DNA of 47,184 nucleotides from Puniceicoccales bacterium (lineage in GTDB: Bacteria > Verrucomicrobiota > Verrucomicrobiia > Opitutales > UBA9783), in NCBI GenBank assembly GCA_031258545.1, contig JAIRMU010000005.1, positions 1 through 47,184 of the forward strand, given 5' to 3'. How positions within the stretch are numbered: the stretch's first letter is position 1; the number at the start of each line of letters is the position of its first letter. Shown here piece after piece: positions 1 through 47,184 of this stretch. Under the pieces are notes generated by a model, which saw only the letters and a list, made by a program, of their open reading frames with translations, was not told the DNA's origin and ran no database searches. The position numbers were made by a program, and so were the translations under genes.

Positions 1-94
1 CCTCAAGACCTCAAGACCTCAAGACCTCAAGACCTCAAGACCTCAAGACCTCAAGACCTCAAGACCTCAAGACCTCAAGACCTCAAGACCTCAA
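1..94 (+). repeat. 8-bp tandem repeat (cctcaaga), about 11.75 copies, cut by the window edge
   Basis: Perfect tandem copies of the octamer cctcaaga run from the first base to about position 94. Because 8 is not a multiple of 3, every reading frame encodes the same cyclic 8-residue peptide (SRPQDLKT) and none contains a stop. The frame of the following exported-protein gene stays open through the whole tract to the window edge. A different octamer in the same position relative to the same downstream peptide occurs at 25513-25600. The left end of the tract, and any promoter, lie outside the window. Confidence 0.97.
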
Positions 95-2162
95 AGCGTC
101 TGAGCGCTTAATTGCCAACGTCATTCCGGAGCTAAAGGATCCTGGGCAACAGTTGGGATCCGGTCGAAGGTTGAAGTCGGAGCCGGGGTTGGAATCGGGT
201 CGAAGGTTAGAACCAAGCCGAGGATTAAGATCGATTTTAAGATTTGAACCGAAGCAACGGCCAGAATCCAATCAAGCATTGCATCTAGGGTTAAAACCGG
301 GTCAAACATTGAGGCCGGTTTGGAAATCAGGATCGGAACAAAGGTTAATCCCGATTTATGGATTGGTACCGAGTCGAAGATTGTCTCGAAAATTTTGGCA
401 AAACCGGGACCTAGAACCCGCCTGGGAATTAAGGCAAAGCCAGGAATTTGACCCAAGTTGGAGGTTAGAACCCAGTCGAAGATCAGAACCAGATCGAGAA
501 TTGGGATGGTTGAAGTCCTTAGCATATTCGGGATTATTTCACGGGGTTGCCTTACTTTGCATTGCTTTTGGGGGTGCGCTTAATTTTACGCATCCATTGG
601 TTGCTACCTACACCCCGCCGTTTGATTACATTTCAGCAAAGACCCTCGGCTATACTTCCTTTGCAGATGATAATTGGTTTAACGCTTTGGTAGGCGCTTG
701 CGGAAGTGCTGCGCGCGTTTATGAGTTAATGGTTCCAAATACCATGGTGGATTCAAACGGTAATTTGTATGGCGCTGCTGTTGATAATTGGTCCGGTTAC
801 TTTGGCGGAAAAGGTCATTATATTGTAAGAATAGATCCTTCCGGAATTCAGTACACGCATGCTCACATGTCTGGAAATTATATTGAAGGTAATTACACTT
901 GGCCAATTGGCAGAACACCCACCCCCAATCAAGAGGATGGGACCTACGATCACTTTAAACGGCGTTCTTGGATGGGGTTGACGCCTTGTATCGCCCGTGA
1001 GTGCAATGGTTCTTCGGATTATGTGTACCGCCTGGTGTATGTGCTGCCATCTCGTTGGTGGAATAGTAGTTCGGGTGGTGATACTGAAGGATTCTTGTTA
1101 TTGAAAATTCGGAAATCTGATCATGAAGTTATGCATTCAAGCTTTTTACCTTACACAACTCGATCAGAAGTGTGTATGGGATATTTCCCAGGGACATATA
1201 TAAACAGTAATAAAGTTGCTTTTTCAGCCTGTCACGATGTCAATGGTGGAAAGGTTTATTGTCAATGGTTGACTGCCGATTCTAGAGCTGGTCCCCAAGT
1301 GCACACGAGAACCATTACTTTCGACACCAATCAAAATACATGGTCCAGTTGTTCCACACTCTCCATGGACAATACCGTCTCGGATTACAGATCATGTTCC
1401 CTAGAACCACGTACGATAAAGGGCGTCAATGGTATATATGCTTTGGCCGTGCGTAATGGGTATTATCCGTACATAAATAAAGTTAATACAACCACAAATT
1501 ATTGGACAGTTTGGGGAAATGGTTTGCACGGGAGCGGTTGGGATACGACGGATTGTAGTTATCATGCTGACTTTGAAATCGTCAAGGCCAGTGATAATAC
1601 GGAATTATTTTTAGTATTGATGTATTCTTACGGCAATCGATGCAATGCGATGAACAGTGAAAATGCTGACTCTCAATGCTGGACTACCCATTATGTTTCC
1701 TGGGGAATGTCCAATATTGTGCTACACATACAATCCTCTACAACCGGTACAAATTGGACAAGTGGACCTGAAAACGTAATCTACACAACGACCGTCGCCG
1801 CCGGTAGCGCCTCTACCGCCGAAACACTTTCGACTTCGACTTTATATAAATGCACGCACAAATTGGTGGCCTACCACAATCACATCATTTATGCCTACTG
1901 TTATCCGGGCCGAAAGACGCACCTCATTTTGGGAGTGGCACGTTATTTTATTGATTCCAATAGGCAATTCCATCTATCAATCAAAAGAGAGTTTATTGAT
2001 TCCAGCGGCAACAGTTTTGGCAATTTGACCAACTGTTCCAGAATCATTTCGATGGATGTCAGCGCTAACGGACATCTCTGGATTACTTGGATGTCTGCAG
2101 ATAATCAAACATACTATTATTTTCATGCCAATGCACAGGATGTTATCGACCACGCCATCTAA
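3..2162 (+). CDS. Large exported protein with repeat-encoded N-terminal leader (5' partial), unknown function
   Basis: I do not recognise the family. The frame is open from the window edge through the octamer tract. It then encodes ASERLIAN, an Arg/Gln/Pro-rich hexapeptide-repeat leader, one hydrophobic segment (within 530-590, GLFHGVALLCIAFGGALNF) and about 520 residues of Cys-, Tyr- and Trp-rich exported-looking sequence. The first conventional start is TTG at 153 (669 aa). I extend upstream because ASERLIA before that TTG is conserved with the prepilin locus at 25400-25510. Motifs shared with the next gene are YTPPFD, YVLPSRWWN, SGGDT, NHIIYAYCYPG, DSSGNSFGNLTNCSRII and a C-terminal QDVIDHA. 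The hydrophobic segment probably acts as a signal or anchor, placing the body outside the cytoplasm. A beta-propeller-like fold is possible but unproven. Confidence 0.8.
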   Translation, partial: SRPQDLKTSRPQDLKTSRPQDLKTSRPQDLKASERLIANVIPELKDPGQQLGSGRRLKSEPGLESGRRLEPSRGLRSILRFEPKQRPESNQALHLGLKPGQTLRPVWKSGSEQRLIPIYGLVPSRRLSRKFWQNRDLEPAWELRQSQEFDPSWRLEPSRRSEPDRELGWLKSLAYSGLFHGVALLCIAFGGALNFTHPLVATYTPPFDYISAKTLGYTSFADDNWFNALVGACGSAARVYELMVPNTMVDSNGNLYGAAVDNWSGYFGGKGHYIVRIDPSGIQYTHAHMSGNYIEGNYTWPIGRTPTPNQEDGTYDHFKRRSWMGLTPCIARECNGSSDYVYRLVYVLPSRWWNSSSGGDTEGFLLLKIRKSDHEVMHSSFLPYTTRSEVCMGYFPGTYINSNKVAFSACHDVNGGKVYCQWLTADSRAGPQVHTRTITFDTNQNTWSSCSTLSMDNTVSDYRSCSLEPRTIKGVNGIYALAVRNGYYPYINKVNTTTNYWTVWGNGLHGSGWDTTDCSYHADFEIVKASDNTELFLVLMYSYGNRCNAMNSENADSQCWTTHYVSWGMSNIVLHIQSSTTGTNWTSGPENVIYTTTVAAGSASTAETLSTSTLYKCTHKLVAYHNHIIYAYCYPGRKTHLILGVARYFIDSNRQFHLSIKREFIDSSGNSFGNLTNCSRIISMDVSANGHLWITWMSADNQTYYYFHANAQDVIDHAI
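150..515 (+). repeat. 18-bp periodic region encoding hexapeptide repeats
   Basis: The stretch encodes degenerate six-residue units of the form [SNG]-[RQ]-x-[LF]-[ERK]-[PS], for example EPSRGLRS, PSWRLEPS and EPSRRSEP. It forms the basic leader in front of the hydrophobic segment of the exported protein. The PSRRLSRKFWQNRDLEP block aligns without gaps to PSRGLCQRFGKNQESKP in the prepilin gene on the minus strand near 25300. The two leaders are therefore homologous and not just alike in composition. Confidence 0.8.
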
Positions 2163-2366
2163 AAAATTCGCAATGAAAATTTAAGATGCGAAAAGATGCT
2201 TGTTGTTGAACGGAAAGTATAAAAGGACATTTTTTGTCGACTGTTAAGATATAGTGAAATGGATTGAATTCGTGGTGACGTCTATCAAATTTTTCTTATG
2301 TTTAGTGATTTTCTACACAACTTCACAGTAGGCAATAATTTTATGGCAAAAATTGTTTAATTAAAG
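2163..2366. other. Intergenic stretch with a signal-peptide-like fragment
   Basis: No intact gene is present. A GTG at 2254 opens a short frame (MKWIEFVVTSIKFFLCLVIF...) that looks like a signal peptide but stops at TAG 2329-2331, in a different frame from the downstream paralogue. It may be a decayed 5' end of that gene. No terminator hairpin is obvious after the gene ending at 2162. Confidence 0.4.
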
Positions 2367-2395
2367 TTGACAGCAAAAAAACTTTCGAATATAAT
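2367..2395 (+). promoter_or_regulatory. Perfect sigma-70 consensus promoter TTGACA-N17-TATAAT
   Basis: TTGACA lies at 2367-2372 and TATAAT at 2390-2395, separated by exactly 17 bp. The expected start of transcription is about 2402, with an ATG at 2403. That ATG reads only MNMKVGSYKGL before a stop and is one frame away from the exported-protein paralogue whose homology begins around 2408. The promoter is excellent by sequence, but its translation product is not obvious. Confidence 0.75.
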
Positions 2396-2551
2396 TTTTC
2401 ATATGAATATGAAGGTTGGGTCTTACAAGGGTCTTTAATTTGCTTTAATACCGCTTACATTTACGCCTATACCCCACCGTTTGACGGAAAGTATAGGTCA
2501 GACAAAGTAAGTCCTCATTCATATGCATGCTCGGGTGTTTGGTACGATAAA

Positions 2552-4030
2552 ATGAAATCCGTTTGGGGTTCTGACCTAAAGATTTTGGAAAAGATTCGTC
2601 CTGGAATTATGGTGGATTCAACGGGGACCTTATATTACATCATGATGGATGTTGGAACTTATTTTGGCGGTAAATCTTTCTACCCGGGTAAAATCACCCC
2701 AAACGGTACGCAATCTAACGGTAGATTTGATATAGACAGTTATATGGGAGATACTTACACCTGGCCAGGTAACAGTATAAAAACAATCGAAAGTGATGCC
2801 GATTTTTCAAAAGCCGCTTGGGTTTCATTAGCACCGTGCATGGCGCAGGAAGCCAATGGAACTACCGATTACGTACACTCTATTGTGTATGTTTTACCCT
2901 CGCGTTGGTGGAATACCGGTTCGGGTGGCGATACGAAAGGCCTGTTGTTTACCAAAATTAAAAAGTCGGATTTAAGTGTAGCAGCTTCCAGTTTTGTAAG
3001 TGGCCATTGGAATATAATAGCTCGTAATTTTGGAGATTTTACCACGTTAACCTACAATAAAAACGTCTTTACAGCTATTTACGACGTTGGAGTGGGAAGA
3101 ACAAGTGTTTTTTGGCTACATAAATTTAGTGCAAATGGTGATTACAATAGTACAAATGATAGTGGTAGTACTACGAGATTAAGTCGTCATGTTTTCAATG
3201 ATCAGGGGGGAACCGTCTTCAATCAAGGATGTTCTTATGGAGTGGCAGAATTAGCATACAAACATTGTATAGAGCCGCGTATCATGAAAGTTGGGAATGA
3301 ATACCACTTTGCCACCTCAAATGGCTACTACCCTTGGTGGATTAAAGCTGAATCGACAGAGAGAAGTAATACAATATTTGCCGATTACAATCCATATATG
3401 GATGGTTACGATGCCAATACGAGTTCCGCATCGTGTTGTTACCACAATGACTTGAATGTCATTCAACACGGTGGACAAACGATTGCCCTGCAACTGGCCC
3501 TGAGCAAAACATCGCGCTTGAATGACGCCGGAGGTCAATGGAATGCATCTTACATTAGTTGGAATACATCATACGTTGTCTTAGTCCTTTACTCATGGCC
3601 TGCAGGTTACGTTTGGCACAACAGTAAAAGTCGACCTATATCTACCGAGAACTGCATTGCCGTCTTCCCGGTAACAACCGGAACCAGCACAGAAGCAACT
3701 TCGGCTACGACCTTGTACAAGAATACCCACATGTTTGTCGTGCATAACAATCACATCATTTATGCCTACTGCTACCCGGGCAAGAAAACCCACCTTGTCC
3801 TCGGTGTTGCTCGCTACGGGCTGGATGCTGGGAATAACGTCCGTTTGCTAACCAAGCGTGAATTCGTGGATTCAAGTGGTAACAGTTTTGGTAATTTAAC
3901 CAACTGTTCTCGCATTATTTTCATGGATGTCAAAAATGGGTATCTCTGGATCGTATTCGCTTCCGTTGACAACAAAAGCTTCTATTATTGCTGCATCCCC
4001 GCCCAGGAAGTTATCAATCATGCTTCTTAA
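2552..4030 (+). CDS. Exported-protein paralogue of the first gene, truncated or frame-disrupted N terminus
   Basis: The 492-residue product from ATG 2552 is homologous to the first gene over its whole length. It shares YVLPSRWWN, SGGDT, NHIIYAYCYPGKKTHL, DSSGNSFGNLTNCSRII and a C-terminal AQEVINHA, while the middle third has diverged strongly. Homology continues upstream in the same frame to about 2408, including YTPPFD (2471-2485) and a weak hydrophobic stretch LQGSLICF. That upstream part has no ATG, GTG or TTG back to the stop at 2336-2338. The leaderless-type ATG at 2403 is off by one frame. The gene therefore either starts internally without a signal, uses a frameshift, or is newly inactivated. 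Function unknown. Confidence 0.7.
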   Translation: MKSVWGSDLKILEKIRPGIMVDSTGTLYYIMMDVGTYFGGKSFYPGKITPNGTQSNGRFDIDSYMGDTYTWPGNSIKTIESDADFSKAAWVSLAPCMAQEANGTTDYVHSIVYVLPSRWWNTGSGGDTKGLLFTKIKKSDLSVAASSFVSGHWNIIARNFGDFTTLTYNKNVFTAIYDVGVGRTSVFWLHKFSANGDYNSTNDSGSTTRLSRHVFNDQGGTVFNQGCSYGVAELAYKHCIEPRIMKVGNEYHFATSNGYYPWWIKAESTERSNTIFADYNPYMDGYDANTSSASCCYHNDLNVIQHGGQTIALQLALSKTSRLNDAGGQWNASYISWNTSYVVLVLYSWPAGYVWHNSKSRPISTENCIAVFPVTTGTSTEATSATTLYKNTHMFVVHNNHIIYAYCYPGKKTHLVLGVARYGLDAGNNVRLLTKREFVDSSGNSFGNLTNCSRIIFMDVKNGYLWIVFASVDNKSFYYCCIPAQEVINHAS

Positions 4031-4459
4031 GGGATGCACGCTGGAAATTGAAGATGTAAAAAGGCTCTTGTTTAAAGCATGCATTTGGAAACGGTGAAGT
4101 TGAGAGTGTATAGGGTATAAAAAAATTCTAGGTAACTCTAACTCTTATTCAATACAACAAGAATCAAAATGATGCAAATAAACCAAGAGCCTCTATATAT
4201 TACAACAAAGTTTGCATGCATCTACCAGAAAGTGCAGTTGACGAAAAATAGGAGTGTTTGTATATTGTGCAGCAGATTAAACAATAAGCTTTCCGAAAGT
4301 GGAATATTGTAACTTAATGGTGGAAATAGAATCTTTCGATGAATGACCTACAGAAAGTTTTGGCATAGGCTTTGGGCAACTTCTGAAAGGCTACACAATC
4401 GTATTTTAACACATTCGAAACTGCCATATAGAGGATATTTGTGTCTTTGGATTGAAACA
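4031..4459. other. Gene-poor intergenic stretch
   Basis: AT-rich sequence between the exported-protein paralogue and tatD, whose gene ends here from the other strand. Short open frames exist (an ATG at 4169, 49 codons, and one at 4343-4537 that overlaps tatD), but neither resembles a family I recognise. I see no RNA gene or clear terminator. Confidence 0.5.
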
Positions 4460-5245
4460 TTACCAGTGGGTCCTAAAAAACACCTGTGTATTTTGTACGG
4501 TTGCTTCACAGAATGTTTGAAAATCAATTTGTTTTAAAGCGGCAATGTGCTTTGCGGTGTAAGGCAGTAATGCAGGGGTATTGATTTTACCACGGTAAGG
4601 TACAGGGGCCAAATACGGGCAATCGGTTTCGACCAAAATGCGATCCAAAGGTGTCGCCAGAAGCGTATTTTGAATGGCTTGTGCATTTTTAAAGGTGACG
4701 ACGCCTGCGTAGGATAAAAACGCACCCGCGGTCAGTAAATACTCGGCTTCTTGAGGTGTCCCCGTGAAACAGTGAAAAAGTACACTGTGGAAGTCAAAGC
4801 AGCTGTATCTGAGAACTTCACAGACAACCTCAAAGGCGTCTCGGCAGTGGATTACAACCGGCATATTGTATTTTTGTGCGAGACGCAGTTGTTTTTCAAA
4901 GACGACAATCTGGTGTTTCGCGTACGTAATCTGTTCGCTTTTGTGGCTGGGTAGCTGATGAAAATCTAAACCAATTTCCCCTATGGCAATGGCATTGGGA
5001 AAGAAGGTAGGGAGTTGTTCCAATTGTACCTCGAAATCGTCTCTAATGTTAAGCGGATGTAAACCGACGCAATACTGAATACATTTGTGGTGAGAGGCAA
5101 GCGAGGCGTAAATTTGCCAGTCTGCCAATTGTGTCCCAACGGCCACGAATTTTTGTACGTCCTGCTCACAAGCTTCCGCTAAAACCTTTTCTATTTGATT
5201 TGCCTTTACCCAATCTTCCAAATGACAGTGCGAATCGATGAGCAT
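4460..5245 (-). CDS. tatD: TatD-family metal-dependent hydrolase
   Basis: TatD proteins are TIM-barrel metal-dependent DNases and hydrolases of the cytoplasm. The 261-residue product has the family's usual length and metal-ligand motifs in order: N-terminal DSHCHLED (residues 4-11), GEIGLDFH near residue 90, PVVIHCRDA near 130, LFHCFTGT near 155 and VETDCPYLAP near 205. The start MLIDSHCHL places the first motif at the expected distance. Its stop is on the far side from a small coiled-coil gene that ends 9 bp upstream of this start on the same strand, so the two are probably co-transcribed. Confidence 0.95.
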   Translation of the reverse strand: MLIDSHCHLEDWVKANQIEKVLAEACEQDVQKFVAVGTQLADWQIYASLASHHKCIQYCVGLHPLNIRDDFEVQLEQLPTFFPNAIAIGEIGLDFHQLPSHKSEQITYAKHQIVVFEKQLRLAQKYNMPVVIHCRDAFEVVCEVLRYSCFDFHSVLFHCFTGTPQEAEYLLTAGAFLSYAGVVTFKNAQAIQNTLLATPLDRILVETDCPYLAPVPYRGKINTPALLPYTAKHIAALKQIDFQTFCEATVQNTQVFFRTHW

Positions 5246-5254
5246 CTTGGTATT

Positions 5255-5599
5255 CTAGTCGTGCAAGTCTTGAAGCGGTGTGGCAGAAACGTTTCCGTAC
5301 GACAAATGCGTATCTTGTTTCAGCTGTAAGGTGAGTAACATTTTTTCATTTTCTCGATCCAGCATGAATATTTTCATGAGCTTTTGTTGGAGTCGTTGCG
5401 CTTGCTTTTTATCTTCAACCCCCGCTTGCCCCACCTGCTTGCATTGTTCCGTGAGAAATTCTAATTTAGACAATAGAGTACGTTTTGTATTGAGTAAATT
5501 TTGGTCTGGGACTTGCTCCTGTTTCAACAGGTTATTTTCCTGAGACAATAGAAGGTAAATCTCTTCGCATAACTGTTGATACCGATTTAGTAAATCCAT
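5255..5599 (-). CDS. Small coiled-coil protein, unknown function
   Basis: This 114-residue protein is not recognised. Residues 1-95 are almost entirely heptad-compatible alpha-helix rich in Leu, Gln, Glu and Lys, with no membrane segment or signal peptide. It looks like a FlgN-type or other helical chaperone or adaptor, but no specific motif supports that. It lies 9 bp upstream of tatD on the same strand. Its ATG at 5599 has no Shine-Dalgarno sequence, as elsewhere in the window. Confidence 0.65.
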   Translation of the reverse strand: MDLLNRYQQLCEEIYLLLSQENNLLKQEQVPDQNLLNTKRTLLSKLEFLTEQCKQVGQAGVEDKKQAQRLQQKLMKIFMLDRENEKMLLTLQLKQDTHLSYGNVSATPLQDLHD

Positions 5600-5735
5600 G
5601 CATTTACTCTTAATGAGATTTTATTTGAAATCGAGCACATTTTTATGAATTAAAGGATCAACGCCGAAGTGTTAATTCTCATTTTTTGAAAAAATACGTC
5701 AAAGCAAGGTAGCATTAAAATACATCTATTTAAAT

Positions 5736-6836
5736 TTATCGCAATTTCAGCGTCATCAATCCCAGCAAAGCACACAGGAGAGAAATAATCCAAAAACGAA
5801 CAATGATCTTTGATTCGGGAATATGCATAAGTTCAAAGTGATGATGCAGTGGACTCATTTTAAAAATTCTTTTTCGGTATAACTTAAAACTGAGTACTTG
5901 CAGTATGACAGATAGTGCTTCTATGACAAAAACGAATCCCACGATGATAAGGGTTATGGACTGTTGCGTCATGAGGGCCACGCAGCCAATCCAGGCGCCT
6001 AAGGGTAAAGAACCCGTATCCCCCATAAAAATTTCTGCGGGATGGGCGTTAAACCATAAAAAACCAATGCAAGCCCCCGCAATGGCGGCGCATAAAACGC
6101 ACAATTCTTCGGTGCCAGGGAGATAAGGTAAATGTAGATAAGCGCTCAATTGCGAATGTCCCGTGATGTAGGCAAAAATTGCATAAGTCAAGGTGACGGT
6201 AACGCTGCATCCGATCGCTAGGCCATCGATGCCATCCGTTAAGTTGAGGGCGTTGCTCGTCCCCGATAAAACTGCAAACCAGTAGAGAAATAGAAAAATT
6301 GCAGGCAGGGAATGGATGAGAGGGGTTTTTAAACAAGGAAGGTACAGCCCATCAATTTTTGTTCCCACCCCGGGCGTTTGCAGTAAAAAATAGAGCACAA
6401 GCCATGTGGCAAGACCTTGAATGAGCCACTTCCAATGACTCTTGATGCCCCGGCTATGCTTATGCTTTATTTTCATCCAATCGTCCATAATCCCCGTAAT
6501 GGCGAGTAATAAGCCTACGCACAAAGTACCTATGCCATAGCAGTTGAAACGTAGCCATAGTAGACAAGCAACCAGCACACCTGAAAGAACGGCAAGGCCA
6601 CCCATGGTTGGAATTGAGGCTTTACCGGCATGCAGTTGCGCAACGTCGCGCATTTCCTTGGAAGAACGCACCACGTCCCTGCAATTTTTTTTTCGCAACC
6701 AGGCAAAAATTTTCGGCCCCACAATGAACAACCATAATAAAGCGGTAATGAGCGCCATGGTACTGCGAAATGTGACGTAGCGAAATAGACGCAAAGGTCC
6801 CCACACGTCTTCCAGACGACACAAATAATAAAGCAT
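5736..6836 (-). CDS. mraY: Phospho-N-acetylmuramoyl-pentapeptide-transferase
   Basis: MraY transfers phospho-MurNAc-pentapeptide from UDP to undecaprenyl phosphate, giving lipid I at the inner membrane. The 366-residue, ten-helix-type product carries the diagnostic motifs: GKASIPTMGG near residue 70, the DD pair in GIMDDWMKIKHK near 115, NLTDGIDGLAIG near 200, NAHPAEIFMGDTGSL near 265 and the C-terminal MSPLHHHFE near 330. The start MLYYLCRL fits the family N terminus. Its presence with murA argues that the cell still makes peptidoglycan or a peptidoglycan intermediate. Confidence 0.97.
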   Translation of the reverse strand: MLYYLCRLEDVWGPLRLFRYVTFRSTMALITALLWLFIVGPKIFAWLRKKNCRDVVRSSKEMRDVAQLHAGKASIPTMGGLAVLSGVLVACLLWLRFNCYGIGTLCVGLLLAITGIMDDWMKIKHKHSRGIKSHWKWLIQGLATWLVLYFLLQTPGVGTKIDGLYLPCLKTPLIHSLPAIFLFLYWFAVLSGTSNALNLTDGIDGLAIGCSVTVTLTYAIFAYITGHSQLSAYLHLPYLPGTEELCVLCAAIAGACIGFLWFNAHPAEIFMGDTGSLPLGAWIGCVALMTQQSITLIIVGFVFVIEALSVILQVLSFKLYRKRIFKMSPLHHHFELMHIPESKIIVRFWIISLLCALLGLMTLKLR

Positions 6837-6886
6837 GTAGGTTTAATTATAGGGATATTGATAGAATTCGAAAGCTTTTTGTAAAA

Positions 6887-6895
6887 ATTATAGCA
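6887..6895 (-). promoter_or_regulatory. Candidate extended -10 element upstream of mraY
   Basis: On the minus strand the sequence reads TGCTATAAT, an extended -10 motif, about 50 bp before the mraY start. No good -35 lies 17 bp upstream. A second TATAAT at 6846-6851 sits 9 nt before the ATG and could give a leaderless transcript. Both are motif matches only. Confidence 0.35.
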
Positions 6896-7145
6896 AAACA
6901 CTGATGCGTAAAAATATTAAAAAACAGACAAATGATACATTATCTGCAATGGAAAACAGGGTTGTTGCTAAATCTGATGAAACGGCGGACGCGTGCTGCT
7001 ATTCCCCGATGTATCAATGGATTGAAATGTTAAACCTCCGAAAGCTTGATCCATTTCTTGGGGCATTGAACAAACTATGAGATTGCTTTGGGCTTTCCCA
7101 AAACCTCCATTAACATGCATGAAATTGATTATTTTGCGAAAAATT
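6896..7145. other. Intergenic stretch between mraY and murA
   Basis: The gap from the mraY start (6836) to the murA stop (7146) is 309 bp. Apart from the candidate mraY promoter elements I see no gene, RNA or repeat in it. Confidence 0.5.
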
Positions 7146-8411
7146 TTATTCGGCCATGCGGTGCAATTTGGCTCCCAATGCCTGCAATTTTTGTTCGAAG
7201 TTTTCGTAGCCTCGGTCGAGGTGATAAATGCGGTGCACTTGGGTTTCTCCGCGGGCGATAAGTCCTGCCAAATAGAGGGCTGCGCTTGCTCTCAGATCAG
7301 AGGCCATGACATCTGCCCCCGACAACGTTTGTCCGCCTTGAACAATGGCCGTACTACCCTCTAAAGTGATGCGTACCCCTAACCGTTGTAATTCGGCGAC
7401 GTGCATGAAACGTTGGGGATAAATGCGTTCCGTAAGTAAGCTTAAATCGGGTATGCAAGCTGCCAATACGCACATTTGAGCTTGTAAGTCTGTGGGGAAA
7501 CCAGGGTAAGGTAGGGTGGTAATTTCGAATGGAGTTAATTGATCCAAGCACGGAAAAACTTCAATTTGATTTGCCGTTGTGTTCATTTTTGCCCCCGAAT
7601 TTTCCAAAACATGCAGAAGTGCTCCCAGATGCTGTGTTTGGAATTGATCGATGATCAGATGACCATGCGTAACAAGGCTTGCGATGAGAAAAGTCCCCGC
7701 TTCGATGCGATCTCCAATGATGGTATGGTCGGCTCCGTGTAACCGTTTCTGACCGTGAATGGTTAACTGGGGACTTCCGATGCCTTCGATGCGGGCACCC
7801 ATACGTGTGAGCAAATGGCAAAGATCAACAATTTCGGGTTCACAGGCCGTATTTTCAATGCACGTAATCCCCAAACTTAAGGTAGCCGCCATAAGGATGT
7901 TGGCGGTACCCGTAACGGTACTTCCAAAACGTCCTCCCAAGAAAATATGATTGCCCTTTAATGGTTGCGCCTGGATGTGTACAATACCATTTTTTAATTC
8001 GATTGTAGCGCCCAACTTTTTTAGGCCATGTAGGTGCAGGTCAATGGGACGGCTCCCGATAACACATCCGCCCGGCAAAGGCAATGCCGCTTGACCTAGG
8101 CGGCCCAGCAGCGGTCCCATGAGACAAACCGAAGCACGCATTTGCCGTACTAAATCGTAGGGCGGATTTGCATGAATCTTTTTGGCCTGTATGCGCCACA
8201 CATTGGGAGATAAAAGCTCCACTTCCACACCCAAGTCCTGGAGGAGTTTTATGAAAAAATGAACATCTCGCAAATTGGGAACATTACGTAAAACACAAGG
8301 TTCATCCGTCAGTAAAACCGCAGCCAACATGAGAAGGCTTGCGTTTTTTGCTCCACTAACGTGGACCATCCCTTCCAAGGGAATACCGCCTTGTATTAAA
8401 ACTTTATCCAT
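7146..8411 (-). CDS. murA: UDP-N-acetylglucosamine 1-carboxyvinyltransferase
   Basis: MurA catalyses the first committed step of peptidoglycan synthesis, adding enolpyruvate from PEP to UDP-GlcNAc in the cytoplasm. The 421-residue product shows the EPSP-synthase fold signatures: GAKNASLLMLAA (N-terminal substrate loop) and PGGCVIGSRPIDLH, whose Cys (about residue 116) is the loop cysteine that adds to PEP and is the usual fosfomycin target. FGSTVTGTANILMAA and PGFPTDLQAQM follow. I prefer ATG 8411 to the TTG at 8414. A small basic protein gene ends 6 bp upstream on the same strand, so the two may share a transcript. Confidence 0.97.
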   Translation of the reverse strand: MDKVLIQGGIPLEGMVHVSGAKNASLLMLAAVLLTDEPCVLRNVPNLRDVHFFIKLLQDLGVEVELLSPNVWRIQAKKIHANPPYDLVRQMRASVCLMGPLLGRLGQAALPLPGGCVIGSRPIDLHLHGLKKLGATIELKNGIVHIQAQPLKGNHIFLGGRFGSTVTGTANILMAATLSLGITCIENTACEPEIVDLCHLLTRMGARIEGIGSPQLTIHGQKRLHGADHTIIGDRIEAGTFLIASLVTHGHLIIDQFQTQHLGALLHVLENSGAKMNTTANQIEVFPCLDQLTPFEITTLPYPGFPTDLQAQMCVLAACIPDLSLLTERIYPQRFMHVAELQRLGVRITLEGSTAIVQGGQTLSGADVMASDLRASAALYLAGLIARGETQVHRIYHLDRGYENFEQKLQALGAKLHRMAE

Positions 8412-8417
8412 CAAGAC

Positions 8418-8912
8418 TTAACCCTGAGGCCGCCGATGTGGATTCTTTGATCTTGGACGGTGATGGGGACGATTACCTCGAAAATGACGTTTAGATGGAT
8501 AATTGTCTTGGTAATTTTTGTCCTCTTCGGAGCATTTTCCTCCAAAAAGTTTACAAAAAAAACGCTTCACTTTACTTGCAAAAGAACACGGTTTGTAAGC
8601 TACTTTGTTAAAACTGCCTTCGGGTTTCTTATCTCTGTTTGAACACGCATTACATGGGATGGTTGGCACTGAATTTTGCTTTTTGTCGCAGCATGATTTA
8701 TCACAGGTGCACTTTATCTCATTTGTTTTAATTTCTTTAGGCGTATTTTGAGAAACATTACTCTGTGGCCCTCTCTCGTGCGTACGTTTCCAACGGCTTC
8801 TTAAGTTAGAACGATGTTGATTTTTTTTGGTTGATTTTTCAACCACTTCTTGCGTGACATTTACTTCCGTAACCGATGCTCCTACCACATCCGATTTTTC
8901 TTCTTGTATCAT
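8418..8912 (-). CDS. Small Cys-cluster and Arg/His-rich protein, unknown function
   Basis: The 164-residue product matches no family I know. An acidic or neutral N terminus (about 1-28) is followed by a basic stretch, a Cys-rich centre with CTCDKSCCDKK and CNACSNRDKK (residues about 70-95) that could bind metal, an amphipathic segment KVKRFFCKLFGGKC near 115-130, and an Arg/His/Pro-rich tail (RPHHRPRSKNPHRRPQG). The tail suggests nucleic-acid binding, but this is only composition. It abuts murA on the same strand. Reality as a gene rests on that tight spacing and on the uninterrupted frame. Confidence 0.55.
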   Translation of the reverse strand: MIQEEKSDVVGASVTEVNVTQEVVEKSTKKNQHRSNLRSRWKRTHERGPQSNVSQNTPKEIKTNEIKCTCDKSCCDKKQNSVPTIPCNACSNRDKKPEGSFNKVAYKPCSFASKVKRFFCKLFGGKCSEEDKNYQDNYPSKRHFRGNRPHHRPRSKNPHRRPQG

Positions 8913-9182
8913 ATATTTTTACACTTTGCTATATTAAACTTTAGCACTTACGAATATTATTATTTAACCTTAACTCATTTTCAGTATTGCTCAATAATTT
9001 TTTACAAATATCCCTCAAAAGGCAATTTCCGTCCGTGTGCAATGTAAAATGTTTTTAAGTTAACTTGCTTTGGTTGCAACTTAAATGTGTCATTGCCCGC
9101 ATAAACAGAAATCAAGTGAGCAAATGGTTTGCTTGGCTGAACTGGAAATTATTGCAGTTACTTTTATCATTGTTGAGTTGCA

Positions 9183-10235
9183 TTATTGAGGATTTGCAAA
9201 AAAGAACAGCGGGTTCAGGTTATCGTCCCATTGGATGGGCGAATTTTTAAAAATTTCACTGCTTTTGGCCCACTGCACCCATATGTGGAAACTTTCTTTG
9301 GCGATTTCATTTGTAAAAGTTAATCTTTGGAAACTCGCCAATATGAGCTCTTTCGGAAACTCCAAAGTTGTTTGATATTTGAGTTCTGCCTGAATTCGTG
9401 TGGCGGCTTCTTCCTTATGTTCGGTAATCCAACGGGTTAATGCCTGATGCGCTTGGGTAAAAGCTACCCTTATCTCTGGATGATCTGTACAAAAACGATT
9501 GGAAGCGACTAGAATAGTTGTCCAATTGTTTTGATCCAAAAAATATAACACTCCTGGCCCCTCTTGAATGAGTCGAGAAAGCCACGGCTCAACCGTCCAA
9601 ACGCCCGCAATTTCTTTTTTTTTAAACAAGGTGAGCTGATCCGGATTGGCGGTAGGTAATACGATCACATCTTTTTCAGAAAATCCAACACGAATATCCT
9701 GTTGCATAAACCAGGTACGACAGGCGATGTCTTGCGTATTGCCGTATTGTGGACTCGCAATCCGTTTTCCCATCCAATCGCTTGTCGTTTTTATTTTTAG
9801 ATCAGGTTGTATCACAAGTCCCGAGCCCCCTTTAACGGCGCCGGAAAGGATGCGAACTTCTTCACCTTTTGACCTCAGGTAAAGATTGAGCGCAGGAACA
9901 GGTCCAACGTAAGTGATATCTAAACTGTGGGTGAATAAACTTTCCATCGCCGAAGGTCCCGCATTGAAACGATGCCAAACTAATTGAGCATTGTTGGGTA
10001 AGTATTGTTCAAACCATCCTTTGCCTTCACGTTGGAAATTTTGAGCTATCAAAGCCTGTGCGTGCGTAATATTAGGGAAAAACCCTACATGCAGGGTAAT
10101 AGGTTGGGATAGATTGGGATTTACACTTGTTGAGGCAACCGAAGCATTGCTTTGTCCCCGAGAAGGGCCGGGTGTGTAAAAGCATGATAAAACAAGAATT
10201 TGAATTACCAGATGTGTGAAGTTTTTGACTTTCAT
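9183..10235 (-). CDS. ABC transporter substrate-binding protein (SsuA/TauA/NrtA-like)
   Basis: The product resembles periplasmic binding proteins of the NMT1/SsuA type that feed nitrate, sulfonate, taurine or thiamine-precursor importers. Seen: a hydrophobic signal segment after MKVKNFTHLVIQILVLSCF, then LHVGFFPNITHAQALIA, the ligand-site region AMESLFTHSLDITYVGP and GKRIASPQYGNTQD. I choose ATG 10235 because the preceding 26 residues of the longer frame (to 10313) are not signal-like, while MKVKN starts a normal signal peptide. A Cys at about residue 19 could allow lipidation, but the lipobox is poor. No permease or ATPase gene is adjacent, so substrate and partners are unknown. Confidence 0.85.
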   Translation of the reverse strand: MKVKNFTHLVIQILVLSCFYTPGPSRGQSNASVASTSVNPNLSQPITLHVGFFPNITHAQALIAQNFQREGKGWFEQYLPNNAQLVWHRFNAGPSAMESLFTHSLDITYVGPVPALNLYLRSKGEEVRILSGAVKGGSGLVIQPDLKIKTTSDWMGKRIASPQYGNTQDIACRTWFMQQDIRVGFSEKDVIVLPTANPDQLTLFKKKEIAGVWTVEPWLSRLIQEGPGVLYFLDQNNWTTILVASNRFCTDHPEIRVAFTQAHQALTRWITEHKEEAATRIQAELKYQTTLEFPKELILASFQRLTFTNEIAKESFHIWVQWAKSSEIFKNSPIQWDDNLNPLFFFANPQ

Positions 10236-10485
10236 TGGGGCAACAGTGTAAAAGTAATCATCGGCAGTGAAAGCAAAAAATGTAGAAAGCGCATAAGTGT
10301 TAGTTATTAGCATTGCAATGACGCCGTGTACGTGACTGCCACAGATGAATCGACTCCTTCATTGACCTAATTGCATACGCAATTGTGATGGAGAGAAAAA
10401 GCGCGACAAGGTGTTTTGCGTTGGTTCGTTTGCAATTGAAAACTATGTTAATACCTTGAAATTTCACCGATGCGAGATAGAGGTT

Positions 10486-11745
10486 TTACGTCCTGGGGGC
10501 GTTTTCGTAATAATCGAATCGATAGGGCGACAACCGTTGCGTTAATTGAAGAAAAAAGTCGTCTTCCTGTTCTATGGAAGGGGCTTCAAAAGTGACGGAA
10601 AAGCGCAAAAAAGATCCACATTCATCCCATGGGATTGTTACGATATTTAAGTGCTCGAGTAACCAATGGGTGCATGCCGACGCATTGGAAAAATTTGCAA
10701 CGCATTGGCCGGCGGTATTTGAAATTTTGTTTGGAGCGCATGTGTAAATAAAGAAACCACCCTGAGGCACATATGTCCGAAAGCCCGCTTGTTGTAAAAT
10801 GGGAATCAGTTTTTGGATACGTCGTTGGTAACGTTCAATGTTGATGGGGACGATTTGGTCTGCACGTTGCAATGCCGTTGTGGCGGCGTATTGAATGGCA
10901 AGGTATTGTCCTGCATCCGAATTATTTTTAAATTTTGTACACGCCTTGAGGACGGTCTCATTTCCGCAGATCCATCCAAGTCGCCATCCCGTCATATTGA
11001 ATCCTTTTGACATCGAGTGAAGTTCAACGGAACACGATTTGGCTCCGGGTATGCGCAAAATTGATAACGGAGCTTTAAAATTTAATGCGGCGTAAGCTGC
11101 GTCATGGATGATGATCCAGTGATAACGTTGTGCCCATTCAATCGCCGTTTCAAAAAATTTGTAAGAAGCGCCAGCCCCCGTCGGATTGTTAGGGTAATTG
11201 AGCAAACAGCATTTGATATTGTAACGTAGATTGTCGGGGATTTGCTCAAAGTCCGGCAAAAAATGGTTTTCGGGCAGTAGAGGTAATGGGAAAACTTGTC
11301 CGCCTAAATATTGAGTTTGCGTTGGAAATACGGGGTAACTCGGTATGGGGCAAACGACGAGATCCTTAGGATTTATGAGGGTGCCCGCCAGGAGTGCAAG
11401 TCCAGATTTTATGCCTACAATGGGTAAAACTTCATCGGAAGCATCCAATGCAACTTCGAAAGTGGTTTGCATGTAATGGGCTACGGCCGCCTTAAAAAAA
11501 TCGGCTCCATTGTTTGCGTAACCGCGATATTCATGTTTCTCACAGGCCTCGCGTAAACTTTCAATAACGCAGGGATGTGCACCCGCATCGGGTTCGCCAA
11601 TGCCGAGCTCCAAACATTGTAAATGCGGATGGTGTTGTTTGGCTTGTTGTTTGAGTTTTTCGATAATTTCGAATTTATATGCACCCGATTGGTCAAATTG
11701 GCTACCTCCAAGACGATGGGCAATTTTTTCTCTTATCCAGTTCAT
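10486..11745 (-). CDS. dapL: PLP-dependent aminotransferase, LL-diaminopimelate aminotransferase-like
   Basis: A fold-type I aminotransferase of 419 residues. The DapL-like N terminus (LELGIGEPDAGAHPCVIESL), the YRGYANNGADFFKAAVAHY segment, NYPNNPTGAGA and the PLP lysine in SMSKGFNMTGWRLGW (near residue 245) are visible, followed by FLRFSVTF with the carboxylate-binding Arg near the C terminus. DapL makes LL-diaminopimelate for lysine and peptidoglycan in one step and is typical of chlamydiae and several verrucomicrobia. That fits mraY and murA in the window. Assignment within class I/II aminotransferases by motif alone is not certain. Confidence 0.85.
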   Translation of the reverse strand: MNWIREKIAHRLGGSQFDQSGAYKFEIIEKLKQQAKQHHPHLQCLELGIGEPDAGAHPCVIESLREACEKHEYRGYANNGADFFKAAVAHYMQTTFEVALDASDEVLPIVGIKSGLALLAGTLINPKDLVVCPIPSYPVFPTQTQYLGGQVFPLPLLPENHFLPDFEQIPDNLRYNIKCCLLNYPNNPTGAGASYKFFETAIEWAQRYHWIIIHDAAYAALNFKAPLSILRIPGAKSCSVELHSMSKGFNMTGWRLGWICGNETVLKACTKFKNNSDAGQYLAIQYAATTALQRADQIVPINIERYQRRIQKLIPILQQAGFRTYVPQGGFFIYTCAPNKISNTAGQCVANFSNASACTHWLLEHLNIVTIPWDECGSFLRFSVTFEAPSIEQEDDFFLQLTQRLSPYRFDYYENAPRT

Positions 11746-11762
11746 AGATCTTTACTAATGGC

Positions 11763-13265
11763 TTAATTTTTCACATGAATTTTTCGGCTTAGGCGTGAAA
11801 CGGCAACAAACCAAACGCAGGAAGTGAGAAGAAAGATGATGAAGGCGTACGGTGCAATGCTTTCGTACGTCGCTTGGGTCCCGGAACATAGGGTTACGCC
11901 CGTCAAGAGAATGACTTGCAATCCAGAACCGCCCGATTTGCCGAATCGATATCCCAATACATCCACAACAGCTTTACCTTTTACTTTCAGGTCTTCACTT
12001 AAAGGAATGTAGGCCATTTCTTTACTTAAATCAAAAAAGGACATTTTTGAAGATTTTATGCCAATGAGAACTACAACACCTGCAAAGATGATGAGTGATT
12101 GGTGGGCCAGTGCCGATCCCAAACATTGTATGCAGTAGTTTTTGGCAAAAATACTTCCGAAGATAATTATGCCACCTAATGTGACAATGCACGGGGTAAT
12201 CATGGCGCCAATACCCCATTTAAATCGACGAAAAATGTTACCTGCTATGATCAGGATAAACATGGAGAATAACCCGTAATGCATTGTGTATTGGCACATA
12301 AATGTGTTGTATTGGTTGATGTCCGGAAATCGATTTTTGAGTTCATGTTTCCAAAAGTTTTCCAAAATATTATCGTTGATGCCGTAGCAAATGACCAGGA
12401 GAGCAATTAATCCCAAATAGGGAGATGTGATGGCCATTTTTAAACCTTGCCATATGCTGCTTTTCGACTTTTTTATCTTTATACCTGGCAAATAAGGTTT
12501 GTTATAAAATCTGCGATCCGTTAGGACGTGTTGGTACATCCAGTGGTACAAAAACATAACGATAATACTGGTAACAATGACGGTTCCTATGAGATAATTG
12601 AGGGTTATTTGCCATGGGTCTTGAAACTCGGGTGTGTTATTTTTAATGTCGGAAGCCATTGCACCGACAAATCCAGATAGGGTAACGGCGCTTTGTCCTA
12701 TGATGGCTAAAAATGCATAGATACGTTTTGCGTCCTTGAGTTCGGTAATTTGATTTACAAACTGCCAAAAAAGCAAAGTCAGTATAAAACTACTCCACAA
12801 TTCGGCTAAAACAAAAAATATTGTGTAGCTCCATACACCTAGAATAGAAAAAAGCCAGAAAGCGCTGGGAAACATGACTTGAAGGCCTACGATCGTGTCG
12901 TGGGAGGGGTGAAAAAAGGACCGATAGGGATATAAACAAAATGCAAATAAAGCAAAAAAACATAAAAAAGACGAAAGTGTGGCATAAAACAGGTGTTCAT
13001 TTTTTAACTTATCGCTGAGTTTTGTGTAAAGTAGCATGCATAGGACCGCACCAGGAGGAACACAAAAAAGTTTGATGAAGGCCAAAGCCTCTGCACCTAC
13101 GTTGGTAACGATGAGGGAATCTTTTATATTTTTCAAACAATAGTGATTAAAAAGTGTGATAAATAAGATGATTCCCAAAGGAATGATTTTTTTCAATTCA
13201 TAGCGATGAATGGGGAAAAAAATACCCCGTACTGTAGAAAATTCGCAATCGACACTTGCTTTCAC
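11763..13265 (-). CDS. tlc: ATP/ADP-type nucleotide translocase (Tlc/Npt family), copy 1
   Basis: Members of this family of about 12 transmembrane helices exchange host ATP for bacterial ADP or import nucleotides. They are characteristic of obligate intracellular bacteria and plastids. Family sequence is plain: FFPIHRYELKKIIPLG, NIKDSLIVTNVGAEALAFIKL, a DRRFYNKP loop, FDLSKEMAYIPLSEDLKVKGKAVVDVLGYRFGKSGG. I start at GTG 13265, because MKASVDCEFSTVRGIFFP then aligns end to end with MSETSVEPEFSKLRRIFFP of copy 2. An upstream TTG at 13322 is better explained as the TTGACA of a promoter. The product is 500 aa. It is divergent from the symporter-kinase gene. Exchange versus proton symport cannot be told from sequence here. 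Confidence 0.95.
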   Translation of the reverse strand: MKASVDCEFSTVRGIFFPIHRYELKKIIPLGIILFITLFNHYCLKNIKDSLIVTNVGAEALAFIKLFCVPPGAVLCMLLYTKLSDKLKNEHLFYATLSSFLCFFALFAFCLYPYRSFFHPSHDTIVGLQVMFPSAFWLFSILGVWSYTIFFVLAELWSSFILTLLFWQFVNQITELKDAKRIYAFLAIIGQSAVTLSGFVGAMASDIKNNTPEFQDPWQITLNYLIGTVIVTSIIVMFLYHWMYQHVLTDRRFYNKPYLPGIKIKKSKSSIWQGLKMAITSPYLGLIALLVICYGINDNILENFWKHELKNRFPDINQYNTFMCQYTMHYGLFSMFILIIAGNIFRRFKWGIGAMITPCIVTLGGIIIFGSIFAKNYCIQCLGSALAHQSLIIFAGVVVLIGIKSSKMSFFDLSKEMAYIPLSEDLKVKGKAVVDVLGYRFGKSGGSGLQVILLTGVTLCSGTQATYESIAPYAFIIFLLTSCVWFVAVSRLSRKIHVKN

Positions 13266-13295
13266 TTTTTTAAATGAATTTGAAAGCCAACAAGC

Positions 13296-13322
13296 TTTAT
13301 AAATTTTTAAATTAATTGTCAA
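13296..13322 (-). promoter_or_regulatory. Candidate promoter of translocase copy 1
   Basis: On the minus strand TTGACA at 13322-13317 is followed by TATAAA at 13301-13296 (15-bp spacing) or ATAAAG at 16-bp spacing. The -35 is a perfect match, but the -10 register is ambiguous. Transcription from here would give a leader of about 20-25 nt before GTG 13265. Confidence 0.4.
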
Positions 13323-13375
13323 GCTTTACATTATTGTTGTTGAAAACATTAGGGAAAACGGTGTTAAAATTGCTA

Positions 13376-13404
13376 TTGACATCCAAAAAAGATCACTCTA
13401 CAAG
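13376..13404 (+). promoter_or_regulatory. Candidate promoter of the symporter-kinase gene, leaderless arrangement
   Basis: TTGACA at 13376-13381 and TACAAG at 13399-13404 are separated by 17 bp. The predicted +1 near 13411 lies two bases before ATG 13413, so the mRNA would be leaderless. A competing weaker set (TTGAAA near 13340 with TAAAAT at 13363-13368) would give an ordinary leader. Confidence 0.5.
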
Positions 13405-13412
13405 CTTAAAAC

Positions 13413-16400
13413 ATGTCTTCTATAGATGTTGTAATCGTGTGTTTCTTTTTAGGTCTCACACTATTTGTCGGATTTCGATCCAGCAAACGCATTAGGACAC
13501 TCAAAGAATATGCTATAGGTAATCGTGACTTTACTGATTTTGTCGTATTTAGTACAGTAATTGCCACGGTCATTGGAGGCAATTCTACCATTGGTCTTAT
13601 AGGTCAGGTACACAAGATAGGGGTAACACAAATTTTGGCACAACTGGGTACGCCTATTTCCTATGTGATCATTGCATTGTTTGTGTCTGGTCGTATTAAA
13701 AAATATTATGGCTGCGTTTCCGTTGGTGATATTTTGTACAAAAGTTATGGTAAACCCGGTAAGATTTTTGGCGGCCTTGTGGCATGTTGTTACGAATCGC
13801 TTAACGTTTGTTTGCCATTCATGGGCATGGGTATCATTCTTAATACGTTTACAAACATACCTTACCTACAGTGTCTGCTGATTGCAGGTGTGATCATTCT
13901 TCTTTATACGGGACGTGGTGGCATAAGGGCGGTAACGTTTACGGATGTTTTGCAATTTACCGTTTTAATCATCGCCATTCCTGCTTTGTTAAGTATTTTA
14001 TTGTACCATATTGGGGGCGTAAAGGTGCTTTTCCAATCTTTACCCAAGTCTCATTTATCCATTAGTGATGCAAATTTACATCGCTACATGTTGATACTGT
14101 GGACATTTTGCTTACCTTCTTTGTCGCCCACCGTAACACAACGGTTACTGATGACAAACAGTAAAAGGCAAGGCTTGAGAGCGTATTTAGGGTCGGGTTG
14201 TGTGTATATGCTCGTAATTTTAGCAGGCACTATGATTGGATTGTGCGCCCGCGTGTTATATCCCCAATTGACTCATTCGGATCAAGCGTTGCCCATGATG
14301 ATGCGTCAATATTTATCCGTTGGCATGTACGGTTTTGTTATTGCTGGATTTTTAGCCGTTTTTATGTCCACCGTGGACTCCATTTTAAATGCAAGCAGTA
14401 TTAGTTTGGTAAATGATCTTATTTTACCTTGCATGAAGCGACAAATATCGGAAGAACGAAAATTGAGTATCGCAAGATGGGTTTCTTTTGGTCTGGGGAG
14501 TGTCGCAATTTTTTTTGCCGCAAACTGTGAAGGTCTTTTCGAAACTAAAATTTTGTCAAGAAGTTTATGGTTTCCGCTTATTGTTGTGCCCTTGTATTTT
14601 GCAGTATTTAATCGAAAACTTTCGAAGACAGGATTTTTTTCAAGCGTATTGGTTGGCTTTATAACGGTCTTGCTGTGGAATACATATATGAAACCTACAA
14701 CAAAAATTGACGGATTATTCCCGGGATTTTTTGCAAACTTCCTAGCGTTTATATTGTTTTACATATTCGGAGAAAACAGCGAAGTTTTTTCGTCTCAGGA
14801 ACTAGCAAAGATAGATCAAATTGAAAATGCACGTTGTAGTCACGTAAATAAGTTTGATGAAAAAGGTTTTTACGTAAAAACAGGTTATTTTTTGGGAATA
14901 TTTTTAATCTCTACACAAATTCTCCCATTGTTGCTTTTTGGTGGATATGTGACAGCCGACAAAGCTACATTAGCCATCATCAATGGTTTCATCGCAATGC
15001 TATTAATTTTTAGTCCTCATTTGCAAGGGCTTTGCCGAAGACCTTTTAAGGCCTTTAAACATTCTATATTAGTAATTGCTTTTCCCGTTACTTCATTATA
15101 TCTCACGGTTAGAGACGTTCATTGCAATGGTTTTTATCTTTTGGTTTTTCTGATGTCTCTTGCTTTAATGTTTGTGTTAGCCGAAGACAAGTACCGGAAA
15201 TGGATGTCCCTTGTTGTTATTATCTTGGGTACGAGTAGTAGCATTGCTTTCGTAAGCATGGACTTAACTTTTGAATTCCCAGAGTCTATGCGTTTGGCTT
15301 ACGGATTATACGTGTTTAGCTTTTTCTTGGTAATGTGCATTTTATGGTTTCGCGTGAAGATGTTTACGTTGGAAAGAAAGAAAGCTGTCATAGAAGAACG
15401 TTACAGTTTAGCTCGCAGTCTTTCGCATGACATTGTAACTCCCATAACCATTGTGCGTTTGATGTTGAAGAAACTAGATAAAGAATCTTTGTCGGAACAG
15501 GAAAAGCATTTGCTGATGAAAAGTGCAAAAGAGATATCGGGCATTGTCGATTCCATTTTGCCAGGCGTTTCCAAGCAATACGATAATTTATCAGCCGAAA
15601 ATATTGGCTCCATTATCAGCGAGTGCATCGAGCAAAAGAAAATTTTGCACAAGCATTTACGCTTTCGGCTGGAGATTCGTGAAGATGTGGAAGCCCGTGT
15701 CGATGCTTTGCTTTTCATGAGACTCATGTCGAATTTGATCAATAATAGCATAGAAGCAACTCAAAGCACCAGAAGTGGCGCCATTGTAATTTCGGTAGGT
15801 AAGGATGTTTTAGGTAACGTACAAGTTTCCTTGAGAGACAATGGCCGCGGTATTCCTCTGGAACGATTGAATGAAGTTTTGGAGCACGAAGAACGATGCG
15901 AAAAGTATGGCTTAAGCATTGGGTTACAAGAGGCGCGTGAAATTATGCGGTCGTGGCATGGTCGTCTTGAATTGGATTCTTCACAAGAAAACGGAACCAA
16001 TGTAACCTTATTGTTGCCTGATAAAAGTCGCTTTCAACTCATTGAAGAAGATATTTACGGACAAGGATCGTTTCAAACAAGAAGTGCTTACGATCCCAAA
16101 AGTGCCTCAAATTTTGTTCTGATAGATTCCGATTTGGATTATCAAAAATCATGTGAAATGATGGCGCAATCTTTAGGTCTTACGTTACAAACTTACTCAA
16201 CCATGGATGATGTTTGGAAAGACCTGCATAGTTTTGATAAGAGAACATGTTTTTTCATTGAATATGTGCCTAATGATGAGTTTAATGCGATAGATTACGC
16301 CAGAGATTTGTACAGTAAAGGATACGAAAATTTGGTGCTTGTTGCTTCGTTTTTGCCGGAGGTGCCCGAGTGTTCCATTGTGAAGAAAATTGTATCCAGG

Positions 16401-16421
16401 GACTTACCCATTTTTGAGTGA
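13413..16421 (+). CDS. Sodium:solute symporter-sensor histidine kinase fusion with degenerate receiver
   Basis: The 1002-residue protein joins three parts. Residues 1-440 are a sodium:solute symporter (SSS/SLC5) transporter (GLTLFVGFRSSKRIRTLKEY, ATVIGGNSTIGLIG, TGRGGIRAVTFTDVLQF). Residues 480-650 add about six more membrane helices. Residues 660-880 are a histidine kinase: H-box SLSHDIVTP with His672, N-box LINNSIEA, G1-box DNGRGIP starting at D809, and G2 YGLSIGLQEA. Residues 902-1002 look like a receiver with D905/D907, but Glu950 sits where the phosphorylated Asp is expected (FFIEYVP). The architecture is CbrA-like: sensing coupled to solute uptake, then signalling to an unlinked regulator. 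No response regulator is adjacent. ligA overlaps its stop. Confidence 0.9.
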   Translation: MSSIDVVIVCFFLGLTLFVGFRSSKRIRTLKEYAIGNRDFTDFVVFSTVIATVIGGNSTIGLIGQVHKIGVTQILAQLGTPISYVIIALFVSGRIKKYYGCVSVGDILYKSYGKPGKIFGGLVACCYESLNVCLPFMGMGIILNTFTNIPYLQCLLIAGVIILLYTGRGGIRAVTFTDVLQFTVLIIAIPALLSILLYHIGGVKVLFQSLPKSHLSISDANLHRYMLILWTFCLPSLSPTVTQRLLMTNSKRQGLRAYLGSGCVYMLVILAGTMIGLCARVLYPQLTHSDQALPMMMRQYLSVGMYGFVIAGFLAVFMSTVDSILNASSISLVNDLILPCMKRQISEERKLSIARWVSFGLGSVAIFFAANCEGLFETKILSRSLWFPLIVVPLYFAVFNRKLSKTGFFSSVLVGFITVLLWNTYMKPTTKIDGLFPGFFANFLAFILFYIFGENSEVFSSQELAKIDQIENARCSHVNKFDEKGFYVKTGYFLGIFLISTQILPLLLFGGYVTADKATLAIINGFIAMLLIFSPHLQGLCRRPFKAFKHSILVIAFPVTSLYLTVRDVHCNGFYLLVFLMSLALMFVLAEDKYRKWMSLVVIILGTSSSIAFVSMDLTFEFPESMRLAYGLYVFSFFLVMCILWFRVKMFTLERKKAVIEERYSLARSLSHDIVTPITIVRLMLKKLDKESLSEQEKHLLMKSAKEISGIVDSILPGVSKQYDNLSAENIGSIISECIEQKKILHKHLRFRLEIREDVEARVDALLFMRLMSNLINNSIEATQSTRSGAIVISVGKDVLGNVQVSLRDNGRGIPLERLNEVLEHEERCEKYGLSIGLQEAREIMRSWHGRLELDSSQENGTNVTLLLPDKSRFQLIEEDIYGQGSFQTRSAYDPKSASNFVLIDSDLDYQKSCEMMAQSLGLTLQTYSTMDDVWKDLHSFDKRTCFFIEYVPNDEFNAIDYARDLYSKGYENLVLVASFLPEVPECSIVKKIVSRDLPIFE

Positions 16422-18451
16422 TGGTGGATAAGGCGTCTCTGGATCGTGAAAAAGCGCGTAAACATTTACGCGCTTTATGCATGCAGATAGAGCGGCACGA
16501 TTACTTATATTATCGTGCAAATCGTCCTGAAATTTCTGATTTTGAATACGATTGTTTGCAGGCTGAAAAGCAAGCACTGTTAAAGTTGTATCCGGAATGG
16601 AATCGGGATGAAGGTCCCGGCAGTGATTTGGGAAATTTACATTTTCCTACGGCTAAACATTTACTTCCGATGTTAAGTTTGGGAAACACGTACTCCCAGG
16701 AGGAATTATTTGAATTCTTCCATCGTGTTGAAGGAAAGGTACAAAATCACTGTTCCTATCTGTTGGAACCCAAAATAGATGGTGTTGCCATTAGTTTAGT
16801 GTACAAACATAGGCATTTGGAAAAGGCAATTACAAGAGGAAACGGTTATGTGGGTGAAGTGGTTACCGAAAATGTAAGGACCATCAAAGAAATTCCATCG
16901 ACACTACCCGAGAATGCTCCCGAAGAAATTGAATTGCGGGGAGAAATTTATTTGACCGAAAGGCAATTTACTTACCTGAATGATGAGCAGGAAAGGTTAG
17001 GACTGGAGACTTACGCGAATGCGCGTAATTTAGCCGCCGGTAGTCTAAAATTATTGGATGTCAATGAAGTGGCCAGACGTCGGTTACATTTTATAGCCCA
17101 CGGCGTAGGCTTTGTTAGTAATGACCTACAATTGGATACGCAGGCGCGCTTGTACACATTTTTTGAGCAATGGGGGATCCCTGTCTTTTCGTTTGTTGTA
17201 CCCGGGAATAGTGCGGAACAAATTTGGGACCTTATGGCGCGTTTTCGTCTAACACAGGAGCAGTTACCTTACGGCACGGATGGAGTTGTCATCAAAGTCA
17301 ACGATAGATCATTGCAAGAACAATTGGGGGTAACCGCAAAGTCACCGCGTTGGGCCATCGCCTATAAATTTGAACCCGAATCTGCGGAAACTTTACTGCA
17401 AGATGTAACTTTTCAAGTGGGACGTACCGGCGTAATTACGCCGGTAGCCGAATTAATGCCGGTGGATTTAGCGGGATCCAAAGTTACACGCGCAACTTTA
17501 CATAACTTTGATGAAATTCAAAGAAAAGATATTCGTAAAAAAGATATTGTGGTTGTTCAAAAGGCGGGAGAAATTATTCCGGCCATTGTGGGGGTAAAAA
17601 AAGATCAACGGAGTGCATTTGCAGAGAAAATAGAAGTACCGTTACAATGTCCTGCATGCGGTGCACCTCTATTAAAAATTACGGGCGAGGTTGTGATCAG
17701 ATGTACATCGTTAAATTGTCTGCCGCAGTTGAGATTAAAAATTGTTCATTTCGCCTCAAAAGATGCCATGGACATAGATGGATTGGGTCCTAAGATTGTA
17801 GATACATTGGTTTCAAAGGGATGGCTAAAGGACGTGGCAGATATTTTTACTTTAATTGATCATAGGGATGCGTGGATACGTTTGCCTGGCTTTTCGGTTA
17901 CATCGGTGGACAATGTACTGCTTGCCATTGAAGGAGCAAAAAACAGACCCCTGGAGTGCCTGTTATACGGTTTAAGCATTCCTCACGTGGGGGTTGAATT
18001 GGCCAGAAAACTGGCCGCATTTAGCTCCTCCATAAAGCAATTCATGCAATTGTCGGTGGAGCAGTTGCAGGCAATTCCTTTGGTGGGAGAAATTATAGCT
18101 CACGGTATTGTGGATTTTTTTGCAAACACAAGAAATCAAAGCGTTATTGAAAAATTGTTTCGATTAGGGCTTAAAACAAGTTTTTTAAAAACCCCAACAA
18201 AACAGCCTTGGAACGGGAAAATATTTGTTTTAACGGGATCTTTAGCTCGGTGGACACGTTTCGAAACTGAACGCGTTATTACGTCTTTAGGGGGGAACTT
18301 TGGTAGCACGGTTACAAAGCAGACTTCCATCTTGGTTTGCGGTGCGAATCCCGGTAATAAGCTAGTTCAAGCAAAGGTATTGGGAATTCAAATTTGGAGT
18401 GAGGAAGAATTTTTACATCACGTAAGTGACTTGCATGCAAATAGAAGTTAA
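16421..18451 (+). CDS. ligA: NAD-dependent DNA ligase
   Basis: LigA seals nicks during replication and repair using NAD. The product (676 aa from ATG 16421) has the full domain order: Ia (YDYLYYRANRPEISDFEYD-like start, HDYLYYRANRPEISDFEYD at about 25-43), the adenylation domain with KIDG and catalytic Lys118 (EPKIDGVAIS), the OB fold, a four-Cys zinc site (CPACG...CTSLNC), HhH repeats (DIDGLGPKIVDTLVSKGW) and a C-terminal BRCT (GKIFVLTGSLARWTR). The ATG overlaps the last base of the upstream TGA (TGATG), suggesting translational coupling. A GTG at 16418 is the alternative start. Confidence 0.97.
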   Translation: MVDKASLDREKARKHLRALCMQIERHDYLYYRANRPEISDFEYDCLQAEKQALLKLYPEWNRDEGPGSDLGNLHFPTAKHLLPMLSLGNTYSQEELFEFFHRVEGKVQNHCSYLLEPKIDGVAISLVYKHRHLEKAITRGNGYVGEVVTENVRTIKEIPSTLPENAPEEIELRGEIYLTERQFTYLNDEQERLGLETYANARNLAAGSLKLLDVNEVARRRLHFIAHGVGFVSNDLQLDTQARLYTFFEQWGIPVFSFVVPGNSAEQIWDLMARFRLTQEQLPYGTDGVVIKVNDRSLQEQLGVTAKSPRWAIAYKFEPESAETLLQDVTFQVGRTGVITPVAELMPVDLAGSKVTRATLHNFDEIQRKDIRKKDIVVVQKAGEIIPAIVGVKKDQRSAFAEKIEVPLQCPACGAPLLKITGEVVIRCTSLNCLPQLRLKIVHFASKDAMDIDGLGPKIVDTLVSKGWLKDVADIFTLIDHRDAWIRLPGFSVTSVDNVLLAIEGAKNRPLECLLYGLSIPHVGVELARKLAAFSSSIKQFMQLSVEQLQAIPLVGEIIAHGIVDFFANTRNQSVIEKLFRLGLKTSFLKTPTKQPWNGKIFVLTGSLARWTRFETERVITSLGGNFGSTVTKQTSILVCGANPGNKLVQAKVLGIQIWSEEEFLHHVSDLHANRS

Positions 18452-18674
18452 AGTCATTGCCGGTGCATCGAGGTGTGCAATTCTTCCTCTCAATGAAGAG
18501 AGAACATCGTTAAGGGTTAAATTAATGCGTCCTGCATTGGAAGGACGTGCCAATGAACAATTGTGCGAAATTTTATCCAAATATTTTGGAGTCCATAAAA
18601 AGTATGTTCGTATTGTTTCGGGTGAACATAGTCAGCGTAAACGTATAGAAATTGTTCCACCATTTCCGCCGTAA
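18435..18674 (+). CDS. DUF167 (YggU-type) small protein
   Basis: A 79-residue protein of the DUF167/YggU family, identified by VKVIAGASRCAILPL, LRVKLMRPALEGRANEQL and VRIVSGEHSQRKRIEI. Function in the family is not firmly known. It overlaps the end of ligA by 17 bp in another frame, so it is probably translated from the ligA transcript. I use ATG 18435; GTG 18426 is possible. Confidence 0.9.
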   Translation: MQIEVKVIAGASRCAILPLNEERTSLRVKLMRPALEGRANEQLCEILSKYFGVHKKYVRIVSGEHSQRKRIEIVPPFPP

Positions 18675-18969
18675 CAGGTTGGAGCAACCTAAAATTGTAT
18701 TGTCGTATTGAGAATGGATATGTGTCCAAAATCAATGGTGTAGGATACCAGAGTAGATAATGAAAATTTAATCGAAGTCTATTGTATATTTTTATGCTGA
18801 ATTATCAGTAAAGAGATGAACTTTTGAGTAGTCATACGACACGCTATACAGGTAGAAATAGTACCATTGTTACGGCCAATGATTACATTATGAAGCAGTC
18901 CTGGATATTTGTGATTGTTGAGTTGACAAGCTTATCATGCAATATAACAATATAATGTGAAGTCTTGCG
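18675..18969. other. Intergenic stretch, nothing recognised
   Basis: About 295 AT-rich bases between the DUF167 gene and the PNPOx-like remnant. No open frame, RNA or repeat is convincing. Confidence 0.5.
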
Positions 18970-19416
18970 AACAATGTAAAGGAAGAGGTAATCGAGGTTG
19001 TTAGAGCAAGCGAAATTGCATTTTTTTCACTATAAATTTGGACAATTTTTCCGAAGTTCGAGCATTGGTTAACATTCTAAACAGGGAAATTGACGATAAG
19101 TTAGAGATATGCTTTGTCAGCGACGCCTATGCTCCAAAAGTTGTACAGGTGAAAAATAGCAATGCATCATTGTACTACTAGGTGAGTGAAATTATGAAAA
19201 ACAATGATTTTATTCGGCAAACTTGAAGTGGTAACCCATAAGGCACTGAAAGATAAATGGTGGCATGACGGCTTTGGGGAGTACCATAAAAACGGAAAAG
19301 ATGCTGAGTCGTGCGGCGTTTTGAAATTTATTCCAACCGGGTATAAATATTATATTTATGAAAGTGGAGATTCACAGAGAAAAAATGAAGGAAAAACTTC
19401 CGGGATTGTGGCATAA
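18970..19416 (+). pseudogene. Broken pyridoxamine-5'-phosphate-oxidase-family (general stress 26-like) gene
   Basis: Three fragments in different frames line up in the order of a small PNPOx-like FMN-binding protein. The first is VKEEVIEVVRASEIAFFSL (about 18976-19034). The second, in another frame, runs NLDNFSEVRALVNILNREI through CFVSDAYAPKVVQVKNSNAS and stops at 19179-19181. The third is MILFGKLEVVTHKALKDKWW with WHDGFGEYHKNGKD (19204-19416). The family pattern is 'start, SKKV..I..NP.ASLY, then a LTGKMEVLTD..LKD.LW.DGF..YYPKGK..PDYCVLKF-type C half'. At least two frameshifts separate the parts. The last fragment alone could still be translated (70 codons) and its TAA overlaps the next ATG. 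Confidence 0.7.
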
Positions 19417-19823
19417 TGATCTATACTTCCTATTTTGCATTCCTTCCAAAATTGCCCGAGCATATGCTTAAAATCAGCATTGCTTTATTTACGCCGCAGT
19501 GGGCACAAGTTGACGCATGTTTTCCATCTTTAAATCCAACAGAACAGCTGCTGAGAGAAGCAAAATCTGGAGCAATTCCTCCTGAAGAAGCTATGAAAAA
19601 ATATCAACGTGAAATTTTGAGCAAACTGTCTCCGATTAAAATTTATAAAGAGCTGATCGAAGTGCTGAACAAAAGCAATAAACAACACCTCGCGCTTTTG
19701 TGCTACGAAAAACCAGGCGAAGTATGTCATCGCAGAGTAGTTGCCGAGTGGCTTGAAATTGGGAATGCTGTTTCAGTGCCTGAGTATACGGTCGAGAATG
19801 ACCAGCTATCGTTGATTTTATAG
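19416..19823 (+). CDS. DUF488-family protein
   Basis: The 135-residue product has the two DUF488 signatures, an N-terminal IYTSYFA motif and a C-terminal LALLCYEKPGEVCHRRVVAEWL. The family is widespread on accessory DNA and has no established biochemical role. ATG 19416 shares its first base with the TAA of the preceding fragment (TAATG). The gene looks intact in spite of the decayed neighbour. Whether it is still expressed is unknown. Confidence 0.85.
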   Translation: MIYTSYFAFLPKLPEHMLKISIALFTPQWAQVDACFPSLNPTEQLLREAKSGAIPPEEAMKKYQREILSKLSPIKIYKELIEVLNKSNKQHLALLCYEKPGEVCHRRVVAEWLEIGNAVSVPEYTVENDQLSLIL

Positions 19824-20126
19824 GAAAAAGAAATCGCATGAGCCAATGGCAAAAGCTATTGCAAGTATCGCCACCAAAGAAAATTCTATGAAAGCTTCAG
19901 TTGCACATCTTGTTTCCTGCTTTCATTGCGGCACTTTTGTCCATGATTGTTGTAGAAATTGTACTTTCTCCTGATAGATGCGATTTTCTTACGAAAAGTT
20001 TCGTGATAGTGTTTTTCACATAAGCCTCATTGTGAAGAGGTTTGATTTTGTCCTTTAGTTTCAGAAAAAGATCGTGCAAGTATCCAATTCTCTTATTATC
20101 TCAAGTGTTAAAAGAAGTCTATTGTT
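19824..20126. other. Intergenic stretch before ychF
   Basis: 303 bp with several short overlapping frames on both strands and none resembling a known protein. It presumably holds the ychF promoter, but I cannot point to a good -35/-10 pair. Confidence 0.45.
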
Positions 20127-21236
20127 ATGTTAAAGGTAGGTATTGTTGGATTGCCTAATGTGGGTAAAAGTACGCTATTTAATGCGGTGACGCGCACAAG
20201 GAAAGCGGAGGCCGCCAATTATCCTTTTTGTACCATAGAACCCAATGTGGGTATTGTTGAAGTGCCCGACGAACGTCTTGAAATTCTTGCAAAACTGGTT
20301 CACGCCGAGAAAATTGTCCCTGCGGCCATCGAATTTGTGGATATCGCCGGTCTCGTCAAAGGTGCCTATGCGGGTGAGGGCCTGGGGAATCAATTTTTGT
20401 CGAACATCCGTGAAGTTGACGCCATCGTGCAGGTAGTTCGTTGTTTTGACGAAGCGGATATCTTGCACAATATGGGTACGGTGGATCCTGTGCGGGATAT
20501 CGAAGTGGTTAACACCGAATTACTTTTGGCCGATTTACAATCCGTGGATCAGCAGGTCGAACGCTGGTCCAAGAAGGCAAAATCTTTGGACAAAGAAGTT
20601 TTATTTACTTACCAATTACTGCTCAAAATACAGCAGCATCTTAATGCCGGTAAACCTGCCCATGCCATGGTACTGGATGCGGAAGAAGCCGAAAAGATGA
20701 AACAATTTTGTTTGCTCACCCGTAAACCAATACTCTACGTCTGCAACGTTTCCGAAGACGACCTGCGGTGTCCGGAAAAAAATCGTTACATTTCCGACGT
20801 GCAGCATTATTTGGTTCAAAATTCAAAAAGCGATTATTGTTCATTATCGGCCCGGCTTGAGGCGGAACTATCCGAATTATCACCCCAAGAGTCCAAAGAG
20901 TTTTTGTTGGCACTCAATTTGGAAGACAGCGGTGTTTCGACGCTCATTCGCAAGGCTTATCGACTTTTAGGCTTGGCTTCCTACTTTACGGCAGGGGTAC
21001 AAGAAGTGCGTGCCTGGACTTTTCTGCTTGGCATGACGGCCCCTGAATGTGCAGGCATCATTCATACCGATTTTCAAAAAGGTTTCATTAAAGCCGAAGT
21101 TACTGCCTACGATGATTTTGTGAAATTGGGGGGTTATGTTGGAGCTAGGAAAGAAGGTAAAGTGCGCTTGGAAGGGAAAGATTATCTTTTTAAGGAAGGT
21201 GACATCGCTTTATTTAAATTTAATGCGACCGCCTGA
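20127..21236 (+). CDS. ychF: Redox-regulated ATPase YchF
   Basis: YchF is an Obg-family P-loop protein that prefers ATP and associates with ribosomes. Seen: Walker [10 protein letters not shown] at residues 8-16, switch [22 protein letters not shown] near 73, CNVSEDD in place of the NKxD G4 motif (the YchF hallmark), a helical insertion around 130-200, and a C-terminal TGS domain starting near [14 protein letters not shown]. The 369-residue length is normal. It stands alone, with about 180 bp to glgP. Confidence 0.97.
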
Positions 21237-21416
21237 ATCAAGCTCTAGGTGATACGGTTGTTTGCGATGGCGGTTTTCTTTGCATCGTAATTACCGGTAG
21301 GCAATTTAAGCATCCATAAAGCAAGGCGTAGGATTCAAGTTTTTAAGGAATGCATTGCTAAAGTAGAAATTTTATGTTGATCCGAGGCATGATAAGAGAT
21401 AAAATGTCCTTAAGAA

Positions 21417-23849
21417 ATGGTTTGTATGACAAAAGAAGAAATTAAGCTCGCCCTTGAACGACATTTAATTCAAACGCTCGCCCGAGATAAGCAGACTGCG
21501 ACTTGCCGAGATTGGTGGTTGGCGAGTTGTCATGTCGTGCGCGATCAAATTTTGCAGCGGTTCATCGATACGCAAGAACGTCAACACCTACAAAATGTAA
21601 GGCGTGTTTATTATTTGTCTTTGGAATATTTGATGGGGCGACTCCTCAATACCAATGCGGATAATTTAGGCCTCAAAGAAGTCCTCAAGGCGGCTTTGGA
21701 AGACTACGGATTGGATTACGAACAAATACGCCAGGAAGAAGTTGACATGGGACTCGGTAATGGCGGCTTGGGGCGTTTGGCGGCATGTTTTTTGGACTCG
21801 TTGGCAACCTTGAATTATCCGGCAATCGGTTACGGTATTCAGTACGAATTTGGTTTATTTCGTCAAGCATTTGTCGATAAACGGCAGGAAGAATTACCGG
21901 ACGATTGGTTACGCTTTGGCAATCCCTGGCGTATTTTACGTGCCGAAAACATGCAACCCATTCATTTGTACGGACACGTTGAACAAAGCCACAACGATAA
22001 AGGCGATGCACGTCCCAGGTGGGTGAATACAAAAATTGTTTGGGGCATTCCATGGGACGTGCCCGTCGTGGGGTATGGAGGAAATACGATTAATTTCCTA
22101 CGTTTATGGGAATCGAAGGGTTCTGAAGATTTCGATTTGAAAACTTTTAACGAAGGAGGCTACATAGCCGCCGTTCAAGAAAAAACGGTCGGTGAAACCA
22201 TTTCAAAAGTTTTATATCCCAACGATAAGACAGAAAATGGAAAAGAACTGCGGTTGGTGCAGCAGTATTTTTTTGTTGCCTGTTCTCTGCAGGATATCCT
22301 GCGCCGTTTTAAGGCTTTAAATGGAGATCATTGGAATGCATTTCCGGAAAAAGTGGTCATTCAACTGAATGATACGCACCCGGCCATTGCCGTACCAGAA
22401 TTGATGCGTATCTTAATAGATCAAGAAGGATTGGATTGGGCGTATGCTTGGAAAATTTGTCAAAAAACTTTTGCCTACACTAATCATACGTTGTTGCCCG
22501 AGGCTTTGGAAAAGTGGAGTGTTCCGTTGATGGCCAGGGTACTTCCACGCCATTTACAAATTATTTACGAAATCAATCTTTGGTTTTTAAAGAATGAAGT
22601 TGAGAAAAAATGGCCCGGTAATGTGGACATGCAACGATGTTTGTCCATTATTGAAGAGGGTAGTCCGCAATACGTACGCATGTCGTATTTGTCCGTCATT
22701 GCCAGTTTTTCGGTCAACGGGGTTGCAAAGTTACATACGGAGTTGCTAAAAACACGTTTGTTTGCAGGTTTTTACGCATTGTATCCGACAAAATTTAATA
22801 ATAAGACAAACGGAGTTACGCCCAGACGTTGGTTAAAATCGATTAATCCGCGCTTAAGTCAATGGATTACGGAATGTATCGGCAATGAACATTGGGTAAC
22901 AGATCTAGAGCAGTTGAAGGGGTTGGAAAAATATGCGGATGATGCCGCTGCCATTGAAGCGTATGCGCTGATTAAAAAAGCAAACAAACAAAATTTGGCT
23001 CAATATATTTGGAATACGTGTCAGGTAAAAGTTTCTCCGGATGCTTTATTTGATGTGCAAATTAAGCGTTTGCACGAATATAAACGTCAGCATTTAAATT
23101 TACTGCATGTTTTAAAACTTTATCGGGAATTATTGCACGGGAAAATTTCGACAAATTTTCAACGTGTTATCATTTTTGGCGCAAAAGCGGCTCCGGAATA
23201 TTATTTGGCAAAAGAAATCATTCACGGTATTAATTTATTGGCTCAGCACATTAATGCCGACAAAAGGGTTAGAGATGCGTTAAAAGTTGTCTTTTTACCC
23301 AATTACAACATTACTTTAGCGGGGAAAATTATTCCCGCTGCCGACCTTTCGGAACAAATTTCGACGGCAGGAAAAGAAGCTTCGGGGACCGGTAATATGA
23401 AATTAGGCCTCAATGGAGCCTGTACCATCGGTACGTTGGATGGTGCAAACGTTGAAATGCTGGAAAAGGTCGGAGCCGACAATATATTTATTTTTGGCCA
23501 CACGGTGGAAGAATTGGAGCAATTGAGTCAAAATGGCTACCATCCATTTGAATGGTATCATGCAGATGAAACCTTGAAAATGCTGCTCGATTGGATGGAT
23601 TCGGACTTTTTTGCCCAAAAGGGGCACAACCCGATGCAAGTGATTCGGAGGAGTTTGTTGGAGGGTGGGGATCCATTTTTTGTTTTGGCCGACTTTGAAA
23701 AATATTGTACTGCGCAGAAAAAAGTCGAAAAGACGTATCGCAATCCTTCGCAGTGGTTTAAAATGGCTCTATTGAATACGGCTCGTTTGGGATATTTTTC
23801 CAGCGATCGCACCATTCGTGATTACGTGCGAGACATTTGGAAATTGTAA
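21417..23849 (+). CDS. glgP: Glycogen/alpha-glucan phosphorylase
   Basis: GlgP releases glucose-1-phosphate from glycogen or maltodextrin in the cytoplasm using PLP and phosphate. The 810-residue product matches the GT35 family: YYLSLEYLMGRLLNTN near 60, GNGGLGRLAACFLDSLATL near 120, VIQLNDTHPAIAVPELMRIL near 320, NGVTPRRWL near 465, and the PLP-lysine motif EASGTGNMKLGLNGA near 655. GTLDGANVEM follows it. ATG 21426 is an alternative start. A glycogen store in a nucleotide-importing bacterium is notable. No other glycogen gene is in the window apart from a possible carbohydrate-binding protein at 32650-33030. Confidence 0.97.
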   Translation: MVCMTKEEIKLALERHLIQTLARDKQTATCRDWWLASCHVVRDQILQRFIDTQERQHLQNVRRVYYLSLEYLMGRLLNTNADNLGLKEVLKAALEDYGLDYEQIRQEEVDMGLGNGGLGRLAACFLDSLATLNYPAIGYGIQYEFGLFRQAFVDKRQEELPDDWLRFGNPWRILRAENMQPIHLYGHVEQSHNDKGDARPRWVNTKIVWGIPWDVPVVGYGGNTINFLRLWESKGSEDFDLKTFNEGGYIAAVQEKTVGETISKVLYPNDKTENGKELRLVQQYFFVACSLQDILRRFKALNGDHWNAFPEKVVIQLNDTHPAIAVPELMRILIDQEGLDWAYAWKICQKTFAYTNHTLLPEALEKWSVPLMARVLPRHLQIIYEINLWFLKNEVEKKWPGNVDMQRCLSIIEEGSPQYVRMSYLSVIASFSVNGVAKLHTELLKTRLFAGFYALYPTKFNNKTNGVTPRRWLKSINPRLSQWITECIGNEHWVTDLEQLKGLEKYADDAAAIEAYALIKKANKQNLAQYIWNTCQVKVSPDALFDVQIKRLHEYKRQHLNLLHVLKLYRELLHGKISTNFQRVIIFGAKAAPEYYLAKEIIHGINLLAQHINADKRVRDALKVVFLPNYNITLAGKIIPAADLSEQISTAGKEASGTGNMKLGLNGACTIGTLDGANVEMLEKVGADNIFIFGHTVEELEQLSQNGYHPFEWYHADETLKMLLDWMDSDFFAQKGHNPMQVIRRSLLEGGDPFFVLADFEKYCTAQKKVEKTYRNPSQWFKMALLNTARLGYFSSDRTIRDYVRDIWKL

Positions 23850-23990
23850 GTTCAGCAACATGTTTTTTTTAAATGCTTGCAATGATGAAGTACGAGTAAA
23901 TAAACCATCGTAGTGCCATAATAGGCAATGAAATGTCTGCGAGTGAGTAAATTTAAACGAATGAAAAATGTGAAGCGTAGCGGGATAAAA

Positions 23991-24623
23991 ATGTTTCCGC
24001 CTCCGAATGAATGGTACCCGCTGACAGTCGGTCTGAAACGTACTTGTTTTTGAAAAATATCATCATCCGCATATTGTTATCGGAGGTGACAGCTATTACG
24101 GCGACGATGAAGGTATCTAAAATTTCGAGAAAACGTGCCGTATCACCACAAATTTCTTTGTAACAAGCTGATTATCGGAAAATTTCGTCGAGTTGCCTAT
24201 GGCACAAAATGCTTGATGAACGGAACGTTCCATATTCTGAATGCGTTTTCAACTTATTCTTCTGTGATTTTTTCTGGTGAGTGCAAAGCAAAATATCCCG
24301 ACGACGTAAGCCTTTCGTGTCAATAGAATATACGCATCGGCAACGACGTTTGGATGGGCTATAACGCAGCTTTCATGCCCGGCATAAAAATCTCCGACGG
24401 AGCAATTGCTGAAACGAACTCTGGGGTTACAAAGAACGTTAGCCCATGTGAAATCCGGGAAAATACTGCAAAGCTGATTTACAAAAGATTTTGCGACCAT
24501 GTGATGGAATTGTTGTTGAAAATTCAATGGTGGAATTGGGGTATCGAAAAAATTGTAGTCAATATCAATGGGCCAATAAATAGTGATGTGAAAAAGTTGA
24601 GTAGGCGAGGGGAGCTACTCTAG
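23991..24623 (+). pseudogene. Broken CatB/Vat-like hexapeptide acetyltransferase
   Basis: Left-handed beta-helix acetyltransferases of the xenobiotic type are recognisable across several frames. The pieces are an N-terminal MFPPPNEWYPL (23991), PHIVIGGDSYYGDDEG (about 24067), LIIGKFRRVAYGTKCLMNG then FHILNAFSTY (24167-24260), and, after an in-frame stop at 24324-24326, RIGNDVWMGYNAAFMPGIKI and MELLLKIQWWNWGIEKI. The catalytic His expected in the NGxxHxxxxxSTYPF region survives as NGTFHILNAFSTY. At least two frame changes and two stops break the gene. Family members acetylate chloramphenicol, streptogramins or cell-surface sugars; the original substrate here is unknown. Confidence 0.8.
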
Positions 24624-25405
24624 TAGTATCGATTTTCCCAGAGCGTGTTGCTGTTGAGATCCGTGGACCCCGGGCATTCGGGTAAAATGCAAAACATACG
24701 ATCATTCGAACCAATAAGAGTCGTAATATACCTTTCCCCAAGACATGACTTGAACCTATTATAACATTTATTCCACTCGGCGGTATTTTGTCTGATGCCA
24801 TACAACGAAACACCCATGCTATGAGGTTTTTTGCCGGTATCCATAAAATTATCCAAATCGTAACCGTACGCCGTTTTACCCAACGGTATGCGATTCCATC
24901 GATGTGAATTCCCGTAACTTGGACGAGGATCGATGAGATGGCTAGGAACAAACGGAAGTAATTTGGCCGGTATATCATTGTATACGTTAGATGGAAACTC
25001 GTTAAAGATGAGATAGTAATTGCGGCAGGCTTTGAGGATATCCACCGTGTCTTCCAGGGTGGAATTTAATCGAAAATCTTCGGTGGCTTTCCTAAAGCCA
25101 GGAATGGCAATGGCGGTAAGGATGGCCACGATGCACAGGGTGACAACAATTTCGATGAGGGTAAAGCCGGTGCGGGTTACGGAGGGGGACTTTGAAGCCC
25201 GGGTAGGTCCCAGAGCTCGATTTAGTCTCAATCGTTGTTCCGAATCCAATTCCTGGCTTGGTCTTAGGCGTTGGTTCGGTTTCGATTCTTGGTTTTTCCC
25301 AAATCTTTGACACAACCCTCGGCTTGGTTCAAATTCCTGGTTTGGCCTTAATTGCCGGCCTGGTTCTAAATTCCGATTTGGCTTCGATCCTTGACTTGGG
25401 TCCAA
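24620..25405 (-). CDS. Prepilin-like protein with long hexapeptide-repeat leader
   Basis: From the first in-frame start (TTG 25405) the product is 261 aa. About 80 residues of hexapeptide repeats (RNLEPGRQLRPNQEFEPSRG...) precede a classic type IV prepilin/pseudopilin motif, SPSVTRTG/FTLIEIVVTLCIVAILTAIAIPGFRK. The cut is after Gly80, with Phe+1 and Glu+5. The short pilin body (KACRNYYLIFNEFP to C-terminal ENRYY) resembles small verrucomicrobial 'type II secretion system' pseudopilins. The frame is open upstream to 25600 through ASKRLVAK and the octamer tract but contains no earlier start codon; GTG 25604 is one frame off. A second copy lies at 46622-47184. An 80-residue leader before the peptidase site is far beyond the usual 6-30. 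Confidence 0.8.
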   Translation of the reverse strand: MDPSQGSKPNRNLEPGRQLRPNQEFEPSRGLCQRFGKNQESKPNQRLRPSQELDSEQRLRLNRALGPTRASKSPSVTRTGFTLIEIVVTLCIVAILTAIAIPGFRKATEDFRLNSTLEDTVDILKACRNYYLIFNEFPSNVYNDIPAKLLPFVPSHLIDPRPSYGNSHRWNRIPLGKTAYGYDLDNFMDTGKKPHSMGVSLYGIRQNTAEWNKCYNRFKSCLGERYITTLIGSNDRMFCILPECPGSTDLNSNTLWENRYY

Positions 25406-25480
25406 TCTTCGGATTAATCCACGACCTAGCTCCGATGCCTGGCCAAATCCAGATGTTCGAAGAGGAACCGACGCCCCAGG
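25195..25480 (-). repeat. 18-bp periodic region encoding hexapeptide repeats (second locus)
   Basis: Minus-strand coding repeats such as NLEPGRQLRPNQEFEPSRGL and NQRLRPSQELDSEQRLRLNR, with period six residues. The order of variant units aligns with the leader of the exported protein at 150-515. The opposite strand is also open and encodes a hydrophobic artefact, as expected for such repeats. Confidence 0.8.
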
Positions 25481-25512
25481 ACGCCTTTTTGCAACTAAGC
25501 GCTTAGATGCTT

Positions 25513-25600
25513 CGGTGTCTCGGTGTCTCGGTGTCTCGGTGTCTCGGTGTCTCGGTGTCTCGGTGTCTCGGTGTCTCGGTGTCTCGGTGTCTCGGTGTCT
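25513..25600 (-). repeat. 8-bp tandem repeat (agacaccg), exactly 11 copies
   Basis: Eighty-eight bases consist of 11 perfect octamers (cggtgtct on the plus strand). All frames read the same cyclic peptide RHRDTETP without stops. The tract sits between a promoter with GTG 25604 and the ASKRLVAK peptide leading into the prepilin-like gene. With 11 copies the GTG frame ends at TAA 25505-25503. One extra copy, or two fewer, would join GTG to the prepilin frame. Confidence 0.97.
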
Positions 25601-25613
25601 TCACAGTTAAGCT

Positions 25614-25642
25614 ATTGTATCTTCCCTACCTACCACTGTCAA
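25614..25642 (-). promoter_or_regulatory. Near-consensus sigma-70 promoter reading into the octamer tract
   Basis: On the minus strand TTGACA (25642-25637), a 17-bp spacer and TACAAT (25619-25614) form a near-perfect promoter. The expected +1 is about 25607, with GTG at 25604-25602, so translation would be leaderless (start at about +4). Transcription runs directly through the 11 octamers into the prepilin-like gene. It is the best promoter on the minus strand that I found. Confidence 0.75.
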
Positions 25643-29264
<3,622 letters not shown>

Positions 29265-29266
29265 CC

Positions 29267-31690
29267 ATGCATGTAGAAAAAGAATTTTTGATAGATACCA
29301 ACATCGACGACATCATGAAGTCGGCCTACATCGATTATTCGATGTCCGTGATCGTTAGTCGTGCACTTCCCGACGTCCGTGATGGTCTAAAGCCGGTACA
29401 TCGCCGCATTCTGTACGCCATGTTGCGGGAAGGCCTTGTGCACAATCGTCCTTTTGATAAATGTGCGGGTATTGTTGGGGAAGTACTGAAAAATTACCAC
29501 CCACATGGGGATAGTTCCGTGTATGATGCGCTTGTCAGAATGGCTCAGGGATGGGTCATGCGTTATCCCCTGGTCGATCCACAGGGGAATTTTGGTTCCA
29601 TTGATGGAGACTCTGCGGCCGCCTACCGTTACACGGAATGTCGATTGAAGGACATTGCCGAAGAATTGCTTAAAGACATTGATGAGGACACGGTTGATTT
29701 TACGGCCAACTATAAGGAAAGCACGACAGAACCTGTAGTATTACCTTCCGCCTTGCCCAGCTTATTGATGAATGGCTCCACGGGGATTGCGGTGGGTATG
29801 ACGACCAATATTCCTCCGCACAATTTAAAGGAATTGCTGGATGCGCTTTTCATCTTAATCGATTACCCCGAAGCAAGCTTGGAAGATATTTTAAAAGTGG
29901 TTCGGGGCCCCGATTTCCCGACGGGGGGTACGGTGGTTGGACTAGAGGGTGTCTCCAATTACCTAAGAACGGGTCGCGGCATCATCCACGTAAGAGGTGA
30001 AGCTCACTGCGAAGATTTGGGGAATGGCAAAGAACAAATTGTCATCACGGAAATCCCCTACAACGTAAATCGTGCAAATTTGGTAACAAAAATTGCCGAA
30101 CTTGTGCAACAAAAGATTTTAACTGAAATTAGCGACATACGCGACGAATCGGATGAAAATACACGGGTTGTCATTGAGTTAAAACGCGGTGAGGTTTCTC
30201 GGGTTGTTCTAAATAAATTATTTAAAATGACGCCTTTGGAATCTTCTTTTGGCGTGATTTTACTGGCATTGGATCGGCAACGACCCAAGCAAATGAACAT
30301 TAGGGAAATGTTGGAATGTTTCCTGGAACATCGTCGCGAAGTCGTAACGCGCAGGACTCATTTTCGTTTGGAGAAAGCCGAAAACCGTTTGCATATTCTG
30401 GAAGGGTACAAAATTGCCCTGGATCATTTGGATGATTTTGTCCGTACAATTCGTTCGTCGGCCTCTCGAGATGAAGCCAAAATTGCCCTGACGACACAAT
30501 TTCAGTTGAGTGACCCGCAGGCGGATGCAATTTTAGAGTTACGGTTGTATCAATTAACGGGACTCGAACGTGATCGTGTTGAGGCCGAATATTTGGAATT
30601 GCTGAAAATTGCGGAAGAATTACGCGCCATTTTGGCCAGCGATGTTCAGTTGTTGGAAGTGATTAAGGAGGAGTTGCTGGTCTTAAAAAAACGGTATGGG
30701 AATGAACGTAAAACGCGTATTATCCCTGCAGAATCTGAATTTAGATTGGAAGATGTCATTGCCAATGTGGGATGCATCATTACGGTAACGCACAATGGGT
30801 TTATTAAGCGTACCGACATCAGTTCTTATCGTTCTCAAAAACGCGGCGGCAAAGGTGTTGTGGGGGCAGGGCAATACGATGACGATTTTATAGAACATTC
30901 TTTTACGGCGAGTACGCACGATTACATTTTATTCGTCATGCAGAATGGTCGCTTGTACATCAAGAAAGTATACGAAATTCCAGAAGGTTCCAGAATAGCC
31001 AAGGGGCGTGCTTTAATCAACGTTCTTGAGTTGCAGCAGGGAGAAAAAATTGCCGCCATGCTGTGCATTAAGGATTTTAGCGATACGTATTCCCTGGTGA
31101 TGGCAACGCAGAAGGGCGTTATTAAAAAGACGGTTTTATCGGCCTACCGAAATTGTCGCGCATCCGGGCTCATTGGCATGAACATCGACGATGGCGATTT
31201 TATCATTGGTGCAGACATTACGAACGGGAATGATGATTTGATTTTAATCACCTATAAGGGTATGTCCATTCGATTCAGCGAAACGGATTGCAGGGAGCAA
31301 GGGCGTGCCACACGCGGTGTAAGGGGTATCCGTTTGCGTAACGGCGACTATGTAAAAGCTTTAATCGTTGTAAATGATCACAGTACACTGCTTATTGCCG
31401 GAATAAAGGGGCAAGGGAAACGCTCTGAATTTTCAGAGTACCGTTTACAACAAAGGGGCGGCATTGGCGTAATCGCCATTAAGACGCATGGTGTCGCAGA
31501 TGCCATCGCCGTCAATGAGAAAGATGAAATGATGTTGTTCACGAAATCTGGGCAAGCAGTTCGAACACCCGTTCGGGATATTCGCGTCATCGGTCGAACC
31601 ACGATGGGGGTGCGACTGATTCACTTGGCCAATGATGATACGTTGATAGGTATCTGCAAAGTGGTTGAAATTGAATCGGCGGACGCCTGA
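29267..31690 (+). CDS. gyrA: DNA gyrase subunit A
   Basis: GyrA cuts and rejoins DNA in the gyrase complex. The 807-residue product has the catalytic Tyr122 in AAAYRYTE and E. coli-identical numbering through HPHGDSSVYD. Ser83 and Asp87, the usual quinolone-contact residues, are both wild type. Beta-propeller blades begin near residue 505 (VITVTHNGFIKRTDISSYRS), and the GyrA-box is QKRGGKGV (QRGGKG-like). It forms an operon with gyrB (2-bp gap). The C terminus is short, without an acidic tail. Confidence 0.98.
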   Translation: MHVEKEFLIDTNIDDIMKSAYIDYSMSVIVSRALPDVRDGLKPVHRRILYAMLREGLVHNRPFDKCAGIVGEVLKNYHPHGDSSVYDALVRMAQGWVMRYPLVDPQGNFGSIDGDSAAAYRYTECRLKDIAEELLKDIDEDTVDFTANYKESTTEPVVLPSALPSLLMNGSTGIAVGMTTNIPPHNLKELLDALFILIDYPEASLEDILKVVRGPDFPTGGTVVGLEGVSNYLRTGRGIIHVRGEAHCEDLGNGKEQIVITEIPYNVNRANLVTKIAELVQQKILTEISDIRDESDENTRVVIELKRGEVSRVVLNKLFKMTPLESSFGVILLALDRQRPKQMNIREMLECFLEHRREVVTRRTHFRLEKAENRLHILEGYKIALDHLDDFVRTIRSSASRDEAKIALTTQFQLSDPQADAILELRLYQLTGLERDRVEAEYLELLKIAEELRAILASDVQLLEVIKEELLVLKKRYGNERKTRIIPAESEFRLEDVIANVGCIITVTHNGFIKRTDISSYRSQKRGGKGVVGAGQYDDDFIEHSFTASTHDYILFVMQNGRLYIKKVYEIPEGSRIAKGRALINVLELQQGEKIAAMLCIKDFSDTYSLVMATQKGVIKKTVLSAYRNCRASGLIGMNIDDGDFIIGADITNGNDDLILITYKGMSIRFSETDCREQGRATRGVRGIRLRNGDYVKALIVVNDHSTLLIAGIKGQGKRSEFSEYRLQQRGGIGVIAIKTHGVADAIAVNEKDEMMLFTKSGQAVRTPVRDIRVIGRTTMGVRLIHLANDDTLIGICKVVEIESADA

Positions 31691-31954
31691 CGGCGATGCG
31701 ATTGTTTGATACACAAAAGTATAAAATGTCGCAAACTTTGTTTTTATGTATTGAGGATCATCTTCTTGTTTTATTAAAGCTTTTAAAATACAAACATGTT
31801 TATTCAACTTCTTAAATAGCTTTTTTATACAGGCCTATAACAGGGAAAGTCACGCCAAGACTTCCTCCATTCGTATGGGAAAATTTGTTGTTACAGTATT
31901 TACGTTGTTGACTTCAGGTAAAATAATAGGTGCAATTGGCGAATATTTCTTTTG
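31691..31954. other. Intergenic stretch between gyrA and the tRNA
   Basis: 264 bp with no gene that I can support. It presumably contains the tRNA promoter, but no clean -35/-10 pair is visible. Confidence 0.4.
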
Positions 31955-32028
31955 CCCGTATAGTGTAACGGTCAGCACGGTAGGTCCTCATCCTACAAAT
32001 CGCAGTTCGATTCTGCGTACGGGTGCCA
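31955..32028 (+). tRNA. tRNA-Glu-like (anticodon CTC) with unusual features, CCA encoded
   Basis: A 74-nt cloverleaf folds with a 7-bp acceptor (gcccgta/tacgggt, one G-T), D stem gtgt/gcac with GG in the loop, a 5-bp anticodon stem gtagg/cctac and a 5-bp T stem cgcag/ctgcg with loop ttcgatt. The 3' CCA is encoded. The anticodon loop tcctcat gives anticodon CTC (Glu). Two oddities: position 33 is C instead of the near-invariant T, and no base remains for position 26 between the D and anticodon stems. It may be a functional variant or a decaying gene. Confidence 0.75.
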
Positions 32029-32649
32029 ACTTTTAATCAAATTCAAAGAGACGAATGGCAAGGGCATTGTTTTCGGCTGCAAGTATGTTTTTTCCATCTT
32101 CACTCTTTTGTAAACCAACTGTAAAACCGATCCCAGGTTAATGTCCATGTTAAATAAAAAGATACGCGGGTTGGAGGGTATTAATCTTTAGTAGGCGTTG
32201 CTTAACATGCAGAGCTTGTATTGGAGTCTGGAGCTTAGTCGTGTCGCCTTGTGTATATGGAGGAATCGCCCTCATTTATTATTCCCATTTGCTGTTTTAT
32301 TCAAGCACACAAAAACTTCCCCTTGAAGACTAGACTCATGTTTGAGTTTATGCCGGATTTGAGCGAGTATCTTATCTTGGTCCTTGGGACGGACATCCTC
32401 GGCAATATCCAGATTACATAATCCAAAATGGGGACAAAATAATCTTCCCAAGATGTCCGAAAATAATGGGAAGGTCGGGGCCATTTAACTCAAGCAAATG
32501 GCATTAGACAACCCAGGCATCCGTATGTTGTATTCACTTTTTTACCCACACGGCTTACGGGACTCTTTTGCCACATTACTTCGACTTCCAATCACACTTG
32601 ATCCCTCTAATCAGACGGGCATAGAAGGCTAAATACGCTTGCCACAATC
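32029..32649. other. Gene-poor stretch, one small doubtful ORF
   Basis: Mostly without recognisable content. A 70-codon frame on the minus strand (32272-32484; LGRLFCPHFGLCNLDIAEDV) is the only protein-like sequence and could be the remnant of a larger gene. I cannot assign it. Confidence 0.4.
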
Positions 32650-33030
32650 TCAGGTAAACGTAGGTGCAATTGTAAGGGATTGCTTTGGTGTGAGTGTATA
32701 ATTCTCACCATCACACCATTGGACATCGTTGATGAGTAGTTTAAATGTGATCGGCTTCTGGAGGTCGTATTCCCAGCACCACTGATCGGTGTCTAAATTT
32801 TGCAAGGCAATCCCTTTATCCCAACTCAAAGAGGCACCTTCGCCACGAATGAAGAGGACGTTTCCCCAACCAATATTGGCTGTTACTTGGATACGTGCTT
32901 TGTTCTTTTTAGAGCCCGCATGAGAACGTTTAGGTTTGGTGGGGGTGTGCACAGGTTCTGCGCAGGTGCAAGCTTTTGAGGCACACGCACATTTTTCTAA
33001 AAAAGGAGGGTGTTGTAATTTCTTTGACAT
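32650..33030 (-). CDS. Small protein with a starch/glycogen-binding-like (CBM20/48-type) domain
   Basis: 126 residues. Positions 1-45 are Cys- and Lys-rich and probably disordered (CACASKACTCAEP). Residues 46-126 look like a carbohydrate-binding beta-sandwich: NIGWGNVLFIRGEGASLSWDK, then a Trp-rich WCWEYDL, KLLINDVQWCDGENYTL. The 'RGxGxxLSWxKG...W' pattern is that of glycogen-binding CBM20/48-type modules and is common in small verrucomicrobial proteins. No catalytic domain is attached. The distant glgP gives it a plausible partner, which is inference. It is divergent from translocase copy 2. Confidence 0.7.
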   Translation of the reverse strand: MSKKLQHPPFLEKCACASKACTCAEPVHTPTKPKRSHAGSKKNKARIQVTANIGWGNVLFIRGEGASLSWDKGIALQNLDTDQWCWEYDLQKPITFKLLINDVQWCDGENYTLTPKQSLTIAPTFT

Positions 33031-33124
33031 ATTAACAAGTTTTAATTAGTTTATGCATTTTAAACTTACTTTGCAAGCTATAAAGTAAAAAATTTCTCGC
33101 CGACACGTATTTTTCACAATTTGC

Positions 33125-33161
33125 TTGTCAAAAAAAGAGATTGTCGGTAGATAAACAATCT
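33125..33161 (+). promoter_or_regulatory. Candidate promoter and inverted repeat upstream of translocase copy 2
   Basis: TTGTCA (33125-33130), a 17-bp spacer and TAGATA (33148-33153) form a moderate promoter about 50 bp before the ATG at 33208. A 7-bp inverted repeat, agattgt (33138-33144) and acaatct (33155-33161), brackets the -10 and could be an operator or a small hairpin. Motif evidence only. Confidence 0.35.
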
Positions 33162-33207
33162 TTATCAATTAATTTCAGTCGTTGCAGTTTAAAGATGTTA
33201 GTAGATC

Positions 33208-34734
33208 ATGAGTGAGACAAGTGTAGAGCCAGAGTTTTCTAAATTAAGACGTATATTTTTTCCCGTTCATCGGTATGAATTGAAAAAAGTTATTCCCATG
33301 GGAATGATTTTATTTTTCATATTATTCAATTACACGTGTTTAAGGAATATTAAAGACTCGTTGGTCGTTACCAACACAGGTGCGGAAGCACTCTCTTACC
33401 TAAAGTTGTTTTGCGTAACACCTTCTGCCATCGTATTTATGCTTTTGTATGCCAAAGCGAGCAATATCTTAAGCAACGAAAAATTATTTTATGCAACCCT
33501 TTCACCTTTTATTCTATTTTTTGGCTTGTTTGCGTTTGTCATTTACCCCAATCGCGAATGGTTTCATCCAACGGCAGCAACGATTGCGAGTTGGCAAGCC
33601 CAGTTGCCCATTTTACACTGGCCAATCGCTTTATTGGGCGTGTGGAGTTACAGTGTATTCTACGTTTTGGCAGAATTGTGGGGAAGCGCTTTACTGTCTT
33701 TGTCCTTTTGGCAATTTGCAAACCAAGTAACGCGCGTTTCTGAAGCCAAACGCGTCTACGCTTTTTTTGGTTTAATGGCTCAATTCTCCTTATTATTTTC
33801 GGGCGTCTTGGGAGATTATTTTTCCAATATTTCGGATATGGGAAACCCCGATGTAGATCCTTGGCAAATTTCTCTCAATTGGCTTATGGGGACCGTTGTT
33901 TTATTCGGTATTGTTACCATGTGCATTTACCGGTGGATTTACAAACACGTTTTAACCGATAAGCGTTTCTATGATAAGCCAGAGTTACCCGGTGTCAAAA
34001 AGGGGAAGAAAAAAGCTGGACTCATTCAAAGCTTGAAAATTATCTTTACGTCGCCTTATTTAGGATTAATTGCAATATTAGTTATTTGCTATGGCATCAG
34101 TGTAAATGTCATCGAAGGCTTATGGAAAAGTCAGCTGAAATTACAATATCACAACGAAAACGATTACAATACATTTATGAGTCGTTACACGACACTAACA
34201 GGCCTTGCTTCCATCGTTATGTTAATCGTCGGAGGCAATATACTGCGCATTTGCCGTTGGGTGGTCGCCGCAATGTCTACACCGGTTGTGTTTTTGGTGG
34301 GGGGCACAATTTTCTTTTCATTCATTTTATTTCGTCAAGAATTGACGGATATATTAGTTCAGTGTGGCACCAATCCGGTGACCATGGCCGTATTTTTAGG
34401 TGCAGCGATTGTGATTGTATCTAAATCCACCAAATACGCTTTGTTCGACCTAACAAAAGAAATGGCCTATATCCCTTTGGACGAAGAAATGAAGGTCAAA
34501 GGTAAGGCCGTTGTAGAGGTTGTAGGTGGCCGTTTTGGTAAATCGGGAGGTGCTTTCATCCAAGTTGCATTATTTTCTATCGTGAGTAGCTTAGCAGGTA
34601 TAAAAGCAACCTATTATCAAATTGTACCTTACGTATTTGTTTTATTTATCTTGGGGTGTATTGTATGGATTTTCTCCGTAATCGCTTTGGGGAAACGTGT
34701 GGAAAACGCCAATAAAGAAGCGGGAGAGGCTTAA
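33208..34734 (+). CDS. tlc: ATP/ADP-type nucleotide translocase (Tlc/Npt family), copy 2
   Basis: 508 residues, about 12 membrane helices. It is colinear with copy 1 at 11763-13265: FFPVHRYELKKVIPMG, NIKDSLVVTNTGAEALSYLKL, SVFYVLAELWGSALLSLSFW, DKRFYDKPELPGVKK and FDLTKEMAYIPLDEEMKVKGKAVVEVVGGRFGKSGG are all conserved. The two proteins are clearly paralogous but diverged, as in chlamydiae, where different copies import different nucleotides. The C-terminal tail is longer and charged (KRVENANKEAGEA). Substrate cannot be assigned from sequence. Confidence 0.95.
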   Translation: MSETSVEPEFSKLRRIFFPVHRYELKKVIPMGMILFFILFNYTCLRNIKDSLVVTNTGAEALSYLKLFCVTPSAIVFMLLYAKASNILSNEKLFYATLSPFILFFGLFAFVIYPNREWFHPTAATIASWQAQLPILHWPIALLGVWSYSVFYVLAELWGSALLSLSFWQFANQVTRVSEAKRVYAFFGLMAQFSLLFSGVLGDYFSNISDMGNPDVDPWQISLNWLMGTVVLFGIVTMCIYRWIYKHVLTDKRFYDKPELPGVKKGKKKAGLIQSLKIIFTSPYLGLIAILVICYGISVNVIEGLWKSQLKLQYHNENDYNTFMSRYTTLTGLASIVMLIVGGNILRICRWVVAAMSTPVVFLVGGTIFFSFILFRQELTDILVQCGTNPVTMAVFLGAAIVIVSKSTKYALFDLTKEMAYIPLDEEMKVKGKAVVEVVGGRFGKSGGAFIQVALFSIVSSLAGIKATYYQIVPYVFVLFILGCIVWIFSVIALGKRVENANKEAGEA

Positions 34735-34940
34735 CATACCCTCACTGTCGTTATGTCATAGGCGTACTCAAAGAGAGCAATCCGTTATGCAAAACCAAAA
34801 ACCCTGAGTGCCTTGCGCATGTTTTCGGTTGAGCGTCTGCTGTTTTTTATGACCTACTTTTGCCTTCAAATTGCGATTATTGGCCGTAAACTTCATTTTT
34901 ATGTTGAGTATAAATCAGAGATTTATTTAATGTAATAAGC

Positions 34941-35477
34941 ATGACGGTGATAACATTGGGATACGTGGTAAGCGTTTTGTTGATTTTTCTGGGTGTGTTT
35001 TTCAATCTAAATGCTTCCCAAATAGGTATACGCCTTTGTCGTTTATTGCGGAATAATTTTTTGGGTGTGAGTATTTTTTTACTGGGAGCCTTGTGGTTTT
35101 TATGGCATGTGGGTCATTTATCCGAAGCGGATTTCGGTCAATACAAACATTGGTTAATTCTTTTATTTGTCTGCGTGTTTGGTGCCTGTTGCGTGTATTG
35201 GCAAGACTGGCTTGCCGTCCGTGGCATAGCCCTCATGGCAATTTTAGCCATGCATCCGTGCCTATCGGTTGGGTATATGCAGCTACATCCAGTGCGTCCT
35301 TGGCTTTCATTATTCTTTTATGTCGTGATTGTGACTGCCCTTTTTTTTGGAGTGTATCCTTATCGCATACGTGATTTTGTTGTATGGTCGTGCCAACAAC
35401 TATTTGCATGGCCCATACGACTGACGGGACTCGTAAGTATTGCATATGGGATATTGATTCTTCACCACCTGAGTTAA
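34941..35477 (+). CDS. Integral membrane protein, unknown function
   Basis: 178 residues with about five or six hydrophobic helices (VVSVLLIFLGVFFNL, FLGVSIFLLGALWFLW, HWLILLFVCVFGACCVYW, IALMAILAMHPCL, WLSLFFYVVIVTALFF, GLVSIAYGILIL). No family motif is recognised. It ends 1 bp before gmk and is probably translated from the same message. Confidence 0.75.
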   Translation: MTVITLGYVVSVLLIFLGVFFNLNASQIGIRLCRLLRNNFLGVSIFLLGALWFLWHVGHLSEADFGQYKHWLILLFVCVFGACCVYWQDWLAVRGIALMAILAMHPCLSVGYMQLHPVRPWLSLFFYVVIVTALFFGVYPYRIRDFVVWSCQQLFAWPIRLTGLVSIAYGILILHHLS

Positions 35478-35478
35478 A

Positions 35479-36066
35479 ATGAAAAGCAAGGATTTGTTAT
35501 TCGCTTTGACGGGAACATCGGGTAGTGGAAAAACAACTTTGTGTATACGTCTCCTAAAAAATTTCCCCAGTATTGCGCGTGTTATTACAACGACGACACG
35601 CCCACCACGTCATGGGGAAATAAATGGCGTAGATTACTATTTTTCTACTCAGGAAGATTTTTCCAAGAGTATTGAAAAAAATGCGTATTTGGAATATTCA
35701 AAGGTTTACAACCACTATTATGGGGTTTCTAAAAAATCAATTGAGCAATCAAACAGCGTGGGTAAAGATTTGGTTTTGTGCGTAGACGTACACGGGGCAC
35801 AGACATTAAAACAACATTTTAACGCCACGCAAAGCGCTCGTCGACTGATTTGTATATTTGTCAGCCCGTCCAGTCTTACGGAATTAGAGAATCGTTTGAT
35901 TAGTCGCGGAACCGACGATGTATGGACGATCCAAAAACGCCTTCAAACGGCTGAAAAGGAGTTGGCAACTTTGCCTCAATTTGATTATTATCTGCGCAGT
36001 CAAGACAAAGAGTCCGATTGGCAAGCTTTGCAGCATATTTATTTTGCAGAGAAAATGCGTATTTAA
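35479..36066 (+). CDS. gmk: Guanylate kinase
   Basis: Gmk phosphorylates GMP to GDP with ATP. The 195-residue protein has the P-loop GTSGSGKTTL (residues 11-20), the GMP-binding TTTTRPPRHGEINGVDYYF and LEYSKVYNHYYGVSK, and the nucleotide-binding VDVHGAQTLK. The ATG follows the upstream stop by one base. Its TAA overlaps, in the opposite orientation, the stop of the next minus-strand gene (both use 36063-36066). The lid sequence RGTDDVWTIQKRL is in place, so the enzyme should be active. Keeping gmk means imported nucleotides do not cover the whole guanylate supply, if the translocases import them at all. Confidence 0.96.
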   Translation: MKSKDLLFALTGTSGSGKTTLCIRLLKNFPSIARVITTTTRPPRHGEINGVDYYFSTQEDFSKSIEKNAYLEYSKVYNHYYGVSKKSIEQSNSVGKDLVLCVDVHGAQTLKQHFNATQSARRLICIFVSPSSLTELENRLISRGTDDVWTIQKRLQTAEKELATLPQFDYYLRSQDKESDWQALQHIYFAEKMRI

Positions 36067-36488
36067 GCAATGTTTTCAAGGTACACCTCCGTGAGTCGTT
36101 GATTGTTTGGAATAGATAATTGAGAAAGATTAAAATAGGCTATCCCCATTTTCCCTAACAAAGAATCGCGCGAGCATGTTAGGATAATTTTTCCATTTTC
36201 GTTGAAAACGCAACGGCCTTGCGGATCCATAACGATGGAAATGACAGAATTCGGATCATTGCGAAATTCGTTGAGCAAAGGATCCGTCTGTATGCCTTCC
36301 AGTAACTCCGCTTTCATTTTGTTAAAAGTTTCTTTTGCGCAACCTTTCCTCGACAAACGGGCAAGAATTGCATTAAGATTAAGCGTACAAGTTTCGATAC
36401 TTCGTATTTTGTTCAACGTTTGTTCAAGTAATGAAGTTCCAATATTGGATAATCCGCTGATAATTAAAGGATGCATACCGATATACAC
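36063..36488 (-). CDS. Unknown 141-residue protein
   Basis: Not recognised. No membrane segment, but a likely helical N-terminal half (SLLEQTLNKIRSIETCTLNLNA) and a C-terminal half with beta-strand character (VISIVMDPQGRCVFNENGKIILTCSRD). ATG 36476 (MHPLIISG) is an alternative start. It converges on gmk with overlapping stop codons. The frame is intact and its codon use resembles neighbouring genes, which is the main support for it. Confidence 0.6.
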   Translation of the reverse strand: MYIGMHPLIISGLSNIGTSLLEQTLNKIRSIETCTLNLNAILARLSRKGCAKETFNKMKAELLEGIQTDPLLNEFRNDPNSVISIVMDPQGRCVFNENGKIILTCSRDSLLGKMGIAYFNLSQLSIPNNQRLTEVYLENIA

Positions 36489-36613
36489 AGCATTTATCGT
36501 GCCAATTTCTAAATAAACGCTTTAATTTAAAGTAAAGCATGGGCGGCTCGTAGGAAAAACAAACGGGTAAGTTTATCGAAGTGTAGTAAATTTGCGTTGT
36601 ACCTAAAAAAGAC

Positions 36614-36690
36614 TGGCGCACCTCGAGGGAGTCGAACCCCCAACCTTCTGATCCGTAGTCAGATGCTCTATCCAATTGAGCTAGAGGTGC
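36614..36690 (-). tRNA. tRNA-Arg (anticodon ACG)
   Basis: A complete 77-nt minus-strand cloverleaf: acceptor gcacctc/gaggtgc, D arm with AGCTCAATTGGATAGAGC, anticodon stem tctga/tcaga with loop ctacgga (anticodon ACG, read as ICG for CGN Arg codons), T arm gggggttcgactccc, and encoded CCA. All positions look canonical. Confidence 0.97.
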
Positions 36691-36979
36691 TCAGACACAC
36701 AAAACGTACTTATTGAAGCTTATGCAGATGTTGCGTCAATAAAAATATACCTCAAAATGTTGAAAATAGATGAGAACCGCAGGGGTTGCCATCAAAAAAC
36801 TAAGCACATATTTTATTATGCATGTTTCTTTCATCGAAAATTTTACCATCTCACGTCTAGCGGATATGGGATAGAACAATTAAAATGCTTATTTTACCTA
36901 TTTTTGAACACAGCGAACGGATGTTTGCGATTGATTTGAATATTGCATAATTTCTTGATTTGTACACATTGAATGCAAC

Positions 36980-38248
36980 ATGATTTGGATATACAGAGTG
37001 TGTTTTTGGCCCATTTTTTTCTGTTTGTTACCTTATTATCTGTGGCGCATGTTGCGACGCGGTGGGTACAGCACCTGTTGGTGGCATCGCTTTGGATTTG
37101 TCCCTAAAAATAATACGACCCACATGCCAACCCTTTGGGTACAGGCGGTAAGCGTTGGAGAAATGGAAGCTTTGTTGCCCCTATTGACCGAATTAAAACA
37201 TCGCAACGTGTGCGTCTATTTAACAACCACAACCTCCACAGGTTTTCAAATCGCACGCAAACGCTATGCCGCTTTGGCGCAGTACATTGCCTATTTCCCG
37301 CTCGATTTTTGGCTCTTCAATCGTGCTGTTTGGCGACGTATCCATCCGACGTTGGCCATCCTCATGGAATCGGAATTATGGCCCGAACACTTGCACACGG
37401 CGCAGAAAAAAAATGTCAAGGTTTTGCTCATCAACGGGCGTTGTTCGGATCGTTCTTTCAATTATTATAAAAAAATACCTCGGATAAGTAGATGGCTATT
37501 AGGCCATGTGGCAACAATTTTAGCAGCGAGTGGTCAAGATCGGCAACGATTGATAACGTTGGGATTTCCGGACGATAAGATTGTGGATGTAGGTAATTTA
37601 AAAGTAGATGCCGCCATGGCCAAATTAAATGCAATGGATAAAAATTGTATCCAAAGAGAACAATTGGGAACGCAGTGGACGAATGCGCGTATCCTTTTGG
37701 GAGCCTCAACGTGGCCGGATGAAGAAAAATTTTTAGTAGAGCTATTCTTAAAAGCGAAAGCACACTGCCCTGCTTTGAAACTTATTTTGGTACCCAGGCA
37801 TGCGGAACGTGCCTATGAAATTGTTAATGTATTGAAACGTTATACATCCGCATACACATTGAGATCTCAATTGAAAAAAGATGCCGATGTATGTTTGGTC
37901 GATACGACGGGGGAACTAAATCAGTTTATTCACTTGGCTGATTTTGTATTCATCGGTAAAAGTTTACCCCCCAACCAAGGAGGGCAAACACCCATCGAAG
38001 CGGCCGCTGCAGGTAAACCCATCGTGTATGGACCTCATATGCAAAATTTTAGAGCCATTTGCCAAAGTCTAGAACAAGTTGAAGGCGCCGTAAGATGTGC
38101 CACCGAAATGGAAGTGCAGGACTGTTTACTCAACTGGATTAGTCAACCTCACGCAGCCTATACTTTGGGACAACGCGCACGGGCATGGACCCAAGGGAAT
38201 TGCGGCGTTACGCAACGTATTCTGACACATATCAATTTATACATTTAA
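36980..38248 (+). CDS. waaA: 3-deoxy-D-manno-octulosonic acid transferase
   Basis: WaaA (KdtA, GT30) adds Kdo to lipid A precursor at the cytoplasmic face of the inner membrane, so the cell makes at least an LPS core. The 422-residue product has an N-terminal membrane anchor (residues 1-22), LWVQAVSVGEMEALLPLL with the catalytic-base Glu, FPLDFWLFNRAVW, ILMESELWPEHL, VGNLKVD, ASTWPDEE and the nucleotide-sugar end GGQTPIEAAAAGKPIVYGPHMQNF. Number of Kdo residues added cannot be told. Confidence 0.96.
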   Translation: MIWIYRVCFWPIFFCLLPYYLWRMLRRGGYSTCWWHRFGFVPKNNTTHMPTLWVQAVSVGEMEALLPLLTELKHRNVCVYLTTTTSTGFQIARKRYAALAQYIAYFPLDFWLFNRAVWRRIHPTLAILMESELWPEHLHTAQKKNVKVLLINGRCSDRSFNYYKKIPRISRWLLGHVATILAASGQDRQRLITLGFPDDKIVDVGNLKVDAAMAKLNAMDKNCIQREQLGTQWTNARILLGASTWPDEEKFLVELFLKAKAHCPALKLILVPRHAERAYEIVNVLKRYTSAYTLRSQLKKDADVCLVDTTGELNQFIHLADFVFIGKSLPPNQGGQTPIEAAAAGKPIVYGPHMQNFRAICQSLEQVEGAVRCATEMEVQDCLLNWISQPHAAYTLGQRARAWTQGNCGVTQRILTHINLYI

Positions 38249-38410
38249 TATATTTTCCCATACAGATCGTATTACGTGCAGGATTTTGACGTTTATTTTT
38301 CTTAATCTCGAGCATTTTTAATTTTTTGAAGTGTTCAAAATTTTTTAAATGATTTTTTAACGCAACAAAAAGCTTTTCAACAATTGCCCTTTTGGTGTAG
38401 TAAAAAATAC

Positions 38411-39757
38411 ATGTTTGAATCATTGTCCGAACGGCTAACAAAAATTTTTTCCAATTTATCGCGCAAGAAAAATCTAACGGAAAAAAACATAACAGACGCA
38501 CTCAATAACATTAAAACAGCTCTATTGGCCTCCGACGTTTCTTTTCAAATCGTGCGCGATTTAATTGCGGAAGTGAAACATGCGTGCATTGGACAACGTG
38601 TTTTACAAAATATCCAACCAGGTCAGCAGGTCATTAAAATTGTATACGATAAGCTGGTTACAGTTTTGGGCGGAGAATTAGCTGCACTCAGTGATAAAAG
38701 GCCCTTGAATATTCTGCTGGTTGGATTGCATGGAGCCGGGAAAACAACAAGTTGCGCAAAATTAGCCCAGTTCTTAAAAAGTGCCGGAGAGCAACCCGGT
38801 TTGGTTGCCTGCGATATTTATCGTCCCGCGGCCATAGAACAGTTAAAGATACTCGGTAACCAGATGAATGTACCCGTTTTTGCCTACGATCATCGCGATG
38901 TTCCAACCATTGGCCAAAAAGCTCTCAAAGAATCTGCAGAAGTCGGCTGTACGGTGCTTATCTTTGACACTGCAGGCCGTTTGCAGATAGACCTACCTTT
39001 GATCGAAGAAGTCAAACAGCTGAAAGCGCTTATTCAGCCCGAAGAAACTCTGCTGGTTGTGGACAGCGCATTGGGACAAGAGGCCGTAAACGTCGCAAAA
39101 ACGTTTAACGATACCCTACAGTTAACCGGTCTTATTCTGACCAAATTGGATGGTGACGCGAAAGGTGGTGCGGCATTGTCCATGAAAAGAGCGGTTGATG
39201 TTCCCATAAAATTTGCGGCCATCGGAGAAAAATTGGGAGATTTTGAAAAATTTTATCCCGATCGAATGGCCAGTCGCATTCTCGGCATGGGAGACATCGT
39301 ATCGTTAGTTGAAAAAGCCCAAAGCGAAATCGGAGATGCGGCCTTTGATCAAATGGCCAATCGAGCCCTTGGGGGAGACTTTACGATAGAAGATTTTTTA
39401 ACGCAACTGCAGCAAATGAAAAAGTTAGGATTAGCTGGATTGGCAAAATGGTTGCCAGGCGTATCCACTTTTAAAATCAGCGACCAGCAAGAACACGAAT
39501 GGAAACATATCGAAGCGATCATTTTATCCATGACGGTGCAGGAGCGCAGAAATCCATGTTTGTTAAATTCTACCTACCGACGTTTGCGCATTTCAAAAGG
39601 GGCAGGACTGCCTATTTCCGAATTTAATCGCTTTTTAAAACGTTATCAAACCATGAAAAAAATGTTTCAAAAGATTCGTAAAACAGATCCCTCACAACTG
39701 CAGAATATGTTGCAATCATTTCATAATGGGCAGCTCTTGAATGTCAAGAAGGATTGA
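38411..39757 (+). CDS. ffh: Signal recognition particle protein Ffh
   Basis: Ffh binds 4.5S RNA and signal sequences and delivers ribosomes to FtsY. Seen: N domain MFESLSERLTKIFSNLSRKK, G1 GLHGAGKTTSCAKL, DIYRPAAIEQL, G3 DTAGRLQIDLPLIEE, G4 TKLDGDAKGGAALS, and the M domain starting near residue 300 and ending early without the usual Met-rich GxGM tail. I start at ATG 38411; the nine codons from 38384 are not conserved. The gene stands 9 bp before pgpA. Confidence 0.96.
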   Translation: MFESLSERLTKIFSNLSRKKNLTEKNITDALNNIKTALLASDVSFQIVRDLIAEVKHACIGQRVLQNIQPGQQVIKIVYDKLVTVLGGELAALSDKRPLNILLVGLHGAGKTTSCAKLAQFLKSAGEQPGLVACDIYRPAAIEQLKILGNQMNVPVFAYDHRDVPTIGQKALKESAEVGCTVLIFDTAGRLQIDLPLIEEVKQLKALIQPEETLLVVDSALGQEAVNVAKTFNDTLQLTGLILTKLDGDAKGGAALSMKRAVDVPIKFAAIGEKLGDFEKFYPDRMASRILGMGDIVSLVEKAQSEIGDAAFDQMANRALGGDFTIEDFLTQLQQMKKLGLAGLAKWLPGVSTFKISDQQEHEWKHIEAIILSMTVQERRNPCLLNSTYRRLRISKGAGLPISEFNRFLKRYQTMKKMFQKIRKTDPSQLQNMLQSFHNGQLLNVKKD

Positions 39758-39766
39758 GAACGGTTC

Positions 39767-40261
39767 ATGAGACATTTACTACGCACTGTACCGACGCGTT
39801 GGATTTTAAATTGCGCCACCTTGGGTCCGGTAGGTTATGTCGGTAAAATGCCGGGGACTTTGGGTAGTTTTATAGGTTTAATTTACTACACCCTGTTGTT
39901 TCATTCTTTTGCACCTGCAAACTATTTATTAGGCTGCTTGATAAGCTTTTACCTGGCTTGCGTCATCTGCGATGAAGCCGAAATTATTTTGCGTAAAAAA
40001 GATCCCTCCTGTGTTATTTTAGATGAAATAGTTGCAATGCCGTTTTGCTTTATCGGACTGCAGAAATCGATGCAACAATATCCCGTCTGGCTGTTTATGT
40101 TGCTGGGATTCATTTTATTTAGAATTTTTGATATCCTCAAGCCTTTGGGTATAAAACGGATACAAACACTCAAGGGAGGATTAGGTATCGTCCTGGATGA
40201 TGTCGTGGCCGCACTCATCGTTTGCATTATTTTACACATCCTATTTCGTGTTATCCCGTAG
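39767..40261 (+). CDS. pgpA: Phosphatidylglycerophosphatase A
   Basis: PgpA removes the phosphate from phosphatidylglycerophosphate at the inner membrane in phosphatidylglycerol synthesis. The 164-residue product has the family signatures ATLGPVGYVGKMPGTLGSF, ILDEIVAMPFCF and RIFDILKPLGIKRIQTLKGGLGIVLDDVVAAL, with three or four membrane helices. It probably shares a transcript with ffh (9-bp gap). Confidence 0.95.
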   Translation: MRHLLRTVPTRWILNCATLGPVGYVGKMPGTLGSFIGLIYYTLLFHSFAPANYLLGCLISFYLACVICDEAEIILRKKDPSCVILDEIVAMPFCFIGLQKSMQQYPVWLFMLLGFILFRIFDILKPLGIKRIQTLKGGLGIVLDDVVAALIVCIILHILFRVIP

Positions 40262-40582
40262 CTCCACGTTTGCAATTTGCCAAGCTCTTAATCGGTGTCG
40301 TTCTAAAAAGGGTTATCATGTTTGTCTTGCTCGATAAGAAACCAAACGGGCAACTTCCACGAAGTTATTTTAATATGGCATCTTACATTTCAAAGTGTGT
40401 GCATGCGATGAATTTTTTATGACATATGGGGGCCATTAAAGAATGTGTTTCAATCTAGAGAAAAAATCCAAAGCGATTGTACGTTTAAGTTTTTCGGCGC
40501 AAACGCCTCCACACATATGAAACATCGTTCATTGTTATAAATACAACGCAGTATTTTGAGCGCTTAGAACTTGTTATATCAA
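40262..40582. other. Intergenic stretch between pgpA and radC
   Basis: 321 bp between two genes that end towards each other. I see no gene, no RNA and no strong terminator hairpin. Confidence 0.45.
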
Positions 40583-41266
40583 TTATTCCAAAAAACCTTC
40601 TTGTCTAAAAGAATATACCTTGTTTTGGCCGACAATCATATGATCTAGAAGTCGTAACGAAAGAATTTCTCCCACGTATTTTAAAGTTTGCGTAAGTTGC
40701 AGGTCATTTTGTGAAGGAGAAGGATCGCCCGAGGGATGATTGTGGGCGATCACAATGTGCGAAGCTCCACGTTTTAGGGCCGAACATATAACCTTTCTTG
40801 GATAGATGACCGTTCGATTTACGGTCCCCTCCTCCAAGCGTTCGATCCCATCATCCATAAGCCGATAGTTTTGATCCAGGTACGCAACTTCAAAAACTTC
40901 GTACGTAAGACTTCTCAAACGTAACTTCCAGAAATTAACAAGTTCTTCGTTATTTTTAAACAGAGGTCCACGTTTAGTTTTCTCTTTTAAATAATAAGCA
41001 GCCAATTCTTTGAGAATAGATAAACACGTTGCCGCACTTTCTCCTAAGCCTTCAATGGACTCAATGGCTTCGGGTGAGGCGTCCAATACCTGTCCTATAG
41101 ACCCAAACTTACCCAGTAAGGCTTTTGCCTGAGGTTTCACATCTTTGCGAGGGATGCACAAAGTTAACAATAATTCTAAAATTTCATGATCCGAAAATCC
41201 CTGGAGTCCACTTTTACGGAAACGTTCTCGCAAACGAGTACGGTGTCCCTCCGAATGAGTCGTCAT
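40583..41266 (-). CDS. radC: RadC-family (JAMM/MPN+) protein
   Basis: 227 residues with the UPF0758 layout: helix-hairpin-helix region SDHEILELLLTLCIPRKDVKP and SIEGLGESAA at the N terminus, then a JAMM metal site with HNHPSGDPSPSQND (His-x-His-x7-Ser-x2-Asp core) near residue 170. The Glu upstream is in LEEGTVNRTVIYPRKV. Despite the name, a DNA-repair role in this family is not established. Confidence 0.93.
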   Translation of the reverse strand: MTTHSEGHRTRLRERFRKSGLQGFSDHEILELLLTLCIPRKDVKPQAKALLGKFGSIGQVLDASPEAIESIEGLGESAATCLSILKELAAYYLKEKTKRGPLFKNNEELVNFWKLRLRSLTYEVFEVAYLDQNYRLMDDGIERLEEGTVNRTVIYPRKVICSALKRGASHIVIAHNHPSGDPSPSQNDLQLTQTLKYVGEILSLRLLDHMIVGQNKVYSFRQEGFLE

Positions 41267-41671
41267 ATAGATTCAGCAGTTGCCATAGATAACTTTTTCT
41301 CTCGGTTCATGCAGTTATATAAATCCTATTGTTTTCAATTTGAGAGATGCAATGTAGTGGACTTTTATGGCCTGCAGATGGGCATAAACATCCGATACAC
41401 CAAATTCCGTTTGCAGCCGATTTCGGGTAGGCCTCTTATCCCAAACACCTGCACACAATCTTTGCAATTTTAAAACTTTGAGAGGGATTCCATACGTACC
41501 GTCTTGAGGTCCCGACATGGACTACGATTTCAAGATGCAAGTTTACTTTCTGCAATCTTAAAATTTGAAATTCGCAAATTTACCATCATAGGAAATTGTC
41601 TAAGAGGCGCGTAAGTTAAATATGATTATTAAAATACGAATCTTGCGTTTCACATTTTTACATGCTAAACT
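41267..41671. other. Intergenic region between divergent radC and the pyrF-like gene
   Basis: About 400 bp holding no supportable gene. Near its right end TTGCGT (41643-41648), 17 bp, TGC-TAAACT (41666-41671) could be an extended -10 promoter placing +1 on the ATG at 41678. Confidence 0.4.
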
Positions 41672-41677
41672 TTGATG

Positions 41678-42403
41678 ATGCGCCATTACAATTTACCCTG
41701 CGAGCTGATGATCTCTTTGGATTGTGTGACGGACAAAGAGGCATTTGATGTATTAGCCAAAATCGGTCACAGTGTGGAATGGGTACGTGTTACAAACCAA
41801 CTTTTTTTCCCCTACGGAGTTGCCTTACTCCAACAGTTAAGCAATTACGGATACAAAATTTTTTTGGACATCCGGCTTTCGGATACACCGTTAGCGATGG
41901 CGGCAAGTATTTTAAGCCTACACCATCAACCCATTGACCAGATCAGCATTCAACTTATCCAAGGATTACCCTCATTGCAATTCGCCCAAACTGCCCTCAA
42001 ACAATCTTTACCGGATGCTCAATTGGTTGCAGTCACCCTTTTATACCACCTGCATCGCTACGAAACCTTGTCAAAAATTTTTAACCATTTGAGTAAAAAC
42101 TTAATGAACTATTATTACCGGTTGGCCATATCCGCAAAAATTTATCACGTTATGTGTACGGCTTACGAATTCCCATTTTTACTAAAACACTTTGGGGCAC
42201 ACTTTACCTACACAATTTATGGTAGCGACTTAAATGAAACACAAGAACGTTACCCATTTTTTAAAATGGCTAAGCGGGGCGCAAGAACGCTTATTTTGGG
42301 AGAATCGTGCCTTAAACAGAAGGATCCCGAAGCGTATATTCTTAAAATTCGCGAAGAAATTGCCAATGCATTTGTTACTTCAAGCGAAGTTTATGCGACA
42401 TAA
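41678..42403 (+). CDS. OMP-decarboxylase (PyrF) homologue lacking catalytic lysines
   Basis: The 241-residue product aligns with orotidine-5'-phosphate decarboxylases: ELMISLDCVTDKEAFDVLAK at the N terminus, strand 2 VEWVRVTNQLFFPYG, strand 3 YKIFLDIRLSDTPLAMA and a C-terminal ILGESCLKQKDPEAYILKI. In active enzymes the tetrad is Lys...Asp-x-Lys-x-x-Asp. Here it reads Arg37, Asp64, Arg66, Asp69, so both lysines are arginine. The PGIRP phosphate site is replaced by YGSDLN. It is probably not an OMP decarboxylase. It may be a repurposed or decaying paralogue in a cell that can import nucleotides. TTG 41672 and ATG 41675 are alternative starts. Confidence 0.75.
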   Translation: MRHYNLPCELMISLDCVTDKEAFDVLAKIGHSVEWVRVTNQLFFPYGVALLQQLSNYGYKIFLDIRLSDTPLAMAASILSLHHQPIDQISIQLIQGLPSLQFAQTALKQSLPDAQLVAVTLLYHLHRYETLSKIFNHLSKNLMNYYYRLAISAKIYHVMCTAYEFPFLLKHFGAHFTYTIYGSDLNETQERYPFFKMAKRGARTLILGESCLKQKDPEAYILKIREEIANAFVTSSEVYAT

Positions 42404-42659
42404 CAGTGCTTATTAAATACTTTCTAGGCTTTTAGACACGTCTTCGCAAGGTGACTCACGCTTAGCAAAGACCTTCCAACGCTCATTGAACGCTTTCAAG
42501 GTATCACTTATTATGTATCTAACTCCTTGCAACGCTGTAAATTAGGTGTATATGCATTCTACAAAAAAACATTCCAGATAACAATACACCTTTGCAAATA
42601 ACAAAAATAAAACAACACCCTGACGGCCAAAATTTTGTTTGCCTGTATTTTTTGAAATT

Positions 42660-43325
42660 TTATTTGATTGTTTGTGGGATGAAAATTTTGTCCCCCACTT
42701 TAAGTTGTTTTGGATCGGAAATTTTGTTGGCAGCGCGGATATACTCCGTACGCGAATTGAGCTTTTGCGCAATGCTTGCCAACGAGTCTCCAGATCTAAT
42801 TTCGTACATGATGCCCGTTTGGGGATAGCGGTCGGCAGACGTATTGGCCCCTTGTTCCCTTTGTGCAATTTTGTCAAAGCCCTCTTGCATTTGTTGTGCA
42901 AGATCCTGAATGCGCTCATTGACCTGCGATAATATCTTCAATTGGCATCGCTCGCACACTTGCTGCACTTGATCTTGGGAAGAAATGCATCGTTGTTCAA
43001 ATTCAGCATATTTTTTCAAAAAATCTTCATATTGCGCTTTCAGGGACTTCAATGCACTTAATGCTTCGACTTGGGCGGATAATGCGGCACAATTTTTCTG
43101 CAAGTCTGCCAAGTCAACTAAAGTTTTCTGCAATTGTACATTATCTGCCACGATACGTTCTTGTTCTGCGCCTATGCGTTTTACTTCTTGGGTCAGCAAA
43201 TAAACCTCTTCAATTAAAGAAGCCAGTTGACGTTGGGGTGTTTGAATAACTCCCCAGCCGACGTTTAAAAAGCAAATATTCAAAATAAATACAACCAAGC
43301 ATCTCATAGCTTTATTTTCTGACAT
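42660..43325 (-). CDS. Exported coiled-coil protein with C-terminal LysM domain
   Basis: 221 residues. A signal peptide (MRCLVVFILNICFLNVGWG after a short Lys-containing start) is followed by about 120 residues of coiled coil (LIEEVYLLTQEVKRIGAEQ..., with CERC near residue 110) and one LysM module (YEIRSGDSLASIAQKLNSR to VGDKIFIPQ). LysM binds peptidoglycan or other GlcNAc polymers, so the protein is likely periplasmic or wall-associated, perhaps a spacer or septal protein. It lies downstream of recA with a 128-bp gap and probably has its own promoter. No Shine-Dalgarno sequence precedes ATG 43325; ATG 43307 is possible. Confidence 0.85.
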   Translation of the reverse strand: MSENKAMRCLVVFILNICFLNVGWGVIQTPQRQLASLIEEVYLLTQEVKRIGAEQERIVADNVQLQKTLVDLADLQKNCAALSAQVEALSALKSLKAQYEDFLKKYAEFEQRCISSQDQVQQVCERCQLKILSQVNERIQDLAQQMQEGFDKIAQREQGANTSADRYPQTGIMYEIRSGDSLASIAQKLNSRTEYIRAANKISDPKQLKVGDKIFIPQTIK

Positions 43326-43453
43326 TTTTTATAAAAGTCAAAATTTATAGTAAAAAATATACAGTGTTTATGCTTATTTCCTAACACAGAATCCATGCGA
43401 ATTTTACGGCAACTTTTTGTAATCATTACCGGACTCCAAAAATTGCTTTTCGA

Positions 43454-44542
43454 TTAGGTTTCCAGGGTATCATCTCGGTTTTCCGAAAAAGCACCTTTGG
43501 CGAGCACCATGCCTCCCGATACGCGCACTTTATCTATAATGGCTTGCGTGGCTTCTTCCATAACGCTTGGATTTTCTTTTAAATAATTCTTGGCGGCTTC
43601 ACGGCCTTGGCCAATTAGATTACCTTTGTAGGCAACCCATGCTCCTTTCTTTTCAAAAATCTGATGTTCGATGGCTAAATCAAGTACGGAGGATGCCTGC
43701 GATATACCTTCATCGTACATAATATCAAATTCACATTCCGTAAAAGGAGGCGCCACTTTATTTTTAACCACTTTCAATCGTGTTCTATTGCCAACAACAC
43801 GGCCCATGGTGTCTTTCAGCTGTCCAACGCGACGAATATCCATGCGAACGGACGCAAAAAACTTGAGTGCCCGTCCCCCCGTGGTTGTTTCTGGACTACC
43901 AAACATGACACCAATTTTTTCACGAATTTGGTTTGTAAAAATACAAATGCATTTTGATTTATTGATAACGGATGTCAGACGGCGCATCGCCTGACTCATC
44001 ATGCGGGCCTGCAGACCAACATTGGTGTCACCCATTTGACCACTCAGTTCGGCCTTCGACACCAAGGCAGCCACAGAGTCAACAACGATAACTTCAATGG
44101 CACCTGAACGTATGAGCGTTTCTGCAATATTGAGCGCATCTTCACCGCTTTCGGGTTGAGAAACGATTAAATTGTCCAAATCAACACCTACAATTTTTGT
44201 ATAACGAGGATCCAATGCATTTTCCACATCGATGAAAACGGCGCGCCCACCCTTTTTCTGCACCTGCGAGATGATGCTAAGGCATAAGGTTGTTTTACCC
44301 GAGGATTCCGGACCAAAAATTTCGCAAATGCGGCCTCGCGGAAGACCGCCTGCGCCAAGTGCGAGATCTATCGCCAAAGAGCCCGTCGAAATGACGGATA
44401 CATCCATTTTTGCCGTATTCCCCATACGCATGATGGCTCCATCTCCAAATTGTTTGTTAATGGCAGCAATAGCTAATTCCAATGTTTTATCTTCGATGTT
44501 CGGTTCTCCCGGCTTTTTGACCGTTGCCTTGTTAGTTTCCAT
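43454..44542 (-). CDS. recA: Recombinase A
   Basis: RecA drives homologous pairing and strand exchange, and activates the SOS response. The 362-residue protein has Walker [10 protein letters not shown] (77-85), Walker [12 protein letters not shown], the L1/L2 loops ([40 protein letters not shown]) and the C-terminal domain [19 protein letters not shown]. The usual FIDAEHALDP reads [10 protein letters not shown]: catalytic Glu (107) is kept, but the next His is Asn and Ala is Val. It follows dnaJ with a 32-bp gap. No LexA box is seen upstream. Confidence 0.97.
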
Positions 44543-44574
44543 AAATTATCGATTAAAAAATTGTTTAAACCAGT

Positions 44575-45711
44575 TTATGAGTTTTTTTTTACATTTTTTC
44601 CAGAAACATCCGTTTGTTCTCCCAATGAGATGGCAAAAGTTTCCAGACATTTACGTTGCTCCCGTGTCAACTTTTTGGGGACGGTAATCGCGATGTGTAC
44701 CAGCAAATCACCCATTTTTGTACCATAACCTGCCCTTTTATCCAATTGCGGCATACCGTATCCCTTGAGTTTAAATATGGTATTTGGTTGGGTACCTGCA
44801 GGAATTTTTAAGGTCGCCTTGCCGGTTAAAGTGGGAATTTCAATATCACCGCCTAAGGCTGCCAAAGTAAATGAAATATCCTGATGGTACAGCAGATCTA
44901 CACCATCACGTTGAAATAAGTCGTGTTTTTTAACAAAAACAGCTATGTACAAGTCGCCCGATGATCCCCCTAGGGGTCCCGTTTCTCCAAGACCCGAAAA
45001 TCGCAATTTTGCACCATTGTTAATGCCTGCAGGAATTTTTGCCTTAACCTGCGTTTTGTTAATTTCTAAGCCTTTCCCATGGCAATAAGGACAGGGACTT
45101 TCGATAATTTTTCCCGCACCATGACACTGGGGGCAGGTGCGGCTCATGCTAAAAAAGCCTTGGGAGGTAATGATTTGACCACGTCCTCGGCATTGGGGAC
45201 ACACTTTAGGCTGCGTTCCGGGCTTGCACCCATTCCCATTACAATGGGAACAGGGGATATGTCGCTGGTATTCAATCGTTTTGGTAACACCGCTTGCGGC
45301 TTCTTCAAGAGTAATTTCTAGATCATAACGTAAATCTGCACCCTGCGATTCACCTTTGTAGCCCTGATGATCTCCAAAAAAGCTTTCAAAAATACCTCCA
45401 CCCCGACTTCCAAAAACTTCCCTAAATACGTCGAATGGGTCGCTGAATCCACCGTGTGCACTTGAAGTACCACTGCCAAAACCCCCTTCGAAGGCCGTAT
45501 GACCATATTGATCGTAGGCAGCTCTTTTGTTGGGATCTTTTAAAATCTCGTACGCTTCGGAAATCTGTTTAAACTTTTCTTCGGCTTCCTTATTCCCGGG
45601 ATTTTTATCCGGATGACACTGGACGGCCTTTTTGCGATAAGCCTTTTTGATTTCTTCTGCAGAAGCTTGCCTGGAAACACCCAATAATTCGTAATAGTCT
45701 TGTTTGCCCAT
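44575..45711 (-). CDS. dnaJ: Chaperone DnaJ
   Basis: A full-length (378 aa) Hsp40 co-chaperone: J domain with the HPD motif (CHPDKNPGN, residues 31-39), a Gly/Phe linker ([16 protein letters not shown]), and four CxxCxGxG zinc repeats ([32 protein letters not shown]). The substrate-binding C-terminal domains follow. It is 15 bp downstream of grpE and 32 bp upstream of recA on the same strand. I see no CIRCE heat-shock operator near grpE. Confidence 0.98.
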
Positions 45712-45726
45712 TTTCGTTTTTATCTT

Positions 45727-46335
45727 TTAATGATCCTTAGGGGATTCTTCGGGCATCTTGCCTTTGGAAACAACGACACTGGCAGGCCGTAACAATTTGT
45801 CGCCCAAACGGTATCCATTTCTGACGGTATGTACGACATATCCCTCGAGAACAGAATCGTTGTAACAGGTCGATACGGCTTCATGGAAGTATGGATTAAA
45901 AGATTCTTCCTGGGGTTCTATGGAAGTAACCCCCAATTTATCCAAGCTTGCTTTGAACTGTTGCAATATCATTTGAAAACCGTTGGCAGTGTCTGGAGAA
46001 ATGCCACTCTGTTCGGCATTTATTAATCCTATTTGAAATGCATCAAAGACATTAATAATTTCACCGAGCACGGATTGTACGGTAAACGAACGTAAATCTT
46101 CTTTATCTCTTATAAAACGTTTACGCGCATTGTCCAGATCAGCCCGTGCCCGTAGAAATTGATCCTGTAAATCATTGCACCGTTGTTCCAGTTCTGCAAG
46201 CTTTGCTTTGAAAACATCCGTTTCGTTGGTGGCAATATCGGTGGCATTGTGGGCCTGTGGTTCTCCCTTACTTTCTGCGTTTTGATCTGTATTTATACCC
46301 TGTTCCATAAGTGCCAATGAATTTTTTTCGAACAT
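45727..46335 (-). CDS. grpE: Nucleotide exchange factor GrpE
   Basis: GrpE releases ADP from DnaK. The 202-residue protein has a charged N terminus, a long coiled coil (KAKLAELEQRCNDLQDQFLR), the RARADLDNARKRFIRDKEDL hinge and the C-terminal beta domain (SFNPYFHEAVSTCYN, VVHTVRNGYRLGDKLLRPASVVVSK). First gene of the grpE-dnaJ-recA cluster; dnaK is not in the window. Confidence 0.97.
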   Translation of the reverse strand: MFEKNSLALMEQGINTDQNAESKGEPQAHNATDIATNETDVFKAKLAELEQRCNDLQDQFLRARADLDNARKRFIRDKEDLRSFTVQSVLGEIINVFDAFQIGLINAEQSGISPDTANGFQMILQQFKASLDKLGVTSIEPQEESFNPYFHEAVSTCYNDSVLEGYVVHTVRNGYRLGDKLLRPASVVVSKGKMPEESPKDH

Positions 46336-46621
46336 CTAAAATTTGTTGTCTAGCAAATATTTTTCTTGTACGTAATCTGTGATTTAAACTCTTTTGCCAA
46401 CACGGCAAGTATTTTTAAAAATTCTTTACATATGCCCATAACGCCAAATAATGTAGTACAAACATAGACCCAATTGCAAGAAAGTTTTAAGACGTGTACA
46501 AAGGTTTTGACTCATTTTGTCCAATTATTTCATTTGGGAAATTTGACCATAATTTTACGGCAACATTACAAACCGGTGCTTGCCGTTTATGAAAAAAACG
46601 TCAGTCGTATTATCTCAAAAC
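46336..46621. other. Promoter region of grpE and spacer to the prepilin-like remnant
   Basis: About 286 bp. A ccgtgttgg-type short hairpin (ttgccaacacggcaa near 46395-46409, two 6-bp arms) is the only structure. No heat-shock sigma-32 or CIRCE pattern is visible. The frame on the plus strand 46474-46707 is not gene-like. Confidence 0.35.
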
Positions 46622-47184
46622 TTAATAGTATCTATTTTCAGCTTTTCGTATGCTTTCGGTTTTCTGGGGAAATTCTGGGAAATCGTAATACATATCTTTA
46701 TTTTTGACTAAATATACATCGTTGACGTTGTAGAAATGTTTTTTGTAGTCATCCAGCGATTGAAATTTATCCCACACGCTTTTAAAGTCATTTATATTTG
46801 CTACACGCAATGTTAATCCTGCTTGCATGGTACTACAAGTATTCCAGCCAATCGTATTTTCGAAATCGAACTTATTTCCACTCTTCCCGAGAGGTACATA
46901 CGTAAATAGATCTCCTTTATACAAATGATTCGGCAGAAAGTAGCGAATCTTGCCAGCTGGAACCGTATTGGTCGAACCGTTAGGTGGAAACTCGTTAAAA
47001 ATGAGGTAATAGTTGCGACAAGCTTTTATCACGCATTCGGCATTATATATACACATTCGTTGACACGAAAATCTTCCGTCACCTTCCTAAACCCCGGGAT
47101 GGCGATGGCGGTCAGGATGGTTACAATGCACAACGCGACAACGACTTCGATGAGCGTAAATCCGTTTCGGATTACGGAAGGGGA
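46622..47184 (-). pseudogene. Second prepilin-like gene, frameshifted and cut by the window edge
   Basis: Homologous to the prepilin-like gene at 24620. Reading in from the edge: SPSVIRNG/FTLIEVVVALCIVTILTAIAIPGFRKVTEDFRVN, then the frame is lost. The second frame resumes with VIKACRNYYLIFNEFP and runs to a C-terminal ENRYY identical to the first copy. Between conserved Asn and Lys codons there are 32 nt here against 30 in the intact copy, and the excess lies at a (TA)n run (47044-47050). The simplest reading is a 2-nt slippage insertion. An alternative is an assembly error. The pilin body between the conserved ends is unlike the first copy. Confidence 0.8.

Follow-up and report, generated by a model that had tools for sequence, protein, structure and literature searches.

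The window, by which we mean the whole analyzed stretch of 47,184 nt from the genome of a Puniceicoccales bacterium, carries a type IV pilin-like gene on its minus strand, preceded by a long leader, an array of octamers, a GTG codon and a promoter. The features on which the following description is based are listed here in window coordinates.

25614–25642, minus strand: promoter TTGACA-N17-TACAAT, read from the sequence; the same element stands at 14 loci of this genome and at one of the sister species
25602–25604, minus strand: putative GTG start codon at about +4 of the predicted transcript, leaderless-like; GTGAAGAC is invariant in 15 of 15 loci
25512–25599, minus strand: candidate slippage tract of 11 perfect octamers GACACCGA (TRF, 100% match)
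25491–25511, minus strand: conserved junction AGCATCTAAGCGCTTAGTTGC, reading ASKRLVA in the prepilin frame; nine sites in this genome with at most 3 mismatches, and a homologous junction in the sister species
25169–25511, minus strand: long leader of degenerate 18-nt/6-aa repeats (R/Q-x-L-x-P-x), supported by a stop-codon test
24620–25168, minus strand: mature type IV pilin-like protein GFTLIEIVVTLCIVAIL...ENRYY (alignment, TIGR02532, structure model)
1–2162, plus strand: second copy of the module, truncated by the contig edge, with 11.8 octamers GACCTCAA (1–94), the junction (95–115), a leader and a fused non-pilin protein
46622–47163, minus strand: another family member of prepilin type, at the right contig edge; its coding part contains one frameshift, and it is syntenic with a locus beside recA/dnaJ in the sister species (G001:C14)
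11763–13322, minus strand: TLC-family ATP/ADP transporter, typical of intracellular energy parasites
33208–34734, plus strand: second TLC-family ATP/ADP transporter, likewise typical of such parasites

At the window locus TTGACA occupies 25642-25637 and TACAAT 25619-25614 with a 17-nt spacer between them, and TACAAT is followed by AGCTTAACT and then by the GTG at 25604-25602. A promoter of this shape alone is close to chance expectation (2 in the window vs. approximately 1.2 expected), and its significance derives from the recurrence at 14 loci of the same genome and one of the sister species, not from the lone match. The frame entered at the GTG reads VKTPRHRDTETPRHRDTETPRHRDTETPRHRSI and ends at the TAA 25505-25503. 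Each octamer contributes 2 mod 3, and 436 nt (1 mod 3) separate the GTG from the GF codon of the prepilin; 11 copies thus leave the locus OFF, and the two frames are fused by the gain of one copy (12) or the loss of two (9). The prepilin frame itself is closed by a TGA right where the array begins and therefore has no other start upstream than the out-of-register GTG. The earlier note had described the promoter, the GTG at 25604, the 11 octamers and a prepilin out of register, all of which were found base-exact in the sequence and by TRF; its path of the GTG frame through the octamers to the TAA and its one-register offset, curable by 12 or 9 copies, were borne out as well. That the array is open in all three frames was also considered as evidence and set aside as uninformative, since about 0.6 of random octamers are equally open.

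The motif GFTLIE is invariant in the eight aligned prepilin sequences, which combine this cleavage/methylation motif with a hydrophobic N-terminal helix. The window pilin matches TIGR02532 with 23.2 bits (cut-off 16.3), while its PF07963 match lies just below the cut-off (19.1 vs. 21.2), and its predicted structure weakly resembles PilA1 of C. difficile. The leader is expected to be cut off by prepilin peptidase between the G and the F of GFTLIE, and pili, or possibly pseudopili, would be the product of the switched genes. The genome contains T2SSE-family ATPases, four secretins of the pilus/secretion type and MutS; the prepilin peptidase domain (Peptidase_A24) was detected in the sister species but not in the present assembly, which is 92.5% complete, and the missing match counts against the proposed system. 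Two further kinds of pilin copies occur. One, within a contig (L120, C8:57496-57984), is devoid of the first 17 residues and is a possible silent cassette. The other, with an ATG, a short leader and no array, is kept in both species (L122 on C20; L117 on contig C4 of the sister) and is a probable constant pilin.

The leader provides a record of strong selection on the reading frame. Between the junction and the cleavage site, the leaders of 12 loci from two species contain no stop among 1887 codons in the prepilin frame, vs. 108 expected from the base composition per codon position, although 815 of the codons are one change away from a stop; the two other frames hold 138 and 52 stops. In-frame ATG (1 vs. 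25 expected) and GTG (1 vs. 29 expected) are depleted beyond the level of the other frames, and in-frame TTG is common (68). Variation by codon position in the leader head (11, 7, 10) is, unlike the stop test, uninformative. The stop-free prepilin frame and the depletion of ATG and GTG indicate that the leader is translated from upstream, and the upstream GTG would then be the natural start of both leader and prepilin. The frequent TTG codons could instead serve a constitutive prepilin started within the leader (e.g., at 25405), the array being a neutral or structural 5' element; the frames do stay open at OFF loci, and with the leader presumably cleaved anyway, the mature pilin could arise in any register. 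We regard such an internal start as improbable, since it would not preserve a stop-free frame reaching the array in every locus and would explain neither the depletion of in-frame ATG and GTG, nor the invariance of the upstream GTG and its spacing, nor the retention in the sister species of a frame-shifting array with another unit.

The earlier note had treated the window locus as a single one, which did not hold: there are 14 copies of the module in the 1.02-Mb genome, forming a multigene family. The module comprises the promoter, 9 nt, GTGAAGAC, octamers, the conserved junction and the hexapeptide-repeat leader, and the start context GTGAAGAC followed by an octamer occurs 14 times. Across these loci and one of the sister species the promoter spacer varies from 16 to 18 nt at a constant 9 nt to the GTG, and the three bases preceding the invariant GTGAAGAC differ (ACT, ATT, ATC or GTA in the 15 loci). 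Two octamer types are present, GACACCGA and GACCTCAA, both covered by GACMYCRA; repeats were sought by pattern, and other repeat classes in this genome may have been missed. At least half of the 14 copies precede genes for pilus proteins. Copy numbers, which are consensus values of the assembly, are 1, 1, 1, 1, 4, 10, 11, and 14, with further arrays ending at contig edges. The seven readable prepilin loci, listed below by contig, comprise one ON and six OFF, and these differences in copy number and register are differences across paralogs of one assembly.

C1: 10 copies, OFF
window: 11 copies, OFF
C16a: 1 copy, OFF
C16b: 1 copy, OFF
C19: 1 copy, OFF
C21a: 4 copies, OFF
C21b: 14 copies, ON

A remnant at C14:156106 consists of the promoter, the GTG and one unit without a pilin. 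At C16:9534, C16:10826, and C19:720 the single octamer is out of frame and the leader and pilin are nonetheless fully open. Such one-unit prepilin loci (n = 3) cannot slip and look locked OFF, which counts against the proposed switch; their open frames would have to be explained by a recent loss of units, by recombination with other copies, or by a different start.

On C4, C6, C12, C14, C15, C16, C21, and C23, contig ends interrupt arrays, as is expected if they reach or exceed the length that the assembler could bridge. The fragmented assembly, with its breaks inside arrays, is also what could be said for an assembly artefact or a functionless neutral microsatellite. Perfect arrays are, however, seated within unique flanks at many loci, the reading frame is under strong selection, and the same architecture was assembled independently in a second species, and we give such an explanation hardly any credence. 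Outside this genome, the octamer pattern yielded no real arrays in 131 relatives, only scattered weak matches, mostly with 3 mismatches, and viral contigs gave none.

The second species is Puniceicoccales bacterium Ncb351_bin56 (JAITAV01; G001), the second genome of the genus in the comparison, which we take to come from a termite gut. In its prepilin genes the octamers are replaced by heptamers (CCCAAGA), and the junction and the leader are homologous. The syntenic ortholog of the window locus (G001:C2), beside glycogen phosphorylase, has approximately 18 heptamers, an array different in sequence and length whose unit is again no multiple of three. An upstream half in the sister species reads TTGACA...TATACT, 9 nt and GTGAAGACCCAAGACCC, so that the promoter and the GTGAAGAC context are kept. 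Thus, the sequence and length of the repeat changed and the frame-shifting switch remained. Further loci with syntenic partners are C1, linked to mutS, the right-edge locus, linked to recA/dnaJ, and C16b and C21b. In the case of C16b, the partner shows neither an array nor the GTG context, and a stop breaks its leader. No arrays accompany the pilin relatives of G002, the next genus of the family. The two species amount to a natural test, with the same loci, a different repeat unit and the same arithmetic.

Switches are also found on surface-type genes that are not pilins. The non-pilin protein at the left edge of the window belongs to a family with four members in this genome and three in the sister species, and its structure model is beta-propeller-like with low confidence. 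Another paralog of this family (L154/L167) has a decamer, (CGCCGTTCTT)n, directly behind the start codon; its halves lie at the end of C22 and the start of C7 and are probably one gene split over the two contigs. From its sequence, the decamer array looks like it encodes the signal peptide of a surface-type protein. In the sister ortholog (L148, G001 C17) the ATG lies 6 nt past the -10 box and the gene is OFF in the assembly. The decamer is a second frame-shifting switch, found in both species. Within the window, a further paralog of the left-edge gene (2367-4030, plus strand) has TTGACA at 2367 and TATAAT at 2390-2395, and its ATG at 2403, which opens MNMKVGSYKGL followed by a stop, does not share the frame of the conserved ORF, two GGGTCTT copies lying between; this paralog may be OFF or decayed.

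The distribution of the repeats raises the question whether the arrays are mainly recombination sites, at which promoter/leader modules and pilin genes are exchanged, with frame switching as a by-product. All pilin arrays seen in one species have a unit type in common, and at syntenic positions the sister species uses a different one; loci combine promoter types with octamer types in a mixed fashion; one copy of the module has become joined to a protein unrelated to pilins, and a 5'-truncated pilin copy exists at C8:57496. Such a view leaves the invariant GTG that immediately precedes the array and the open leader frame unexplained, and recombination between arrays can operate alongside slippage; as the main explanation we consider it unlikely. 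Slipped-strand switching and exchange may be joined in a broader scenario, for which we would claim slightly less than even odds: the switch module, made up of promoter, leaderless GTG, frame-shifting array and cleavable hexapeptide-repeat leader, may be portable, may have come to precede surface genes unrelated to one another in an intracellular verrucomicrobial lineage, and may be kept species-uniform by recombination between arrays; a whole set of loci would then have exchanged 8-nt for 7-nt units, or 7-nt for 8-nt units, after the two species separated, with the switch retained.

Initiation at the GTG has to be seen against the general pattern of starts in this genome. Of the 23 window genes, 22 have no Shine-Dalgarno-like motif ahead of the start, and initiation without one is therefore normal here. 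The array-free prepilins of C20 and of the sister (L117) have their ATG 6–8 nt past a -10-like box, i.e., the same leaderless geometry. Leaderless initiation in mycobacteria includes GTG starts. For mycobacteria, translation from leaderless transcripts has been described (PMC4633059). In the proposed mechanism, RNA polymerase would start 3–4 nt before the GTG, and ribosomes would initiate on this codon of a nearly leaderless mRNA. Slipped-strand mispairing in the octamers right behind the start codon would alter the copy number, each octamer step moving the frame by 2 mod 3, so that one register in three would join the start to the leader and prepilin (ON) and the remaining two would meet a stop soon past the array (OFF). 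Removal of the leader at the GFTLIE site would leave no trace of the repeat-encoded peptide in the mature pilin, and some 14 independent switches could generate many pilin combinations within a population.

Two hallmarks of translational phase variation were found here: repeats with units of 8, 7, and 10 nt, none a multiple of three, at the start of the frame, and both ON and OFF registers at differing repeat numbers across paralogs. The slipped-strand reading of the earlier note is strongly supported by the 14 paralogous modules with differing unit counts and registers, by a leader open in the prepilin frame only, by the invariant GTG and by the heptamer at the syntenic sister locus. We therefore consider the window locus, with a probability of roughly 0.86, to belong to a multigene family of surface proteins that undergo translational phase variation by an opa-like mechanism. 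The genes bearing the switch are very probably turned on and off in a random fashion, and slippage would be taking place in living cells.

Contingency loci are known chiefly from animal pathogens that face immunity. The present bacterium probably leads an intracellular life; the 1.02-Mb genome and the two TLC ATP/ADP transporters of the window fit the "apparently intracellular" of the earlier note. That about 14 loci are spent on switches, mostly on pilins where readable, suggests a strong and changing selection on the surface, which is unexpected here; the host cell, phage or rivals are candidate selective agents. This would also be a rare case in which phase variation is seemingly coupled to leaderless GTG initiation and to a leader that vanishes on maturation. 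Literature searches retrieved no paper combining "phase variation," "octanucleotide repeat" and "slipped-strand mispairing," and nothing on phase variation in this lineage. What appears to be new is opa-type translational phase variation acting on prepilins in an unexpected lineage, with the switch logic conserved and the repeat unit replaced.

Several known systems resemble these loci in part. In the pilE/pilS system of Neisseria, silent cassettes feed the expressed gene by gene conversion. The pilins described here likewise have a conserved N terminus, a variable C terminus and a truncated copy elsewhere in the genome, but gene conversion into an expressed gene differs from the repeat-based switches that we read in the octamer loci. 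Haemophilus influenzae has heptamer and octamer repeats near the hmw genes (PMC2651432), with 7- and 8-nt units as here, which are likely mediators of surface-protein phase variation; those repeats are mostly in promoters and upstream regions, whereas the present ones lie within the reading frame and are common to a gene family. The Neisseria pilC1/pilC2 genes undergo translational phase variation by poly-G (PMC5320596), also a repeat-driven frame switch that affects pilus biology, but PilC is a pilus-associated protein encoded in one or two copies, and here many pilin subunits are switched. The opa genes of Neisseria carry a CTTCT pentamer in the 5' coding region of 11–12 paralogs (PMC5320596). 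The product here is a prepilin and not an Opa outer-membrane adhesin, the units are octamers or heptamers, the GTG is leaderless-like, the leader is long and cleavable, the unit type has been replaced between sister species and there is no sequence relation to opa; going by their product, these genes are not opa. In their working, however, the two are alike: a dispersed family of surface proteins, each gene having a repeat of its own close to the start codon, copy numbers that differ between paralogs, and a register that sets translation ON or OFF.
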